Assembly: GCF_000198775.1 (NCBI RefSeq)
Contig: NC_014718.1
Coordinates: 405,880 to 469,879, forward strand
Length of the DNA stretch: 64,000 nucleotides
Source of the DNA: Mycetohabitans rhizoxinica HKI 454
Lineage (GTDB): Bacteria; Pseudomonadota; Gammaproteobacteria; Burkholderiales; Burkholderiaceae
Reading direction: 5' to 3'
Below are positions 1-64,000 of the stretch, in pieces. Positions within the stretch are counted from its first letter, which is position 1, and every line of letters begins with the position of its first letter. The position numbers and the translations under genes are program-made. The notes beneath the pieces are model-generated. The model was not told where the DNA came from, did not search any database, and worked only from the letters and a program-made list of their open reading frames with translations.

Positions 1-207
1 GGGCGACAGCAGCAGCCACGCCAGATCACGCACCGCAACGTCACGATACGCATGTAGCAGATCAACGCAGGGCCTGCTGGCATGCGCAGGCATCCGGTGA
101 TCCGCGTGCGCTCGCGCGGCAGCCGCAAATGCAGCCGAGCCCTCCGGCTGCCGCGTGCCGCCGCCCTCGTCGGCAGCCGCGCCGGCGTCGCGATCATGGC
201 GGCTCAA
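1..207 (-). CDS. DUF1853-like protein, N-terminal part (cut by window start)
   Basis: An open minus-strand frame runs off the left edge. Its last visible residues, RDVAVRDLAWLLLSP, resemble the start of DUF1853 proteins, a family of unknown function. A TTG at 205-207 overlaps the UDG stop codon, and codons between it and position 93 end mostly in G or C, so translation may begin there. An ATG at 91-93 is the alternative and would give a shorter N-terminus directly before the conserved part. The frame follows UDG on the same strand with no gap, so it is probably the last visible gene of the tsaB-rimI-udg cluster. Only about 69 codons are visible and the family call rests on a short motif. Confidence 0.45.
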   Translation of the reverse strand, partial: MSRHDRDAGAAADEGGGTRQPEGSAAFAAAARAHADHRMPAHASRPCVDLLHAYRDVAVRDLAWLLLSP

Positions 208-1358
208 TGCGCAACGGTGCGCTTGCGATGAATCGCGCGAGCCAGACATAGGTCGCTCCAAGCCTTGTGCTTGTCGTGCAGGCTGCGTAACAGATACGCC
301 GGGTGATACGTGACGATCACTGGCACGCCTTCATACTCGTGCACACGTCCCCGCAACGAAGCAATGCTCGCATCAGTCTTCAGCAAGCTCTGCGCGGCGA
401 ACCGTCCGAGCGCAACGATCACGTTCGGCTTGACCAGCGCCACTTGCCGTTTCAGATAGGGTTCGCAGCGCATCACTTCGTCCGGCTGCGGATTGCGATT
501 GCCCGGCGGCCGGCATTTCAGCACGTTCGCGATATAGACGTTATCGCCGCGCCGCATCTGCAATGCACGCAACATGTTGTCCAACAGCTTGCCGGCCTGG
601 CCGACGAACGGCTCGCCTTGCTTGTCCTCGTTCTCGCCTGGTGCCTCGCCGACCAGCATCCAGTCGGCCGTCTCGTCGCCGACGCCGAACACCGTGTTCG
701 TGCGTCGTTCGCACAGCCGGCACAGCGTACAGCCCGCGACGCGCGCCTTCAATGCTTCCCAGTCCAACATCGGCACCGGTTGCGCGTCTGCCGCGACCCC
801 GAGCGCCGGTGCGGCAGCTTCACCCTGTCCACCCATTGGCTCGGCCTGCAACGAGCGAGCATCGCCCAGTCCAGTCGGTACGGTCTCGGCCGGACTGACC
901 GGCGCGGCCAACGCCCGCCGCGCATTCGGCACTTCTACCACCGCCCCGTCTCCCTCAGGCGCCTCGACTCGTTCAGCCGCCTTAACCCCTTCGACCACCT
1001 TGACTCCTTCGAGCGCCTTGACTCCCTCAGCCGCCTTGACTCCGTCACCCGCTGGCCCGGTTGCGGCGCCCTGCGCCTCGGTCGCTTCAACTCGTGACCG
1101 CGCGGCCTCAACCGGCGTGTGGCTTGCTTGAGCGGACGCATGCGCTGCCCTCTCTTGCGCGTCGCAAGCTTGCACAGTCACCTGCGTTGCTTGGAGCGCC
1201 TGCGACGGCAGCACGATGCCGGCCTCGCGCATGACGTCCCGAGCCGGGGACAGCCCATCGCCCTCGGCGTCACCAAGACGATGAGCATGACCCGCGCCGC
1301 GGCGGACCCACAACGGCGCAATGCCAAGTTCTTCCAGAATCGCGTCAAGCTGCGTCAT
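204..1358 (-). CDS. Uracil-DNA glycosylase, family 4 (Fe-S type)
   Basis: This enzyme removes uracil from DNA to start base-excision repair. The C-terminal 200 residues carry the family 4 signature: a CxxC pair (CTLCRLC), the uracil-binding GEAPGENED segment, a further Cys in KCRPPGNRNP, and a late VTYHPAYLLR motif. The cysteines would hold a 4Fe-4S cluster. I start it at the ATG at 1356-1358 (MTQLDAILEELGI), since the reading frame upstream is rimI sequence in another frame. This overlaps the end of rimI by 14 bases, so the two are probably translated together. The N-terminal half is a long Ala/Val/Glu-rich linker with hexapeptide repeats, which makes the protein longer than most family members. 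Such extensions are common in Burkholderia orthologues. Confidence 0.9.
   Translation of the reverse strand: MTQLDAILEELGIAPLWVRRGAGHAHRLGDAEGDGLSPARDVMREAGIVLPSQALQATQVTVQACDAQERAAHASAQASHTPVEAARSRVEATEAQGAATGPAGDGVKAAEGVKALEGVKVVEGVKAAERVEAPEGDGAVVEVPNARRALAAPVSPAETVPTGLGDARSLQAEPMGGQGEAAAPALGVAADAQPVPMLDWEALKARVAGCTLCRLCERRTNTVFGVGDETADWMLVGEAPGENEDKQGEPFVGQAGKLLDNMLRALQMRRGDNVYIANVLKCRPPGNRNPQPDEVMRCEPYLKRQVALVKPNVIVALGRFAAQSLLKTDASIASLRGRVHEYEGVPVIVTYHPAYLLRSLHDKHKAWSDLCLARAIHRKRTVAH
969..1052 (-). repeat. 18-bp tandem repeat in the UDG linker
   Basis: About five consecutive 18-bp units encode the hexapeptide pattern GVK(A/V)(A/L/V)E, ending in RVEAPE. The repeat lies inside the non-catalytic linker of UDG, so length change by slippage would leave the enzyme core intact. 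Confidence 0.7.
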
Positions 1359-1995
1359 CGGCCTGCTCCCGTTCCGCTTCCAGCGGGGCGCCCACGCGCC
1401 GCGCGCCGGGCATCGGCTGTTCGTGTGATGATGGCGCGCCCTGTGGCGAGGCGGCCTGCTGCGGGGCATGCCGCCCCTGTGCGTCGGCGTGTCTCGCAGC
1501 AGCGGCTGGTGCGACCGACACCTCGGCGTGCAAGCCGTAACGCATCACGATTGCATCCTCGCGCGTACGGTGCCGCGCGGGGTAGTAATTATTGCGCCGG
1601 CCGATCACGATGAAACCAAAGCGCTCGTACAGCCGCATGGCACGCTGATTGGACGGACGCACCTCGAGCAGCACGCTGCCGAGCTGGCGCGCACGCGTGA
1701 TGCGCACCGCTTCGCGTAGCAACGCCAAGCCAGCGCCGTGGCCTTGCGCGGCGGGCGCCACGCACAAGTTCAATAAGTGCATCTCGTCCACAACCGGCAT
1801 CAGTATGCAATAGCCGACCAACACGCCGGTGACGTGCCTCAGGCAGACGCCGAAATAACCATTGCGCAACGAGTCCTCGAAATTGCCTCGCGTCCAGGGA
1901 AACTCGTACGCGTCGCGCTCGACCGCTGCGACCTCATCGAGATCGCTTTCGGTCATTGGCGTCAGATAGCGCTCGGTCATCAATACGCCGCTCAT
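1345..1995 (-). CDS. rimI: Ribosomal protein S18 alanine N-acetyltransferase RimI
   Basis: RimI is a GNAT-family enzyme that acetylates the N-terminal alanine of ribosomal protein S18. The fold is clear: an N-terminal acceptor segment (ERDAYEFPWTRGNFEDSL), the strand VVDEMHLLNLCVAP, the acetyl-CoA loop QGHGAG, and the SNQRAMRLYERFGF helix followed by RRNNYYP. The catalytic core ends near residue 160. The remaining 55 residues are a low-complexity Ala/Pro/Gln tail, longer than in E. coli RimI. The start overlaps the tsaB stop by four bases (ATGA), and the end overlaps the UDG start, so tsaB-rimI-udg reads as one operon. The pairing of rimI with tsaB is typical of proteobacteria. Confidence 0.93.
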   Translation of the reverse strand: MSGVLMTERYLTPMTESDLDEVAAVERDAYEFPWTRGNFEDSLRNGYFGVCLRHVTGVLVGYCILMPVVDEMHLLNLCVAPAAQGHGAGLALLREAVRITRARQLGSVLLEVRPSNQRAMRLYERFGFIVIGRRNNYYPARHRTREDAIVMRYGLHAEVSVAPAAAARHADAQGRHAPQQAASPQGAPSSHEQPMPGARRVGAPLEAEREQADDAA

Positions 1996-2744
1996 CGGGC
2001 CTCCTTCGCCGGATCTTTCAACGCACGGGCCGCCGCGCGCTCGTCGGTAGTTTGCGCGACCTTGTCGCGCACGTACTCGGGCATGGCCAGGTGCGCAGGC
2101 AACGCGCGGCCCGCCATGAACGCACGCCAGCCGGCCAGCGCCAGCGCGTGGGCATGCGGCATCGCGCCCGGGTCAATCACGCGCGCCTGCGTCGCGGCAC
2201 ACAGCGCATCGCCGAACACGGAGGATGCATTGCCAGCTAGCGTAAACGGCTCGTCCGGCACCGGCACGCGGGCGGGCACAGCGAGCGCGGCGGGATGGCA
2301 CACCCGCCAGTCGGCGAGCGTGTCGTCCCACGCAAAGTCCGCCCAATAGACCTCGCCCATCCGCGCGTCGAGCGCCACGAGCACGCGTCGTGCATCCGGA
2401 TCCGATGCGCGCGCGCGTTCCGCGCAGGCGAGCAACGTGCCGACCGGCACCACCGGCACACCGAGCCCAAACGCCAGACCCTGCGCCACGCCGGCCGCCG
2501 TGCGCAAGCCGGTGAACGAACCGGGTCCCGCGCCAAACGCCACCGCGGCACAATCGGCCAGCGTGAGTGTCGCTTCCTCCAGCACTTCGCGTACCGCGGG
2601 CAGCACGCGTGCGCTGGAAGCTGGGCCAGTGTGCTCATGGCGACTGACCACGCGCGGCGAGCCGGCGGCATGTGGCAAGTGGAACACTGCGACCGAGCAG
2701 AATTCGGTCGACGTATCGAGGGCAAGCAAGGCATGAGGCGTCAT
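1992..2744 (-). CDS. tsaB: tRNA threonylcarbamoyladenosine biosynthesis protein TsaB
   Basis: TsaB is the dimerising partner of TsaD in making the t6A modification at position 37 of ANN-decoding tRNAs. It belongs to the ASKHA fold, shown by LALDTSTEFCSVAV at the N-terminus and GPGSFTGLRTAAGVAQGLAFG around residues 75-95. Length is about 250 residues, normal for proteobacterial TsaB. I chose the ATG at 2742-2744 (MTPHALLALDTS). A longer open frame extends upstream, but it has no homology and overlaps the divergent acyl-CoA-binding gene. It is the first gene of the minus-strand operon and probably essential. Confidence 0.93.
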   Translation of the reverse strand: MTPHALLALDTSTEFCSVAVFHLPHAAGSPRVVSRHEHTGPASSARVLPAVREVLEEATLTLADCAAVAFGAGPGSFTGLRTAAGVAQGLAFGLGVPVVPVGTLLACAERARASDPDARRVLVALDARMGEVYWADFAWDDTLADWRVCHPAALAVPARVPVPDEPFTLAGNASSVFGDALCAATQARVIDPGAMPHAHALALAGWRAFMAGRALPAHLAMPEYVRDKVAQTTDERAAARALKDPAKEAR

Positions 2745-2868
2745 GACCGCTATTGTAATGCCCGCCCACATCAACTCTGCTGTTTGGAGGACTTGCTCCA
2801 ACGCATAGCGACACGTTCCGACTACACTTAGCAGTTCAGGATGGATGGACAGGATCGAGGAGGTCACG

Positions 2869-3138
2869 ATGCGTGAGATCGATGCGCGGTTCGCACAAGC
2901 GCAGGGCGAAGTTAAGCAATTGTCGGAGCGCCCCAGCAACCTAACGTTACTGCGCTTGTACGCGCTATTCAAGCAAGCCACCAAAGGCGACGTGCACGGT
3001 GACAAGCCTGGCTTAGCCGATATCGTCGGCAAGTACAAGTACGATGCCTGGGCCGCGCTGAAAGGCACGTCGCAGGACACCGCCAAGCACCAATACGCCG
3101 AGTTGGTCGAATCGTTAAAGAACGGCACCGCGTCGTGA
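2869..3138 (+). CDS. Acyl-CoA-binding protein (ACBP)
   Basis: This small cytosolic protein binds long-chain acyl-CoA esters and buffers them for lipid metabolism. The 89-residue product matches the four-helix ACBP fold end to end: RPSNLTLLRLYALFKQATKGD, then KPGLADIVGKYKYDAWAALKG and a final helix ending YAELVESLK. The Tyr and Lys residues of the YALFKQ and KYKYDAW motifs are the usual ligand contacts. GGAGG at 2859-2863 sits five bases before the ATG at 2869 and decides the start; an in-frame ATG at 2845 has no such site. It is transcribed divergently from tsaB. ACBP is mainly eukaryotic but occurs widely in Burkholderiaceae. Confidence 0.92.
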   Translation: MREIDARFAQAQGEVKQLSERPSNLTLLRLYALFKQATKGDVHGDKPGLADIVGKYKYDAWAALKGTSQDTAKHQYAELVESLKNGTAS

Positions 3139-3545
3139 TGCCGCGCGCCCGCGCCGGCGGGCACAGCGAGATCTTACTCGCAGCAGGTGGCACAGCGCAG
3201 CAAATTCAGATAGAATCAATACTTCGCGCGCCGGTGAACTGTATTATTTGGCCTGGTCGCGCGTTTTTACAGCGTTGTGCTCCAATCCCCGTTTAGAAAC
3301 TGTCCCCTCCCACCTTTGCCCACTTTTGGGTGCGGTTGTAGACCGAGCAAGGTTCGCGTTTCCGCGTTGGGCGGTTCGCACCGTTACAGGTTCTAACATC
3401 GGCTCGCATTTCACGAGCCATGCCCGTTTTTCGATCTGATGAACAAATATCGTTCATCGCATCCGACGATCGTGGCTGCCGATTGGCGCCTCTCGCATTT
3501 TTCCGGACCGGTTCGCGCCGCAGGCGCGAAACTCATAGGATCGTC
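3139..3545 (+). other. Intergenic region and helicase leader
   Basis: About 400 bases between the ACBP gene and the helicase ATG hold no convincing gene. The last 300 bases are pyrimidine-rich with several short inverted motifs. They may form a long 5' leader of the helicase mRNA, as is frequent for DEAD-box helicase genes, but I cannot define a specific structure. Confidence 0.3.
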
Positions 3546-5312
3546 ATGACCTCGAATTCCCCCTCGTCACTCGGCGCGCTGGCGCGTGAACTTTTCGGCA
3601 ACGATGCCCCCGTGTCGCACGGCGACGCACCGGCGGTGCCCACGCCGGCTGCTGAAGCCGCCCCTGCCACGACGGTGCACGCAGTAGCCGCCACGCCTGC
3701 ACCCGATGCGATGGCCACGTCGATAGCCGCACAGCCCGGCTCCACAGCAAGCGCGGCCGTTGACGCTGCACAGCCCGCCGACACGGCGAACAGCGACACC
3801 CCTCACGGCGACGGCTTTATCGCGCTCGGCCTATCGCCAGAGATCGTCTCCGCGCTGACTGCTGCCGGCTATCAGGCGCCGACGCCGGTCCAGCAGCGCG
3901 CGATACCGGCTGCACTCGCCGGCCGCGATCTGCTGGTCTCGAGCCCGACTGGCTCGGGCAAGACCGCGGCATTCATGCTGCCCGCGATCGAGCGCTTCGC
4001 ACAGATGCAAAAAGCCGGCACGCTTGGCCAGCGCGCGAACCAGCCCGTGCATCAGGCACAGCGCGGTGACCGGGGCGAGCGCCGTCATCGCCGCGAGCAG
4101 CCTGTCGCCAGACCGGCGTTGCTGGTACTGACGCCGACACGCGAACTCGCGATGCAGGTGACCACCGCGGCGACCACCTATGGCAAGCATCTGCGGCGGC
4201 TGCGCACAGTCAGCATTCTAGGCGGGGTCGCCTATGGCCAGCAATTGATGCTGCTGGCGAAGAACCCCGAAATCCTGGTGGCCACCCCCGGCCGGCTGAT
4301 CGATCATCTCGAGCGCGGCCGCATCGACCTGTCTCAGTTGCAGATGCTGGTGCTCGACGAAGCCGACCGGATGCTCGACATGGGGTTCATCGAAGACATC
4401 GAAGCCATCATCGACCGCACCCCGGCCACACGGCAAACGCTGCTGTTCTCGGCAACGCTCGACGGCAAAGTGGGATCGCTGGCCCAACGCTTTCTCAGCG
4501 ACGCCGAACGGATCGAAATTCGTCGTGAGCCAGAATCGCGCGCGAACATTGCGCAGTCCGTCCACTACGTCGACGACCGCGCCCATAAGGATCGGCTGCT
4601 GACGCATCTACTGGCTGACGGCGCGCTTGATCAGGCGATTGTGTTCACTGCGACAAAGAACGACGCGGACGTGATCGCCGCCAGGCTGGCCGAAGACGGC
4701 TTCGCCTCCGCCGCGTTGCATGGCGATCTGCCGCAAGGCGCGCGCAACCGGACAATCCGCGCCTTGCGTGAACGGCGCGTGCGCGTGTTGGTCGCGACCG
4801 ATGTCGCCGCGCGTGGCATCGACATACCCGGCATCACGCATGTGTTCAACTACGATTTGCCCAAATTCGCGGAAGACTACGTGCACCGGATCGGCCGGAC
4901 CGGACGTGCGGGGCGCAGCGGCATCGCCGTCAGCCTCGTACACCATGCTGAAGTCGGCACCCTAAAGCGAATCGAGCGATTCGTGCGCACACCGCTGCCT
5001 GTTAACGTGATTGCCGGATTCGAGCCCAAGCGGGCACCGTCCACGCGTGCACCGGCACGTCGCGGCGCGCCGCCGCGTGGCAACGGGCGGGGTGCCGGCG
5101 GTTATCAAGGACGAGGAACGGGCAACGGCTACGGCAACGCGCGGCACGGCGCTGGCAGTAGCCGCGAAGGCGGCGGCCGCGATGCCGGCTATCGCGGCGG
5201 ATTCAGTGATGCCCGCGCCAGCAATGACCGTGGCCGGGGCGGTTTTGCGGATTCACGCGGGCCGGCGCGCCGGCGGGATGACGATCGCCGTACGTCACGC
5301 TACGACGACTAA
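3546..5312 (+). CDS. DEAD-box ATP-dependent RNA helicase (RhlE-type)
   Basis: An RNA helicase that unwinds short duplexes in ribosome assembly or mRNA decay. All core motifs are present in order: Q motif (YQAPTPVQQRAIP), motif I SPTGSGKTAAF, Ia PTRELA, Ib TPGRL, II DEAD, III SAT, IV IVFTATK, V ATDVAARGIDIP and VI HRIGRTGRAG. An Ala/Pro/Thr-rich N-terminal extension of about 90 residues precedes the core. A Gly/Arg-rich tail with many RG and YRGG units follows it and probably binds RNA. The ATG at 3546 begins MTSNSPSSLGALARELFG; a longer upstream frame exists but has no helicase similarity. The gene stands alone and ends at a strong terminator. Confidence 0.9.
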   Translation: MTSNSPSSLGALARELFGNDAPVSHGDAPAVPTPAAEAAPATTVHAVAATPAPDAMATSIAAQPGSTASAAVDAAQPADTANSDTPHGDGFIALGLSPEIVSALTAAGYQAPTPVQQRAIPAALAGRDLLVSSPTGSGKTAAFMLPAIERFAQMQKAGTLGQRANQPVHQAQRGDRGERRHRREQPVARPALLVLTPTRELAMQVTTAATTYGKHLRRLRTVSILGGVAYGQQLMLLAKNPEILVATPGRLIDHLERGRIDLSQLQMLVLDEADRMLDMGFIEDIEAIIDRTPATRQTLLFSATLDGKVGSLAQRFLSDAERIEIRREPESRANIAQSVHYVDDRAHKDRLLTHLLADGALDQAIVFTATKNDADVIAARLAEDGFASAALHGDLPQGARNRTIRALRERRVRVLVATDVAARGIDIPGITHVFNYDLPKFAEDYVHRIGRTGRAGRSGIAVSLVHHAEVGTLKRIERFVRTPLPVNVIAGFEPKRAPSTRAPARRGAPPRGNGRGAGGYQGRGTGNGYGNARHGAGSSREGGGRDAGYRGGFSDARASNDRGRGGFADSRGPARRRDDDRRTSRYDD

Positions 5313-5358
5313 CCGTTCTGGCGCGAGCGGGCCAGCGATGGCCCGACGTTCCGAGACG

Positions 5359-5386
5359 ATGGCGCCCTCTGCGGCGCCATTTTTTT
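5359..5386 (+). terminator. Rho-independent terminator after the helicase gene
   Basis: A perfect 8-bp stem (ATGGCGCC paired with GGCGCCAT) with a six-base loop is followed at once by six T residues. It lies 46 bases after the helicase stop codon. Confidence 0.9.
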
Positions 5387-5716
5387 GCGTCGTACTTATT
5401 GCGTCGTACGGCTGGCATTCGAATCAGCAATATTTCGCAATATGAAATTATTTTTTGTGCCATAAAAATATGTAGTGCATGGCACAAAAATTCTATTGCA
5501 GTATAGAAAACGTGTTCTCACACGATGAAATAATATTTCTAACTATTTGATTTTTATGGTTTAAATATATTCAACCAAACCTTTTTCGCTCCTGTCTCGG
5601 CCGACGTGGTTGGCCTAATCTCTTATATAAGAATTCACGACGCAACGCTAAACGCGGCGTTAGAAAACTGGAGTCGCCCAGGCTAACCGATACGTCATTC
5701 GAGTCAGGAGAACGCT
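5387..5716 (+). promoter_or_regulatory. A/T-rich upstream region of aceA
   Basis: About 330 bases between the terminator and aceA are much richer in A and T than the flanking genes and hold no gene. The region must contain the aceA promoter. CAGGAG at 5706-5711 is the aceA ribosome binding site. I cannot assign exact -35/-10 boxes with confidence. Confidence 0.45.
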
Positions 5717-7024
5717 ATGTCTCGCCAACAGGAAGCTCAGAAACTGCAGGTCCAGTGGGAAACCAATCCACGCTGGAAGGGCATCAAGCGCGGCTACACC
5801 GCAGAAGATGTCATTCGCTTGCGTGGCTCGGTACCGGTCGAGCACACGCTTGCCCGACGCGGCGCCGAGAAGCTGTGGATGCTGATCAACGAAGAGCCGT
5901 TCGTCAACGCGCTTGGCGCATTGACTGGCAACCAGGCGATGCAGCAGGTCAAGGCCGGGTTGAAGGCAATCTACTTGTCAGGCTGGCAAGTCGCGGGCGA
6001 TGCCAACGTCGCCGGCGAAATGTATCCGGACCAATCGCTGTACCCGGCCAACTCGGTACCGCTGGTCGTCAAGCGCATCAACAACACGCTGGCCCGTGCT
6101 GACCAGATCCAATGGTCCGAAGGCAAGAATCCGGGTGACGAAAGCTACATCGACTTCTTCGCACCAATTGTTGCGGATGCCGAAGCTGGCTTTGGCGGCG
6201 TGCTGAACGCATTCGAGCTAATGAAGGCAATGATCGAAGCGGGTGCGGCCGGGGTACACTTCGAGGATCAACTCGCCTCCGTCAAAAAGTGCGGCCACAT
6301 GGGCGGCAAGGTGCTGGTGTCGACCCGCGAAGCGGTAGCCAAACTCATTTCGGCGCGGCTCGCGGCCGACGTCAGCGGCACGCCGACGGTATTGGTGGCC
6401 CGCACCGACGCGGAAGCCGCTGACCTGATTACCTCCGATATCGACGACAACGACAAGCTGTTCCTTACTGGCGAGCGCACAGTCGAAGGCTTCTTCCGCA
6501 CCCGCCCGGGCTTGGAGCAAGCGATCTCGCGCGGCCTGGCGTACGCGCCGTATGCCGACCTGATTTGGTGCGAAACCGGCAAGCCGGACCTGGAATACGC
6601 GAAAAAGTTTGCTGAGGCAATCCACAAGGCATTCCCAGGCAAGCTGCTGTCGTACAACTGCTCACCGTCGTTCAACTGGAAAAAGAACCTGGACGATGCA
6701 ACGATCGCAAAGTTCCAAAAGGAGCTTGGCGCGATGGGCTACAAGTTTCAGTTCATCACGCTGGCCGGCTTCCACAGCCTAAACTACTCGATGTTCAACC
6801 TTGCCTATGGCTACGCGCGCAACCAGATGAGCGCCTTCGTTGAGTTGCAGCAGGCCGAGTTCGCCGCAGCCGAAAAGGGTTTCACCGCGGTCAAGCACCA
6901 ACGTGAAGTCGGCACCGGCTACTTCGACGCGGTCACGCAGACGATCGAGCGCGAAGCGTCGACGACCGCACTGCATGGCTCCACCGAAGACGAACAGTTC
7001 TTTGACAATAAGAAGGTCGCGTAA
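5717..7024 (+). CDS. aceA: Isocitrate lyase
   Basis: Isocitrate lyase splits isocitrate into glyoxylate and succinate, the first step of the glyoxylate shunt needed for growth on acetate and fatty acids. The 435-residue length and sequence match the bacterial AceA family, with the catalytic loop [11 protein letters not shown] near residue 190 (nucleophilic Cys), the metal-binding [12 protein letters not shown], and [12 protein letters not shown]. The ATG at 5717 has a good ribosome binding site. The neighbour downstream is aceB, with only a decayed regulator fragment in between, so the two genes form the glyoxylate module. Confidence 0.97.
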
Positions 7025-7188
7025 ACTGTGTCGGCTGACCGCCCCGAAAAAGGCGTCTGCGCGCGACGTACCTTCGATGCAGCGGTGCGTGCACAGCGAA
7101 ATCAGGCAGGAGAGCGAGCGCCGCAACCTTGGGTCGCCGGCGCTTTTTTTCGCCCCGAACGCCGAGCGCACGGCACGAAATGTGTGCA

Positions 7189-7455
7189 GTGTATGCGGCG
7201 CTCGACGAGGCGGTCCGTCAGATCCAACGACACGGTCACGCCCGGATGCGCGGCCGAGAACGCCGGGATCAGTGGCGCAATATGCTTGCGACCAAAGCCC
7301 GCGGGCGCGGACACACGCAAATGCCCGCTAGCCTTGACGCTTCCCGCCGACACGCTTGCTTCGGCGTTTTCAACCGCGCGGGCGCTTCTGCCGAGAGACT
7401 CAGCATCGAGCCGGCCGATACCGGATCCGGCATGCAGGGACATGATCACGTTCAT
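7189..7455 (-). pseudogene. LysR-family regulator remnant between aceA and aceB
   Basis: A minus-strand frame carries [19 protein letters not shown] followed by [20 protein letters not shown], the start of a LysR substrate-binding domain. The preceding [15 protein letters not shown] helix that links it to the DNA-binding domain is also visible. The winged-helix domain is gone, and after LVERRIH the frame becomes unrelated sequence, so most of the effector domain is missing too. Only about 75 codons of a roughly 300-codon gene remain. Position and orientation suggest it once regulated the flanking glyoxylate genes, which is an inference. Confidence 0.75.
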
Positions 7456-7518
7456 CGAACGCGCGTCTCACCTAGCTTATTGGTACCGCTAAATAAATTT
7501 GACCGACCAGGAGAAATC

Positions 7519-9114
7519 ATGGCACACCCGACTCCCTCGCTACCCGAAGGCGTGCAGATTCACGCTCCGCTCAAGCCGGGCTTCGAAGCGATCCTCACGC
7601 ATGACGCACTCGCGTTGGTTGCCCAACTCCACCGTCAATTCGAAGCGCGCCGCCAAACCCTGTTGGCTGCGCGCGTGGAGCGTGCAAAGCGGTTAGATGC
7701 CGGCGAACGACCCGACTTCTTGCCCCAAACTCAAGCCATTCGAGAGGGCAGCTGGACTGTCGCACCGCTGCCTGCCGACCTGCAATGCCGTCGTGTCGAG
7801 ATCACCGGGCCGGTTGAGCGCAAAATGGTCATCAACGCGCTGAACTCCGGCGCGGACTCGTACATGACCGACTTCGAGGACTCAAACGCGCCGAACTGGG
7901 ACAACCAGATCCAAGGCCAGATCAACCTGAAGGACGCGGTGCGACGCACGATCTCGTTGGAGCAGAACGGCAAGTCATACCGGCTCAACGACAAGATCGC
8001 GACGCTGCTGGTGCGCCCCCGCGGCTGGCACCTCGACGAGAAGCATGTGACGGTCGATGGTCAACGCGTGTCTGGTGCTCTGTTCGACTTCGCGTTGTTC
8101 CTCTTCCATAACGCCAAGGAGCAACTGTCGCGTGACACCGGCCCGTATTTCTATCTGTCGAAGATGGAAAGCCACCTGGAAGCGCGGCTGTGGAATGATG
8201 TGTTCGTCGCCGCGCAACAGGCCATCGGCATCCCGCGCGGCACGATCCGCGCGACCGTGCTGGTCGAGACCATCCTCGCCGCGTTCGAGATGGACGAGAT
8301 CCTGTACGAGCTGCGTGAACACAGCGCCGGGCTGAACGCCGGGCGCTGGGACTATATTTTCTCGGCAATCAAGAAATTCAAGACCGACAACGACTTCTGC
8401 CTCGCCGATCGTGCCCAGGTGACGATGACTGCGCCGTTCATGCGGGCATACGCGTTGCTGCTGGTCAAGACCTGTCACCGGCGCAACGCACCGGCGATCG
8501 GTGGCATGAGCGCGCTGATTCCGATCAAAAACGATCCGGCTACCAACGACAAGGCGTTAGCCGGCGTGCGTTCGGACAAGGCCCGAGATGCGGGCGATGG
8601 CTACGATGGTGGGTGGGTCGCCCACCCTGGTCTGGTGCCGATCGCGATGGAAGAGTTCGTCAAGGTGCTCGGCGACAAGGCCAACCAGATCAGCAAACAA
8701 CGCGACGACGTGCAAGTCACCGCCAAGGATCTGCTCGACTTCCGCCCGCAAGCGCCGATTACCGAAGCCGGCTTGCGCAACAACATCAACGTGGGCATCC
8801 ATTACCTTGGCTCGTGGCTAGCTGGCAACGGCTGCGTGCCGATTCACAACCTGATGAAAGACGCGGCGACCGCTGAAATCTCGCGTTCTCAGGTGTGGCA
8901 GTGGATCCGCTCGCCGAAGGGCAAGCTCGATGACGGCCGCAAGGTGAGCGCGGAACTCGTGCGTGCGCTGGGCGTCGAGGAACTCGCCAAGGTCAAGGCC
9001 GTCGTGGGCGGCGACACTGCGCCATACGACCGGGCCGCGCAGATCTTCGAGCAGATGTCGACATCGGACACGTTCATCGACTTTCTGACGCTACCGCTGT
9101 ACGAAGCGATTTGA
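7519..9114 (+). CDS. aceB: Malate synthase A
   Basis: Malate synthase condenses glyoxylate with acetyl-CoA to malate, completing the glyoxylate shunt. The 531-residue protein has the features of the A isoform: [33 protein letters not shown], the signature [20 protein letters not shown] and [20 protein letters not shown]. The ATG at 7519 follows CAGGAG at 7508-7513; the frame is open further upstream, but that part overlaps the LysR remnant and has no homology. Same strand as aceA, 494 bases downstream. Confidence 0.96.
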
Positions 9115-9474
9115 CCATCGAATTGCTGCGCGATCCTGTTCCATCTTTATACTTAATTTTTTCCACCCTAATTCCAGACTCGAGACGGCACTAAACGCCG
9201 TTTCCTCAGAGCCGACTACCATCTTGAATCGATAAGCGGGAATGGCTTCATTTGTTACAATTTTTACAGCCGCTGTAGTAACTAGTACTTTCCATCCTAT
9301 TTAACTGATACTCAACTACTTTCCACATCAAGCAAAGATGCATTACTTACCTCTGCTTTGAACAAGCGGTTGCTTATACGCCAATTCGTATGAGATACGC
9401 CTTTAAATTTTACACTTGCATTCATTTACTTAATACATAAACCACTTCACTCGCTTGCATCATTTAACTAATAT
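9115..9474. other. A/T-rich intergenic region after aceB
   Basis: No gene is seen. A short hairpin (GACGGC at 9184-9189 with GCCGTT at 9197-9202, then TTCC) could end aceB transcription. The rest is unusually A/T-rich and borders the phage-type lysis genes. Confidence 0.35.
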
Positions 9475-10125
9475 TTATGATTTTTCGTTCGCTGTAGTGG
9501 GCAACGTTGCTTGAGCAGACGTCGGTGCACCATTCATCGTTTGGGTCGTCACATGCGTGTCCGGATCAGTCGCGAAACTGGTAATCACCGCCGCCTGCTT
9601 GGTTGCCGTCGACGACGAGCCAAAAAAGAATTCTTTTGCTCCTAGCACCATCGCAATTAGCACCCCCTCAATATTGCCAAGCACGCCAAAGGCGATCGGA
9701 TTGACGGGTATGCGAGCGAACAACAACCAGAAATGCGCACCAATCACCAAGAATAAGCCAACTGTGTACAGATAGGCCAAGTTACGCGGAGTGTGATCGT
9801 GCTCAGTCAAAGCCATTTGCCGGGCATTAGCGCGATCGGCCGCATTCGTCTTCGCAGTTTCCACGTCGGCCGTAATGCGCGTCTTTTCCACATCCGCTGC
9901 AATGCGTTGCAGATCAATCTGGCTCTCAACGATCGACTCCTGAAACCGGTAAGCAAGGTCTGGGTTTGCCTGGATCGCGGCCAGTGCCTGTTCCGGAGTG
10001 CTCGTGCCCGTGACAGTTTGGGCGATATCGACCACTTTTTGAGCCACTTGCTCGGCTCGACTGCCGCCAATCCAATGCGCGATCTGCGGCGCGAACTGCG
10101 CGAGTGCGAGAACAATCGGTAACAT
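9475..10125 (-). CDS. Phage/GTA-type 3TM holin-like protein
   Basis: The 216-residue protein resembles holins of the three-TM family known from gene transfer agents and prophages. It has a hydrophobic N-terminus (MLPIVLALAQFAPQIAHWIGG), a helical stretch ending in ANARQMALTEHDHTPRNLA, and two membrane segments (YLYTVGLFLVIGAHFWLLFA and GNIEGVLIAMVLGAKEFFFG). Its role would be to form inner-membrane pores that let an endolysin reach the wall. The gene directly follows a broken GH108 endolysin (two bases apart), the usual lysis-cassette partner. No other phage genes are visible, so this is probably a remnant cassette. Confidence 0.7.
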   Translation of the reverse strand: MLPIVLALAQFAPQIAHWIGGSRAEQVAQKVVDIAQTVTGTSTPEQALAAIQANPDLAYRFQESIVESQIDLQRIAADVEKTRITADVETAKTNAADRANARQMALTEHDHTPRNLAYLYTVGLFLVIGAHFWLLFARIPVNPIAFGVLGNIEGVLIAMVLGAKEFFFGSSSTATKQAAVITSFATDPDTHVTTQTMNGAPTSAQATLPTTANEKS

Positions 10126-10127
10126 GG

Positions 10128-10612
10128 TCAGGCTCCTGCCACTCTTAAGTTAGTCGCGATGCGTCGCGCCCAGCCGCGGCCAAAGCTCGGCCAAGTTTGC
10201 AGTGCGGTCAAGTAGGTCAAGCGCGCGGCAATAAAACGCATAATGAAAAGCTCAGGATCGACGGCCTGCACCGCAGCGATCGTCTTGGGCCCGAGTTTGC
10301 CGTCAGCGAATGCGCCACTGGCCTGCTGCATCCAGATAACAACGTGACCACCGTTGTAATTGGCATCAAAAATTTGAAACGCGACCCGTGCGTCATAGCG
10401 GTCACAGTGCAATGGATCCCAGTACAGGGCCTTAGCGATCTGTTTCGCTGTCTCACGTGGTAACTCCCGCATCGGGCCAGTATAGCCCCATGCGCGCGCG
10501 ACGCGTTGGGGTCACGCCCCACATCGTCTCTCCCCCTGGATCCTGAGGATTTATTGGAATAACCGCCTTCATTGCCAATAAGCTTATCGAATGCGTCGTC
10601 GAAAACGCTCAT
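10128..10612 (-). pseudogene. GH108 peptidoglycan hydrolase (endolysin), two frameshifts
   Basis: Read in three successive frames, the minus strand encodes one GH108 lysozyme-like protein. It starts MSVFDDAFDKLIGNEGGYSN, with the catalytic Glu in NEGGYS, continues NPQDPGGETMWGVT, and then ARAWGYTGPMRELPRETAKQ through to the PG-binding C-terminus ending NLRVAGA. The first shift is an extra A in the AATAAAT run near 10550, the second an extra C in the ACCCC run near 10510. Removing both gives about 160 codons, a normal size. As it stands, only fragments could be made from ATG at 10612 or from an internal start at 10472. Confidence 0.8.
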
Positions 10613-12220
10613 ACCTTTCTACCCAAAAAGGAATACCTTGGCTTCGCATGCAAAGCAATTCGTGCACCAGCTGATTCAAGCACCGCATCATGCCGACACA
10701 CGTTAGCATGAGCCGTTCAACAATGAGCAGAAAAATGGATAGGCTTGATCAGTCATCACGCAGCGTTACCGCCGTGCTCGCAAAACGGATAGTAGAGGAA
10801 GAGGCTGTGTGTGTATTGCGTAGCTGAGGAGAATGTCGCTGAGTCAAGCCAGTATTCTCTTTCATTATTTTTCCCCAAATATCACTTGCATGGATCAAAG
10901 ACCGCGGTACTGCACCTGCCTCAGCGAACCATCATGCCTCATTTCGCTGCCTATCCCTCGTTTGGACGATTGAAAATTTCTCACAAGTTCAACAAAACTT
11001 CAAGCTTTTTGAACTGCGGCATTTGTCCATCATGTCATCACGCTATTGGCATACCCGCTTACATCGTCCAGGTGCAGTGCACAATTGACCGCCTCCAGAA
11101 GATTGACCACCTCCAGAACCTTGAACAACTCGCACCGCCGATGCATCACCAGCTTAACCGGTGCATAGCGCAAACGTGATGACCGCTCGAGTATCCCAGC
11201 AACTTACAATCCGAGTGGTTCGTCCGTGCGCAAATTTTTGATGAATCCAATCCTGTTTTACAACATAGTTCTAAATAATAGAGCACATTCCGATGAACTA
11301 TGGCAACGTATAAATTTGCAGGTACACCTTGTGGGTCTTGCCTTTGCCGGGGCAGCACATCTGCACCAGCGTCTCGCATACGTGTAACGCACCCTGCTGC
11401 TGGATTTTGGTAAAGCGTGCCGATCAGCCTCTGTCGTTGCACACCACTGTGCCGATCCCCTCTCATCATTTGCTAACTGATATTCCAAAAAACTCTTAGC
11501 GCCACGAACTGTATATTCGAGGTGAGACCCTCAGAATGAACCAGCCAACTTCACTAAATTCAGGGAAGCAGCAGCCTGCATTGGGAACCAAGCGCAAGGG
11601 CGGAAAGCGATAAGCGGATGTAATCCCATACAGAAAAAATAGCTTGCTTCGGTTATCTGTCCTGCCCCCAGCAAACAAAACCAGCCAGAGTGGAGTAAAA
11701 TTATTTTTGGAAGGAGGCGAACATAACGCAAGATGACGCGACCACTCGATGAAGGAGTCCTGCCTGAGCAAAGACCGTGAAATATGAGTTAAACGGATCC
11801 AGAGGGAACTAATCATAATCTATTGGCTAATTAGGATTTGCGGCAAATTTGATGCAGTGGAGCGCCGCATAGGAGGCACGGAACACCGCAGAGCGGCAAA
11901 TGGGTGGGCTGCCCGAACAAGCGAAGTGTCGCAGCCTATCGTCAAACGGATATTGGCCAGATATCGAAGTAATCAATACGCGTTACGAAAGGCCCCGTTA
12001 CGCGTTGAAGCCGGCGCCCCACCCGCCTACGTGCGACCAATACATTATTCGACTAAAGCATAGCCGCCTCGGGTTATCATTCCATTGGCATCAGCTCGAT
12101 CCGGCTCGCTAAGTGCATGCGGCATCCTCCTGCAAAGCTGTCTCGGACCGCGAATCGACGTCCGCGGGCGGTGTCGAGAACGAAATAAGCTAGATTAAAA
12201 CAACGAAGACCCATTGGACA
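10613..12220. other. Long non-coding or decayed region
   Basis: About 1.6 kb with no recognisable gene on either strand. Short open frames exist but show no domain, codon bias or ribosome binding site that I can defend. A small tandem duplication of an 18-bp unit (ATTGACCRCCTCCAGAA) lies near 11084-11120. Base composition is more A/T-rich than the flanking genes, consistent with old accessory DNA. Confidence 0.4.
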
Positions 12221-13306
12221 TCAAGCCCTGTTGCCCACCTCACGAATCGGGATCTCCGTGTGGCCGCCACAGTGGCGCAGCAAGTCGCGCAACTCATTGA
12301 TCACTGGGAACACCTCGTGGTTCCAATCCGCACCCTGCCTGTCGTGGGCTTCTTGCTCCTGCTCCACGACCCAGCGGTCCTCCTTGAAGATGCGCTCGGT
12401 GAACCAAATTAGCAACGGCCAGGCCAGGTCCAGCGCGAATGGTATTTTCGGCTTACGGATGGAAAGCAGGCCGAACGTGCGGTTGGTACGCTGCGCCGCA
12501 TCCAGCGGCACATACACGATCCACAAATCCATGACCAGCGTGCCGTCCCCCGACCGGATCTGCAAAGTCTGATATGGATAACAGGTGCGCACCGCCATCA
12601 CGCTCTTGTCGGCTTGGCCGCCCGCATTTTTGCTGGCGCCAAACACCAGCGCCTCACCCATCGGCTGGCTGCCCGCCATGCGCGCAAATGTGTAGTTCAC
12701 TTCCGCCCAGTCCTCGCCATGACTTCGGCCCACGCAGCGTGCGCGCATCTGCCCCATCTGCCGCCGGTGCAGAAACTGATGGTTCATGTCCATCAAGTTC
12801 TCGTGCATGAATGAGTAGTGACACTTGACCTCGCGGCCAAAGCGACGCGTCTTGTACGCACTGTCGCCCACCGAGGACAGCATGGGCAGTGGCCGCACGT
12901 CGGCTAAAGCTGGCTCGCCCGGAAAGACGAAGATCAGGCCGTGCACTTCACGGCATGGATAGGCGCGCACCCCATTGGGCAAGCGCTCCCGCCCAAAATA
13001 CGGCACGTCGATGCAGTGGCCGCCGCAATCGTAAGCCCAGCCATGATAGCCGCAGCGGATGGACTCGCCTTCGACCACGCCCGCATGCAGCGGCACTTGC
13101 CGGTGCGGTTTGCCGGACGCGGTGCGCGCCAGCACGATCGGATCGCCTGCAAACTGTACACCGAGCGCCTTGCTGCGCTTGACCTCGTGAGACCAGGCCA
13201 ACGGATACCAGTGGTCCGGGTGAATCGGCACACGGCGCAGATCGCGCACCGAGGCACTGGCAGGCAGGTCAATGGCGCCGGTGTCCGGCAAAGGCAGTGC
13301 ATGCAT
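12221..13306 (-). CDS. Rieske-type aromatic ring-hydroxylating oxygenase, probably inactive
   Basis: This resembles the alpha subunit of Rieske non-haem iron oxygenases, which hydroxylate aromatic or related substrates using electrons from a reductase. The second Rieske half is intact (CGYHGW), and the mononuclear iron site is present (DMNHQFLH). The first Rieske half should read CPHR after a stretch such as VFALEDR, but here it reads ASGKPHRQVPLHAG. About eight residues including the first cysteine are missing, without frameshift, so the 2Fe-2S cluster lacks a ligand. The ATG at 13304-13306 has AGGAGG eight bases upstream. No reductase or ferredoxin gene is adjacent. Length is 361 residues. 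Confidence 0.8.
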   Translation of the reverse strand: MHALPLPDTGAIDLPASASVRDLRRVPIHPDHWYPLAWSHEVKRSKALGVQFAGDPIVLARTASGKPHRQVPLHAGVVEGESIRCGYHGWAYDCGGHCIDVPYFGRERLPNGVRAYPCREVHGLIFVFPGEPALADVRPLPMLSSVGDSAYKTRRFGREVKCHYSFMHENLMDMNHQFLHRRQMGQMRARCVGRSHGEDWAEVNYTFARMAGSQPMGEALVFGASKNAGGQADKSVMAVRTCYPYQTLQIRSGDGTLVMDLWIVYVPLDAAQRTNRTFGLLSIRKPKIPFALDLAWPLLIWFTERIFKEDRWVVEQEQEAHDRQGADWNHEVFPVINELRDLLRHCGGHTEIPIREVGNRA

Positions 13307-13972
13307 GCGTGACGCCTCCTTACGTAAAGGTACTTCGAGGGTCGTAGCCAGCAGTCGAGTCGGCGAACGGGCGGATTTGGCACAGTCTACGCGAGTCCGG
13401 CCGAAACCGCGCCTTGGCGCTCCTTAGTCGCGGCGTCATCCCGCAGCGCGTGCTGCTCGCGCAGCAGCGTGGCCGCAAGCCCATGGAGCGATGCTGGGCG
13501 CACGTTGCACATCGTCCACCGGCATGCTTGCACGAGCGGACCCCACGCGATGTCTGAATAGGACGTTTACGTCGGTGCAACGCACCGGTAGACGAGCGCT
13601 AGCCGCTTAAGCTGATCACTGTCATCAGCTCCCCCTTCTGCCGCACAGGCGCTGGCACGCCAGTCTTACACTGAAAATGCGCGACGGCATGCGCGACATC
13701 CCGCTGCCTGCCCGGCAAGCAAGCCTCACCTTCGTCATGCAGATGATAGGCGACGCGCCCAATGCTGCAACCGACCACGGAGTACTGGACGCGTTACACC
13801 TGATGGTCACGACGCGCGATGCCGCCTCCGTCCCGTGGCTTGACAACGCCATAGCAGCGCGAAGAAACGTTCTGCATGAGGGCCGCTCACCCGCCTTGAC
13901 GACTTTCCGCTTGACCCTCACGCTACGTCAGGGCTCATCTTTTTGAAACGCTGGAAACGGAGGCAAAGGCAA
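13307..13972. other. Intergenic region between Rieske gene and MerR gene
   Basis: About 660 bases with overlapping open frames on both strands but no recognisable domain. It contains the divergent promoters of the Rieske and MerR-type genes. GGAGGC at 13959-13964 is the MerR ribosome binding site. Confidence 0.35.
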
Positions 13973-14998
13973 ATGCGCTTGACGGTGGGAGAGTTGGCCA
14001 AACGCAGCGGACTGACGGTACGCACGCTGCACCACTACGACGCGATCGGTTTGCTGAAGCCTTCGGCACGCTCCGAAGCGGGATACCGGCTTTATAGCCG
14101 CGACGACGTCGCGCGCCTGTACCAGATACATGCGCTGCGTCGCTTTGGCATGTCGCTCGCCGACATCGGAGCTTGCCTGGATCGGCCGGACCATTCGCTG
14201 GTAACTATCGTGCAACGCCAGATCGGCACGCTCGATGCACAACTTACGCAAGCGCGTCTGTTGCGCGAGCAGCTTGCGCGCCTGCACGAACAGTTGTTGG
14301 TGGGAACCGATCCAGACCAGTCAGACTGGCTAATCACTTTGGAGATGATCACCGTGTATGAAAAGTACTTTTCCGACGACGAACTGAATCGCTTGCCGCT
14401 GTACCGCCTCGACGAGGCGCGCGAAAACGAATGGCGCGAAGTGGTTGCGCAGGCGCGTGTGCTGATTACACAGGGCGTGCCACCGCAAAGCGACGACGCG
14501 CGAGCGCTAGCCAAGCGGTGGATGGCGATGGTGCAGCGCGACACCGGCGGCGATCCTCGACTACTCGCGAAGCTGAACCGGATGTACGAAGCCGAGCCCA
14601 CCATGCAGAGCAAGACTGGCATTTCGCCGGACCTACTGCAATATGTGCTGCAGGCGAGTTGGGAAACAAAAATGGCGTTGTACGAGAAATACCTACTGCC
14701 TGATGAAGTGCGTTACATGCGCGCACATTACAGTAAGCGCGCGCATGAGTGGCCGGAGCTGATCGGGGCATTGCGCACGCAGATCGAGCAAGGCGCCGAA
14801 CCGTCCGCCCCTGCGGTACGGCGCCTCGCACAACGCTGGCTTGAGCTGTTCCGTTCCTACGCCGGCGACGATCCTGCCACCCAGGCGCGCTTCAGGCTGG
14901 CACACGAGCAGGAACCGGAGCTGCTTGAGGACGCGTGGGCCGACGCGCCGATGCTCGACTTCCTGAAACGCGCGGTCGCCGCGGCCTCCCCCGCGTAA
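13973..14998 (+). CDS. MerR-family regulator with two TipAS ligand-binding domains
   Basis: The N-terminal 70 residues are a MerR winged helix (MRLTVGELAKRSGLTVRTLHHYD, then YRLYSRDDVARLYQIHALRRFGMS) and a coiled-coil dimerisation helix follows. Two similar helical TipAS-type domains make up the rest: one near EKYFSDDELNRLPLYRLD and one near EKYLLPDEVRYMRAHYSKRA. TipAS domains bind drug-like or peptide ligands, so this is likely a ligand-induced activator of an efflux or stress gene. The ATG at 13973 is preferred because GGAGGC lies eight bases upstream and the MerR domain begins there; ten extra in-frame residues upstream are not conserved. No obvious target gene adjoins it. Confidence 0.88.
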   Translation: MRLTVGELAKRSGLTVRTLHHYDAIGLLKPSARSEAGYRLYSRDDVARLYQIHALRRFGMSLADIGACLDRPDHSLVTIVQRQIGTLDAQLTQARLLREQLARLHEQLLVGTDPDQSDWLITLEMITVYEKYFSDDELNRLPLYRLDEARENEWREVVAQARVLITQGVPPQSDDARALAKRWMAMVQRDTGGDPRLLAKLNRMYEAEPTMQSKTGISPDLLQYVLQASWETKMALYEKYLLPDEVRYMRAHYSKRAHEWPELIGALRTQIEQGAEPSAPAVRRLAQRWLELFRSYAGDDPATQARFRLAHEQEPELLEDAWADAPMLDFLKRAVAAASPA

Positions 14999-15015
14999 CC
15001 ACCGCGGCCCGATCT

Positions 15016-15046
15016 CACGCCGGCTGCACGACAGGCTGCCGGCGTG
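15016..15046 (+). terminator. Hairpin after the MerR gene
   Basis: A perfect 9-bp stem (CACGCCGGC with GCCGGCGTG) and a 13-base loop lie 18 bases after the stop codon. There is no T-run, so it may act as a weak terminator or as an mRNA 3' end. Confidence 0.5.
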
Positions 15047-15129
15047 CCGCGACGGCAGCGTATCGCCACCGGTTTCATCGATCGCGCGCCATGCCGCCCG
15101 CGAGCGTTGCACGGCGACATCCCGCGGAA

Positions 15130-15395
15130 ACAGCGGTGCAGTCTCGTCGCCGTTGGAGTCCTCGATTGACCAGCAGGTCAGTCACCGCAACAATCTCACG
15201 CAGATGCCCGAGCACGACGCCGCGGCAGACTATGTCGCCCATACGAGCGCGCGACCACGCAAAGTCGGAACTAGTCGTTGCGATCGCCCCGAAACCGAGA
15301 AGTTGCAGATAGCGGATGCTCCCTACGGCTGATGCATTCGGTAAGACGACGCAGCCGGATTGATGCAGTTGTCGAAAGGCGGCGGTGCGGGACAT
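15130..15395 (-). pseudogene. PEP mutase/isocitrate lyase-family protein remnant
   Basis: The minus strand reads MSRTAAFRQLHQSGCVVLPN, then ASAVGSIRYLQLLGFGAIATTSS and LGHLREIVAVTDLLVN. This matches the first 80 residues of the isocitrate lyase/phosphoenolpyruvate mutase family found in Burkholderia. The metal-binding and catalytic parts further on are absent, because the frame degenerates after LLVN. The usual DVGS reads AVGS. Only a fragment of a roughly 260-residue enzyme is left. Confidence 0.7.
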
Positions 15396-15510
15396 TTCGT
15401 CTCTGTCTGCAAAGGGGTGGCGTAGTCCGGCACACATCGACCCGATGGCACGCCGGGGACCTGCCACGTCGATTAATGACCATTGTACATCCCGAGCCGG
15501 CGGCTCGATG

Positions 15511-15571
15511 TTCGCTTTCGAACCGCCTCCTTCGCGAATCAATCGTGCGCCAATGGCCGCTCCGTCATAGT
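15511..15571 (+). promoter_or_regulatory. Perfect PIP/hrpII box with -10 element
   Basis: TTCGC at 15511-15515 and TTCGC at 15531-15535 are separated by exactly 15 bases (TTCG-N16-TTCG). A CATAGT at 15566-15571 fits the YANNNT -10 consensus exactly 30 bases later. This is the full promoter architecture recognised by HrpB/HrpX-type AraC activators of type III secretion regulons. It faces the 58-aa gene starting at 15642, leaving a leader of about 60-65 bases. Confidence 0.75.
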
Positions 15572-15641
15572 GAGTGTCGCGGAGAACACCCGCGTACACA
15601 CCACTAGGGCCTTCTGGCCCCTACTTTGTTGGAGGATAGCA

Positions 15642-15818
15642 ATGAGTGTCAATGCTCCTGGCGCTGTGGCTTCTGGCGCTTTTAATAAGGATGATTTTGA
15701 TAAGAAATTTGATTCGATGACTGGCAAGCAAAAGGAGGCCTACCAAAAATTGGTTGACGAATTTAACCGAACCGCTTTTCAGGGAGCTGCTCCAAACTTG
15801 AAGCCCGCCCTCGACTAA
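15642..15818 (+). CDS. Small 58-aa protein behind a PIP box
   Basis: The protein has no family I recognise. It begins MSVNAPGAVASGAFNKDDFD, a Ser/Ala/Gly-rich, Leu-free N-terminus. A strongly charged helical middle (KKFDSMTGKQKEAYQKLVDE) and the tail APNLKPALD follow. It has no signal peptide, no membrane segment and no cysteine. GGAGG at 15631-15635 sits six bases before the ATG and a strong hairpin follows the stop, so it looks like a complete monocistronic gene. Codons are more A/T-rich than in the neighbours. The perfect PIP box upstream suggests control with a type III secretion system; the product could be a secreted small protein or pilus/translocon component. The function is unknown. 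Confidence 0.8.
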   Translation: MSVNAPGAVASGAFNKDDFDKKFDSMTGKQKEAYQKLVDEFNRTAFQGAAPNLKPALD

Positions 15819-15830
15819 CGCTAATACAGA

Positions 15831-15867
15831 CCAGCGACGCGTCCATGAACGACCGCCGCGTCGCTGG
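15831..15867 (+). terminator. Strong hairpin after the 58-aa gene
   Basis: A perfect 11-bp stem (CCAGCGACGCG with CGCGTCGCTGG) and a 15-base loop begin 12 bases after the stop codon. The T-run is poor (AAAACGCCTTT), so termination strength is uncertain, but the stem is far too good to be chance. Confidence 0.65.
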
Positions 15868-16468
15868 AAAACGCCTTTACGGTTGCGCGCTGTGTGGACC
15901 GTAAAGCACCTCTACAAAAGCCGCCCTGCATCGTTGAAACAGGTTACGTATCGACATAAGTAAAGTATCGACAAGGCATCCTCCGACGCAGTGGGTCGAG
16001 ATCCTTGCATTTCTATCACGAAACACCGCCGTCAAGCTTGCTGTACCGGACCACAGCATTGACCGCACCGGTTGTGGACTTTGGAAAGTCATGGCACGCG
16101 GCAAGCAGCGCCAGGATTCGATCGGTTACAGCCACGAAACGGGCCTCTTCCAACACTTGGGCGTCGTCGGGCAGCGGCAATTCGCTGCCCAGAAGCAACA
16201 CCAGCAGCTGCTGATGCGCTTCACCCGGAATGCCACGCCGTCCATTAGCGTCCGTTCATGGACAGCACCGCTGTGCAGCCCCAACGCGAGCAGCCCTGCG
16301 TGCGCTCTGACCAAGCGTCGCCATGCTCGAGCCTGCATAGCGTGCGGCTCCGGCGTTTGCCGCGATACCGGTGGGGCTTACCGCCAAGTTGAGGAAGCTA
16401 ATGATGTAGCGCATTCATTAGTGATACAAAATTTTAATGCAGCGCGACCGACAAGCGCAGCCATACAC
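15868..16468. other. Region without an assignable gene
   Basis: About 600 bases. A minus-strand stretch near 16016-16260 reads like protein (EAHQQLLVLLLGSELPLPDD, then ARFVAVTDRILALLAACHDF) but has no start or intact frame, and I cannot name its family. It is probably another decayed gene. Nothing else is evident. Confidence 0.35.
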
Positions 16469-16815
16469 CAATGAGCTGCTTGCCGAAGTTGTGCACAAGG
16501 ACACCGGCATTCGCACCGAGCGTTGACTAAGTCATGTCTTCATGATGGACGTGCCGGTCAATCCGGAGTCGCTGTTCATCACCGACGCGGTGGTCAATAT
16601 CTTCCGACCTCGAACGCTTTCCGAGCTTGAGTAGAAAGCAGACATCGTGCGCAACGCGATTGAGCTTATGCAGACGCCGCGGATCGACCGGCTCAACATG
16701 GCGATCTTTTCCGCCATGAAAACCGTGACGTCGAAGATCCCCTCGACGATCAATGCAGCCGCATTGTGCCGTATCTTGGCACACCGACCGGTCAAAGACA
16801 ACAGGGCAGCGCCGT
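16469..16815 (+). pseudogene. Phosphate acetyl/butyryltransferase remnant with two stop codons
   Basis: The plus strand reads TNELLAEVVHKDTGIRTER, stop, LSHVFMMDVPVNPESLFITD, then a segment ending LSELE, a TAG stop, and KADIVRNAIELMQTPRIDR followed by ETVT-like TVTSKIPSTINAAALC. This is the middle of the phosphotransacetylase domain found in bifunctional enoyl-CoA hydratase/phosphate acetyltransferases. The first stop (TGA) replaces an Arg and the second (TAG) a Gln. The enoyl-CoA hydratase part and the C-terminus are missing. The product would be non-functional. Confidence 0.8.
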
Positions 16816-16848
16816 CCCCTGCGTCGGTGTTGGCAGGCATGCTTAGCC

Positions 16849-17000
16849 GGACACGATGAAACGCAATACAGGCCATCGCGCCTGCTAGCACACTCACGCC
16901 AGCTGCCAAACATGCGAACGGCCAACCCCAGTGCAACGCAACATACGGCAGCAGCGCCACCGACAACGTGCCGCCCTCGGTAAATAGCGAGGCACACCAA
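16849..17000 (-). pseudogene. MFS transporter fragment
   Basis: A short minus-strand piece, FTEGGTLSVALLPYVALHWG followed by WPFACLAAGVSVLAGAMACI, has the two-helix pattern and loop of a major facilitator transporter. It ends in unrelated sequence and overlaps no start codon. It sits tail to tail with the phosphotransacetylase remnant and is too short to work. Confidence 0.5.
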
Positions 17001-17021
17001 ACTGTAATAAAGTGTTGGTGT

Positions 17022-17049
17022 TATCATGGTACAAAAAACTACCATGGTA
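17022..17049. promoter_or_regulatory. Pair of 10-bp palindromes, possible operator
   Basis: TATCATGGTA at 17022-17031 and TACCATGGTA at 17040-17049 are near-identical palindromes with an 8-base A-rich spacer. Centre-to-centre distance is 18 bases. The layout looks like a double operator for a dimeric repressor, but no intact gene starts nearby except the EamA transporter 220 bases downstream. Confidence 0.35.
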
Positions 17050-17271
17050 AATGGCGAGTCTACCCATAGGCTGCCCTTCACAACAAGCCAGCGGCTGTTG
17101 CGCTTACCATGCTTTATCCGCCGAAAGCATAACCGCCTCCGCTGACCCCATCAATACTGCTCGCGCTTTCGCATAATCTGCTCACAGTGGCGCTTGACTA
17201 GTTGCCCTTGTTCCATCCGGACTTGCCGATGCGTGCAACGTGCAATGCCGGTCACCCGGCGAAGGCTCCGC

Positions 17272-18201
17272 ATGATCTCCCGAGCGGTGTTCGACTTGAC
17301 CAACTTGCTGGCGCTCGCAGCACTTTGGAGTACGTCGTTTCTTTTCGTGCGCATCGGCGTTGCGGAGTTCGGCGTCGTGCCGATGGTGGCGTTGCGTGTG
17401 TCGATCGGCGCCACTTTCTTAATCGCGCTATTGATCGTGCGGAAAGGCGTGAAGGGAAAATGGCGTGATTCGCAACGCAAGCTTTGGCCGTTGTTCGTGC
17501 TCGGCGTGCTGAATGCTGCGATGCCATTCTGCCTGTTTGCGTATGCCGTGCCCGCTCTGTCGGTGGGTCTGGCCTGCGTGATCAACGCGACCGCACCGCT
17601 GTGGGGCGCGCTGGTCGCGTTCCTTTGGCTCGGGGACCGGCCCAGCATCATGCGAATCGCCGGCATCGTGCTCTGTTTCGCCGGTGTGACGCTAATGGTC
17701 GGGAGTCAGATCAGTGCAACGGGCAGCTTCGCAGGTGCAGCGCCATGCGCGCGGACCACTGCACTAGCCGCCGGCGCGGGACTCACCGCCACGGCGCTGC
17801 TGGGTATCGCGGCCAACTATACGAAGCGCTATTTGTCCGACATCGACCCCTTGATGATCGCGGCCGGCAGTCTCGTCGGCGCATCGATCGTACTGCTGCC
17901 GCTCGCCGCATGGGCATGGCCAGCGACACCGGTTTCGATGCGGGCGTGGCTCGCGGCGCTGGCACTCGGCGTGGCGTGCACCGGCGTTGCCTATGTGCTG
18001 TATTTTCGCCTGCTCAATGCCGGCGGGCCGGCTCAGGCGATGACCGCCACATTCGTAATCCCGGTGTTCGGCATCCTTTGGGATTCACTATTTCTTTCGT
18101 TATCCATATCAATATGGATGATAGAATGCTGCGCCATTGTGCTGGTCGGTACCGTCTTGGCCACGGGCTTGATCGAGCGACTGCGTCCACAGCTATCATA
18201 G
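17272..18201 (+). CDS. EamA/DMT-family inner-membrane transporter
   Basis: A ten-helix drug/metabolite transporter made of two EamA repeats. The first repeat is clear (LLALAALWSTSFLFVRIG, then VPALSVGLACVINATAPLWG and the conserved FLWLGDRPS). The second runs from GAGLTATALLGIAANYTKRY to GTVLATGLIERL. The protein would export a metabolite or amino acid using the proton gradient; the substrate cannot be told. I start at the ATG at 17272 (MISRAVFDLTNLLALAALW) because 26 upstream in-frame residues are Cys/Arg-rich and unlike the family. In the last repeat the usual FLGE motif reads FLSLS, a possible sign of drift. Confidence 0.85.
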   Translation: MISRAVFDLTNLLALAALWSTSFLFVRIGVAEFGVVPMVALRVSIGATFLIALLIVRKGVKGKWRDSQRKLWPLFVLGVLNAAMPFCLFAYAVPALSVGLACVINATAPLWGALVAFLWLGDRPSIMRIAGIVLCFAGVTLMVGSQISATGSFAGAAPCARTTALAAGAGLTATALLGIAANYTKRYLSDIDPLMIAAGSLVGASIVLLPLAAWAWPATPVSMRAWLAALALGVACTGVAYVLYFRLLNAGGPAQAMTATFVIPVFGILWDSLFLSLSISIWMIECCAIVLVGTVLATGLIERLRPQLS

Positions 18202-18338
18202 CGACAGGCAACGCGTTGACAGCATGGATGGCGACGATAGTCCCACATACACGCGCCATGTTTCTTGCCATCGCTTCGCCGACACGGGCAAGCGGATAGC
18301 GGATACACGAGATCAAAATTAATTCTTAGTTATCCTAT

Positions 18339-18569
18339 CTAATAAAGCAACGCGAGTGTGGACAACCAAGCGCCGTTGGAGCGTGCGGCGAAATGCTTGC
18401 CGATCGCGTCGACACGTTGGCCGCGCTTCGTATCCGGCAAGCTAACCGTTGAGACCAACACACCGCCACGCCTGAGCACGAACCATGAAGCAGCATCGGC
18501 GGGTGGCCTCGCACCGCCGATGCTGCCGGCCAAGCGAACACCGCCGGCATCGATATCCAGCGTGCGCAA
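18339..18569 (-). pseudogene. NADP-dependent alcohol dehydrogenase/quinone oxidoreductase fragment
   Basis: The minus strand shows ASWFVLRRGGVLVSTVSLPDTKRG followed by IGKHFAARSNGAWLSTLAL. These match the C-terminal third of medium-chain NADP-dependent oxidoreductases (the strand after the Rossmann fold and the next segment). The catalytic and cofactor-binding parts are gone, and the preceding IGG motif is surrounded by out-of-family sequence. Confidence 0.6.
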
Positions 18570-18666
18570 GCCTGGAAAGAACGGTGGCGTCGCGTCAGGC
18601 TCGGCACTATCGGCTGCGGAAAGATTGGCAGGATTGTGCTATTGATCCAGGTTCACGGCGATCTTC

Positions 18667-19623
18667 TCAGCCCTGGTTGGCTGCTGTCACGAACCCCGCA
18701 AGTTCTTGTCCATAACGCACTGGCTCCTCGTAAAAGGGGCTATGTCCGCTCTCGAAGAAAAGCGACAGACGGCTGTTCGCGTGAATCGACTTGATCCGTT
18801 CCGACATCGCCAGGCGCACGAGCCGGTCATGAAGGCCGTGGGTTAACAAGATTGGTCCAGAATAGGCTTTAAAGACGGGCTCGAAATCGGGCGTCTGCGT
18901 CTTGATAAAGCCCTCGTTCACGGCCCGTGCCGTCATGCCGTTGACGACCAGCATGCGCTGCATCTCCACTTCGGTCGGCGGCCGGTGGAAGCAGGCGGCG
19001 AGGAACTCGGCCGTGGCCGCGGTCCGTACGGCGAAATCGTGAGAGGTGGTGGTGCTGGTGAATGCAGCCGCCTCCGCGGTGAGAAGATCCGGCGACAGGT
19101 TGGTGACGGCGTCGACCAGATTGACGCCGGCAATGGCGGCGCCGCCATATTTGCGCAGATACGCGCCGGCCACGAAGCCGCCGAGCGACCAGCCCACCAG
19201 CACCGGTCGGCGAAGCTTGGCGCCGGCGATAACGGCGGCGACATCGTCCGCCCATCGATCAGCCTCGGAATAGGCTTCGAGCGAAACCGGCTTGTCGGAA
19301 TCACCATGGCCGCGCAGATCGAAGCCGACCATGCGAAAGTGCCTGAGCGCAGGATCGGCGAACTGCTTCTCCCAACTCAGGCGGCTCTGACGCAAGCCGT
19401 GAATGAACAGGATCTCGGGCGCTTGGCTGTCGCCCTGTGCCTCGCCCGCCAGCATCACGCCATCCGCAGAGCGCACGACGAACGGCTCGCGCGACGGTAC
19501 AGCCATATCCGAAAAGGCGCCCGGTTTGTCGACGGATGCGGTAGCCCCTCGAGGTGCCGCATAGGCGACTGAGGCGGCCAGGGCGGCCGCGCCGGCGAGG
19601 AAGGTACGTCTTGAGTGGCTCAT
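18667..19623 (-). CDS. Alpha/beta hydrolase with Tat signal
   Basis: A 318-residue alpha/beta hydrolase. The N-terminus MSHSRRTFLAGAAALAASVAYAA is a twin-arginine-type export signal. The fold follows: ILFIHGLRQSRLSWEKQF (oxyanion region), GFDLRGHGDSDKP, the nucleophile elbow GWSLGGFVAG, an acid near THGLHDRLV and a late His in ESGHSPFYEEP. It resembles non-haem chloroperoxidase/arylesterase-like hydrolases; the substrate is unknown. It is divergent from a TetR regulator, with 78 bases between the two starts, so TetR probably controls it. The pair lies beside a recombinase remnant, suggesting acquisition as a unit. Confidence 0.87.
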   Translation of the reverse strand: MSHSRRTFLAGAAALAASVAYAAPRGATASVDKPGAFSDMAVPSREPFVVRSADGVMLAGEAQGDSQAPEILFIHGLRQSRLSWEKQFADPALRHFRMVGFDLRGHGDSDKPVSLEAYSEADRWADDVAAVIAGAKLRRPVLVGWSLGGFVAGAYLRKYGGAAIAGVNLVDAVTNLSPDLLTAEAAAFTSTTTSHDFAVRTAATAEFLAACFHRPPTEVEMQRMLVVNGMTARAVNEGFIKTQTPDFEPVFKAYSGPILLTHGLHDRLVRLAMSERIKSIHANSRLSLFFESGHSPFYEEPVRYGQELAGFVTAANQG

Positions 19624-19639
19624 GAGTGTCGCTCCATGT

Positions 19640-19696
19640 TGTTTAGTGATCGATATTTAACTAGGCTTGACTTTTCGTGTCAAGGGCTGTTTAGTG
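19640..19696. promoter_or_regulatory. Divergent promoter and likely TetR operator
   Basis: The interval between the hydrolase and tetR holds TGTTTAGTG twice (19640-19648 and 19688-19696, same orientation) and an inverted repeat CTTGAC-N7-GTCAAG at 19666-19684. The symmetric element centred between the two genes is the best candidate for TetR binding. Confidence 0.5.
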
Positions 19697-19701
19697 TCGC
19701 T

Positions 19702-20313
19702 ATGGAACGAGACTCAAAATCGCGGGGCGGGCGGCCTTGGAGCTTCGACCGGGAAAAGGCGGTGGACACTGCGATGCGGCTGTTTTGGAGGCACGGCTAT
19801 GAGGGGGTGTCGATCGGCGATCTCACGAAGGAGATCGGGATAGCGCCTCCAAGCCTCTATGCTGCCTTCGGCAGCAAGGCGCAGCTCTATCGGGAAGCGG
19901 TGAGCCGCTATGAGGCGACGCTCGGACGCCTCGATGTGGCGTCCATCAACTCGGCAGCGTCGCTGGCGCAGGCGGTGCGGGTATTGCTTGAGGGAGCCGT
20001 GAGCGCCGTCACCCACCCTCAACTTGAACGAGGCTGCTTGATCTCAAGCGGCATGATCGCATGTCACCCGGAGCATGCCTTGCTCGCCCGCGACGCGGCC
20101 GCGCGGCGTGAGGCCATGCGTGAACGGATTGCGCAAGCGCTCCAGCCCTTTGCGGGGGTGCACGAGGTTCAACGTTTGGCGCGCTATCTGGCTGCCGTCA
20201 TGCAAGGCATGTCGGTCCAGGCACGGGACGGTAGCACACCGACGCAGCTGCAGGAGATCGTTGAAGAGGTGGTAGCGGGCGTTGCAGCACGGCTTTCCGA
20301 GGAGAGTTCGTGA
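19702..20313 (+). CDS. TetR-family transcriptional regulator
   Basis: A 203-residue repressor. The N-terminal helix-turn-helix is typical of the family: GRPWSFDREKAVDTAMRLFW, then GYEGVSIGDLTKEIGIAPPS and LYAAFGSKAQLYREAV. A helical ligand domain with RGCLISSGMIACHPEHALLA follows, as in TetR proteins of the AcnR/YxaF type. The ATG at 19702 is chosen because MERDSKSRGGRPWSF is the usual start; 29 upstream in-frame residues lie in the operator region. It is divergent from the Tat-exported hydrolase it probably represses. Confidence 0.9.
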   Translation: MERDSKSRGGRPWSFDREKAVDTAMRLFWRHGYEGVSIGDLTKEIGIAPPSLYAAFGSKAQLYREAVSRYEATLGRLDVASINSAASLAQAVRVLLEGAVSAVTHPQLERGCLISSGMIACHPEHALLARDAAARREAMRERIAQALQPFAGVHEVQRLARYLAAVMQGMSVQARDGSTPTQLQEIVEEVVAGVAARLSEESS

Positions 20314-20564
20314 TGCGCCGCTTCTTCCGCCAGGCCACCGATATCATCGGCACCGATCATCCCGTACTGGCTGAAAAGTTGCGTTGCCCCAGCCCTGCCC
20401 GGATACGCCATACCCAAGGCACACATGCGCTCGCTCGCGACGCGGAGCTGACAACCATGCGGGATAGCCTGCGCCACGCCTCGATCGCAACCATTTCGAT
20501 CGATCTTCGGAGCGACGAGGTCAAACGCTCCCGGCACACGGATGGACCGTTCGCTGCACCATAG
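20314..20564 (+). pseudogene. Tyrosine recombinase (phage integrase) C-terminal remnant
   Basis: The plus strand reads DHPVLAEKLRCPSPARIRHT, then HALARDAELTTMRDSLRHAS and IATISIDLRSDEVKRSR. This parallels integrases whose end reads MRHTHATHAL..GAELTTVRDNLRHASISTTSIYLHSDEV-like. The Arg and His of the active site survive in part, but the catalytic Tyr position (YLH) reads DLR. The N-terminal DNA-binding part is absent. It starts right after the tetR stop codon, so the tetR-hydrolase pair may have arrived next to an integrase. Confidence 0.7.
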
Positions 20565-21374
20565 CCCATGCTCATTCCGACAACGCGTTGCCGGTTAAAC
20601 GTACTTTATTTTTCGTTTTCTAAAGCGATCTTAGATAGCGAGCGCCGTCGCCAGCCAATCGTCGATTGGATCAAGACACGGCCGCACCGGCAATGAAATA
20701 ACGTCAATCTCAGCGAGACGAAGGGGTAAGGCTGCCCAACCTTACTGGACGACTCGCCTATTAATGATCCCCAGCATTGCGCAAGAGTATCATGCCTTAG
20801 ACAAATCTTCGAATATCTTTTTGATCATTTTCAGCCCAGATGGAATCTTCGACTCAATACCGTCAAGTTTTTAGGTCATCACATTGATTTTTAGATCCTG
20901 TTTTTGGCAAAGAACTATTTCTTTGGTAAGGATTCACTTGCATAATCTTTTGAATTCTTTATTGTGTCCGCGGGCACCCCCTCCCATGCGGCCTCTACGT
21001 AAAGATTGTGTAATAAATTTTCTCTACCTTTACCGACGACCCGCGCGCAATAGACAAACTTCGTGCTTTCCAAGCTACGGGTGTACGATGAGGCCTGAGA
21101 TGGTGAAGTGTCACTCAACTTGCACCATCACTTATTCGATCCGCACGTTGTTTCGGCTGCGTGCTGGTTACCATTGCCAGCTTCGCCCAAGCTTCTTTAA
21201 AATTGTGAGTTGCCAACAGAGGATGTAACAGCTTCCGCATATCGGCATTGCACTATCCACCAAGAGCATGGCGTTCACAGTTCATCGCTGTGCTCAGCTT
21301 CCCGTTTTCGGCTAGCCTGCTGTGTGGCCTCGCTTCGTATTGCGCCGTTTTTTTATCGATTGCCGAACTTACCG
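20565..21374. other. A/T-rich region upstream of the F-box gene
   Basis: About 800 bases, clearly A/T-rich, with no supportable gene. I searched the last 300 bases for TTCG-N16-TTCG ahead of the F-box gene and found only TTCG-N13-TTCG (21135-21155), which does not fit the PIP spacing. Confidence 0.35.
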
Positions 21375-22493
21375 ATGGATTTTGATCTGCATGCCGCTTT
21401 GAACGACTACCCAGCCTACGTTTGTGCGTTGGAGTCGTGTCCGCAGCCTGCCGCATCGGCCTCTCCGCCGACATTGAAACCAGCAAGCGGTGGGCTGGTG
21501 AACCCGTCGGCTAGCCGGCCCACGACATATCATAACCTGCCGTCCGAACTCATCCAGCAGATCGGTGACTACGTGCCCGTCCAAGACGTGGGAAATTTTT
21601 CAGCAGTCGATCGTCGTACGTATCATGCGATGCACAGTCGGCGCGTAGTCTACCGCTACTGGCAACGAGCCAACCAAGTCGTCAGTCTCGCGTCAGTCAA
21701 CCAGCTGCTCAATGAGATGGATGGCACGCTCGCCCATCCGGCGCAGCACATCGAGCCGCTTGAGGCGTTGCGCCAACATTTGGACGCGTTGCCGTATCAC
21801 GAGCAAGGCGAAGCCTTCAAGCGCATATACGCGGCGGCGCAGCGCATTCCGAAGGATGGCGTGCAGATACAAAAAGCGCTGTTATTGTACTCATTGCCCG
21901 GTTTTAATTGGAACCATCGGGATGAATTATTCGACTTCGCTTACGCGATGGCGCAGCGGCGTGCACCCCAGGAGGATAATGTCTGGACGGAACTGGCTAA
22001 CTGTTTGATATTTTTGTTGGCTGGCTCAGCTGAGTTTGTCGAGCGTTATCAGGCGCTCGTGGCTCGGCTTGGGTCCTTGAGGGTGTCCGAGCAAGCGGAG
22101 CTGATCCCGGTATTGTGTAGACAAATGCTTGGCTTTGGTAGAAGAGACGACCGCCTCCCTGGGCTGTATGCAGTGTTACGCGAACACGCGTTGCAGCTGC
22201 CGCGCTCTGTTCAAGGCGCATCGATTGGCATGCTAGCCAGTGCCATATGGGTTTTGCCGCACGCGGAGCGGCTCGCACAGTACACGCAGCTGCGTGATGT
22301 GGCGCTGTCGCTGCCTGACGAGCAGTTGGAAATTGCGCTATGCTTTCTTTCAAAGGGGTGGGCAGAGTTACCGCGCGAGCATCACGCATATGGACTCCAG
22401 TTACTGGAGCCGGCATTGCTGCGCCTACTGCCAGCACAGCGCGCGCAGTCCGTACTCAGCCAATTAGAGGATGTTATGAAATTGTATGAATAA
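21375..22493 (+). CDS. F-box domain protein, candidate host-directed effector
   Basis: The 372-residue protein begins MDFDLHAALNDYPAYVCALE and has a Pro/Ser/Ala-rich linker. An F-box motif follows at about residues 52-95: TYHNLPSELIQQIGDYVPVQ, then DVGNFSAVDRRTYHAM. In eukaryotes the F-box docks substrates onto Skp1-Cullin ubiquitin ligases. Bacteria with F-box proteins, such as Ralstonia GALA effectors and Legionella effectors, deliver them into host cells. The remaining 250 residues are predicted all-helical, with repeating pairs of helices (for example LRQHLDALPYHEQGEAFKRI and YTQLRDVALSLPDEQLEIAL), likely a substrate-binding solenoid. The start is set by the conserved MDFD shared with the paralogue at 31.0 kb. 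No Skp-like or secretion gene is adjacent. Function as an effector is inferred. Confidence 0.8.
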   Translation: MDFDLHAALNDYPAYVCALESCPQPAASASPPTLKPASGGLVNPSASRPTTYHNLPSELIQQIGDYVPVQDVGNFSAVDRRTYHAMHSRRVVYRYWQRANQVVSLASVNQLLNEMDGTLAHPAQHIEPLEALRQHLDALPYHEQGEAFKRIYAAAQRIPKDGVQIQKALLLYSLPGFNWNHRDELFDFAYAMAQRRAPQEDNVWTELANCLIFLLAGSAEFVERYQALVARLGSLRVSEQAELIPVLCRQMLGFGRRDDRLPGLYAVLREHALQLPRSVQGASIGMLASAIWVLPHAERLAQYTQLRDVALSLPDEQLEIALCFLSKGWAELPREHHAYGLQLLEPALLRLLPAQRAQSVLSQLEDVMKLYE

Positions 22494-22643
22494 GGTTAGT
22501 GCCTAGTATCGGGCAAAATCATGCCATAGCTTCAGTAGTAGGCGAGTGAAAAGGGAATGTGGATTTCCGCTCCTGCCGCCGCCCTGCCGACACGGGTGAT
22601 CATCGCGGTCACAATATCGAGCGCAAGCGCGGCAGCCATCCGG
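22494..22643. other. Short intergenic region
   Basis: No gene seen between the convergent F-box and LysR genes. Confidence 0.3.
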
Positions 22644-23564
22644 CTAAAACAGGCCGGACTGCCGCATTTGCGCGAAAAAAGCTTGCACGGCGGCCGAATA
22701 GCGACGGCCGCGCCGCACGAATAGCTGAGCCTTGGCGCGCTCGAGCACGGCGTTGGTCGTGCGCCGTGCAACGAGCACACCAGCGGCCAGCTCGCGCTCC
22801 ACCGGATAGACTGACAGGAATGTCACGCCCAGCCCCGCGCCAACGTAGTGCATCAACGCATCGATCGAATTCGCCGAAAATACGGCATTGAGCCGGATCC
22901 CATCTGCCACCTCGGCTTGATGCGTCAGCGCGCGCAGGCCGGTGCCCGCTGGCGCAAGCGCCAGCGGGTATTGCGCCACGGCAGCCAACGACACCCGCGC
23001 AGCTGGCCCCGCCAAAGGATGCGCCGCCGCCATGATCGCGCACAGCGGCTGCGGCCGTTCGTGCACGATGCGCACCGCCGGATGGGCGGGCGGACACAGC
23101 GTCCAGCCAAGATGCGCCCGGTCCTCGACCACGTGTGCAACCGCCTCTTCCGCCCGGACCGTCTCCATCTGCACGTTGATTCCTGGATACCGGGCGCAGA
23201 ATGCCGCCATCACCTTGGACATCAATTCGCGCACAAAGCCCTCGCCGGTCACGATCGTCAGCTCACCTCGCTCCAACCCACGTAGTTCGTCCAGGCGCAG
23301 CCGCAGTGTTTCCTCCACCAGGCGCCGCTCCTCGTAGGCCTGCAGCACTAGGCGCCCCGCATCGGTCGGCGCGACGCCGCGCCCACGCCGCTCGATCAGC
23401 GTGACATTCAACTCTTTCTCGAGCAATTGGATCTGCCGGCTGATTACCGATGCCTCCACGCCAAGCCGTTCGGCAGCGGCGCGCATCGAGCCGGCCGTGA
23501 GCGCCGCATGAAAGTAGTGGAGCCGCCGCTCGCTCAGACTCACCATTGGCCTCGGCATTGACAT
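22644..23564 (-). CDS. LysR-family transcriptional regulator
   Basis: A 306-residue LysR regulator. The winged helix-turn-helix is at residues 8-70 (ERRLHYFHAALTAGSMRAAA, then ERLGVEASVISRQIQLLEKE), followed by a linker helix and an intact substrate-binding domain (GELTIVTGEGFVRELMSKVM to SVYPVERELAAGVLVAR). Length and order are normal. No target gene is adjacent on the divergent side, so its regulon is unknown. Confidence 0.9.
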   Translation of the reverse strand: MSMPRPMVSLSERRLHYFHAALTAGSMRAAAERLGVEASVISRQIQLLEKELNVTLIERRGRGVAPTDAGRLVLQAYEERRLVEETLRLRLDELRGLERGELTIVTGEGFVRELMSKVMAAFCARYPGINVQMETVRAEEAVAHVVEDRAHLGWTLCPPAHPAVRIVHERPQPLCAIMAAAHPLAGPAARVSLAAVAQYPLALAPAGTGLRALTHQAEVADGIRLNAVFSANSIDALMHYVGAGLGVTFLSVYPVERELAAGVLVARRTTNAVLERAKAQLFVRRGRRYSAAVQAFFAQMRQSGLF

Positions 23565-23764
23565 TTGCTCAACGCGATTCTACGCAGACAGGCGTTGCTT
23601 GCAACATTGTGTAGGCAAACGCTGCGCGGGCAGGCAGCGAGTGCGCGCCTGCCCGCCACCGCTGCCAGCAAACCGTCCATTGCGCGGAGGACTTCATGCA
23701 TCTAGCCTCTCAGCCGGCGTCAACCGGCACACCGGCTTGCGCCGACAGCCCGCGGGCAACGCCG

Positions 23765-26413
23765 CTACGCCGATTTGCAGCACGCTGCAATTTGACGGCC
23801 GAGCGCCACTACGTCCAGTGGCTTTTGCAGCACGGGAACATCGTTGAGCAATGGGTCGACATCCGCGCATTGCCCGTACCCTGACATCAGGAACACATGG
23901 ACATGCGGCTGGGTACGCCGCAGCGCTAATGCAAGCTGATCGCCAGCCATGCCGGGCAACGTGAGATCGCTCAGCAAGACATCATAGCGCTGCGCCGCGG
24001 CCCGCGTCAGCGCTTCCTCCGCGCTGCCGGCCGCACAACACCGCAGCCCCATCACCTCAATCAGGTCGCGCATCGCCTCACGCGATGGTGCGTCGTCTTC
24101 TACCAGGAGCACATGATATGGCAGTTGCCCTTCTTCGTCGCACGGCCCGAGGGCGGCGGACTGTGTCGCCGCAAGTGATGGCAATGGGGAAGGCGATGCC
24201 GACTCAGCGGGTAAGATTGACGGCGATGGCGACTCGTTTTCGCCGGGCGGCAGTGCCGACTGAGGCGTCATGCGTCCCCTAAACTGCCCTTCGAGCGCGC
24301 TGCGCAGCTTATGCGCCAACTCATCACGCCGATACGGCTTGGCCAGCAGCGTCACGCCCGGATCGAGCCGGCCATGATGAAAGATCTCGTCACGCGTGTA
24401 GCCCGACGTGAACACCACGGGCACCGGCGGCACCCGTTGCGCAGCAAGACGAGCAAGCTCGGGGCTCTTCACGTCCCCCGGCATCACGACATCGGTGAAC
24501 AGCAGGTCGATGCGCGCGTCGTCGAGCAATATCGCCTTGGCCTCGTCTCCAGTCGACGCAGTCAACACCTGGTAGCCAAGCTGCGCAATCATATCGACGG
24601 CGGTCAGGCGCACATCCGCATCGTCCTCAACGATGAGCACCGTCTCGTTACCGCGCGGCACGCCGCCCGGCGTCACGGGCGAGTCTATGCACGGCGTCTC
24701 GAGCGAGCGCGGAAAAAACAACTCGACCGTTGTGCCGCGCCCAACCACGCTATCAATTTCCATGTGACCGCCGCTTTGCTTGACAAAGCCGAATACCATG
24801 CTCAAGCCCAGCCCGGTTCCATGGCCTTCCGGCTTAGTCGTGTAGAACGGCTCGAAGGCATGCTCGAGCACCTCGGCAGACATGCCCACACCGGTATCCG
24901 AGACCGAAAAGCAAACGTACTCGCCCGGCCTGACCTCAGTGTCACCGCCACCGCCGTGCCCATTGTCCGGCTTGCCGTCCAGCACCACGTTGCGTGCGGC
25001 GATCGTCAACGTGCCCTCGCCACGCATCGCGTCGCGGCCGTTGATGGCCAGATTCAGCAGCGCGTTCTCCAGCTGATTGCGATCGACCAGCACATTCCAC
25101 AAGTCATCCGGCACGATCGTATCGATATTGACCGTCTCGCCAAGCGAACGATGAATCATCTCGTCCATGCCTTCAAGCAACTGCCGCGGACAAACCACCG
25201 ATGGCGACAAAGGCTGGCGTCGCGCGAACGCGAGCAGGTGCGATGCGAGCCGGGCACCGCGCCGCACTGCCTCCGCCGCGGTTGCGATCCGACGTTGCGC
25301 GACCGGGTGGTTGGCCAGTTCCGCCGACAACATTTGCAGGTTGCCGTTGATCACTTGCAAGACATTATTGAAGTCATGGGCAACGCCGCCGGTGAGGCTG
25401 CCCAGCGCCTCCATTTTTTGCGCCTGCCGCAGTTGCGCCTCCACCGCCGCCCGTGCAGAAACCGCGTCCTTGACCCGCTGCTCCAGGGTGGCCGTCAATT
25501 GCACCAATGCCGCTTCCGCGACCTTGCGCTCATGAATGTCGATTAGCACACCGGGTAGCCGGCGCGGCCCTCCGTGCGCATCCAGCTCCCACTGTCCGCT
25601 TGATTGCACCCAAAGGAATTCGCCGTTCGCGCGTGTGATCCGGTATTCGGCGCGAAACGGCGTTCGCGAGCACAGCGACGCAAGCATCTGCGCCTGCACT
25701 TGGGCGACGTCATCAGGATCGACCTGCTGAATGGACAATAGATCGCCAATGCCGCGGACTTGTCGTTGTGAAACGTCGCCGAAGGTGCGAGTAAAGCGTT
25801 CGTCGCCGCTGACCGTGCCGAAGCCAACGTCCCAGACCCACGTGCCAAGTACCGCGCCGGTATTGAGCGCAAGTTGCAACCGCTCGTTGGCCAACCGCAG
25901 CGCGACCTCTGCGCGTTGCCGCGATTGCTCGGTCTGCACGCGCTCGGTTGTCTCCACGACTACCGCGATGACGCCCGCAGGCACGTCATCGTCGCCGGCG
26001 ACTGGACTGTAGTACAAGTCCATCCAAACGTCCTCCGGCTTGCCGTCGCGCAGCAGCACAAGCTCCTTGTCGCGATACGTCAGCGTGCCGCCGGCAAGGC
26101 AAGTCTCCAGCACGCGGCGATTGAACGCAGCCACTTCCGGCCAGCCTTGCTCGACCGGACAGCCGAGCAAATACGGATGCCGGCCGCCGGCGAATATCGC
26201 ATACGCATCGTTGTACAGCATGTAGCCATCGGCGCCCCACAGCACCACCATCGGCACTGGAGAGGCCAGCACCACTTGCATCACCGACACCAAGCTCTGC
26301 GGCCAGCGCTCGATCGAGCCCAATTCGGTCACGGACCAGTCGAACGCCCGGATCCGCTGCGCCATTTCACCGTCGCCGCCCACATGGCGCCGAGATTCGT
26401 CGAGCACGGACAT
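23765..26413 (-). CDS. Hybrid sensor histidine kinase with two receiver domains
   Basis: An 882-residue cytoplasmic hybrid kinase. In order it has a PAS domain (about 40-160), a second PAS/PAC domain (170-300), a HisKA dimerisation domain with phospho-acceptor His346 in GGVAHDFNNVLQ, and a HATPase domain (DTGVGMS and GTGLGLSMVFG). Two receiver domains follow, with phospho-acceptor Asp at about 641 (LLFTDVVMPG) and 816 (VLLSDLTLPG). No membrane segment is seen, so it senses an internal or diffusible signal. The ATG at 26411-26413 has a purine-rich site just upstream; the frame opens further to a TTG at 26440. No separate response regulator is adjacent, so output may pass through a distant partner. 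Confidence 0.92.
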   Translation of the reverse strand: MSVLDESRRHVGGDGEMAQRIRAFDWSVTELGSIERWPQSLVSVMQVVLASPVPMVVLWGADGYMLYNDAYAIFAGGRHPYLLGCPVEQGWPEVAAFNRRVLETCLAGGTLTYRDKELVLLRDGKPEDVWMDLYYSPVAGDDDVPAGVIAVVVETTERVQTEQSRQRAEVALRLANERLQLALNTGAVLGTWVWDVGFGTVSGDERFTRTFGDVSQRQVRGIGDLLSIQQVDPDDVAQVQAQMLASLCSRTPFRAEYRITRANGEFLWVQSSGQWELDAHGGPRRLPGVLIDIHERKVAEAALVQLTATLEQRVKDAVSARAAVEAQLRQAQKMEALGSLTGGVAHDFNNVLQVINGNLQMLSAELANHPVAQRRIATAAEAVRRGARLASHLLAFARRQPLSPSVVCPRQLLEGMDEMIHRSLGETVNIDTIVPDDLWNVLVDRNQLENALLNLAINGRDAMRGEGTLTIAARNVVLDGKPDNGHGGGGDTEVRPGEYVCFSVSDTGVGMSAEVLEHAFEPFYTTKPEGHGTGLGLSMVFGFVKQSGGHMEIDSVVGRGTTVELFFPRSLETPCIDSPVTPGGVPRGNETVLIVEDDADVRLTAVDMIAQLGYQVLTASTGDEAKAILLDDARIDLLFTDVVMPGDVKSPELARLAAQRVPPVPVVFTSGYTRDEIFHHGRLDPGVTLLAKPYRRDELAHKLRSALEGQFRGRMTPQSALPPGENESPSPSILPAESASPSPLPSLAATQSAALGPCDEEGQLPYHVLLVEDDAPSREAMRDLIEVMGLRCCAAGSAEEALTRAAAQRYDVLLSDLTLPGMAGDQLALALRRTQPHVHVFLMSGYGQCADVDPLLNDVPVLQKPLDVVALGRQIAACCKSA

Positions 26414-26509
26414 GGCTCCCCCTGCAAATATCGCGCGCAACCCTGCACCCGGCCAATGCCACCGCGACGGACCACAACCATCACGCAGACCGGTAAAACA
26501 TAGCGAACG

Positions 26510-26931
26510 CTAAACTAAACGCAAACCGCGCGGCACTTCAAGCGCTCCGCGCGCCAGCATCCTCGCAAACAACGTCGTCAGGCCATCACTGATGGGACTG
26601 GGATCGGCGTGCTCACCCATGCGCGCGGCTTGCCGTTCCAGTCGCCATCTGACATCGCCTCCCTCGCAACTTGCGTCTGCTCGCGGATATGAGTCGAAAA
26701 TCGCTCCCGCCATGCGTCAACGAGTTCATTCCTCGACTTAAAATAATGATAGAACGTGCTCTTCAAATTGACTGCCTCGATGACGATGTCGTCAGTCGTC
26801 GCCTTGTCGATGCCGTTCCGCACAAATAGCCTGGCGCCGACATTCATGAGTTCCTTGCGCCGCATATCTGCGGGGTGGATCGTATGCCACCCTTTCGACG
26901 GGGCGCTGTTTTTCATCGACATCGCTGTCAA
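26510..26931 (-). pseudogene. TetR-family regulator, frameshifted
   Basis: From ATG at 26931 the protein shows a normal TetR DNA-binding domain (MRRKELMNVGARLFVRNGID, then KATTDDIVIEAVNLKSTFYHYF). The frame is lost near residue 105, after DGDWNGKPRAWVS. Another minus-strand frame then continues HADPSPISDGLTTLFARMLA and RGALEVPRGLRL, which fits the end of the ligand domain. The ligand domain is also shorter than usual. The gene therefore looks broken by an indel near 26620 and truncated. Confidence 0.65.
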
Positions 26932-27215
26932 ATCAGTTATCGTAGACTATAGGAAAAACTGAATTCTACCGCCCCGGCTCGCATCCTCGCTCTGGCAACC
27001 GTGGCGATGCACAGTTGAACGGCACCGATGCGCAGCCCGCGCCGCTTCACAGCAAACAAGCCGCGCCGCTCCTACTGATGAAGCAGGCCATTAAGTTCAT
27101 AGGTTTATGAATATTTTGAGCGGATTTATCCGATTTCCGCTCCTGACAGCCTCGGGTGGCCAGACTGGGGGGCACCGGCCGCCGGCCTCGCGTGGAGGAT
27201 GATTCGGAGATTTGC

Positions 27216-27510
27216 ATGCGTTGGATAGTGCTTTTCTGGTTTGTGGCCAGTGCGTTCCACGTGTCGATACGCGGGCGTATGCGGTTTGGCTTCTGACGCC
27301 AGCGGTCCGACCATTCGACGTTCATGGCACCGATCCATTGCCTGTGCTACCTGTTCTCGAGCGTGAGGCGCGGGACCCATCTCGACAGCCACACCTTTCC
27401 AGAACTTGCGCCGCTGCGCGACAATTGGCGCGCAATCCGCGGCGAGCCGCTAGCGGTCGATGCCACGCAGAAAATCGCCGCGGCGCCACTTCTACCTGAA
27501 ATGGTACGAT
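27216..27510 (+). pseudogene. LpxO-like aspartyl/asparaginyl beta-hydroxylase remnant
   Basis: From ATG at 27216 the frame reads MRWIVLFWFVASAFHVSIRG, RMRFGF, a TGA stop at 27294-27296, then RQRSDHSTFMAPIHCLCYLF, SSV and HTFPELAPLRDNWRAIRGE. This matches Fe(II)/2-oxoglutarate hydroxylases of the LpxO type that modify lipid A acyl chains. The TGA replaces the Trp of the expected FWRQ. After RAIRGE the sequence no longer follows the family and the iron-binding domain is missing. If the family call is right, the cell has lost this copy of a lipid A 2-hydroxylation gene. Confidence 0.75.
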
Positions 27511-27623
27511 ACGCTGCATCCGTCGGTCTAATGCAATGTGGATGCGGCACGATAAGCCCTGCCGAGCACATCCAGCACCGCCGAGCGTCCGACTACCGCG
27601 ACCGCGACCGCGTCACGGCGAGA

Positions 27624-29069
27624 TCAAACCGCCGCCACGGACACCGCCTTGGTGACTAGATAAGCCTCCATCGCCTCCGGCCCACCCTCGGACCCATACC
27701 CCGAATCCTTGACGCCGCCAAACGGCATTTCAGGCCACGGCGTCGCAGGCTGATTAATCCAAAGCATGCCAACCTCGAGCTGATGAGACAGCAGGTGCAC
27801 ATTGCGCACGGAACGCGTAAACGCATAGCCGGCAAGACCATACGGCAACCGATTCGCCTCGGCGATCGCGTCCTCGAGCCGGTCGAAGCCGCGGACCGCG
27901 GCAACAGGCCCAAATGGTTCCTGGTTGAACACATCTGCGTCCCGGGGCACATTCGTCAATACCGTCGGCGCAAAGAAATTACCTGCGGAGCCGACCCGCT
28001 CGCCGCCGGTAGCCACCGTCGCGCCGGTGGCGCGCGCATTCTCGACGATCCGTGTCATTGCCGTAAGACGACGCGCGTTTGCCAGCGGACCGAGCGTGGT
28101 GCCTTGCGCAAGCCCGTCACCGAGTTTCAAACCCTGTGCGTGCTTGACCAGTGCCGCCTCGAATGCCTCGCGAATGCTGTTGTGTACCAGAAAACGCGTC
28201 GGCGAAATACACACCTGCCCCGCGTTTCGGAACTTTGCCCCACCGGCCGCCTTGATCGCCAGTGCGATGTCGGCGTCCTCGGCGACGATCACCGGCGCGT
28301 GGCCACCCAGCTCCATCGTCGCACGCTTCATATGCGCGCCGGCCAACGCCGCGAGCTGCTTGCCGACCGGCGTCGATCCGGTAAACGTCACCTTGCGGAT
28401 CACCGGGTGCGCAATGAGGTAGCTCGAGATTGCCGCGGGATCGCCAAACACGAGTCCAATGGTGCCGGCCGGCACGCCGGCGTCGACGAATGCCTGCAGC
28501 AGCCCCGCCGGCGACGCCGGCGTTTCCTCCGGTGCCTTCACAAGGAACGAGCATCCGCATGCGAGCGCCGCGCTGAGCTTGCGCACGACCTGGTTGACCG
28601 GAAAATTCCAAGGCGTAAAGGCAGCAACCGGCCCGATCGGCTCCTTCAGCACCGACTGCTGCACCGCAAGATTGCGCGACGGCACGATGCGGCCATATAC
28701 GCGCCGCCCTTCATCCGCGAACCATTCGATGATATCGGCTGCTGACAACACCTCGATGCGCGCTTCTGCAAACGGCTTGCCCTGCTCCTGTGTCATCAAC
28801 CGCGCGATCCCTTCGGCGCGCTCGCGCACCAGCGTCGCGGCCTTGCGCATCGTCGCCGCGCGCTCGTGAACTGGTACCTTGCGCCAGGTATCAAAGCCGC
28901 GCTGCGCGGCCGCCAACGCACGGTCCAAATCCGCGATGCCGGCGTGTGCGACACGGCCAATGACTTGGCCGGTCGCCGGATTGACCACGTCGAGCGTCTT
29001 GCCACTCGCCGCATCGCACCACTGGCCGTCAATGAGAAGTCGGGTATCCGTATAGCTCGACGTAACCAT
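27624..29069 (-). CDS. NAD(P)-dependent aldehyde dehydrogenase, succinate-semialdehyde type
   Basis: A 481-residue aldehyde dehydrogenase closest in pattern to succinate-semialdehyde dehydrogenases (GabD-like), which oxidise the semialdehyde made from GABA. Key elements: [20 protein letters not shown] (cofactor pocket), [11 protein letters not shown], the general base Glu in [10 protein letters not shown], the catalytic Cys in [10 protein letters not shown], and [16 protein letters not shown]-type C-terminal motif [18 protein letters not shown] is intact. It lies upstream of argG on the same strand order but 68 bases apart, so the two are probably separate. GABA transaminase is not nearby, so the substrate is inferred from motifs. 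Confidence 0.88.
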
Positions 29070-29137
29070 GCTGCCTCATCCCTGAAAATTAGAGTACGGT
29101 GCTGCTCGCCTTGCGATGGATGCGGCGCAGCGAGGCG

Positions 29138-31001
<1,864 letters not shown>

Positions 31002-31664
31002 ATGGACTTTGATCCTAACCTTGCATCTATCAACGCTCAAGTGGCTATGTGCGCAATGCAGAGCCAGCAAAACCAACATGCTACTGCAGCCGCACCGCCT
31101 GGCTCATTACGCCAGATGGCGCCCGAGAACACATGTACGTTGAAAGAGCCGATGATCTGTGCAACGGAAAATCAAGCCAAAGAACCAGTAAATGGCTCGA
31201 CAATAGTTCGTAAAAACCGTCCGACAACCTACCGAGATCTGCCGCTCGAAATCATCCAGCAGGTGGCCGACTGCCTACCCTTTGATCTTATCGGTGATCT
31301 ATCGACCGTGGACAGGCGCACATACCACGTGCTGCGAGAACGGCGGCTACGCTATCTTTGCTATGCACGCGCCCTGCACCTAAAAGAGAGTAATTTTGAT
31401 TTAGCATCAGCACTTCAATTATTAGCCGAGATTGAACGGATCCGCGCACACTCTGCGTTGCGCGCTGAGCCACTCAGAAGGCTGGCGTGGCTCATATTAG
31501 ACTTGCCCGGTGCGCAAAAGTCGACGGCATTCGCACTTATTTTTGAGGCTGCAGACCGCATGCATTGGATTATAATATTAATCGACAACCGTCACCAGTG
31601 CCGAGCAAAAATGCGATCATCGATTTCACTTGCTCTTATTATGATGGGCCAACTGCAATTATGA
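31002..31664 (+). CDS. F-box protein paralogue, C-terminally short
   Basis: This 220-residue protein starts MDFDPNLASINAQVAMCAMQ and shares the architecture of the F-box protein at 21.4 kb. The block RPTTYRDLPLEIIQQVADCL, then IGDLSTVDRRTYHVLRERRL, is conserved with the paralogue. The following first helical repeat also aligns (LQLLAEIERIRAHSALRAEP and LRRLAWLILDLPGAQKSTAF). It then ends about 150 residues earlier than the paralogue, after a non-matching tail, so it may be a truncated copy or a shorter family member. A/T content is higher than in the surrounding genes. No function beyond F-box-type binding can be stated. Confidence 0.75.
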   Translation: MDFDPNLASINAQVAMCAMQSQQNQHATAAAPPGSLRQMAPENTCTLKEPMICATENQAKEPVNGSTIVRKNRPTTYRDLPLEIIQQVADCLPFDLIGDLSTVDRRTYHVLRERRLRYLCYARALHLKESNFDLASALQLLAEIERIRAHSALRAEPLRRLAWLILDLPGAQKSTAFALIFEAADRMHWIIILIDNRHQCRAKMRSSISLALIMMGQLQL

Positions 31665-31721
31665 GCCAGCTGCGGTTAAGCGATCCTTTGCAGCTCATGC
31701 ACCGCTTAATCAGCCCACAAT

Positions 31722-33587
31722 TCAAGCGTTAGCGCTGTTATGCGCACCGACATCATTATCCAATACATCCATTAAATTTTTGTCACCCCTAATTCTCTCA
31801 ACAAATTCTTTTATAACACTTCTAAATCTCCAATCGACCTCCTCATCGACAACATATTGATCCATCAGCGCATCAACTTGCCCTCTGCTGTGGATACCGG
31901 TTAAGACATCCGCCAAGCAAATATATAACCCTTTTCCACTTAGCCAACGAGAAAAAATTTTTAACGACTTAATCTTGTCTTCGTTATACCCAAGGCCAAT
32001 TCCATTAGCCTTACAATAATTATAAATATTATCAGAAGTTTTTTTGTCTTTTTCAGATAAAAATCTATCGTAGTTCTTCGCTATTGAAGACCTCTTTTTT
32101 CCACGCAAAATATCAATTGACGGCTTAAAGTCCTTTTTATAAGTCGGCTTCATACTTCCATCAGCCTTAAAAAGCGTTTCCAGTGCATCGGTAAATTCTC
32201 TATCAATTTCTGATTTTATAATACTTAACGACTCATCAACTCCAAATTCTTTCTCAATAAAAAATTTTATTCTCAACAACGTATCGCAATGTCTTGAGTT
32301 CCTCAACGCATGAAGAATATCAGCATCTTTTTCTTTGGGCTGCGACATTTTCAAGCGGAGACTAACTATATTGCGCGCGTCACTAGCCAAGTCAGACGCC
32401 GCAGAATTTTCCACAAAAAGACTATCATAACCCGTTATTTGCGACAACTGCCTTCCCTTCTCCCATTCAAGCAAATATTTAAGTTTATTAACAGCCCTAT
32501 CAATTTTAGACCTATAACCACTGCTCAGCTTAAAACTATCATCATTTTTAAATAGCGAAAATACATTAGTTGGATTATAAATATTTGAAGGATCCGTAAC
32601 CGGTTGACTTCTCAAATAAGCAACAAGACTGCCTTCATGCTTTACATTTAGCCATCCAGCAAAGTAAATCAAAATGCGGACTAAATTTCCTTCTTCGGAT
32701 TTTTTATACCTAAATTTTGGACAAGCCTCCCCTAAAGCGGCAAAGCGTCTATCTATATTGAATAAAAGTTGCTTATCTTCTTGTGACAAAATAAAATTTG
32801 GGCGAATGCTAGCACCAGCAGGTGCGCTTGAGTTGAGCGCAGCAAGGTATGGCTGGATTGTCGTGCCACTAGCATCTACGCTGGTTCCGGCATGCTGCTC
32901 TGTTAACAGTTGCTGCTGAGTAGACGCTGAAGGCGATCGAAGACGCCGGAACACATTGCTAAGCCATGGAACATTGACGGGTGGACGCGGTAAAGACCGC
33001 TCTTCAACCATATCCGGTTCATCACGTCGTGTTGGCCTCGTTTGGCTTCGAATGGGTGAGCCGCTGCGAGTTCGCCCCCGTGTCCATACATTCGTATCAT
33101 CCAAACGGGTATGGTTTTCAGAAGCGAACGGACGCCGAATGTCATCATCCAACGCATCATCCAATTCCGCAAAGTCGACCGGCTTAATTACAGAGAACTG
33201 CTGGCCCCCATCTTGCCGAAGCTGGCTACTATTTGCCAGGGTCATCCTTGCCGGGTCCGATGACCACGTCATCATTGCCTCTTGAGGAGCCCGACGTGAC
33301 GAACGGACGCGTGGCTGTACTTGACGCGATGTGGCGTCGGCGCCTGTTTGCGCTACATCGTCCGGTTGTTGAAAGTTTCTAGTACTGGAGGAATTTGCTA
33401 GGGTCCTTATTGACGGGTCCGACGACCAGGTCATGATCGCCCCCTGAAGGGCCCGAGATGACGAATGGACGCGTGGCTGTACTTGACGCGATGTGGCGTC
33501 GACGCCTGTTTGCGTTACACCGTCCGGTTGTTGAAAATTCGCAGCGGGGGAAGAATGAGCGTGAGAAAAAACGTTGAAGGGATTCAT
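31722..33587 (-). CDS. Large A/T-rich protein with N-terminal repeats, candidate type III effector
   Basis: I do not recognise a named family. The protein (about 621 residues) is encoded by DNA far richer in A/T than its neighbours, a sign of transfer. The N-terminus is Ser/Asn/Gln/Thr-rich and holds two 54-residue tandem repeats; a disordered Arg/Ser/Pro region runs to about residue 230. The C-terminal 380 residues are charged and helical, with at least two related helix units (LVRILIYFAGWLNVKHEGSL and LKIFSRWLSGKGLYICLADV) that recall small helical bundles of recombinase core-binding type. No signal peptide or membrane segment. A TTG at 33651-33653 could start a 643-residue form, but the promoter-like element at 33640-33701 would place transcription downstream of that TTG, so I prefer the ATG at 33585-33587. 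It is next to the F-box paralogue. Confidence 0.75.
   Translation of the reverse strand: MNPFNVFSHAHSSPAANFQQPDGVTQTGVDATSRQVQPRVHSSSRALQGAIMTWSSDPSIRTLANSSSTRNFQQPDDVAQTGADATSRQVQPRVRSSRRAPQEAMMTWSSDPARMTLANSSQLRQDGGQQFSVIKPVDFAELDDALDDDIRRPFASENHTRLDDTNVWTRGRTRSGSPIRSQTRPTRRDEPDMVEERSLPRPPVNVPWLSNVFRRLRSPSASTQQQLLTEQHAGTSVDASGTTIQPYLAALNSSAPAGASIRPNFILSQEDKQLLFNIDRRFAALGEACPKFRYKKSEEGNLVRILIYFAGWLNVKHEGSLVAYLRSQPVTDPSNIYNPTNVFSLFKNDDSFKLSSGYRSKIDRAVNKLKYLLEWEKGRQLSQITGYDSLFVENSAASDLASDARNIVSLRLKMSQPKEKDADILHALRNSRHCDTLLRIKFFIEKEFGVDESLSIIKSEIDREFTDALETLFKADGSMKPTYKKDFKPSIDILRGKKRSSIAKNYDRFLSEKDKKTSDNIYNYCKANGIGLGYNEDKIKSLKIFSRWLSGKGLYICLADVLTGIHSRGQVDALMDQYVVDEEVDWRFRSVIKEFVERIRGDKNLMDVLDNDVGAHNSANA
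33216..33539 (-). repeat. Two tandem 162-bp (54-residue) repeats
   Basis: Unit 1 (33378-33539) and unit 2 (33216-33377) encode near-identical peptides starting NFQQPD, with DATSRQVQPRV in the middle and MTWSSDP then TLANSS near the end. The duplication lies in the disordered N-terminal part of the candidate effector, where type III secretion and chaperone signals usually reside. Confidence 0.85.
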
Positions 33588-33639
33588 TAAAAAGCAAACA
33601 GCGTTGCGGCTGCTTTCTCCAGTGGACAAACCAGAGCAT

Positions 33640-33701
33640 ATTTTGCTAAACAACGCCCTTACGAGTACGTGTTACTACGAAACGGGCTCATGGCTAACGC
33701 A
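33640..33701 (-). promoter_or_regulatory. Near-perfect PIP box and -10 element
   Basis: On the minus strand TGCGT (33701-33697) and TTCGT (33681-33677) are separated by 15 bases, and CAAAAT (33645-33640) follows after 31 bases. This fits TTCGB-N15-TTCGB-N30/32-YANNNT with a single mismatch (G for T in the first half). It points at the candidate effector gene. Confidence 0.5.
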
Positions 33702-33747
33702 CTATCTACTGTCGCCGCCCTTAACAAAATAATTTAGTCATGTAAAT

Positions 33748-33785
33748 CATATAGGCATTTATATAATAATATGGATGCCTATATG
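33748..33785. repeat. Perfect 11-bp inverted repeat
   Basis: CATATAGGCAT at 33748-33758 and ATGCCTATATG at 33775-33785 are exact inverted copies with a 16-base A/T-rich spacer. It lies in the A/T-rich gap between the candidate effector and proQ. It could be a regulator site, a small insertion end, or a transcript hairpin. Confidence 0.6.
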
Positions 33786-33988
33786 ATGACAGCAAGCTTA
33801 CGCATACCTTGCATGTTTACCTTTATAAGCTAAACATGCTGACTATGCCGTTACGTATCACGATGCAGGTGTGTTCGGACACGGCAGCTAAACAACAAGA
33901 CTGCGTGATATGGTCAGCGCCAAACGCTCGTGCACGTCATGATGCGCATCGCTGCTGCACTGGCGCAGCAGCTAGAATCTCCCCGGCC

Positions 33989-34723
33989 TCACTCCAAATT
34001 TGTCTTCGGGTCCTGGGCCGTTCGATGCGCTTGGGCCGACTGAGGGTCCCGGCATTCCATCTGCTGCGCGTCCACCGATGCGTGTGCCGATGGCTGCTGC
34101 GCCGGCTGCGGCGACGTCTTTGCTATCCGCGCTTCGTTTGACAAGCATGCCGTGCCGGTCTTCGCCTCGGCGCGTTGCCGTTTGACACCGCCATGCGGAT
34201 GCGAGCGCCGCGACGCCAGCCAGCGTGCGCGCGCTGCCTGCGGCGCCGAAACCTCACCCACAGGATTGCCTTGCAAATCGACACGCGCAGCATGTTCGAC
34301 AAGGCAATTCCAGTAACGACTACCCTGACACCACGTCGCGATCGCATCCTTGATCTGCGCTTCGGTCAGTCCAAGCTTCTTCGCGTGCTGCATCGCATCG
34401 ATATGAATACCGAGTTTGAGCGGCAGCTTCGGTTCGGGTTTTTTAGGAAAAGACTTTGGAAAATGCTTCTGCAAGCGCCAGATCGCTTCCACTACCGGAT
34501 CGACCGGTTTGTGGCTCTGCGCAACGGGCCGCTGCTGGCCGCCCTGCCCGGTTCGTGCCCGCTTTGCATGATAAGCCGCAGAGTGTTGCTTGCCCTGCTG
34601 CTTGCCTTGTTCGGCATGCTGCGGCTCGCCTTGTTCCGTACGCTGCTTCACCTGCTCAGCCCGTTGCTGTCTAGCCTGTGCAGCGAGTTGCTGCTTCAGC
34701 GCGGCAAGTTGCTCAAAACCCAT
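33989..34723 (-). CDS. proQ: ProQ/FinO-family RNA-binding protein
   Basis: A ProQ-type RNA chaperone that binds structured small RNAs and mRNA 3' ends. The FinO domain spans about residues 70-170: AIWRLQKHFPKSFPKKPEPK, then LPLKLGIHIDAMQHAKKLGL and AIATWCQGSRYWNCLVEHAA with RVDLQGNPVGEVS. An N-terminal Gln/Arg/Glu-rich helix of 60 residues and a basic, Ala/Gln-rich C-terminal tail flank it, common in beta-proteobacterial ProQ. The start ATG at 34721-34723 is followed by MGFEQLAALKQQLAAQ. It stands alone. Confidence 0.92.
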   Translation of the reverse strand: MGFEQLAALKQQLAAQARQQRAEQVKQRTEQGEPQHAEQGKQQGKQHSAAYHAKRARTGQGGQQRPVAQSHKPVDPVVEAIWRLQKHFPKSFPKKPEPKLPLKLGIHIDAMQHAKKLGLTEAQIKDAIATWCQGSRYWNCLVEHAARVDLQGNPVGEVSAPQAARARWLASRRSHPHGGVKRQRAEAKTGTACLSNEARIAKTSPQPAQQPSAHASVDAQQMECRDPQSAQAHRTAQDPKTNLE

Positions 34724-34793
34724 GTTGCTTGTTATTTAAAAGGAGTCTGCCCATTGTAGCAGTTCGTCCTTGGGCGCAAGAGACTGTCGTCGG

Positions 34794-34928
34794 TCACGAA
34801 GCCGCATGCGGCGGCTGCAGCGTACCCGAATTGGCGCTCAATAAGTCCTCGCTGCGCTCAATCACATAACGCTCCAGCATCGAGACCACCGCGTCGTCGC
34901 GCAGTTCATTCCATGGTATTTGCCGCAA
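34794..34928 (-). CDS. Short YheU-like protein, possibly truncated
   Basis: A minus-strand frame reads RQIPWNELRDDAVVSMLERY, VIERSEDLLSA and stops 16 residues later. The first 28 residues resemble the start of the small YheU family (IPWQELSPETLxxLIESFVLREGTD-like), but the second half of that 70-residue family is absent. No ribosome binding site is evident; a TTG at 34926-34928 is the closest start. It lies directly upstream of proQ on the same strand. It is either a truncated gene or a chance match. Confidence 0.3.
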   Translation of the reverse strand: MRQIPWNELRDDAVVSMLERYVIERSEDLLSANSGTLQPPHAAS

Positions 34929-35080
34929 GCGGCACGATGCGCAGCGGCGCGCGTGGCTGCGCGTTATCGAGCACGCGACCGCAGTAGTAGGCCTAGGCGC
35001 CGGCGCATGCTTCGCCGCGTGGCTCGAACACCGCAAACAAGAAAACCACGGCCAACCCTGCAGCCACGGTGCATGATGGG

Positions 35081-36541
35081 TCAGCCGAGGTCAACCGGTA
35101 TAAAGATTTGTGCGTTGTCGCGCTGCACCAGCAACGCAACACTGCTACCGGCCCGCGAGAGGCTTGATGCAAGTTGGGCGGGCGTCGTGACCGGCTGGCC
35201 GTTCACCGCCAGGATGACATCGCCAGGCTGCACGCCGGCAGCCGCTGCCGGGCCTGCAACATCCTGCACCAGCAGGCCTTGGGCCTGCACTGCGCGTCGC
35301 TCCTGCGGCGTCAATACGCGCACCGCGACACCGAGCCGGCCCTGCGTCGCGCCTTGCGCATCGTTGGACTCGAGCTTACCGTTTGTGAACGCGCCCAGTG
35401 TCACATTCACGTCCTTTGTGCTCCTGTCACGCCACACCTGCAGTTTTGCAGTCGTGCCCGGTTGCATCGCGGCGATCTGCGCGGGCAGTTCCGACGAGCT
35501 TAGCACCGGCGCGCCATTGACCTGTAATATCACGTCGCCTGCCTTCAGCCCAGCCTTTGCGGCCGGCCCACCGGGCTCGACCGAACTGATCAGCGCACCC
35601 TGCGGCTGCTTTAGGCCAAACGAGTTTGCCAGCGCCTGGTTCACGCCCTGCACCGACACGCCCAACCGCCCCCGACTGACGTGACCGGTCTTCACTAGCT
35701 GATCCTTCACACGGATCGCCTCATCAATCGGGATCGCGAATGACAGGCCCTGGAAACCACCGGTCTGAGAGTAAATCATCGAGTTGATCCCGATTACATC
35801 ACCCTGCAGATTGAACAACGGCCCACCTGAATTGCCAGGATTCACCGGCACATCGGTTTGGATAAACTGCGTATAGTTTTCGTCTGGCAGCGCACGCGAC
35901 TTCGCGCTGATGATGCCCGACGTCACAGTGTTGTCAAAACCATACGGCGAGCCGATCGCGACAACCCACTGACCGACCTTGCTTTGCTTGGGATCGCCGA
36001 TCTTCACCACCGGCAGGTTGCTCGCGTCAATCTTGAGCACCGCCACATCGGACTGCTTATCGCTGCCCACCACCTTCGCGCGGAACTCGCGCTTGTCGGT
36101 CAATCGCACGCTCACCACGTTCGCGCCGTCGATCACGTGCGCATTCGTCAGGATATATCCGTCCTTGCTGATGATGAAGCCCGAACCCAGACTGCTGCTC
36201 GGTACCTCCTGCTGCGGGCCGAAATTGCCGCCGAACCCGTAGAAGCGGCGGAAGAATTGGAAGAACGGATCACTCGGGTCGAGTGGCAACGGCAGGCCGC
36301 GCTGTGCGGCTTGTCGCACGATATGCTTCGCGCTGATGTTGACGACTGCCGGGCCGTACGTTTCAACCAACCCGGAGAAATCAGGTACGCCGGTCTTCGC
36401 GGCGGCCTCGGCCGGCATCATCGGAACGGCATGGGCCGACTGCACAGGCTCAATGTCCTTGTGTCCAGCGAAGTACCCGGCCGATAACGCGGCCGCCACC
36501 GCGACGGCAACGGCGCTACGCGACAGGATTTTGGTTTTCAT
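35081..36541 (-). CDS. Periplasmic serine protease DegP/HtrA family (Do-like)
   Basis: A 486-residue envelope protease/chaperone that degrades misfolded periplasmic proteins. The N-terminus MKTKILSRSAVAVAVAAALS is a signal peptide or anchor. The trypsin-like triad is visible: His in TNAHVID, Asp in SDVAVLKIDASN and Ser in NPGNSGGPLFN. Two PDZ domains follow (GRLGVSVQGVNQALANSFGL and GRLGVAVRVLTPQERRAVQA), with the GDVILxVNG motif in each. Size and two PDZ domains agree with the DegP/DegQ/MucD group. The ATG at 36539-36541 begins the signal peptide. No adjacent rseA/mucB-like genes are seen. Confidence 0.94.
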   Translation of the reverse strand: MKTKILSRSAVAVAVAAALSAGYFAGHKDIEPVQSAHAVPMMPAEAAAKTGVPDFSGLVETYGPAVVNISAKHIVRQAAQRGLPLPLDPSDPFFQFFRRFYGFGGNFGPQQEVPSSSLGSGFIISKDGYILTNAHVIDGANVVSVRLTDKREFRAKVVGSDKQSDVAVLKIDASNLPVVKIGDPKQSKVGQWVVAIGSPYGFDNTVTSGIISAKSRALPDENYTQFIQTDVPVNPGNSGGPLFNLQGDVIGINSMIYSQTGGFQGLSFAIPIDEAIRVKDQLVKTGHVSRGRLGVSVQGVNQALANSFGLKQPQGALISSVEPGGPAAKAGLKAGDVILQVNGAPVLSSSELPAQIAAMQPGTTAKLQVWRDRSTKDVNVTLGAFTNGKLESNDAQGATQGRLGVAVRVLTPQERRAVQAQGLLVQDVAGPAAAAGVQPGDVILAVNGQPVTTPAQLASSLSRAGSSVALLVQRDNAQIFIPVDLG

Positions 36542-36955
36542 CGATTGCGCTCCTCGTCGGCATGACTGCTACAATGCCTGCCAGAATAGGAGCGGTCGCT
36601 TAAATCTGTCTTAAAACCGAGATCGTCAGGGTCGCTACACAATGCCACGTATCCTGTCCGAAGGCGCCCGGGTGACATCGCCTTGTCTAATACGGAGATT
36701 CCATGTCATACAGGCTGCTCATCGTCGGACCCACGGAATAGCGAAGTTAGCGCGGCCTCGAGGCGGGGGATGCGCAGTGTACAAACGGATGATGCGTTTT
36801 TAAGACGACTTGAAAGCATGCAGGCTATTGGTCATAGTGCAGTCGCTCGCCCCCGTCCCTGGCCGTGTGCGCGTGCAGACGCGTGACGGCTGGCACCGGC
36901 TGGTCCCTGTTATGAGTGACAAGCGGTGCTGGCCGCGAACCAAGCGGCCACAGCG
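36542..36955. other. Intergenic region
   Basis: About 410 bases between the protease gene and the small gene at 37.0 kb. No gene seen; it contains the protease promoter. Confidence 0.3.
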
Positions 36956-37264
36956 CTACTTGCCAAGCCGCGCGCGCAACGCCCGCGCCGTTTCCAGCAA
37001 CCCCTCGTAGCCCGACCGCGCGTGATCCGGTAGGTCCGGATCACCGACCAGCGCCCCCAGTGTCTCGATCAAGCTGTACAGGATACCCTTGGCTGCGCCG
37101 GCTGCGATATGGCCTGACGAAAGCTGTGTGTCCACGTGGTTGAGCGCGGCATCCAGATGGTCGACATCCGGCCGCTCGCCACGCGCGCCCGGCGACGACG
37201 GTCGCCCACCGTGACTCGATTCTTCACCCATTCCGTTCCCCTGTTCAAGAATCCGATCATCCAT
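36956..37264 (-). CDS. Small conserved-looking hypothetical protein
   Basis: A 102-residue protein that I do not recognise. After a Gly/Ser/Pro-rich N-terminus it has a helical body: DVDHLDAALNHVDTQLSSGH, then AAGAAKGILYSLIETLGALV and ARSGYEGLLETARALRARLG. Codons use G/C at third positions like real genes here. The ATG at 37262-37264 gives MDDRILEQGNGMGEESS; the Met at residue 12 is an alternative start. It may be a small cytosolic protein; no domain or partner is visible. Confidence 0.6.
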   Translation of the reverse strand: MDDRILEQGNGMGEESSHGGRPSSPGARGERPDVDHLDAALNHVDTQLSSGHIAAGAAKGILYSLIETLGALVGDPDLPDHARSGYEGLLETARALRARLGK

Positions 37265-37530
37265 CCCGCTTATCTTCCGCTTTTGGGGAGACGTTGGCGC
37301 GACGTCGGAACTCCGGACTGATGCTTACGTCACCACCTTTATTTACATGATTATATTGGCTCAATACGCGGAATGCGGCAATGAGTCATCGTGTCAGGGT
37401 AGCAGTCATCATCGCCCCCTTAAAGATTCGTCAATATTACTTCTTTTTGCGCAGTGCAATATTGAGCGGAATGTCGCAGGCTGCGCGGCACCTTACGCAC
37501 ATGGTCGGTCCAGCTGCCTGCCACAGTGGG
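37265..37530. other. Intergenic region
   Basis: About 265 bases with no supported gene, between the small gene and the LysR gene's 3' end. Confidence 0.3.
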
Positions 37531-38442
37531 CTATCGAGCGACGTCCGACGCGGGCATGGCCCCCGAGCCCAGTGCCTCGGACAAAAAATCGATGAAAGTA
37601 CGCACTTTCGGCGTCATGTACTTGCGGCTCGTGTAGACGACGTACACGCGCGGCGAGAACAACACATAGTCTGGCAGCAGCTTGAGCAGTGCACCGTCGC
37701 GCACCTCAGTCGTGACAATCCACTCCGGCAGGTACGCCAAGCCCAGCCCCGCCTTAACACATTGCAGCGCCATCGACGTGTCGTTGGTCTTGAGCACCGC
37801 GCGGTTCCTGACTGTGAACCGCCCACGCGGCCCTGACAGCTCAACCCTGTCCAGATTTGTATAGTTTGGCAGCACAATCCGATGCGCCTCGATGTCGAGC
37901 GGCTCGCGCGGCATGCGATGCCGGGCCAGGTAATCGGGTGCGCCCACTAGCAGAAACGGCACTTCGCACAATGGCCGCACGATCAGCGACGGCGACGGCT
38001 CAGAGGTGGCGCGCAGCACCATATCATAGCCTTCTTGCGTCAGGTCGACAAAGCGATTTTCCAGCCGCAGGTCGATCAACACGTGGGGAAACCTGTGCTG
38101 GTAAGCCGCGACCAGATCCGCGAATCGCCGCGTCGCGAACCAGCCCGGCGCCGAGACTTTCAGCACACCCTGCGGCTGGCTGTTCTGTGCGCCGAGCGCC
38201 GCTTCAGCGGCCTGCAAAATGTCCAGTGCCTCGCAGCATTGTTCGTAATACACGCTGCCTGCCTCAGTCAGGCTCATCTGACGCGTGGTGCGGTTCAGCA
38301 ACCGGACATGGAGTTCACGCTCGAGGCTGGCGATATGCTTGCTCGTCATCGCAGTCGAGATATTTAAGCGCTCGGCCGCCTTCACGAAGCTGCCCGCTTC
38401 GGCGACTTCACGAAACACCCGAATGCTGGTGAATTTATCCAC
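37531..38442 (-). CDS. LysR-family transcriptional regulator
   Basis: A 303-residue LysR protein of the CrgA/DsdC-like 'FTSIRVFREVAEAGSFVKAA' type. The helix-turn-helix continues AERLNISTAMTSKHIASLER and the domain ends RLLNRTTRQMSLTEAG. The substrate-binding half starts GVLKVSAPGWFATRRFADLV and includes GLGLAYLPEWIV. I start at the GTG at 38440-38442, since an AGGAAGG site lies just upstream and family members begin at this point; the frame remains open to an ATG at 38499. The target is unknown. Confidence 0.88.
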   Translation of the reverse strand: MDKFTSIRVFREVAEAGSFVKAAERLNISTAMTSKHIASLERELHVRLLNRTTRQMSLTEAGSVYYEQCCEALDILQAAEAALGAQNSQPQGVLKVSAPGWFATRRFADLVAAYQHRFPHVLIDLRLENRFVDLTQEGYDMVLRATSEPSPSLIVRPLCEVPFLLVGAPDYLARHRMPREPLDIEAHRIVLPNYTNLDRVELSGPRGRFTVRNRAVLKTNDTSMALQCVKAGLGLAYLPEWIVTTEVRDGALLKLLPDYVLFSPRVYVVYTSRKYMTPKVRTFIDFLSEALGSGAMPASDVAR

Positions 38443-38951
38443 GCTGCCCTTCCTGTTGATAAGACCGACGCGCGGATGATAGCGGGTTCCGCGCGGCACC
38501 GTCGCCGGCTAGCCGAATGGGGCACCTGCCACGAGATCACCGGCGCCGGTGTGCAGGACGATTCCCCGGCTTTCACCGATGCCGCATCGAACAGTATGGA
38601 GCACGGTGCATTGAACGCACAGCTTACGGCTTACAGAGAAGGCTGATGATTGTTAATGTTCGATGACGATTGCGCTGACGCGCACGACAATCCGGCGGCC
38701 GCCAGCGCCCGACGCCTCGGGAAAGCTTTGATTATCGGGCTCAGGCAGCCATCTACTGGGCGACATGCAATGACGCTGCCAGGCGCGTCAGCCTCAGCGG
38801 CTCTGCCGCCCCTTCATGCCCGTTCGGCCCGCGACGATAGGGCAAGACACCTGCCAGCGCGTTCCAAATCCTGGCATACGCGTGAAGCGCACGGCATCAC
38901 GGACATGAGCGCTTATGAAACGAATGCTTGCGAACGCCGGAAGACATGCTG
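38443..38951. other. Intergenic region
   Basis: About 500 bases without a convincing gene. It contains the LysR promoter and abuts the transposase remnant. Confidence 0.3.
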
Positions 38952-39386
38952 TCAGCAGCACGCTAAAAATGGCTTTTCCACACTTTGTGTGAAGTTTGTG
39001 CCGTGGGCTAGCATCAGTTCGACACGCGATTTAGCATGGCCATGTGAATCACCACGCGAAATGCCTTCGGCATAGGCGCCGGCGCGACCGCGCGACACAA
39101 ACTGAACTGCGCAATGACGACTTAGCCAGTTCGCCGCCGTCGTTGCACCGCGCGGCGGCAGCAGATCCAGTAGCCGGCGTTTCTGGAGATCGGTCAATAG
39201 AGTAGCGTAGCAAGAGCCACGTTTGAATAGCCCGTCAACGATGCCCATGATGGGCGGCTGCGGTGTCGCTGCGCATGGCTCATCACCGTGGCCTTTGAGC
39301 AAACGAAGCATCGTTTGGACCCGACCGTTCCCCTCCAAAAACATCCATGCGGGGAGTGGGCAACAGGCGTTGAAGGAAAAATCCAC
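38952..39386 (-). pseudogene. ISL3-family transposase remnant
   Basis: The minus strand reads MGIVDGLFKRGSCYATLLTD, then LQKRRLLDLLPPRGATTAAN and QFVSRGRAGAYAEGISRG. This is the catalytic segment of ISL3 transposases, where the consensus is VDDFALRRGxxYGTxLVDLERRRxxDLLP and VVSRDRxxxYAEG. The first acidic residue is retained, the zinc-finger N-terminus and the C-terminal half are gone, and no terminal inverted repeats are apparent. It is a dead insertion-sequence fragment. Confidence 0.8.
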
Positions 39387-40443
39387 GCCGGTGTCCGAGT
39401 GATGAGATATCGTGTTTGACCGTCATCCTCACTAGCCAGGAAGTGGGAAAACCACATTACGTCCGACGTTGACACCAGCTCATCTGGTGTTTCCGATGGA
39501 ACCCGCAAACCAAGCGTCGCAGATGCACTTAAAAATTTATTTTTTCAGGCGGATAAATTTTATAGATGCAAACAACATGATTATTACATCATTTGTCTTA
39601 TACTGCCATCTCCAGTTATCGGCACACACTGCTTACGTGCTTTTCTATACTGATTCTGGCGTTTTTTGAAAAGAAAAATTGCTTGGATGGTTCCCAATTT
39701 AGTTCTATAGTGACTTCACCTCATTGGAAACCTATGCACTTGGGAACGGGACTTCATTCCCGTACGCGGTGTGGATTATCAGAAGAATGGGGTGATTCGT
39801 CGGCAGCCGCGACTGCCGTTTTATACAGGCGATGTCTGGAGTAAACGCAATGACGAAGTACTCTGAGTTAGTCCAAGCCACGTTGTCCTTACGCGGTACA
39901 TCCGTTTTTCCTATCTCTCTTGTCTCGAACCACTGTGCAAACTGTGACGCAATGGTGCTTTAGTTAGATATACATCCAGACAATGGCTTTCATGAGCGGG
40001 AACATCGTTAAAATCCCCCTCATTTCAGTCGCAATCTGAAACATTGCAGCATCCTACCAAAAGCACAATGTCTTATCGAATTTAAATGATTCGATAAGCA
40101 AGCAATATTTGCAAATTTTAAAAGGGCCAACCAACAGCAAAACATAAAATTAGATAATCATTAAATAAATCGCAATGACGCCGTATTCAATTAACGCAAT
40201 CAATGTTATTCTCAGTGAGTTAAACGACGATGTGAAGCGATTTTTATATCTGCGCAGGCAGTGCCGCGCTTAGCAGATGATAGCCTGCCAGTCTTAAATG
40301 GCACCCATACCGAGCTGGTTGTATTTCCAATGTGCTAGAGGCTAGGCATTCGTATCGGATGCGCGTGCGCCACAATAGCGCAGCGCAAACTGGATGCTAA
40401 GTGGTAAAGCCATTCCCTTATATTGAACGAGTGCAAAATTAAT
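39387..40443. other. Intergenic region upstream of the NRPS gene
   Basis: About 1 kb, A/T-rich from 39.5 kb on, with no supported gene. It must hold the NRPS promoter. Several runs of A and T near 40.0-40.2 kb are visible but no specific regulator site is recognised. Confidence 0.35.
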
Positions 40444-43400
40444 ATGAATAATCAAATTGCTAAGCTTGAAACCTCTGGCCCAACTGAAGTAGTGCATTCT
40501 TCTTCACTCGGAGCACAAAGCCCTGCGCTACAGACTAAAGAGCATTCTGCTCCATCGCGCCGGTGTGCAATTGTGGGCGGCACTACATTGGCTGTACACT
40601 GTGCGCAGCAACTTGTTGCCTCAGGGTATGTCGTCCAAGTGGTATTGGCAACCGACGCAGTGTTAAAAGCATGGGCAAATCATGAGGGGATACTTTGTGT
40701 CGATACGGTTGATTCGTTAAACAACAACATCAGACAGCATCCGGTAGATTGGTTATTTTCGGTCGTTAATCCGTTCATCCTGCCAGCGTCACTGATTGAG
40801 AACATCCGCAATGGCGCGTTCAATTACCATGACGCGCCATTGCCCCGTTACGCAGGCACTCATGCCACTTCTTGGGCGTTGTTGGCTCATGAATCTCATT
40901 ACGCGATTACCTGGCATTACCTTACCGCAGCGGTGGATGCCGGGCATATTGCAGTCCAACGTCCTATTGTAATTGATGCAGACGAGACCGCACTAACATT
41001 AAATCTAAAATGTTATCAGGCAGCGCGAGAAAGTTTTAATGAATTGTTATCTGGTTTAAGCCAATGCTCATTAGTCGTACGCTCGCAAGACCCGACCCAG
41101 CGCAGTTTCTATGCCAAACACCGTCGCCCTCCGGCTGGCGCCTATTTGCGCTGGATAAGTCCAGCTCGGGATTTATCTGCATTGGTGCGTGCGCTGACGT
41201 TTGGCGAGCTTTATTTCAATCCGTTGGGCTGTCCGAAGTTGTTGCTTCAACAAGGTACGGTACAGGTGGCACGTGTTACGAGACTGGACCAGCGTTCCAG
41301 CGCTGTAGCTGGTACGGTGATCAGCATCAAGCCTCACGCCTGGCAAATTTCGACGGGTAGCGAAGATGTGTTAGTTAGCGGCTTTTCCACTCTTGAGGGC
41401 GAGCCTTTGCCCGCCCAGGATTTAGCAATACAGTCAGGCATTAGTCAAGGCGATAGACTACCCGAGCTGACCCAAAAACAAGCCGATTCGATCACTGAGA
41501 TTCATGAAAGGCTAGCGCCCCACGAAGCTTTCTGGCAACAACGCTTGGCATGCCTACAGCCTTTACAGTTGCCTTTTGGACAACGTGAGCATAGCACCGA
41601 ACCTGAATGGGTAGCGAGCGCATGGTGCCCGCCCTTGCAAGAGAAAGATGCATCAAATCAGACAGCGACAGCGCTACTTACTGTATTTTCGATCTATCTG
41701 GCCCGTCTGACGGCGCAAACGAAATTTCAGATTGGCTGGCACGTCAATGAAGCCTACAACTCGTTAAATACCCTCGCCTGCTTGGCTTCAGTGGTGCCCA
41801 TGGACATCGTGGCAGAGTTGAATGAACCTTTTGCAAGGAATTTGGCCAACATTCAGGCAGAGTACGCTCGCCTTGAGAAACATCGCACATTTGTGCGCGA
41901 CCTAGCCTCCCGTTCCCCAGTACTTCGTGATTTGCCCGCCTTGCGTGCAAAACATCCTTGGCCAGTGGCAGTGTCGGTATTACCTAATGAAACGCAGTCT
42001 TATCTGATTTCTAGCACGGACGCAGTTGGTACGCTGATAACGCTTCAAATTAATTCACTTGGAGCATTTCGCTGGGTATATGATGCCAACCGTTTGGATG
42101 CTGTTCAGGTCCAGCGCATCAGCGAACATATACGCGAGTTGGGACATGCGTCACTGAATGCCGATCATGCTGACAAGCCAGCTAAAACATTAAACTTGCT
42201 GCCATCAGCCGAGCGAGAACTACTACTCAATACATGGAACGCAACACAACGGGATTACCCAGCGCATTCGTGTGTCCATCAGTTGTTCGAGGCGCAGGTA
42301 GCTCGCCTACCCGAGGCTACGGCACTCGTGCATGAAGGCCAGAAGCTCAGCTATATTGAACTTAATGCTCAGGCAAATCGCTTGGCACATCAGCTAATCG
42401 AGTTGGGCGTGAAGCCCGATGCGCGGGTGGCGATTTGCGTGGAACGGAGTCCTGCGATAGTAGTGGGATTGCTGGCGATTTTGAAGGCTGGGGGCGCCTA
42501 TGTGCCGCTAGATCCGGCGTATCCGAGGGAGCGGCTCGCGCACATTCTGCAAGATGCGGTACCGCAGATCGTGCTGGCCGATACATCGGGGCGCGCCGCA
42601 CTGGGTGATGCGGCTCTGGCCAACCGTATCGTGCTGGATCCGAACACAGTGTTGGACCAACCTGACACAAATCCGCGGGTGCCAGGCCTAAGTCCAAGTC
42701 ACTTGGCATATGTGATCTATACGTCCGGTTCGACTGGTACGCCTAAAGGTGTGATGGCACACCATCAAGGCGTGGTCCGACTGATCCAAGAAACTGATTA
42801 CGTACAGGTTGAGCCGGAAGCGGTCTTTGCATTCGCATCGAACGTGGCATTCGATGCAGCAACTTTCGAAATTTGGGCACCCCTATTAAACGGCGCTCGC
42901 ATCGAGATTATCGATCGAGAAAGCCTACTTTCTCCGTCTGCCTTGGCTCGTAAGCTCAAACAGCGTGGGGTGACCGTGCTCTTTTTAACAACGGCGCTTT
43001 TTAACCAAATCGCTAAAGAACAGGCTGATGCCTTTAGTGATCTACATTATCTGTTATTCGGAGGAGAAGCGGCAGATCCCCAATGCGTGTCTCGCGTTTT
43101 GCAGGAAGCAAAGCCGCGGCACTTGCTGCATGTGTATGGACCAACGGAAACGGTGACCTATGCGAGTTGGTATGAAGTGCGCAGCGTCACTCCGAGTCGG
43201 AGCATCCCGATTGGCCGACCGATTGCGAACACGAGCATTTACTTGCTCGATACCTACGGTCAGCCGGTGCCGCTAGGTGCGGTCGGCGAATTGTATATCG
43301 GCGGCGCGGGTGTCTCTCGCGGCTACCTGAACCGGCCGGATCTCACTGCTGAACGCTTTGTGCCTGATCGGTTCTCGGCTACCCCGAATGCCCGCATGTA

Positions 43401-46400
43401 CAAGACGGGCGATTTAGCACGTTATTTGCCCGATGGCAATTTAGAGTTTATAGGTCGCAACGACCATCAGGTCAAGATTCGTGGCTTCCGGATTGAATTG
43501 GGCGAGATCGAGGCTTGCTTGGCCCAACACGCGCAAGTACGCGAGGCGGTAGTGCTGGCACTGGGTGATGACAGCAAAAAGCGTCTGGTGGCGTATGTAG
43601 TGGCGGAGGCCAATGATGCGCTGTCCGGCACCTTGCGCGCCCATGTTTCTGCGAGTTTGCCTGAATACATGGTGCCCAGTGCATTCGTGCGGCTTAATAC
43701 GTTGCCGCTGACGCCGAACGGCAAGTTGGACCGGCGCGCACTGCCGGCGCCGGATGCGGAGGCATTCGCGCATCAAGCGTATGAGGCGCCACAGGGCAAG
43801 CTCGAAACCACGCTGGCTCAAATTTGGTCCGAGTTGCTCGGTGTCGAACGCGTGGGTCGTCACGACAGCTTCTTCGCGCTCGGCGGGCATTCATTGCTCG
43901 CCGTGCAGATGATTGAACGTCTCAGACGCCTCGACCTTACCGTGTCGGTACGCACACTATTCAACACGCCCACACTCAGCAAGCTGGCCCAATCGTTAGG
44001 CCAACACTGTGAAGTGGCCGTGCCGCCCAATCTCATTACACTCGAGACTACAACGCTGACCCCCCAGTTGCTGCCATTGGTCAACCTTAACCAGGCTGAC
44101 ATTGACCGAATTGTCGAACAGGTCCCCGGTGGCGTCGCAAATATTCAAGACATTTATGCGTTGTCGCCGATGCAGGACGGTATTTTATTTCACCATCTGC
44201 TGTCGACCGATGGTGATCCGTATTTGCTGATCGCCCAAATGGCGTTTGATGACAGAGCGATGCTCGACCGTTACTTGAATGCGGTCCAACAAGTTATCAA
44301 CCGACACGATATTCTGCGTACCGCGTTTTTCTGGGAAGGTCTATCCACCCCTGCGCAGGTCGTTTGGCGTCACGCCCCGCTGTCAATCACCGAGCTCGCT
44401 CTCGATCCGGAAGAGGGACAGATCACTGAGCAATTGGCCCAACGCTTTGATCCCCGGCAACACTGCCTCGATTTGACTCAAGCTCCGTTGTTGCGGTTTG
44501 TGATTACGCAGAACAATGACGGTCGTTGGCTGCTGGTTCAACTATTGCATCATCTCGTTCACGATCACTCGACGCTGGAAGTCATGCATGCGGAAGTCAA
44601 GGCCTTTATCGAAGGTCGGGATGATACGCTGCCACCCGCGCAGCCGTTTCGCAACTTGGTTGCGCAAGCGTACTTAGGCATATCGCAAGTCGAGCACGAG
44701 CGTTTCTTTACCGAGATGCTTGCCGACGTGGAAGAACCGACGCTACCGTTCGGACTGGCCGACGTGCATCACGACGGCACACAAATTACCGAGGCACATC
44801 AAAGGCTACCGCAAGCTTTAAATGATCGGCTACGTGCTCAAGCCAAACGGTTAGACGTAAGTTTAGCCAGTTTGTGTCATCTGGCCTGGGCGCAGGTGCT
44901 CGCTCGTGCAAGCGGCCAGCAGCGTGTGGTATTTGGTACAGTGTTGTTTGGACGGATGCACGCAGGCGACGGCGCAGACAGTGCAATGGGGCTATTTGTC
45001 AATACACTGCCGTTGCGTGTGGATTTGGACAGTGACAACGTGGCAGATAGTGTGCGAAACACGCAAGCGCGGCTAGCTGCGCTGCTCGAGCATGAGCATG
45101 CGTCGCTGACGCTTGCACAACGCTGCAGTAGCGTACTAGCGGGTACACCACTTTTTAGTGCGCTGTTGAACTACCGACACAATGCAATACAGACGGTTGA
45201 GAGCGAAACGTCTCCCGGCATTGAATTCCTAAGTTTTGAGGAGCGTACCAATTATCCTCTTATACTGTCGGTGGACGATTTTGGCACTGCACTGGGATTG
45301 ACAGCTCAAATTGCACAGCCGTTCGACCCTGCCCACGTATGCAGTTATATGCAACAGGCGCTGGAGAGCTTAGTCGAAGGGCTCGAATACACGCCCGATA
45401 TGCCAGTTTGTCAACTAGAAATATTATCCAGCGAGGAAAGAAAACATTTGCTCAAAACGTGGAATGCGACTACAAAACCGTATCCAAAGCACATGTGCAT
45501 CCACCAGTTGTTCGAAGCCCAGGTTGAGCACACGCCGCAAGCCACTGCGCTGGTATGCGAAAATCAAACACTCAACTATGCACAATTGAATGCTCAGGCC
45601 AACCACCTTGCACATCGTTTGATCGAACTGGGCGTTCAACCGGACGTACGTGTCGCAATTTGTGTAGAACGCAGTCTTGCAATGGTCGTGGGGTTGCTCG
45701 CAATCCTAAAGGCGGGTGGTGCTTATGTACCGCTTGACCCAGGGCATCCATCTGAGCGCCTCGCCTATTGCCTTAAAGATGCAGCACCAGCCATTCTGCT
45801 AGCCGATGCGGCTGGCCGTGCCGCATTGGGGGAAACAATTCTCCATTCGCTGACCGTGCTCGATCCGGCTGTATTGCCAGAATCCTCCAGCATCAACCCC
45901 AATGTTTCCGAGCTTACCCCTAGTCATCTCGCGTATGTGATTTATACATCCGGCTCGACCGGTGCTCCAAAGGGTGTGATGATCGAGCATGCACAAATTG
46001 TGCGTCTGTTTGAAACTGAACCATCTACAGAAAATCAAGCACTGAAAAGCACTCAACTGGCGTATAGCTTAACGCCTACTGATCGCGTCTTGCAAAAAAC
46101 GCCTTTTAGTTTTGACGTTTCTCTCTGGGAAATTTTTTGGACTCTAATGAACGGCGCTACCCTTGTGGTAGCGCCGCCGGACGCGCACAAAGATCCCTTT
46201 GCATTAGTGGACTTGATTATACGGCAGCGTGTCACCACCGTTCACTTTGTGCCGTCCATGCTTCGTATTTTTCTCAATAGTGGAAGTATCCAGCACTGTA
46301 CATCTTTAAAGCAATTAATTTGCAGTGGAGAGGCGTTATCCAGTGCAGATATTCAAATTTGCCGAGCACTGCTTCCTCAGGTGCAACTGCATAATTTGTA

Positions 46401-48057
46401 TGGCCCCACCGAAACCTCTATTGGTACAACAGTCTGGACCTGCCCAGTAAAATGGACAGCAAAAAATGTTTTGATTGGCCGACCGATCGCAAATACGAGA
46501 GTTTACCTGCTTGACGCTCGTGGCCAGCCAGTGCCACTAGGCGCAGTGGGCGAATTGTATATTGGCGGAGAAGGAGTGGCACGCGGTTACCTGAACCGTC
46601 CGCAGCTCACTGCTGAATGCTTTGTACACGACCCATTCTCGGATCAACCCGATGCGCGCATGTATAAGACAGGAGACTTGGCACGCTACTTGCCAGACGG
46701 CAACTTGGAGTTTTTGGGCCGCAACGACCATCAGGTCAAAATTCGTGGCTTCCGAATTGAATTAGGTGAGATCGAGGCATGCTTGGCTCGGCATGCGCAG
46801 GTGCGTGATGCGGTGGTACTAGCGACAGGCGAGGATCAGGATAAACGCTTAGTAGCCTATGTAATAGCGGATGCAGACGAACAACTGGCCAACACGCTCC
46901 GCATACATCTAGCAGCTAGCCTGCCTGAATACATGGTCCCCAGTGCATTCGTACAGCTCAATGCTTTTCCGCTCACGCCGAGCGGCAAGCTAGATCGCCG
47001 CGCGTTGCCGGTACCTGACACGGGTGCACTTGCACTTCAAAAATATGAAGCGCCGCAGGGCCAACTCGAGACTACGCTTGCTGACGTCTGGGGCGAATTG
47101 CTGGGCGTGGAGCGAGTAGGGCGTCAGGACAGCTTCTTCGCGCTTGGAGGGCATTCACTGCTCGCTATTCGGATGATTGAACGCATCCGCATTACATTGG
47201 GTATCGAGATTACTATCCTTTCGCTATTCGAAACTCCCACCATCGCGGGACTGGTACAGCGCTTAGTTCAAAAAACAGGTATTCGCGATGACGCCTTCGC
47301 TGTTTTGCTTCCTATTCAACCCACTGGTACCCGGCCACCTCTTTTTTGCGTTCACCCCGTCAGTGGCTTAAGCTGGCTCTATAGGAATTTGATAAATTAC
47401 TTAGATACTGATCAACCCGTTTATGGCTTACAAGCCCGAGGACTCAATGGCGCTTCACCACTTGCGGAAACAATCGATGAAATGGCGGCGGACTACATCA
47501 AGCAAATTCGCCGCATTCAGCCTAACGGGCCCTATCATCTGCTAGGGTGGTCTTTCGGCGGCAATGTAGTCCATAGTATGGCGTCGCAACTAGAACAACA
47601 AGGTGAAAGCGTGTCGTTACTGGCTTTGCTAGACAGCTATCCAGATTATGCTCAGCGAGTTGATGATCCAGATAAAATTCAAAAGGAATTTTATATTGAG
47701 CTGCTGTCCCGGTATGGGGATGACAGCATCCCAAATGTAGGAGATTATTTATGGGGAAAAACTCGGGATGTTATCAAAAATAATCATCGTCTTTTAAAAG
47801 AAGCTTCAATACCTATCTATTGTGGCGACGCACTGTTTTTTTATGCCACGATAGCGGATGATGAATCAATTCCGCTAGCCTCTCCTGATCTTTGGAAACC
47901 TTATATTCTTAAAAATATTGAAATATGCAATATACATTGCAAACATAGGGACATGGGAGGGCCTGGACCGGCCACTGAAATTGGTCAGATTCTAGCCCAA
48001 AGGTTAAGTAGTCTATATGTAAGCGCGAATTCCAGCGCACCTGGCGTGAGCGGGTGA
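40444..48057 (+). CDS. Nonribosomal peptide synthetase: formyltransferase-C*-A-T-C/E-A-T-TE
   Basis: A bimodular NRPS of about 2537 residues. Order: an N-terminal formyl-THF-dependent formyltransferase (30-320; NYHDAPLPRYAGTHATSW with Asn127/His129), a condensation-like stretch lacking HHxxxDG (350-600), A1 (620-1090), T1 (Ser1150, FFALGGHSLLAVQ), C2 (1235-1650), A2 (1700-2170), T2 (Ser2238) and a thioesterase (GWSFGG, Ser2370). C2 has HHLVHDHS at 1369 and an N-terminal HHLLSTDGD at 1250 that fits the dual epimerisation/condensation motif HH[I/L]xxxxGD. Binding-pocket residues read by eye give DAFFLGVTY for A1 (Ile/Val-like) and DVWHISLIG for A2 (Ser-like). The likely product is N-formyl-D-Ile/Val-Ser or an ester/cyclic form. 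An alternative TTG start lies at 40423. Codons are more A/T-rich than in the second NRPS. Confidence 0.92.
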   Translation: MNNQIAKLETSGPTEVVHSSSLGAQSPALQTKEHSAPSRRCAIVGGTTLAVHCAQQLVASGYVVQVVLATDAVLKAWANHEGILCVDTVDSLNNNIRQHPVDWLFSVVNPFILPASLIENIRNGAFNYHDAPLPRYAGTHATSWALLAHESHYAITWHYLTAAVDAGHIAVQRPIVIDADETALTLNLKCYQAARESFNELLSGLSQCSLVVRSQDPTQRSFYAKHRRPPAGAYLRWISPARDLSALVRALTFGELYFNPLGCPKLLLQQGTVQVARVTRLDQRSSAVAGTVISIKPHAWQISTGSEDVLVSGFSTLEGEPLPAQDLAIQSGISQGDRLPELTQKQADSITEIHERLAPHEAFWQQRLACLQPLQLPFGQREHSTEPEWVASAWCPPLQEKDASNQTATALLTVFSIYLARLTAQTKFQIGWHVNEAYNSLNTLACLASVVPMDIVAELNEPFARNLANIQAEYARLEKHRTFVRDLASRSPVLRDLPALRAKHPWPVAVSVLPNETQSYLISSTDAVGTLITLQINSLGAFRWVYDANRLDAVQVQRISEHIRELGHASLNADHADKPAKTLNLLPSAERELLLNTWNATQRDYPAHSCVHQLFEAQVARLPEATALVHEGQKLSYIELNAQANRLAHQLIELGVKPDARVAICVERSPAIVVGLLAILKAGGAYVPLDPAYPRERLAHILQDAVPQIVLADTSGRAALGDAALANRIVLDPNTVLDQPDTNPRVPGLSPSHLAYVIYTSGSTGTPKGVMAHHQGVVRLIQETDYVQVEPEAVFAFASNVAFDAATFEIWAPLLNGARIEIIDRESLLSPSALARKLKQRGVTVLFLTTALFNQIAKEQADAFSDLHYLLFGGEAADPQCVSRVLQEAKPRHLLHVYGPTETVTYASWYEVRSVTPSRSIPIGRPIANTSIYLLDTYGQPVPLGAVGELYIGGAGVSRGYLNRPDLTAERFVPDRFSATPNARMYKTGDLARYLPDGNLEFIGRNDHQVKIRGFRIELGEIEACLAQHAQVREAVVLALGDDSKKRLVAYVVAEANDALSGTLRAHVSASLPEYMVPSAFVRLNTLPLTPNGKLDRRALPAPDAEAFAHQAYEAPQGKLETTLAQIWSELLGVERVGRHDSFFALGGHSLLAVQMIERLRRLDLTVSVRTLFNTPTLSKLAQSLGQHCEVAVPPNLITLETTTLTPQLLPLVNLNQADIDRIVEQVPGGVANIQDIYALSPMQDGILFHHLLSTDGDPYLLIAQMAFDDRAMLDRYLNAVQQVINRHDILRTAFFWEGLSTPAQVVWRHAPLSITELALDPEEGQITEQLAQRFDPRQHCLDLTQAPLLRFVITQNNDGRWLLVQLLHHLVHDHSTLEVMHAEVKAFIEGRDDTLPPAQPFRNLVAQAYLGISQVEHERFFTEMLADVEEPTLPFGLADVHHDGTQITEAHQRLPQALNDRLRAQAKRLDVSLASLCHLAWAQVLARASGQQRVVFGTVLFGRMHAGDGADSAMGLFVNTLPLRVDLDSDNVADSVRNTQARLAALLEHEHASLTLAQRCSSVLAGTPLFSALLNYRHNAIQTVESETSPGIEFLSFEERTNYPLILSVDDFGTALGLTAQIAQPFDPAHVCSYMQQALESLVEGLEYTPDMPVCQLEILSSEERKHLLKTWNATTKPYPKHMCIHQLFEAQVEHTPQATALVCENQTLNYAQLNAQANHLAHRLIELGVQPDVRVAICVERSLAMVVGLLAILKAGGAYVPLDPGHPSERLAYCLKDAAPAILLADAAGRAALGETILHSLTVLDPAVLPESSSINPNVSELTPSHLAYVIYTSGSTGAPKGVMIEHAQIVRLFETEPSTENQALKSTQLAYSLTPTDRVLQKTPFSFDVSLWEIFWTLMNGATLVVAPPDAHKDPFALVDLIIRQRVTTVHFVPSMLRIFLNSGSIQHCTSLKQLICSGEALSSADIQICRALLPQVQLHNLYGPTETSIGTTVWTCPVKWTAKNVLIGRPIANTRVYLLDARGQPVPLGAVGELYIGGEGVARGYLNRPQLTAECFVHDPFSDQPDARMYKTGDLARYLPDGNLEFLGRNDHQVKIRGFRIELGEIEACLARHAQVRDAVVLATGEDQDKRLVAYVIADADEQLANTLRIHLAASLPEYMVPSAFVQLNAFPLTPSGKLDRRALPVPDTGALALQKYEAPQGQLETTLADVWGELLGVERVGRQDSFFALGGHSLLAIRMIERIRITLGIEITILSLFETPTIAGLVQRLVQKTGIRDDAFAVLLPIQPTGTRPPLFCVHPVSGLSWLYRNLINYLDTDQPVYGLQARGLNGASPLAETIDEMAADYIKQIRRIQPNGPYHLLGWSFGGNVVHSMASQLEQQGESVSLLALLDSYPDYAQRVDDPDKIQKEFYIELLSRYGDDSIPNVGDYLWGKTRDVIKNNHRLLKEASIPIYCGDALFFYATIADDESIPLASPDLWKPYILKNIEICNIHCKHRDMGGPGPATEIGQILAQRLSSLYVSANSSAPGVSG

Positions 48058-48104
48058 GAAACCTTACGATTGCGTCCTCAACCACGAACTTGCGGACGCA
48101 ATCC

Positions 48105-48191
48105 ATGACAAGGTCCTTCGCCGCCTCCATGCCATTCACGGAGTCGATCAGCACGTTCGAATCAAACAAGGCTTTCCCATTCGCGGCATAG
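48105..48191 (-). pseudogene. PIN-domain toxin (VapC-like) fragment
   Basis: The minus strand contains GKALFDSNVLIDSVNGMEAA followed by KDLV, which is the start of a PIN-domain ribonuclease (MKALFDTNILIDxLNG-like with the first acidic residue). The remaining acidic active-site residues are missing, so it is a dead piece of a toxin-antitoxin module. No antitoxin is seen. It lies just behind the NRPS gene. Confidence 0.55.
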
Positions 48192-48398
48192 TTCCTCTTG
48201 ATACATATGAAAGGCCCCCGACGTGATGATCCTTCCACATACCGAACACATCGATGCTAAGAGCGCGCGTGCGTTGAAGGACATACACGTTGCCTGCGTC
48301 GCGGATCATTGGGACGCTGGGTGAAGCCGAGACTGGCTAACCATACAACCCTTTATCAATCAAAGTTAGCACCAATCAAGCGAACACCCCAGCGAGCC

Positions 48399-51300
48399 TC
48401 AACCCGCACGAAGATCACCGTAGGAAGCATCGTGCCCCGGCACCCGTTCACGCGCGAGCACTGATGCAAGCGCCGCGCCGGTATGGCTATGCCGGACCTT
48501 GACGAGCCCTTCGGGCGCCGCGGCGGCCACCACCGTCCCGCCGCCGGCGCCGCCTTCCGGACCCAGGTCGATGATCCAATCCGCCTCGGCGATCACATCC
48601 AGGTCGTGCTCGATCACGACGACGCTGTGCCCGGCATCGACGAGCCGGTGCAGCACATGGATTAGTTTCGCGACATCGGCCATGTGCAGGCCGACCGTCG
48701 GCTCATCAAGCACATATAACGTATGCGGAGCGCGCTGGCCGCGTCGCGCGACGTCATCACGGACCTTGCTCAATTCGGTGATGAGCTTAATGCGCTGTGC
48801 CTCGCCCCCAGACAACGTCGGCGACGGCTGCCCCAGCGTCAAGTAGCCCAGCCCCACGTCCTTCATCAACTGCAACGGATGTGCGATCGATGAGATCGCG
48901 CCAAAAAACTCGACTGCCTCATCAATCTCCATGGTCAGCACGTCACCGATGCTGCGGCCGCGCCACGTGACAGCCAGCGTCTCCGGATTGAACCGTTGCC
49001 CGTGACAAACATCACACGGCACCTTGACGTCCGGCAGGAAGCTCATGCCGATCGTGCGCACGCCCTGTCCTTCGCACGCTGGACAGCGGCCGTCGCCGGT
49101 GTTGTACGAAAAGCGCGATACCTGGTAGCCGCGCGCCCGCGCCTCCAGCGTCTGCGCAAACAGCTTGCGGATCGCATCCCAGATGCCAATGTACGTGGCC
49201 GGACAGGAGCGCGGCGTCTTGCCAATTGGCGTCTGGTCCACTTCCAGCACCCGATCGATGCCGTCCCAGCCGGTAATCGACTCACAACCGCGCCACAGAT
49301 GACGGACACTGACACGCGGGCGAGCGTCGGTGCGCGCCAGCACGCTGGCGCGTCGAGCGCGTGCCGACACGTTGTCGGCGTCACCCTGTGCCGCTTTGCG
49401 CGCGCGACGCTGTGCCGGCGATGACAGCACCGAGCGCCCGACCGCATCGAGCAGGTTCGCCATCAGGACATCGCGCGCGAGCGTCGACTTGCCGGAACCC
49501 GATACGCCCGTGATCGCAACCAGCCGCGCCAGCGGAATATCGACCGTCACATCGCGCAGGTTGTGCAGCGACGCGCGCTGCACGGTCAGCCAACGCGACG
49601 GCGCCATGCGGCTGGCCGCATCGACAGCGCGCCTCGGCTGCAACGGGTGCACGATCGGTTGTGCGAGATAGCGGCCCGTCAACGACCGCGGGTCCGCCGC
49701 GATGTCGGCGACACGGCCGGATGCGACGAGCGTACCGCCGCGCTTGCCCGCGCCGGGCCCGATGTCGATGATATGGTCCGCGCGCCGGATCGTGTCCTCG
49801 TCGTGCTCGACAACGACCAGCGTGTTGCCCTTGTCGCCGAGCTTGCGCAGTGCGTCCAGCAAAATCCGGTTGTCGCGCGGATGCAGTCCGATCGTCGGTT
49901 CGTCCAGCACATAGCACACCCCTTGTAGGTTGCTGCCAAGCTGCGCGGCAAGGCGGATGCGTTGAGCTTCGCCACCGGACAAACTTGGCGCCGCACGATC
50001 CAAGCTCAGGTAGCCCAACCCGACCTCTTCGAGAAATTCGAGCCGGCTTTGTATCTCGCTGACGACGTCGCGCGCAATCTCCGCCTCGCGCCCGCCCATC
50101 TGCAATTGACTGATCCAGTGTCGCGTATCCGATACTGTCCACTGCGCAACCGCGACGATGGGCTGACCGGCAAACGTGATCGCCCGCGACACGTCGTTCA
50201 ACCGCGTGCCGCCACAATCCGGGCAAGGTGTGTCGCCGACGCCTTCAGGCTCTTGCTCTTCGGAGGGCAGCGTTTGCTCACGACCCCGCTCATCACCGCC
50301 GACGACCGTATCGTCGAACGCAGCGCGTTGCTCACGCGTCAGTTTCAAACCGGTACCCACGCATGTCGTGCACCAGCCATGCTTGCTGTTGTACGAGAAC
50401 ATACGCGGATCCAACTCCGGGTAGCTAGTGCCGCACACCGGGCACGCACGCTTGGTCGAAAACACCTTGATCGCGCCGATATTGGCGCCTGAGCCGCCGC
50501 GCGTCATGCCGTCGAGCAGGCCGTCCAGCGGCGCGAGCACGTGCATCACGCCCTTGCCGACCTCGAGCGTGTCCGCCAGCAGGCGGCGCAACTCGCCTTC
50601 GTGATCTGCCGACACGACCAGATCGGCGACCGGCAATTCGATCGTATGCTCGCGGAAGCGGTCCAGCTTCGGCCACGGATCGACACCGACGAACGCGCCA
50701 TCGACACGCAGGTGCGTATTGCCCCGTGCCTTTGCCCACTTAGCCAGGTCCGTGTAGACGCCCTTGCGGTTCACGACGAGTGGAGCGAGCAGGCCGATAT
50801 GCTGCCCCTTGTAGTCACGCAGCAACTGTGCGGCGATCGACTCAATGCTCTGCGACGTGACCGGCGTGCCGTCATGCACGCAATGCTGCACACCCAGCTT
50901 CACATACAGCAGACGCAGAAAGTGCCACACTTCGGATGTCGTCGCGACCGTGCTCTTGCGGCCGCCGCGCGACAACCGTTGCTCGATGGCGACGGTCGGT
51001 GGAATACCATACACCGCGTCAACTTCCGGCCGACCAGCGGGCTGCACAATCGAGCGAGCATACGCGTTCAGCGACTCGAGATAGCGGCGCTGTCCCTCAT
51101 GGAACAGAATGTCGAACGCGAGCGTCGACTTGCCCGAGCCCGACACCCCAGTGACCACATTGAACTTACCGTGGGGGATATCGACGTCAAGCGATTTCAG
51201 ATTGTGCTCGCGCGCGTTGACGATCCGCACCGCATGCTCGGGGCTCGCGTGCCGCACGCGCCCCGCCGTCAACGCCGTTTGCAGCGCAACGCCGGCGGCA

Positions 51301-54300
51301 GCGGCCTCGCCAGCCAGGTACGGCACCAACGGCTCGTTCACGCCATGCGCACCGGGCAATGTCGCCCTGACGTCACCTGCTTGCAATGCCCGATCGTATT
51401 GCAACAGCGCCTGACCTGTGTGCGACTGCGCGCAGCGCTTCACCTCTTCCGGCGTGCCACTGCACACGAGCTTGCCGCCCGCATCACCACCGTCGGGGCC
51501 GAGATCGATCAACCAATCCGCCGCGCGGATCACATCGAGGTTATGCTCAATCACAATCAGTGAATGACCACGCTCGAGCAGCTTGCCGAATGCGCGCATT
51601 AGCTTCGCGATGTCGTCGAAGTGCAAACCAGTGGTCGGCTCGTCGAACATGAACAACCGTGTCGGCACGGTGCCCGCACCCCGGCCCGGCGTGGTCTCGG
51701 CAAGAAAACCGGCGAGCTTGAGCCGCTGCGCTTCACCGCCGGACAGCGTCGGCACCGGCTGCCCGAGTTTCACATATTCGAGTCCGACGTCGACGATCGG
51801 CTGCAACACGCGCAGCACTTCCCCATCGCTGGCGAACAGCGCCGTCGCCTCGCTGACCGTCAACTCCAGTACGTCGGTGATTGCCAGGCGCCGCGTCGCG
51901 CCGCCTGGCGCCGTGCGCTCGATCGTCACGTCCAAGACTTCCGCACGATAACGCTTGCCGTCGCAATCTGGGCAGCGCAGGTACACGTCGCTGAGGAACT
52001 GCATCTCGACGTGCTCGAACCCCGAGCCACCACATGTCGGACAGCGCCCGTCCCCGGCATTGAAACTGAATGTGCCGGCCGTGTAGCCACGCTGCAGCGC
52101 GAGCGGCGCCTTGGCGAACAGCTTGCGGATTTCGTCAAACGCGCCGACATAGCTGGCCGGGTTCGACCGCGCCGTCTTGCCGATCGGTGATTGGTCCACG
52201 AACACGACCTCGCCCAATGCGTCGGCGCCGCGCAGCGCGCGATAGGCGCCCGGCGCGTCGGTCGGCTTGCCAAAGTGGCGCGCCAGGGCCGGGTACAGCA
52301 CGTCCTGCAGCAACGTTGATTTACCGGAGCCGGACACGCCTGTCACGCACACCAGTCGCTGCAGCGGAATCTCGACGGTGACGTCGCGCAGGTTGTGCTC
52401 GGTCGCCCCTTCGAGCACCAGTCTTCGCGTTTGCGCATCGACGGGGCGACGCAGCCACTCGGATGCATCGGCGACACGCTTGCGGCCGCCCAGATATGCG
52501 CCGGTCAGCGTCGCCGCGTCGCGTACGTCAACTGGCGTGCCGTCGTAGACGATCGTGCCGCCACGCTCCCCTGGACCGGGGCCCATGTCAATCAGGCGGT
52601 CGGCCGCAAGCATCACAAGCGGATCATGCTCGACGACCACCAGTGTGTTGCCGGCGTCGCGCAATCGCTGCATCGCCTCGATAATCCGGCCGAGGTCGCG
52701 CGGGTGCAAGCCAATACTGGGCTCGTCCAACACAAACAACGTATTGACCAGCGACGTGCCCAACGCGGTCGTCAGGTTGATCCGCTGCACCTCACCGCCG
52801 GACAGCGTGCGACTCTGTCTGTCCAGCGTCAGGTAGCCAAGACCGACGTCGCACAAGTAGCGCAAGCGGGTGCGCACTTCGGCCAACAACAGCTTCAGTG
52901 CATCGTCGAGCAACAGACTCGGCAGCGTTAGCTCGTCAAAAAACCGGCAGATGCGCTCGATCGGCATCAGCATCAAATCATGGATCGTCAAGCCAGGCAA
53001 CGCTTCGAGCTGCGCACGCGTCCAGTCCACGCCGCGCGGCATGAACCGCTGCTCACGCGGTAACACCACGTCCGCGTTGGCTTGTGTGCCGAGCCGCCAC
53101 AGCAGCGCATCGGTCTTGAGCCGTGCACCGCCGCACGTATCGCAGGGCGTATAGCTGCGATACTTCGACAGCAGCACGCGGATATGCATCTTGTACGCCT
53201 TCGATTCCAAATAATCGAAGAAACGCCGTACGCCATACCACTGCCGCTGCCAATCGCCGTCCCAATCCGGCGAGCCGTTGATTACCCAATCGCGATGCTG
53301 CGCGAACAACTGCGCCCACGGCGTGTCGCGCGGGATGCCCGCGCGCGCCGCATAACGTATTAGGTCGTCCTGGCATTCCTTCCACGCAGGGGTCTGCATC
53401 GGCTTGACCGCACCATCGCGCAGCGACTTGCGCTCGTCCGGGATCACCAGCCCAAGATCGACGCCGATCACGCGGCCAAAACCGCGACACTTGTCGCACG
53501 CGCCATAGGGCGAATTGAACGAGAACAAGGCCGGCTGCGGCTGCGCGTAGCGCAAATCACTGTCCGGGCAATGCAGGCCGGTCGAGAAGCGCCAGGTCTG
53601 CGCGGGTACGTCACCGTGCTCGGGCACCTGCACATCGACGCGGCCGCCGCCGCGCTTGAGCGCCGTCTCGATCGCCTCTACGACCCGCGCCTTGTCAGCG
53701 CCGTGCACGCGGAAACGATCCGCGACGACGTCCAGCAGCTTGCGGGAACCGGACGCGGCAGCAACCACGCGCTGCGCGTGCACGCGCGTATAACCGCTTG
53801 CCGATAGCCACTGCTCGACTTCCGCCTCCGTTGCGGTGTCCGGCAGCTCAATTGGGAACGTCACGATCACCCGCGGATCGCGCTCGCGTGTGCGTTCGAC
53901 AAGCTCCGCGTAGATCGTCTCGGGCGTATCGTGGCGCACTCGCTGCGCGGTCTGCCGGTCAAATAGCTCCGCGGCACGCGCATAGAGCAGCTTCAGATGG
54001 TCGTTCAACTCGGTCATCGTGCCGACGGTCGAACGTGAACTGCGCACCGGATTCGTCTGGTCGATCGCGATGGCCGGCGGCACGCCATCGACCCGATCTA
54101 CCTGTGGGCGGTCCATACGGTCCAAAAACTGACGCGCATACGCGCTGAAAGTCTCGACATAGCGACGCTGCCCTTCCGCATAGAGCGTGTCGAACACGAG
54201 GCTCGACTTGCCGGAGCCCGACGGTCCGGTCACCACCGTCATCTCGCCCGGATACAAGTCGAGGTCGAGGTTCTTCAGGTTATGCTGGCGCGCGCCACGG

Positions 54301-54326
54301 ATACGGATTGAGTTCGAGGAAGACAA
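48399..54326 (-). CDS. uvrA: Double-length UvrA-like ABC protein (tandem UvrA fusion)
   Basis: About 1975 residues, twice the length of normal UvrA, the damage-recognition ATPase of nucleotide-excision repair. Each half is a complete UvrA. Walker A motifs lie near residues 34 (GPSGSGKSSL), 662 (GVSGSGKSTLL), 1058 (GVSGSGKSTLA) and 1605 (GVSGSGKSTLA); four LSGGE signatures precede four Walker B segments (VLDEPSIGLHP, MFDEPTTGLHF and so on). Zinc-finger pairs (CDKCRGFG, CPTCGGSG, CPDCGG, CPACEGQG) are visible. The protein thus resembles a fused UvrA dimer; it may be a self-protection or repair paralogue. The first codon is TTG at 54324-54326. A three-codon ORF (ATG GTC GGA TAA) behind GGAGG ends one base before this TTG, suggesting coupled translation. 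Confidence 0.88.
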   Translation of the reverse strand: MSSSNSIRIRGARQHNLKNLDLDLYPGEMTVVTGPSGSGKSSLVFDTLYAEGQRRYVETFSAYARQFLDRMDRPQVDRVDGVPPAIAIDQTNPVRSSRSTVGTMTELNDHLKLLYARAAELFDRQTAQRVRHDTPETIYAELVERTRERDPRVIVTFPIELPDTATEAEVEQWLSASGYTRVHAQRVVAAASGSRKLLDVVADRFRVHGADKARVVEAIETALKRGGGRVDVQVPEHGDVPAQTWRFSTGLHCPDSDLRYAQPQPALFSFNSPYGACDKCRGFGRVIGVDLGLVIPDERKSLRDGAVKPMQTPAWKECQDDLIRYAARAGIPRDTPWAQLFAQHRDWVINGSPDWDGDWQRQWYGVRRFFDYLESKAYKMHIRVLLSKYRSYTPCDTCGGARLKTDALLWRLGTQANADVVLPREQRFMPRGVDWTRAQLEALPGLTIHDLMLMPIERICRFFDELTLPSLLLDDALKLLLAEVRTRLRYLCDVGLGYLTLDRQSRTLSGGEVQRINLTTALGTSLVNTLFVLDEPSIGLHPRDLGRIIEAMQRLRDAGNTLVVVEHDPLVMLAADRLIDMGPGPGERGGTIVYDGTPVDVRDAATLTGAYLGGRKRVADASEWLRRPVDAQTRRLVLEGATEHNLRDVTVEIPLQRLVCVTGVSGSGKSTLLQDVLYPALARHFGKPTDAPGAYRALRGADALGEVVFVDQSPIGKTARSNPASYVGAFDEIRKLFAKAPLALQRGYTAGTFSFNAGDGRCPTCGGSGFEHVEMQFLSDVYLRCPDCDGKRYRAEVLDVTIERTAPGGATRRLAITDVLELTVSEATALFASDGEVLRVLQPIVDVGLEYVKLGQPVPTLSGGEAQRLKLAGFLAETTPGRGAGTVPTRLFMFDEPTTGLHFDDIAKLMRAFGKLLERGHSLIVIEHNLDVIRAADWLIDLGPDGGDAGGKLVCSGTPEEVKRCAQSHTGQALLQYDRALQAGDVRATLPGAHGVNEPLVPYLAGEAAAAGVALQTALTAGRVRHASPEHAVRIVNAREHNLKSLDVDIPHGKFNVVTGVSGSGKSTLAFDILFHEGQRRYLESLNAYARSIVQPAGRPEVDAVYGIPPTVAIEQRLSRGGRKSTVATTSEVWHFLRLLYVKLGVQHCVHDGTPVTSQSIESIAAQLLRDYKGQHIGLLAPLVVNRKGVYTDLAKWAKARGNTHLRVDGAFVGVDPWPKLDRFREHTIELPVADLVVSADHEGELRRLLADTLEVGKGVMHVLAPLDGLLDGMTRGGSGANIGAIKVFSTKRACPVCGTSYPELDPRMFSYNSKHGWCTTCVGTGLKLTREQRAAFDDTVVGGDERGREQTLPSEEQEPEGVGDTPCPDCGGTRLNDVSRAITFAGQPIVAVAQWTVSDTRHWISQLQMGGREAEIARDVVSEIQSRLEFLEEVGLGYLSLDRAAPSLSGGEAQRIRLAAQLGSNLQGVCYVLDEPTIGLHPRDNRILLDALRKLGDKGNTLVVVEHDEDTIRRADHIIDIGPGAGKRGGTLVASGRVADIAADPRSLTGRYLAQPIVHPLQPRRAVDAASRMAPSRWLTVQRASLHNLRDVTVDIPLARLVAITGVSGSGKSTLARDVLMANLLDAVGRSVLSSPAQRRARKAAQGDADNVSARARRASVLARTDARPRVSVRHLWRGCESITGWDGIDRVLEVDQTPIGKTPRSCPATYIGIWDAIRKLFAQTLEARARGYQVSRFSYNTGDGRCPACEGQGVRTIGMSFLPDVKVPCDVCHGQRFNPETLAVTWRGRSIGDVLTMEIDEAVEFFGAISSIAHPLQLMKDVGLGYLTLGQPSPTLSGGEAQRIKLITELSKVRDDVARRGQRAPHTLYVLDEPTVGLHMADVAKLIHVLHRLVDAGHSVVVIEHDLDVIAEADWIIDLGPEGGAGGGTVVAAAAPEGLVKVRHSHTGAALASVLARERVPGHDASYGDLRAG

Positions 54327-54641
54327 TTTATCCGACCATTTTTGAATACCTCCCGATACTGTACACGCATACAGTATTTTTGTCTTCTAGGATCGGATCA
54401 GCGGCACGCCTCACCGCTTGGTTATTATTCTCACGTCACAGGTCCCTGCTGCGCCGCGTCGCCCGCCGCCAAAAAATTCCGGCGCGCGTGCATGTAAAAA
54501 ACGCCAAGAGAGCGTGCGCGTCCGACACCCGACCGTGTCCCGACGCCGACTCACTGCTGCAGTTGACCGACATTGGGCTGTGGATGTCGTTTTACGGCAA
54601 CCAATCAAATATTTACACACCGTTTTTTTGGCGAGTGGACA
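54327..54641. other. Intergenic region between divergent uvrA and small membrane gene
   Basis: About 315 bases with both promoters. It contains the uvrA leader mini-ORF near 54327-54340. No other gene seen. Confidence 0.35.
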
Positions 54642-54893
54642 ATGCAAGATTCCCGCTTGGAGAACGTCGTGTCTGATCTGTCCGTCTTGAAGTATTCGAT
54701 CCGCCATGGCGGCGGAAAAGGCCGCAAAAGGCAGCAAACACTTCACCGCCGTCTGCGCGTGCGCCGATGGCTGGATGCGCTGGCGTTGACCGGCGTTGTC
54801 ATCGCAACGGCAACGATCGTCGCAGGCCATCCGACGCTCGGACTGGGCTTCTATCTCGCTTCGACGCTGCCCCTTGTATTCCATGGGAGGTGA
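54642..54893 (+). CDS. Small single-pass membrane protein, unknown
   Basis: An 83-residue protein starting MQDSRLENVVSDLSVLKYSI. It has an Arg/Lys/Gln-rich segment (GRKRQQTLHRRLRVRRWLDA) that would stay cytoplasmic, followed by one hydrophobic helix (LALTGVVIATATIVAGHPTL) and a second weaker one (GLGFYLASTLPLVF). The ATG at 54642 has only a weak GAG-type ribosome binding site. I do not recognise the family. Confidence 0.55.
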   Translation: MQDSRLENVVSDLSVLKYSIRHGGGKGRKRQQTLHRRLRVRRWLDALALTGVVIATATIVAGHPTLGLGFYLASTLPLVFHGR

Positions 54894-54947
54894 TGCGCCA
54901 ACAATGCGAGCGAAGATGAACCATGCGCTGGATAGGCGCTGCCACGC

Positions 54948-55572
54948 TTATGCAGCCCGGGCCAACGTGCGCCGCGCCGGCATCAATCGCCGGTCCCACT
55001 GGCCGAGCATACGTGCCGCAACCGGCGGTTTGCTCAGAATAGCGCTGTCATAGCGTTTGTCAGCAAATCGCATCACGTCAACGAGGCGAAATCCCTGTGA
55101 ACGATAGAATGCGATCAGGTGCGACGCCGGATACGGGGTATCGAGCGCGAGCGCCGCGTAGCCGCGGGTGGCCGCCCAATGCTCGGCGAACGCTAGCAGC
55201 ATCGTGCCGAGCCCGCGTCCTTGCCATGCCGGATCGATGCCAAACTGACGCAGCGTCGCAACATCACGCAGCCGATAGTAATCGCATGCGGAATCGACAT
55301 CGCGGGCATACAACGTCATTGTGCCGATTGGCGCAGAGCCATATGCCGCGACGAAGCAATCGCCGGCCCGCGCACGTTGCATCGTCGAGATGACCGGCTG
55401 ATCGACGCAGGTGCAGTTCAGCCCCATGGCCCCAAGGCCGGCGAATGCCACGATGCAGCATAGCGGTCAACGACGCATAGGAATCCACGCGTGGATCGAA
55501 TCGTCTGAGCGTGACGCTCCGTCCGACTGTTCGCGCCTTGCCATCATCGACATACGAGCGCTGCAATGACAT
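54948..55572 (-). pseudogene. GNAT acetyltransferase with one-base frameshift
   Basis: From ATG at 55572 (strong GGAGGAGG upstream) the frame reads MSLQRSYVDDGKARTVGRSV through SYASLTAMLHR. It must then shift to continue AFAGLGAMGLNCTCVDQPVI to the end, which holds the acetyl-CoA loop WQGRGLG and SHLIAFYRSQGFR. The shift is one extra G in CATCGTGGCA near 55440. The two parts join to a normal GNAT of about 207 residues. Only a 167-residue form lacking the first strand could be made from a later start, so function is doubtful. Confidence 0.75.
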
Positions 55573-55736
55573 GCGACCTCCTCCACACTGAATCAGCTGT
55601 ACGAAGTCTAGAGCCCGGCTTTGCGGCGTCGCAAGAAAAAATACCGTAAAAACAGCGACGAACCGGCGTCGCAACGCGCGCTGCGCCGTCAGGCCGCGTG
55701 ACTCGCAGGCCACGCGGGTGCCGATCGTACTGCGCT

Positions 55737-55946
55737 CGTTATATTCGTGCCAATAGCGATATTGATCGTTGTATTGCCGTCAATGCCTTTGTTGATCGTT
55801 ATATTGACGCCAGTATCGTTGCTGATCGTTATATTGGCGCCAGTACCGTTGTCGGTCGTTATATTGCCGCCAATACCGTTGTTGGTCGTTATATTGGCGC
55901 CAGTATCGTTGTCGATCGTTATATTGGCGCCAGTACCACTGCTGAT
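55737..55946 (-). repeat. 30-bp tandem minisatellite, seven units
   Basis: Seven consecutive 30-bp units (starts 55737, 55767, 55797, 55827, 55857, 55887, 55917) of the pattern CGTTATATTGRCGCCAGTA on the plus strand. On the minus strand each encodes RYWRQYNDRQ or RYWRQYNDQQ. The two leftmost units are more diverged, as expected at the edge of an array. Confidence 0.92.
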
Positions 55947-56100
55947 CACGACGCGCCCGCTCGCTCGCGTTGTCGCTGATGCGCATGCGCCAATCGTCGT
56001 TTCCGTGCTGCATGGTGCCCGGCTCCACGGCCACGCATCGAAGCGCGTACGCAAGGATCATCGTGGCCAGCAGCATCGCTCGTTTCTTGTGCACCGACAT
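55780..56100 (-). CDS. Exported protein of aromatic YWRQYND repeats
   Basis: The 106-residue protein begins MSVHKKRAMLLATMILAYAL with a Sec-type signal peptide ending near CVAVEPG. After NDDWRMRISDNASERARRDQ come five tandem YWRQYND units. Stop TGA at 55780 sits where the repeat should have TGG (Trp); beyond it the same frame continues RQYNDQYRYWHEYNERST, so the array originally went at least two units further. The protein could bind polymers or membranes through its Tyr/Trp/Arg pattern, but no family is known to me. The start is either the ATG at 56098-56100 or an upstream Met at 56133. Confidence 0.6.
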   Translation of the reverse strand: MSVHKKRAMLLATMILAYALRCVAVEPGTMQHGNDDWRMRISDNASERARRDQQWYWRQYNDRQRYWRQYNDQQRYWRQYNDRQRYWRQYNDQQRYWRQYNDQQRH

Positions 56101-56319
56101 TCTCCATTGCATGGCTTGTACGGGACGTGGCACGGTAACGTGGCATCGCGGTCACGTGCCAAAACAACTTCGCATGCGGCGCGACGGTAACGCAGTGCCA
56201 AATACAAAATTCGTCAAGCCGGTCATGCTTTCGGATACATTGGCGACCCTGGCGGATCACCACATGGACAACCCAGGCAAGAGGGCGCAGAAAACAAACG
56301 GTGTCGAAGGCATGCTTGA

Positions 56320-56480
56320 CGTCGGCAACGGCATCACTGAGTTGTTGGACGATATCGAGAAGCTGTGCGAACACTTGCGCATCGAGCACTGGGTCGTGTT
56401 CGGCGGCTCATAGGGTACGCCGCTCGCACTCGCCTATGGCAAGAGCTTGCGGGCTTACCTCGCAAGGCACCGTGATGGCA
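56320..56480 (+). pseudogene. Proline iminopeptidase remnant
   Basis: The plus strand reads GNGITELLDDIEKLCEHLRI, EHWVVFGGS, then a TAG at 56411-56413, then GTPLALAYGKSL. This matches the nucleophile region of proline iminopeptidases (VFGGSWGSTLALAYxxxHP), with the Trp after GGS changed to a stop and the Ser of GSWGS reading P/T. Only about 50 codons of the roughly 310-codon gene remain. Confidence 0.65.
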
Positions 56481-57183
56481 GCTGAGCTACCTTTTGCTAT
56501 CGGTCACGCTGCGGGGCACATGTTGATTAACGGACATCTCAATCGAAACGCTTTTATCCTGACAGGTTGCAGACGCTGTTGACTCCACCAAGACGCCTCG
56601 TTGCTGGCTCCCAGACTGGCGACGAAGTCCCGCGCCTATCATCAAAGCTGCAGAGCGTTTCATACGGCTTTTATGCGACTAGGCCTCGGCGGCCGCTAAT
56701 AGTGCTTCGTTGGACGCAGGTCACAGTCATTCGTCGGGGTCATCGCGGACCGCATTAGAAGATGTCAGTTTGAACACAGAGAACTATAGGGCTACCTTTG
56801 ACAAAACTAGCCCATTCAGGTTTTGTTCGCAACGGGCGTCGTCCAGTCAAACGGTCGTCGTCCGGTCAATGTCCGCAGGCCCAGCAACGTCGCAGCGTTC
56901 TGTCACGATATAGGGCATCGTCAACGATGGGTTCAAGTGGACCTCGGATTCGGCTGGCCATAACCGCTACGACATGTCCAGCCCAGCGAACGTAAGGCTT
57001 AGGCAGCGCCTGATCAACGCCTTCGCCGCACCGTTGCCCTGCCCGCGACGTGAGGCGGTCCAAACATCGGCGTCGCACCATAGAATATTTAAATTTAATT
57101 CATAAAATCAATTAAATTTACCTAATCACATATCGGCGACATACTGGATTCCTGGACCAAGACCAGACAAACAGGAGGACCGA
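56481..57183. other. Intergenic region upstream of ahpC
   Basis: About 700 bases with no gene I can support. The last 120 bases (57080-57183) are A/T-rich and contain the ahpC promoter; CAGGAGG at 57171-57177 is the ahpC ribosome binding site. An OxyR site cannot be defined with certainty. Confidence 0.4.
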
Positions 57184-57746
57184 ATGTCGATCATCAACAG
57201 CCGGATCAAGCCGTTCAACGCAACCGCTTATCGCAACGGTCAATTCGTACCGGTCAGCAACCAGACGCTTAAGGACAAGTGGTCGGTGATCGTCTTCTAC
57301 CCGGCCGATTTCACCTTCGTCTGCCCGACCGAGCTCGGCGATCTAGCCGACCGGTACGCTGAGTTCCAGCAACTCGGTGTCGAGATCTACAGTGTATCAA
57401 CCGACACGCATTCCACACATAAAGCGTGGCACGACACGTCGGACACGATCGGCAAAATCGCCTACCCCATGATCGGCGACCCGACGCAAGCGATCTCGCG
57501 TCACTTCGACGTGCTCGTCGAAGAGGAAGGCATGGCGCTGCGGGCACATTCGTCGTCAATCCGGCAGGCGAGATCAAGTTATGCGAAATCCATGACAACG
57601 GCATCGGCCGCGACGCCGGTGAGTTGTTGCGCAAGGTGCAAGCGGCCCAGTATGTCGCTGCGCATCCAAGCGAAGTCTGCGCTGCGAAATGGTCCCCCGG
57701 CGCGCAAACGCTCAAGCCGTCGCTGGACCTGATCGGAAAGATCTGA
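57184..57746 (+). pseudogene. ahpC: Alkyl hydroperoxide reductase AhpC, frameshifted
   Basis: AhpC is a 2-Cys peroxiredoxin that reduces H2O2 and organic peroxides using AhpF. The first 120 residues are perfect ([20 protein letters not shown]; peroxidatic Cys47 in [17 protein letters not shown]). The frame then shifts at 57540-57545, where CTGCGGGCACA replaces the expected CTGCGGGGCACA (one G lost). In the next frame the correct end follows: [20 protein letters not shown] through the resolving-Cys motif [10 protein letters not shown] to LDLIGKI. Restored length is 187 residues. As written, the product loses its resolving cysteine and ends in foreign sequence at 57732. Since it sits right before intact ahpF, a sequencing error in the G run is possible. 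Confidence 0.85.
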
Positions 57747-57823
57747 CGCAAGGCGTCGCATGACGCGCGACGCCGTCACCCCGAAGGCGCCGCGCCCCCC
57801 AATCGTACCCAACTGGCACTGAC

Positions 57824-59425
57824 ATGCTCGACACAACCCTGAAGCATCAACTCAAAGCGTACCTGGAAAAGGTTAGTCGGCCAATCGACATCGTCGCATC
57901 GGTCGACGACAGCGACAAGTCGCGCGAACTGCTCGCGTTGCTCGACGATATTGCGTCGCTGTCCGACCACATCCGTGTCAACGTGCGGCGCGACGAGGAA
58001 CCGCGCAAGCCGTCGTTCTCGATTGGCGAGCCGGGCAAGCCCAACGGCATCCGCTTTGCGGGCGTCCCGCTCGGCCACGAGTTCACGTCGCTGGTACTTG
58101 CGCTGCTGCAGACCGGCGGACACCCATTGAAGCTCGACGATTCACTGATTCAGCAGATCCGTGAATTGGACGGAGACTACCGGTTTGAAACGTATTTTTC
58201 GCTGTCCTGCCAAAACTGCCCGGAAGTCGTGCAAGCGCTCAACTTGATGGCATTGATCAACCCACGCATCCATCATGTCGCGATCGATGGCGCGCTGTTC
58301 CAGGATGAGGTCCAAGCCCGGCAAATCATGGCGGTACCCACGATTTTCCTGAACGGTGAACGCTTCGGCCAAGGGCGTAGCGGCATCAAGGATATCCTTG
58401 CCAAGCTGGACAGCGGCGCGAGCGCGCGCGCGGCGCAGGCACTACAGGACAAGCCGGTGTTCGACGTACTGGTTGTCGGTGGCGGACCGGCAGGCGCGGC
58501 CGCCGCTATCTACGCCGCGCGCAAGGGGATCGCCACAGGGGTGGTGGCCGAACGCTTCGGCGGGCAAGTACTCGATACACTGGCAATCGAGAATTTCGTG
58601 TCGGTGCAGGAAACGGAAGGACCCAAGTTCGCCACAGCGCTCGAACAGCACGTGACCCAATACGACGTCGATATCATGGATACGCAACGGGCCGAAGCAC
58701 TCATTCCCGGCCCCATACATCAGGTGCGGCTCGCCAGCGGCGCGGTGCTGGAGGCGAAAGCCGTCATCCTCGCCACCGGCGCGCGCTGGCGCGAGATCGA
58801 CGTGCCGGGCGAGCGAGAATATCGCAACCGCGGTGTCGCCTATTGTCCGCACTGCGACGGCCCCCTCTTCAAGGGCAAGCGCGTCGCCGTCGTGGGGGGC
58901 GGCAATTCGGGCGTCGAAGCAGCCATCGACTTGGCGGGCATTGTCAGTCATGTCACGCTGCTCGAATACGGCCCCCGGTTGCGCGCCGACGCGGTGTTGC
59001 AGCGCAAGTTGCACAGCCTGCCCAACGTCACGGTGATCACGCAGGCACAGACCGCCCGCATCACGGGCGACGGCAGCAAGGTAGACGGGCTGACGTACCG
59101 GGATCTTCGCACAGGCGAGTCGCAACACATCGAACTGGCGGGTGTGTTCGTGCAAATCGGCCTGGTGCCCAATACCGAGTGGCTGAAGGGCACGGTCGAG
59201 TTGTCGACGCACGGCGAAATCGTCGTTGATGCCAAGGGGGGGACGTCGATACCGGGGGTGTTCGCTGCTGGCGACGTGACCACGGTGCCATTCAAGCAGA
59301 TCGTGATCGCTATTGGCGAAGGAGCGAAAGCGTCGCTCGGCGCGTTCGACCACCTAATCCGCCACGCTGACCCGGTAGTGACCGAGCCGGTGACCGTGCA
59401 GCCCATTCGCGGCGGCACGGCGTAG
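57824..59425 (+). CDS. ahpF: Alkyl hydroperoxide reductase subunit F
   Basis: AhpF is the NADH-dependent flavoprotein disulphide reductase that recycles AhpC. The 533-residue protein shows an N-terminal thioredoxin-like pair with the redox CQNC ([14 protein letters not shown]), an FAD-binding [18 protein letters not shown], the active-site CPHC in [14 protein letters not shown], an NAD-binding [15 protein letters not shown], and the C-terminal [20 protein letters not shown]. The ATG at 57824 starts [17 protein letters not shown]. It lies 77 bases after ahpC on the same strand, the classic ahpCF operon. Confidence 0.95.
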
Positions 59426-59429
59426 CCTG

Positions 59430-59457
59430 CGCACGTGGCGGCCCGCCGCTACGTGCG
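59430..59457 (+). terminator. Long hairpin after ahpF
   Basis: A 13-base arm (CGCACGTGGCGGC) pairs with GCCGCTACGTGCG with one G-T pair and a very small loop. It begins five bases after the ahpF stop. No T-run follows. Confidence 0.5.
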
Positions 59458-59541
59458 GCACGCGCCTTGCGAGCGGTCCCATTGCAAGCGCGTCGGCGCC
59501 ATAGGGGCGCAGCGACCACGCGCGCAGAATGGAGAATCGAC

Positions 59542-59958
59542 ATGATCAGCATCCCGGATTCGACTTTGCCTCAATTCGACCGCCCGTTCCGGCTGTTCGC
59601 GACGGAAAAGCGCGTGCTGGCGCAGAACGCGGTGGGCAAGCTGATCGATATTGGTGCCATTGAACACCTGCACGACGGCCACTGCGCGATCCACCTCGAT
59701 GTCGATGCAATCAACACCGGCCCGCAGCCGAATCCGCAGTCGGCGCTGCGTACCCTAGTTCCGAAGCTAAACTTCGACTATCTGGACGGATTGTTCACCG
59801 CCGAAGCAAATGCGAGGTTTGACGGTCGGCCCGATATGACGGACGTGACGGATACTTCACTTGGATCAAGGTTGGCAGTACCAGATGTCGGTGTATCGCA
59901 AGGCGCTCCAAAAGCATTCCGTCATGCAGAACATGTCGCGCCGACGCGACCGGCATAA
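59542..59958 (+). CDS. Hypothetical protein downstream of ahpF
   Basis: A 138-residue open frame with ATG at 59542 and a GGAGA site upstream. It begins MISIPDSTLPQFDRPFRLFA and has a likely folded N-terminal half (KRVLAQNAVGKLIDIGAIEH, LHDGHCAIHLDVDAIN). The C-terminal 30 residues look out of frame (GAPKAFRHAEHVAPTRPA). I cannot name it. It may be a real small gene whose end has been altered, or part of a decayed one, since no coherent sequence follows for 300 bases. Confidence 0.4.
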   Translation: MISIPDSTLPQFDRPFRLFATEKRVLAQNAVGKLIDIGAIEHLHDGHCAIHLDVDAINTGPQPNPQSALRTLVPKLNFDYLDGLFTAEANARFDGRPDMTDVTDTSLGSRLAVPDVGVSQGAPKAFRHAEHVAPTRPA

Positions 59959-60286
59959 CGCGACTGAACACGTCGTCGAGTAAGTGTGCGGCGTGTGCCT
60001 CAAGCAACGCCGCTGTCTCGGGGAGATCGACCATCGAGAACGTTGTTTCGGCATCGGAATGCGCACTACCCGGCTTAGACCGATTGCTTGCAAAAAACGC
60101 GGCTGGGTGCTGCGCGATCAGCTACTCAAGCCACACGAATTCGCCGCGGTCCACGTCGAACCAATGCAATACATCGTTCAACTCGCGTGCTGCGCTGTCA
60201 TTATCAGGCAGACTAACCATGGCCATTACCGGTTGGCGCGATCGAATCCGCGCTTAAGGATATTGAGCATTTCTGCACCGTAAAAT
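59959..60286. other. Region without a clear gene
   Basis: About 330 bases. Minus-strand segments read like protein in places (NDVLHWFDVDRGEFVWLE, then LLEAHAAHLLDDVFSRVMPV) but contain stops. Probably another decayed gene; I cannot name it. Confidence 0.3.
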
Positions 60287-63200
60287 TTATCGTACCGCAT
60301 TCGTCTGTCCTTGAGCTTGTTGATTCTCCAATTCATTTAGCTTGCGGGCTAGAATGGGACCAATGAGGGCCGTTGATTCCGGCTTGAACATTTCTCCATG
60401 GCTGCAGTGAACATTGCAAACTTCGATATTCCCACACACATAAGGGTTCCACGCATCGGGTGAGACGAGCGTTTCATCTTCAGCCTCTACTACCGTGGCT
60501 CGAAACAATAGCGCATTACCGCCATACTGCGATGGAGAATAATCTTTTATGATACGAGAATTATTCTTTACAATTTCCTCGGTTTTTTCCAATAAATGCT
60601 CATCCATCGCCGAGACTAATTCATTGCCATAGTGGTGGGCGAATACATCTCTAACCATCGCCTTGTCAAGTTGGTTTTCTTTCTCTGCAAAGGCGTTGCT
60701 GCCCACAAGAGGAGTACTATCCAGTAACACCAGCAACGCCACTTTTTCGCCTTGGTGCTCGAGTCGAACAGCCATGCTATGCGCCACTATGCCACCAAAG
60801 CTCCATCCTAATAAGCAGTAAGGCCCTTTGGGCTGAACACGGCGTATGTGCTCAAGATAGTCTGACACCATCTCGTCAAGAGTAGACGCAAGCGGGCTTG
60901 TTCCATCGAGCCCGCGAGCCTGCACACCATAAAGGGGCTGATCCGTGTGAAGGTAATTGGACAGCCCCATATAGCTCCAGCTCAAACCCAATCCGGGATG
61001 AATGCAGAAAAGAGCAGGACGGCTGCCTGTGGGCTTAAGAGGAAGCAGAACAGAGAACGAATTTTCTTGAATCCCGTCACGCTTAACTAAATGGCGTGCT
61101 AAGCCTGCGAGGGTGGGTGCCTCAAACAGCGTGCGAATAGCAAGGTCAACTCCTAACGCTGTGCGTACACGATTGATCAGGCACATGGCCAACAGCGAAT
61201 GGCCCCCGAGCGCAAAGAAGCTGTCATGCCGACCCACACGTTCGACACCCAATAGCTCGGCCCAGATCGCTGCGAGCGTCGTCTCCAACTCGCCTTGCGG
61301 TGCTTCATACGCTTGATGCGCCAGCGCCTGATCATCCGGTGCGGGCAGCGCACGCCGATCGAGCTTGCCGTTGGGCGTCAGCGGAAACGCATCCAGCCGC
61401 ACAAACGCGCTGGGCACCATATACTCGGGCAGGCTTGCTGAGACATGCGCGCGCAGCGTGCTCGCGAGTGGCTCGTCCGCTTCAGCCTGCACATACGCCA
61501 CCAGCCGCTTATTCGAACCCTCGCCTGTTGCCAGCACCACCGCATCACGCACCTGCGGATGCGCCGTTAAGCACGCTTCGATTTCACCTGGTTCAATGCG
61601 AAAGCCGCGGATCTTGACCTGCTCATCATTGCGCCCCACAAACTCCAGATTGCCGTCCGGTAAATAACGCGCCAAATCCCCAGTCTTATACAGCCGTGCA
61701 CCCGCGTCCTCTGAGAACGGATCGTGCACAAAGCGCTCGGCGGTCAGCGCCGGGCGGTTCAAGTAGCCGCGTGCCACCCCGACGCCACCAATATACAACT
61801 CGCCGACCGCGCCCAATGGCACCGGCTGGCCGTGCGCATCGAGCAGATAAACGCGCACGTTCGCAATCGGCCGACCAATCGGGACCTCACCGCTGAAGTC
61901 ACGTGTACCACGCCATGCTGTGGCACAAACGGTCGCCTCCGTGGGGCCGTAAGCATTAAAGACCGTGCCTTGGTCGGCCAAGTTTCGAATCAACGTTGCA
62001 CTGGGCGTTTCGCCTCCCAAAATTAGAGTTAAAGGCGTATGCAGGTTAGGCAGCCCCTCGCCATTTTGAAGCAGCGCAGGAGGTAAGGCGACATGCGTGA
62101 TCTGGTGTCTGGTCAAATAGTTCCATAATCCGTTTCGATCATGCCGGGCCGTCTCAGGAGATAGATACAAGCTTGCCCCGCAACCTAAAGCTGTAAAAAT
62201 GTCGGAGGTGCTTACATCGAAACTGAACGAAACAAACTGCAAAATGCGGCTAGCTGGCTGCACCCCAAAACAGGCAATCTGCGCCAGAGCAAGGTTCACC
62301 ACGCCCCGATGCTCGACCATCACGCCCTTCGGGGTGCCGGTCGAGCCCGACGTATAGATCACATACGCCAGATACCGGGCCGTCAGCTCGGCGATCGACG
62401 GATTCGTGTCCGGCAACGCCGGCAGGGTGGTCGGATCGAGCACCGTGCACTCGACCAGCGCTGCCTCGCCCAACGCAGCGCGCCCAGCCGCATCGGCCAG
62501 CACAATGTTCGGTGCCGCATCGGCGAGGATGTGCGCCAAGCGCTCGCCCGGATAGCTCGGATCGAGCGGCACATACGCGCCCCCAGCCTTCAAAATCGCC
62601 AGCAGCCCCACGACCAGCGCGGCACTGCGCTGCACGCAAATCGCCACGCACGTGTCCGGCTTAACGCCCAGCTCGATCAACTGGTGCGCGAGGCGATTGG
62701 CTTGTGCGTTCAGCTGCGCATAGCTCAGTGTCTGCGCTTCATACACCAGCGCTGGCGCTTCGGGCGTGCGCTCAACCTGCGCTTCGAATAGCTGGTGGAT
62801 GCATAAGTGCGACGGGTAATCCCGCTGTGTCGCATTCCACGTGTCAAGCAGCAACTCACGCTCCGCCTCGGGCAGCACCTGCAACTGCTGCACGGCGATG
62901 TCGGGCGTCGCCTCGAGCGCATCGGCCAAGCTTTGCAGCGCCTGCTGCATATACGCGCACACTCGCTCGGGCTCCAGCGGCGGCACGCTCTGGGCCGTTA
63001 GACCCAGCGACTGCCCAAAGTCCTCCACTGACAGCCCGATTGGATAATTGGTGCGCTCCTGCGCGCTGAGCAGTTCCACACCCGGTAGCCCGCTGCGCTC
63101 ATCCGAGCCCATCGCATTGTGCCGGTAATTGAGCAGCGCACTAAAGAGCGGCGTGCCCGCCGGCACGCCACTGCAGCGCTGCGCCAGCGCCAGCGACGCG

Positions 63201-64000
63201 TGCTCATGCTCGAGCAACGCCGCCAGCCGCGCATGCGTCGCATGCACGGCGGCCTGCACACTGCCCTCCAAATCCACGCACAGCGGCAGCGTATTGATAA
63301 ACAGGCCCATCGCACGATCAGCACCCTCACCCGCTTGCATGCGCCCGAACAGCACCGTGCCAAACACCACGCGTGGTTGGCCACTCGCGCGTGCGAGCAC
63401 CTGCGCCCACGCCAAGTGACACAGGCTCGCTAAACTCACGCCCAGGCGCCGCGCATGCGCACGCAGCCGATTGTTCAACGCCGACGGCAGCATCCGGTGT
63501 GACTCGCTCACCTCACTGCCGTCGCGCTGTACCTGCGCGAGCCCAAACGGCAATGTCGGCTCCACATCCGCGAGCAGCTCGGTAAAAAAGTGTTCGTGTT
63601 CGGCTTGACTGACACCCAGACGCGCTTGCGCGACCAGGTAGCGGAACGGCTGCGCCGGCGGCAGTGCGTCGCCTCGACCTTCGATGAACGCGCGCACCTC
63701 CGCGTGCATCACGTCCAGCGTCGAGTGATCGCTGATTAAATGGTGCAGCCGCTGCATGAGCAGCCAGCGCCCCCTACTGTCCTGTGCAATCGCACAGTGC
63801 AGCAGCGGCGCTTGCGTCAAATCCAGACGCGTGTGACGCGGATCAAAGCGCCGCGCCAATTGCTCCGCGATCGGCCCGTCAGCGGCGTCCAACGTCAACT
63901 CAGTGACCGGCAGCCGCGCGTGGCGCCACACCACTTGCGCGGGCATGGACACGCCTTCCCAGACGAACGCGGTGCGCAAAATATCGTGGCGATCGATCAC
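60287..64000 (-). CDS. Nonribosomal peptide synthetase, C-terminal part (C-A-T-TE), cut by window end
   Basis: The visible 1237 residues start inside a condensation domain (RHDILRTAFVWEGVSMPAQV, HHLISDHSTLDVM near residue 83). Then come an A domain (LAYVIYTSGSTGTPKGVMVE; pocket residues by eye DVSAIGAVC, substrate not assignable), a T domain with FFALGGHSLLAMC, and a thioesterase with GWSFGGIVAHSM. The C domain closely resembles C2 of the other NRPS, down to linker segments such as LPPAQPFR and TLPFGL. Its A domain differs. The gene runs in the opposite direction, so the two NRPS genes converge with about 12 kb between them. Upstream modules lie outside the window. Confidence 0.92.
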   Translation of the reverse strand: MIDRHDILRTAFVWEGVSMPAQVVWRHARLPVTELTLDAADGPIAEQLARRFDPRHTRLDLTQAPLLHCAIAQDSRGRWLLMQRLHHLISDHSTLDVMHAEVRAFIEGRGDALPPAQPFRYLVAQARLGVSQAEHEHFFTELLADVEPTLPFGLAQVQRDGSEVSESHRMLPSALNNRLRAHARRLGVSLASLCHLAWAQVLARASGQPRVVFGTVLFGRMQAGEGADRAMGLFINTLPLCVDLEGSVQAAVHATHARLAALLEHEHASLALAQRCSGVPAGTPLFSALLNYRHNAMGSDERSGLPGVELLSAQERTNYPIGLSVEDFGQSLGLTAQSVPPLEPERVCAYMQQALQSLADALEATPDIAVQQLQVLPEAERELLLDTWNATQRDYPSHLCIHQLFEAQVERTPEAPALVYEAQTLSYAQLNAQANRLAHQLIELGVKPDTCVAICVQRSAALVVGLLAILKAGGAYVPLDPSYPGERLAHILADAAPNIVLADAAGRAALGEAALVECTVLDPTTLPALPDTNPSIAELTARYLAYVIYTSGSTGTPKGVMVEHRGVVNLALAQIACFGVQPASRILQFVSFSFDVSTSDIFTALGCGASLYLSPETARHDRNGLWNYLTRHQITHVALPPALLQNGEGLPNLHTPLTLILGGETPSATLIRNLADQGTVFNAYGPTEATVCATAWRGTRDFSGEVPIGRPIANVRVYLLDAHGQPVPLGAVGELYIGGVGVARGYLNRPALTAERFVHDPFSEDAGARLYKTGDLARYLPDGNLEFVGRNDEQVKIRGFRIEPGEIEACLTAHPQVRDAVVLATGEGSNKRLVAYVQAEADEPLASTLRAHVSASLPEYMVPSAFVRLDAFPLTPNGKLDRRALPAPDDQALAHQAYEAPQGELETTLAAIWAELLGVERVGRHDSFFALGGHSLLAMCLINRVRTALGVDLAIRTLFEAPTLAGLARHLVKRDGIQENSFSVLLPLKPTGSRPALFCIHPGLGLSWSYMGLSNYLHTDQPLYGVQARGLDGTSPLASTLDEMVSDYLEHIRRVQPKGPYCLLGWSFGGIVAHSMAVRLEHQGEKVALLVLLDSTPLVGSNAFAEKENQLDKAMVRDVFAHHYGNELVSAMDEHLLEKTEEIVKNNSRIIKDYSPSQYGGNALLFRATVVEAEDETLVSPDAWNPYVCGNIEVCNVHCSHGEMFKPESTALIGPILARKLNELENQQAQGQTNAVR

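Follow-up and report, generated by a model that had tools for sequence, protein, structure and literature searches.

A perfect PIP-box promoter ahead of a fast-changing 58-residue frame: a candidate effector gene and probable orphan member of the HrpB regulon in Mycetohabitans rhizoxinica

Introduction

Does a PIP-type promoter without mismatch, standing ahead of a frame of only 58 codons in Mycetohabitans rhizoxinica HKI 454, mark a working gene of the type III secretion system (T3SS) regulon, and what might the product of such a gene do? According to the available text of PMC10746252, the type III effectors that establish the Rhizopus-Mycetohabitans symbiosis are still to be discovered. In strain B13, whose T3SS genes are expressed, the accessible part of PMC7482071 reports 59 over-expressed T3SS effector candidates that were predicted with EffectiveT3, more than one third of them of unknown function. 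The effector lists of PMC3102044 and PMC7482071, as described in the portions available, both rest on EffectiveT3 run on predicted proteins. Such an approach may handle very short ORFs poorly. PIP-type promoters have been published for this group (PMC8565462, PMC11261895, main-text portions), and TTCG-N16-TTCG is described in the available part of PMC11261895 upstream of intact btl genes of Mycetohabitans.

The window analyzed here is a stretch of 64,000 nt, positions 405,880 to 469,879 of NC_014718.1, which is an 822-kb contig in a 3.75-Mb genome of three contigs. All positions given below are window-based unless stated otherwise. A previous, sequence-only reading of this window had described a perfect PIP box driving a 58-residue gene of no known family, and it had pointed to the correct genus.

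Results

The promoter, the leader and the frame

The promoter was found to fit TTCGB-N15-TTCGB-N30-YANNNT without mismatch over 15511..15571, which confirms the perfect box of the sequence-only reading. The good ribosome-binding site and the short ORF claimed with it are equally present, as GGAGG and as a 58-codon frame that starts with the ATG at 15642. The features of the locus are the following:

15511..15535, + strand: PIP/hrpII box TTCGC-N15-TTCGC, half-sites at 15511-15515 and 15531-15535, an exact consensus match
15566..15571, + strand: -10 element CATAGT (YANNNT), 30 bases past the box
15581..15641, + strand: leader, with a small hairpin at 15607-15620 and the GGAGG ribosome-binding site at 15631-15635
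15642..15818, + strand: 58-aa ORF, candidate T3SS substrate; WP_157864538.1, hypothetical protein, in B47 and B12
15831..15867, + strand: 3' hairpin with 11 perfect pairs and a 15-base loop, z -3.89

A sigma-70 scan returned no site. With regard to the frequency of the box, TTCGB-N15-TTCGB occurs five times in the window against 2.54 expected (five were reached in 11 of 100 shuffles), and the full strict pattern with its -10 element occurs once against 0.115 expected, at least one match being present in 11% of 200 simulated sequences. A single strict match in 64,000 nt does not exceed chance, and by itself it cannot carry the claim. The promoter and leader DNA is single-copy in the genome, the remaining eight of nine matches being 14-26 bases long with E values of 0.28 or worse, so there is no sign of a promoter shuffled onto other genes.

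Conservation of the switch and rewriting of the protein body

The locus was found at 99.6-99.8% identity over 501 bases on three M. rhizoxinica megaplasmids (B47, B12 and B49), in all of which the ORF is annotated as a hypothetical protein. B49 differs once over these 501 bases, and this difference changes an amino acid of the ORF (K29E). A divergent copy in an equivalent neighborhood is present in Mycetohabitans sp. B8 (G001, locus L031). In this copy (L031:5872), both half-sites and the N15 spacing are identical, the -10 element is again CATAGT at an identical spacing from the box, and the ribosome-binding site and start are exactly kept. From the box to the start, 125 of 135 aligned bases are identical with 2 gap columns (34/36 for the box region, then 22/25, 14/15 and, for the leader, 55/59), and the first three codons are unchanged (9/9). 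The upstream DNA at 15300-15490 retains 152 of 191 bases with 23 gap columns, the middle of the ORF 58 of 108 with 42 gap columns, the end of the ORF (15780-15818) 31 of 39, and the 3' side 40 of 52 with 35 gap columns. The B8 ORF is open over 64 codons, shares the start and keeps the C-terminal motif. This alignment shows a promoter, leader and start that have hardly changed between the window and B8, ahead of a protein body rewritten in frame. Since the ORF is present on the window's replicon and on three M. rhizoxinica megaplasmids, and is rewritten in B8, the 58-aa frame looks like a real gene.

To judge by the same alignment, conservation of the box in B8 is stronger evidence than the pattern match. 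At 0.115 chance matches per 64 kb, several are expected per genome, which would suit a fortuitous PIP match ahead of an ordinary small gene that has no part in the T3SS. This is nevertheless very improbable, given that the box region is among the best-conserved parts of the locus, in contrast to the upstream DNA, and that the ORF lies on the fitting strand at a fitting distance.

The leader hairpin at 15607-15620 is GC-rich and is followed by CTACTTTGTT directly ahead of the ribosome-binding site. It scores terminator-like (one found, 1.0 expected) and is a possible attenuator candidate; in B8 a hairpin stands at the matching place with an altered loop. The fold of the window leader is ordinary (z -1.47, 19 of 200 shuffles being equally good), and that of the B8 leader has z -2.43, with only 3 of 200 shuffles equally good. 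At the 3' side, the strong hairpin that had been ascribed to a gene ending at 15818 does follow the ORF, but it sits beyond that end; it has no T-run and was not called as a terminator. Its B8 counterpart keeps 10 of the 11 pairs; in one of these both bases have changed, and another is a G-T pair. The lowest-energy fold of a longer B8 3' stretch is a different one (z -1.67), and the retained pairs are thin evidence for the hairpin. A highly conserved leader with a hairpin, the fold score of the B8 leader and the pairs kept in the 3' hairpin could also be explained by a functional RNA, either an HrpB-controlled small RNA or an attenuator leader, to which the ORF would be secondary. We regard this as highly unlikely, as the ORF has stayed open despite insertions and deletions, the ribosome-binding site and start are exactly kept, the window leader folds in an ordinary way, and the 3' hairpin lacks a T-run.

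Neighboring frames

Upstream of the gene, a PEP-mutase-like remnant (15078-15599, - strand; PF13714, E 5.6e-9, the first 73 of 240 profile positions) diverges from it and crosses the box on the opposite strand. A short frame at 16019-16201 (- strand) has a weak match to the C-terminal part of DUF3088 (E 0.011, below the cut-off) and is probably also a remnant; a DUF3088 family protein is annotated at the corresponding place in B47, B12 and B49. The MerR-family regulator gene at 13943-14998 (+ strand) is annotated whole in B47, B12 and B49, and only about its first 280 bases align in B8 (L031:5275-5600). A 372-aa ORF at 21375-22493 (+ strand) weakly matches the F-box-like profile PF12937 (E 0.066, below the cut-off) and is not near the sole strict PIP match of the window; an F-box-like candidate effector is reported for Mycetohabitans sp. 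B13 in the available text of PMC7482071.

For comparisons of composition, a background of 87 uncut CDSs was taken from three B47 stretches, from which five cut CDSs and one resistance-gene row had been dropped; without the gene itself, it comprises 86. At 45.8%, the G+C content of the ORF lies below the CDS median (61.7%), and one of the 86 background CDSs is equally low. Low G+C content is common among effector genes. Together with the gene remnants on either side, it would also fit what remains of the 5' part of a larger effector gene, still transcribed and no longer functional. This explanation is improbable, since few parts of the ORF are better kept in B8 than its stop position and C-terminal motif, and since all six aligned members of the family, representing at least the rhizoxinica and sp. 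B8 lineages, have lengths of 58-64 aa.

Product and family

The product has a mass of 6.3 kDa and a pI of 6.1, and contains neither Cys nor Trp. Protein searches added five sequences: P0001 (58 aa, 97%), P0002 (from B8), P0003 (64 aa), and P0004 and P0005 (61 aa each). The MSV start and an ASGA motif are invariant in the six aligned members, as are a Phe, a Lys and an Ala in the middle and a Phe, a Gln, an Ala, a Leu-Lys pair and the final Asp near the end; APNLK is found in five of the six. The family is mildly acidic, with pI values of 4.8-6.1.

The N-terminus had been described as rich in Ser, Ala and Gly and free of Leu, and hence as fitting a secreted substrate. The absence of Leu holds, the first Leu being residue 37, and Ser, Ala and Gly account for 9 of residues 1-25 (a proportion at least as high is found in 9 of the 86 background CDSs). 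The richness in Ser does not hold, as Ser accounts for 3 of the 50 N-terminal residues (6%), a share matched or exceeded by 42 of the 86 CDSs. The first 25 residues are free of Leu in 10 of the 86 CDSs, and this feature is combined with an equally high Ser, Ala and Gly content in one. Across the six family members, the first 25 residues are free of Leu in four, whereas P0004 and P0005 have three Leu there; Ser makes up 6-14% of the first 50 residues, and position 4 is acidic in four members (Asp in P0002-P0005). The N-terminal features of the product thus appear mildly unusual. As an argument for secretion they are weak, considering the frequency of Leu-free starts in the background and the early Leu residues in two of the six relatives, and the composition decides neither for nor against secretion.

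AlphaFold2, run on the six sequences, predicts with low confidence an unstructured stretch (residues 1-15) followed by helices at 16-25 and 28-47. The model is poor (mean pLDDT 60.7, pTM 0.29). With regard to a co-chaperone of the YscE/PscE type, no sequence match was found in the PDB, and the model is too weak to support a comparison of folds.

In agreement with the claim that the product belongs to no known family, none was matched in the libraries searched: Pfam, NCBIfam (above its cut-off) and the PDB gave no convincing relative, known effectors included. An NCBIfam match of P0002 was rejected (E 0.02, 13.5 bits against a cut-off of 900). A search of the protein database with E values up to 1, by a method that reaches relatives with short exact shared words, returned matches within the family only. 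When 398 genomes of the taxonomic family were searched with a profile, the matches were limited to the genome itself, B8 and two weak matches in another genus, whose E values (0.0046 and 0.01 per genome) are at chance level over 398 genomes. Both were rejected; in the one with clear surroundings (L030), the match is on the minus strand, antisense to a purL-like ORF. Single-protein scans of the genome and viral contig sets found no relative, and a profile scan of the genome contig set returned B8 alone.

Distribution within the genus

Among eight whole genomes of the genus, the gene was found by both DNA and profile searches in its own genome and in B8 only, and not in the other six; single-protein searches gave its own copy, besides a match in G006 at E 0.76. 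The neighboring transporter stretch was matched by eight Mycetohabitans megaplasmid records. In seven the match covers most of the stretch; in the remaining one, B60, the identity is 69%. The gene is present on three of these eight records; for the five that lack it, the search covered the plasmid records. Two M. endofungorum loci (L026 and L027) match parts of the 3' flank and lack a counterpart of the block in which the gene lies. The B60 locus shows no match whatever to 13900-17300 and is hence uninformative on the absence of the gene. NZ_CP132745.1, the megaplasmid record of B13/HKI 0402, has no match to the gene within that plasmid record. Conservation of the ORF in close relatives, by which the sequence-only reading had proposed to judge the gene, is therefore seen in part: it extends to M. 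rhizoxinica and sp. B8 and does not extend to five of the eight megaplasmid records and six of the eight genus genomes.

The gene is accessory, and its patchy presence in the genus is more readily expected of an accessory effector than of a core component. A needle or pilin subunit of the T3SS would be a poor fit, as the gene is located about 318 kb from the FHIPEP gene and is unmatched on five of the eight megaplasmid records, that of B13 included. Other systems include needle co-chaperones of about 65-80 aa, and the small size, the pI range and the predicted helices of the family would suit a small helical co-chaperone or switch protein, that is, a T3SS helper that is activated by HrpB and not itself secreted. 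Such a helper is unlikely, given the absence of a family match and given that the distance from the T3SS gene, the accessory distribution and a body far more variable than the promoter are unsuited to the partner of a conserved machine.

T3SS genes, regulators and other boxes

The replicon of the window carries a T3SS cluster, with the FHIPEP gene at C1:739456-741444 and sctU-, ATPase- and secretin-like ORFs, read by eye, beside it. An ORF for a 484-aa AraC-type regulator (Pfam HTH_18 match at C1:727852-728100) adjoins the secretin-like ORF, which is also flanked by an ORF resembling an OmpR-type regulator (by eye). From their position and type, these two are likely HrpB and HrpG, respectively. 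A search for the same box near hrp genes, which the earlier reading had proposed, gave three strict matches (N30 or N31) in 39 kb around the T3SS genes, against 0.10 expected, a number reached in none of 200 simulations. Of these, the match at L023:65 falls within an ORF and could be accidental. As a positive control, a TAL-like effector gene of B47 showed TTCGT-N15-TTCGC-N30-CAAAGT upstream of its start, in line with the available text of PMC11261895. Among the 87 uncut B47 CDSs, the 58-aa gene is one of only two that are preceded by a strict match at a distance of up to 400 bases.

Several other genes were noted in this context. A gene for a 110-aa hypothetical protein (L032:49035-49367, - strand; 149035-149367 of the B47 megaplasmid) has a strict PIP box whose -10 element ends 37 bases before the start, and is a candidate for another member of the regulon. 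Adjoining the T3SS cluster are a 222-aa ORF with degenerate internal repeats, seen by eye (L022:8858-9526, + strand), and a 1124-aa ORF without a Pfam match (L023:7586-10960, + strand). An AWR gene is placed in the T3SS cluster by PMC10746252, in the part available, and may correspond to the 1124-aa ORF.

Discussion

This analysis suggests a working accessory gene at this locus that HrpB activates as part of the T3SS regulon and whose product is most likely exported by the Hrp T3SS and acts on the fungal host, an overall reading that we hold to be somewhat better than even. Its parts differ in strength. The promoter elements, the ORF, their conservation and the regulon context are established from the sequence itself. 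Dependence of the gene on HrpB is very probable by analogy with the regulon in other genera, and secretion of the product through the T3SS is reasonably probable. HrpB control is also possible for products that are not secreted. As a core part of the machine would be expected to be less patchy in distribution and less variable, a secreted accessory protein or an effector appears most likely. For a translocated effector, a length of 58 aa would be exceptionally small.

In mechanistic terms, the AraC-type activator HrpB would bind the two TTCG half-sites, as in the regulon of other genera, and would bring RNA polymerase to the -10 element, which lies 30 bases beyond the box. The resulting short mRNA would be translated from the ATG at 15642 via the strong ribosome-binding site into the 6.3-kDa protein, in which one or two helices would follow a flexible N-terminus. 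This product may then leave through the Hrp T3SS and act at or in the fungal host, as a very small effector or a secreted accessory. Secretion and action on the host would account for a fast-changing body behind a nearly fixed switch.

The HrpB/hrpII-box regulon of Ralstonia solanacearum and Burkholderia (TTCG-N16-TTCG) shares with the 58-aa gene the box and the published -10 spacing, and the M. rhizoxinica genome likewise has an AraC-type activator gene beside its T3SS. The 58-aa gene differs in that the libraries searched gave no known family for its product, and its dependence on HrpB is predicted. The published search pattern for PIP-box T3SS genes of Burkholderia sensu lato, as given in main-text portions, is fitted exactly by the promoter, whereas no such small orphan gene is named in these portions. 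With the Btl/MTAL TAL-like effectors of Mycetohabitans, of which one btl-type gene was examined, the gene shares the N30-YANNNT promoter architecture. These effectors differ in being large repeat proteins, and a sequence relation to the 58-aa product is neither apparent nor expected. The candidates in the available text of PMC7482071 resemble the product in being Mycetohabitans-restricted proteins of unknown function and plausible T3SS substrates; with no match on the B13 megaplasmid record, the gene is probably not among them. No paper naming the gene was found by searching for its accession (WP_157864538) or for the genus together with the PIP box, and an earlier listing in a supplement is possible. 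The gene is annotated but unnamed, and its promoter is of a kind already known; we regard it as a probable orphan gene of the HrpB regulon and a candidate effector.

More tentatively, at slightly less than even likelihood, we propose that the gene represents a Mycetohabitans-restricted family of type III secreted microproteins of about 6 kDa that are used on the fungal host, in which the regulatory DNA is nearly fixed and the body has been rewritten by host-driven selection. The skeleton kept in such a family would, with the same reserve, comprise the MSV start, ASGA, a few single residues and the C-terminal end. A conserved hrp-type promoter joined to a 58-aa ORF provides a concrete and easily tested effector candidate for a fungal endosymbiont, and it suggests a rule by which others may be sought: a conserved PIP promoter followed by a fast-changing short ORF.
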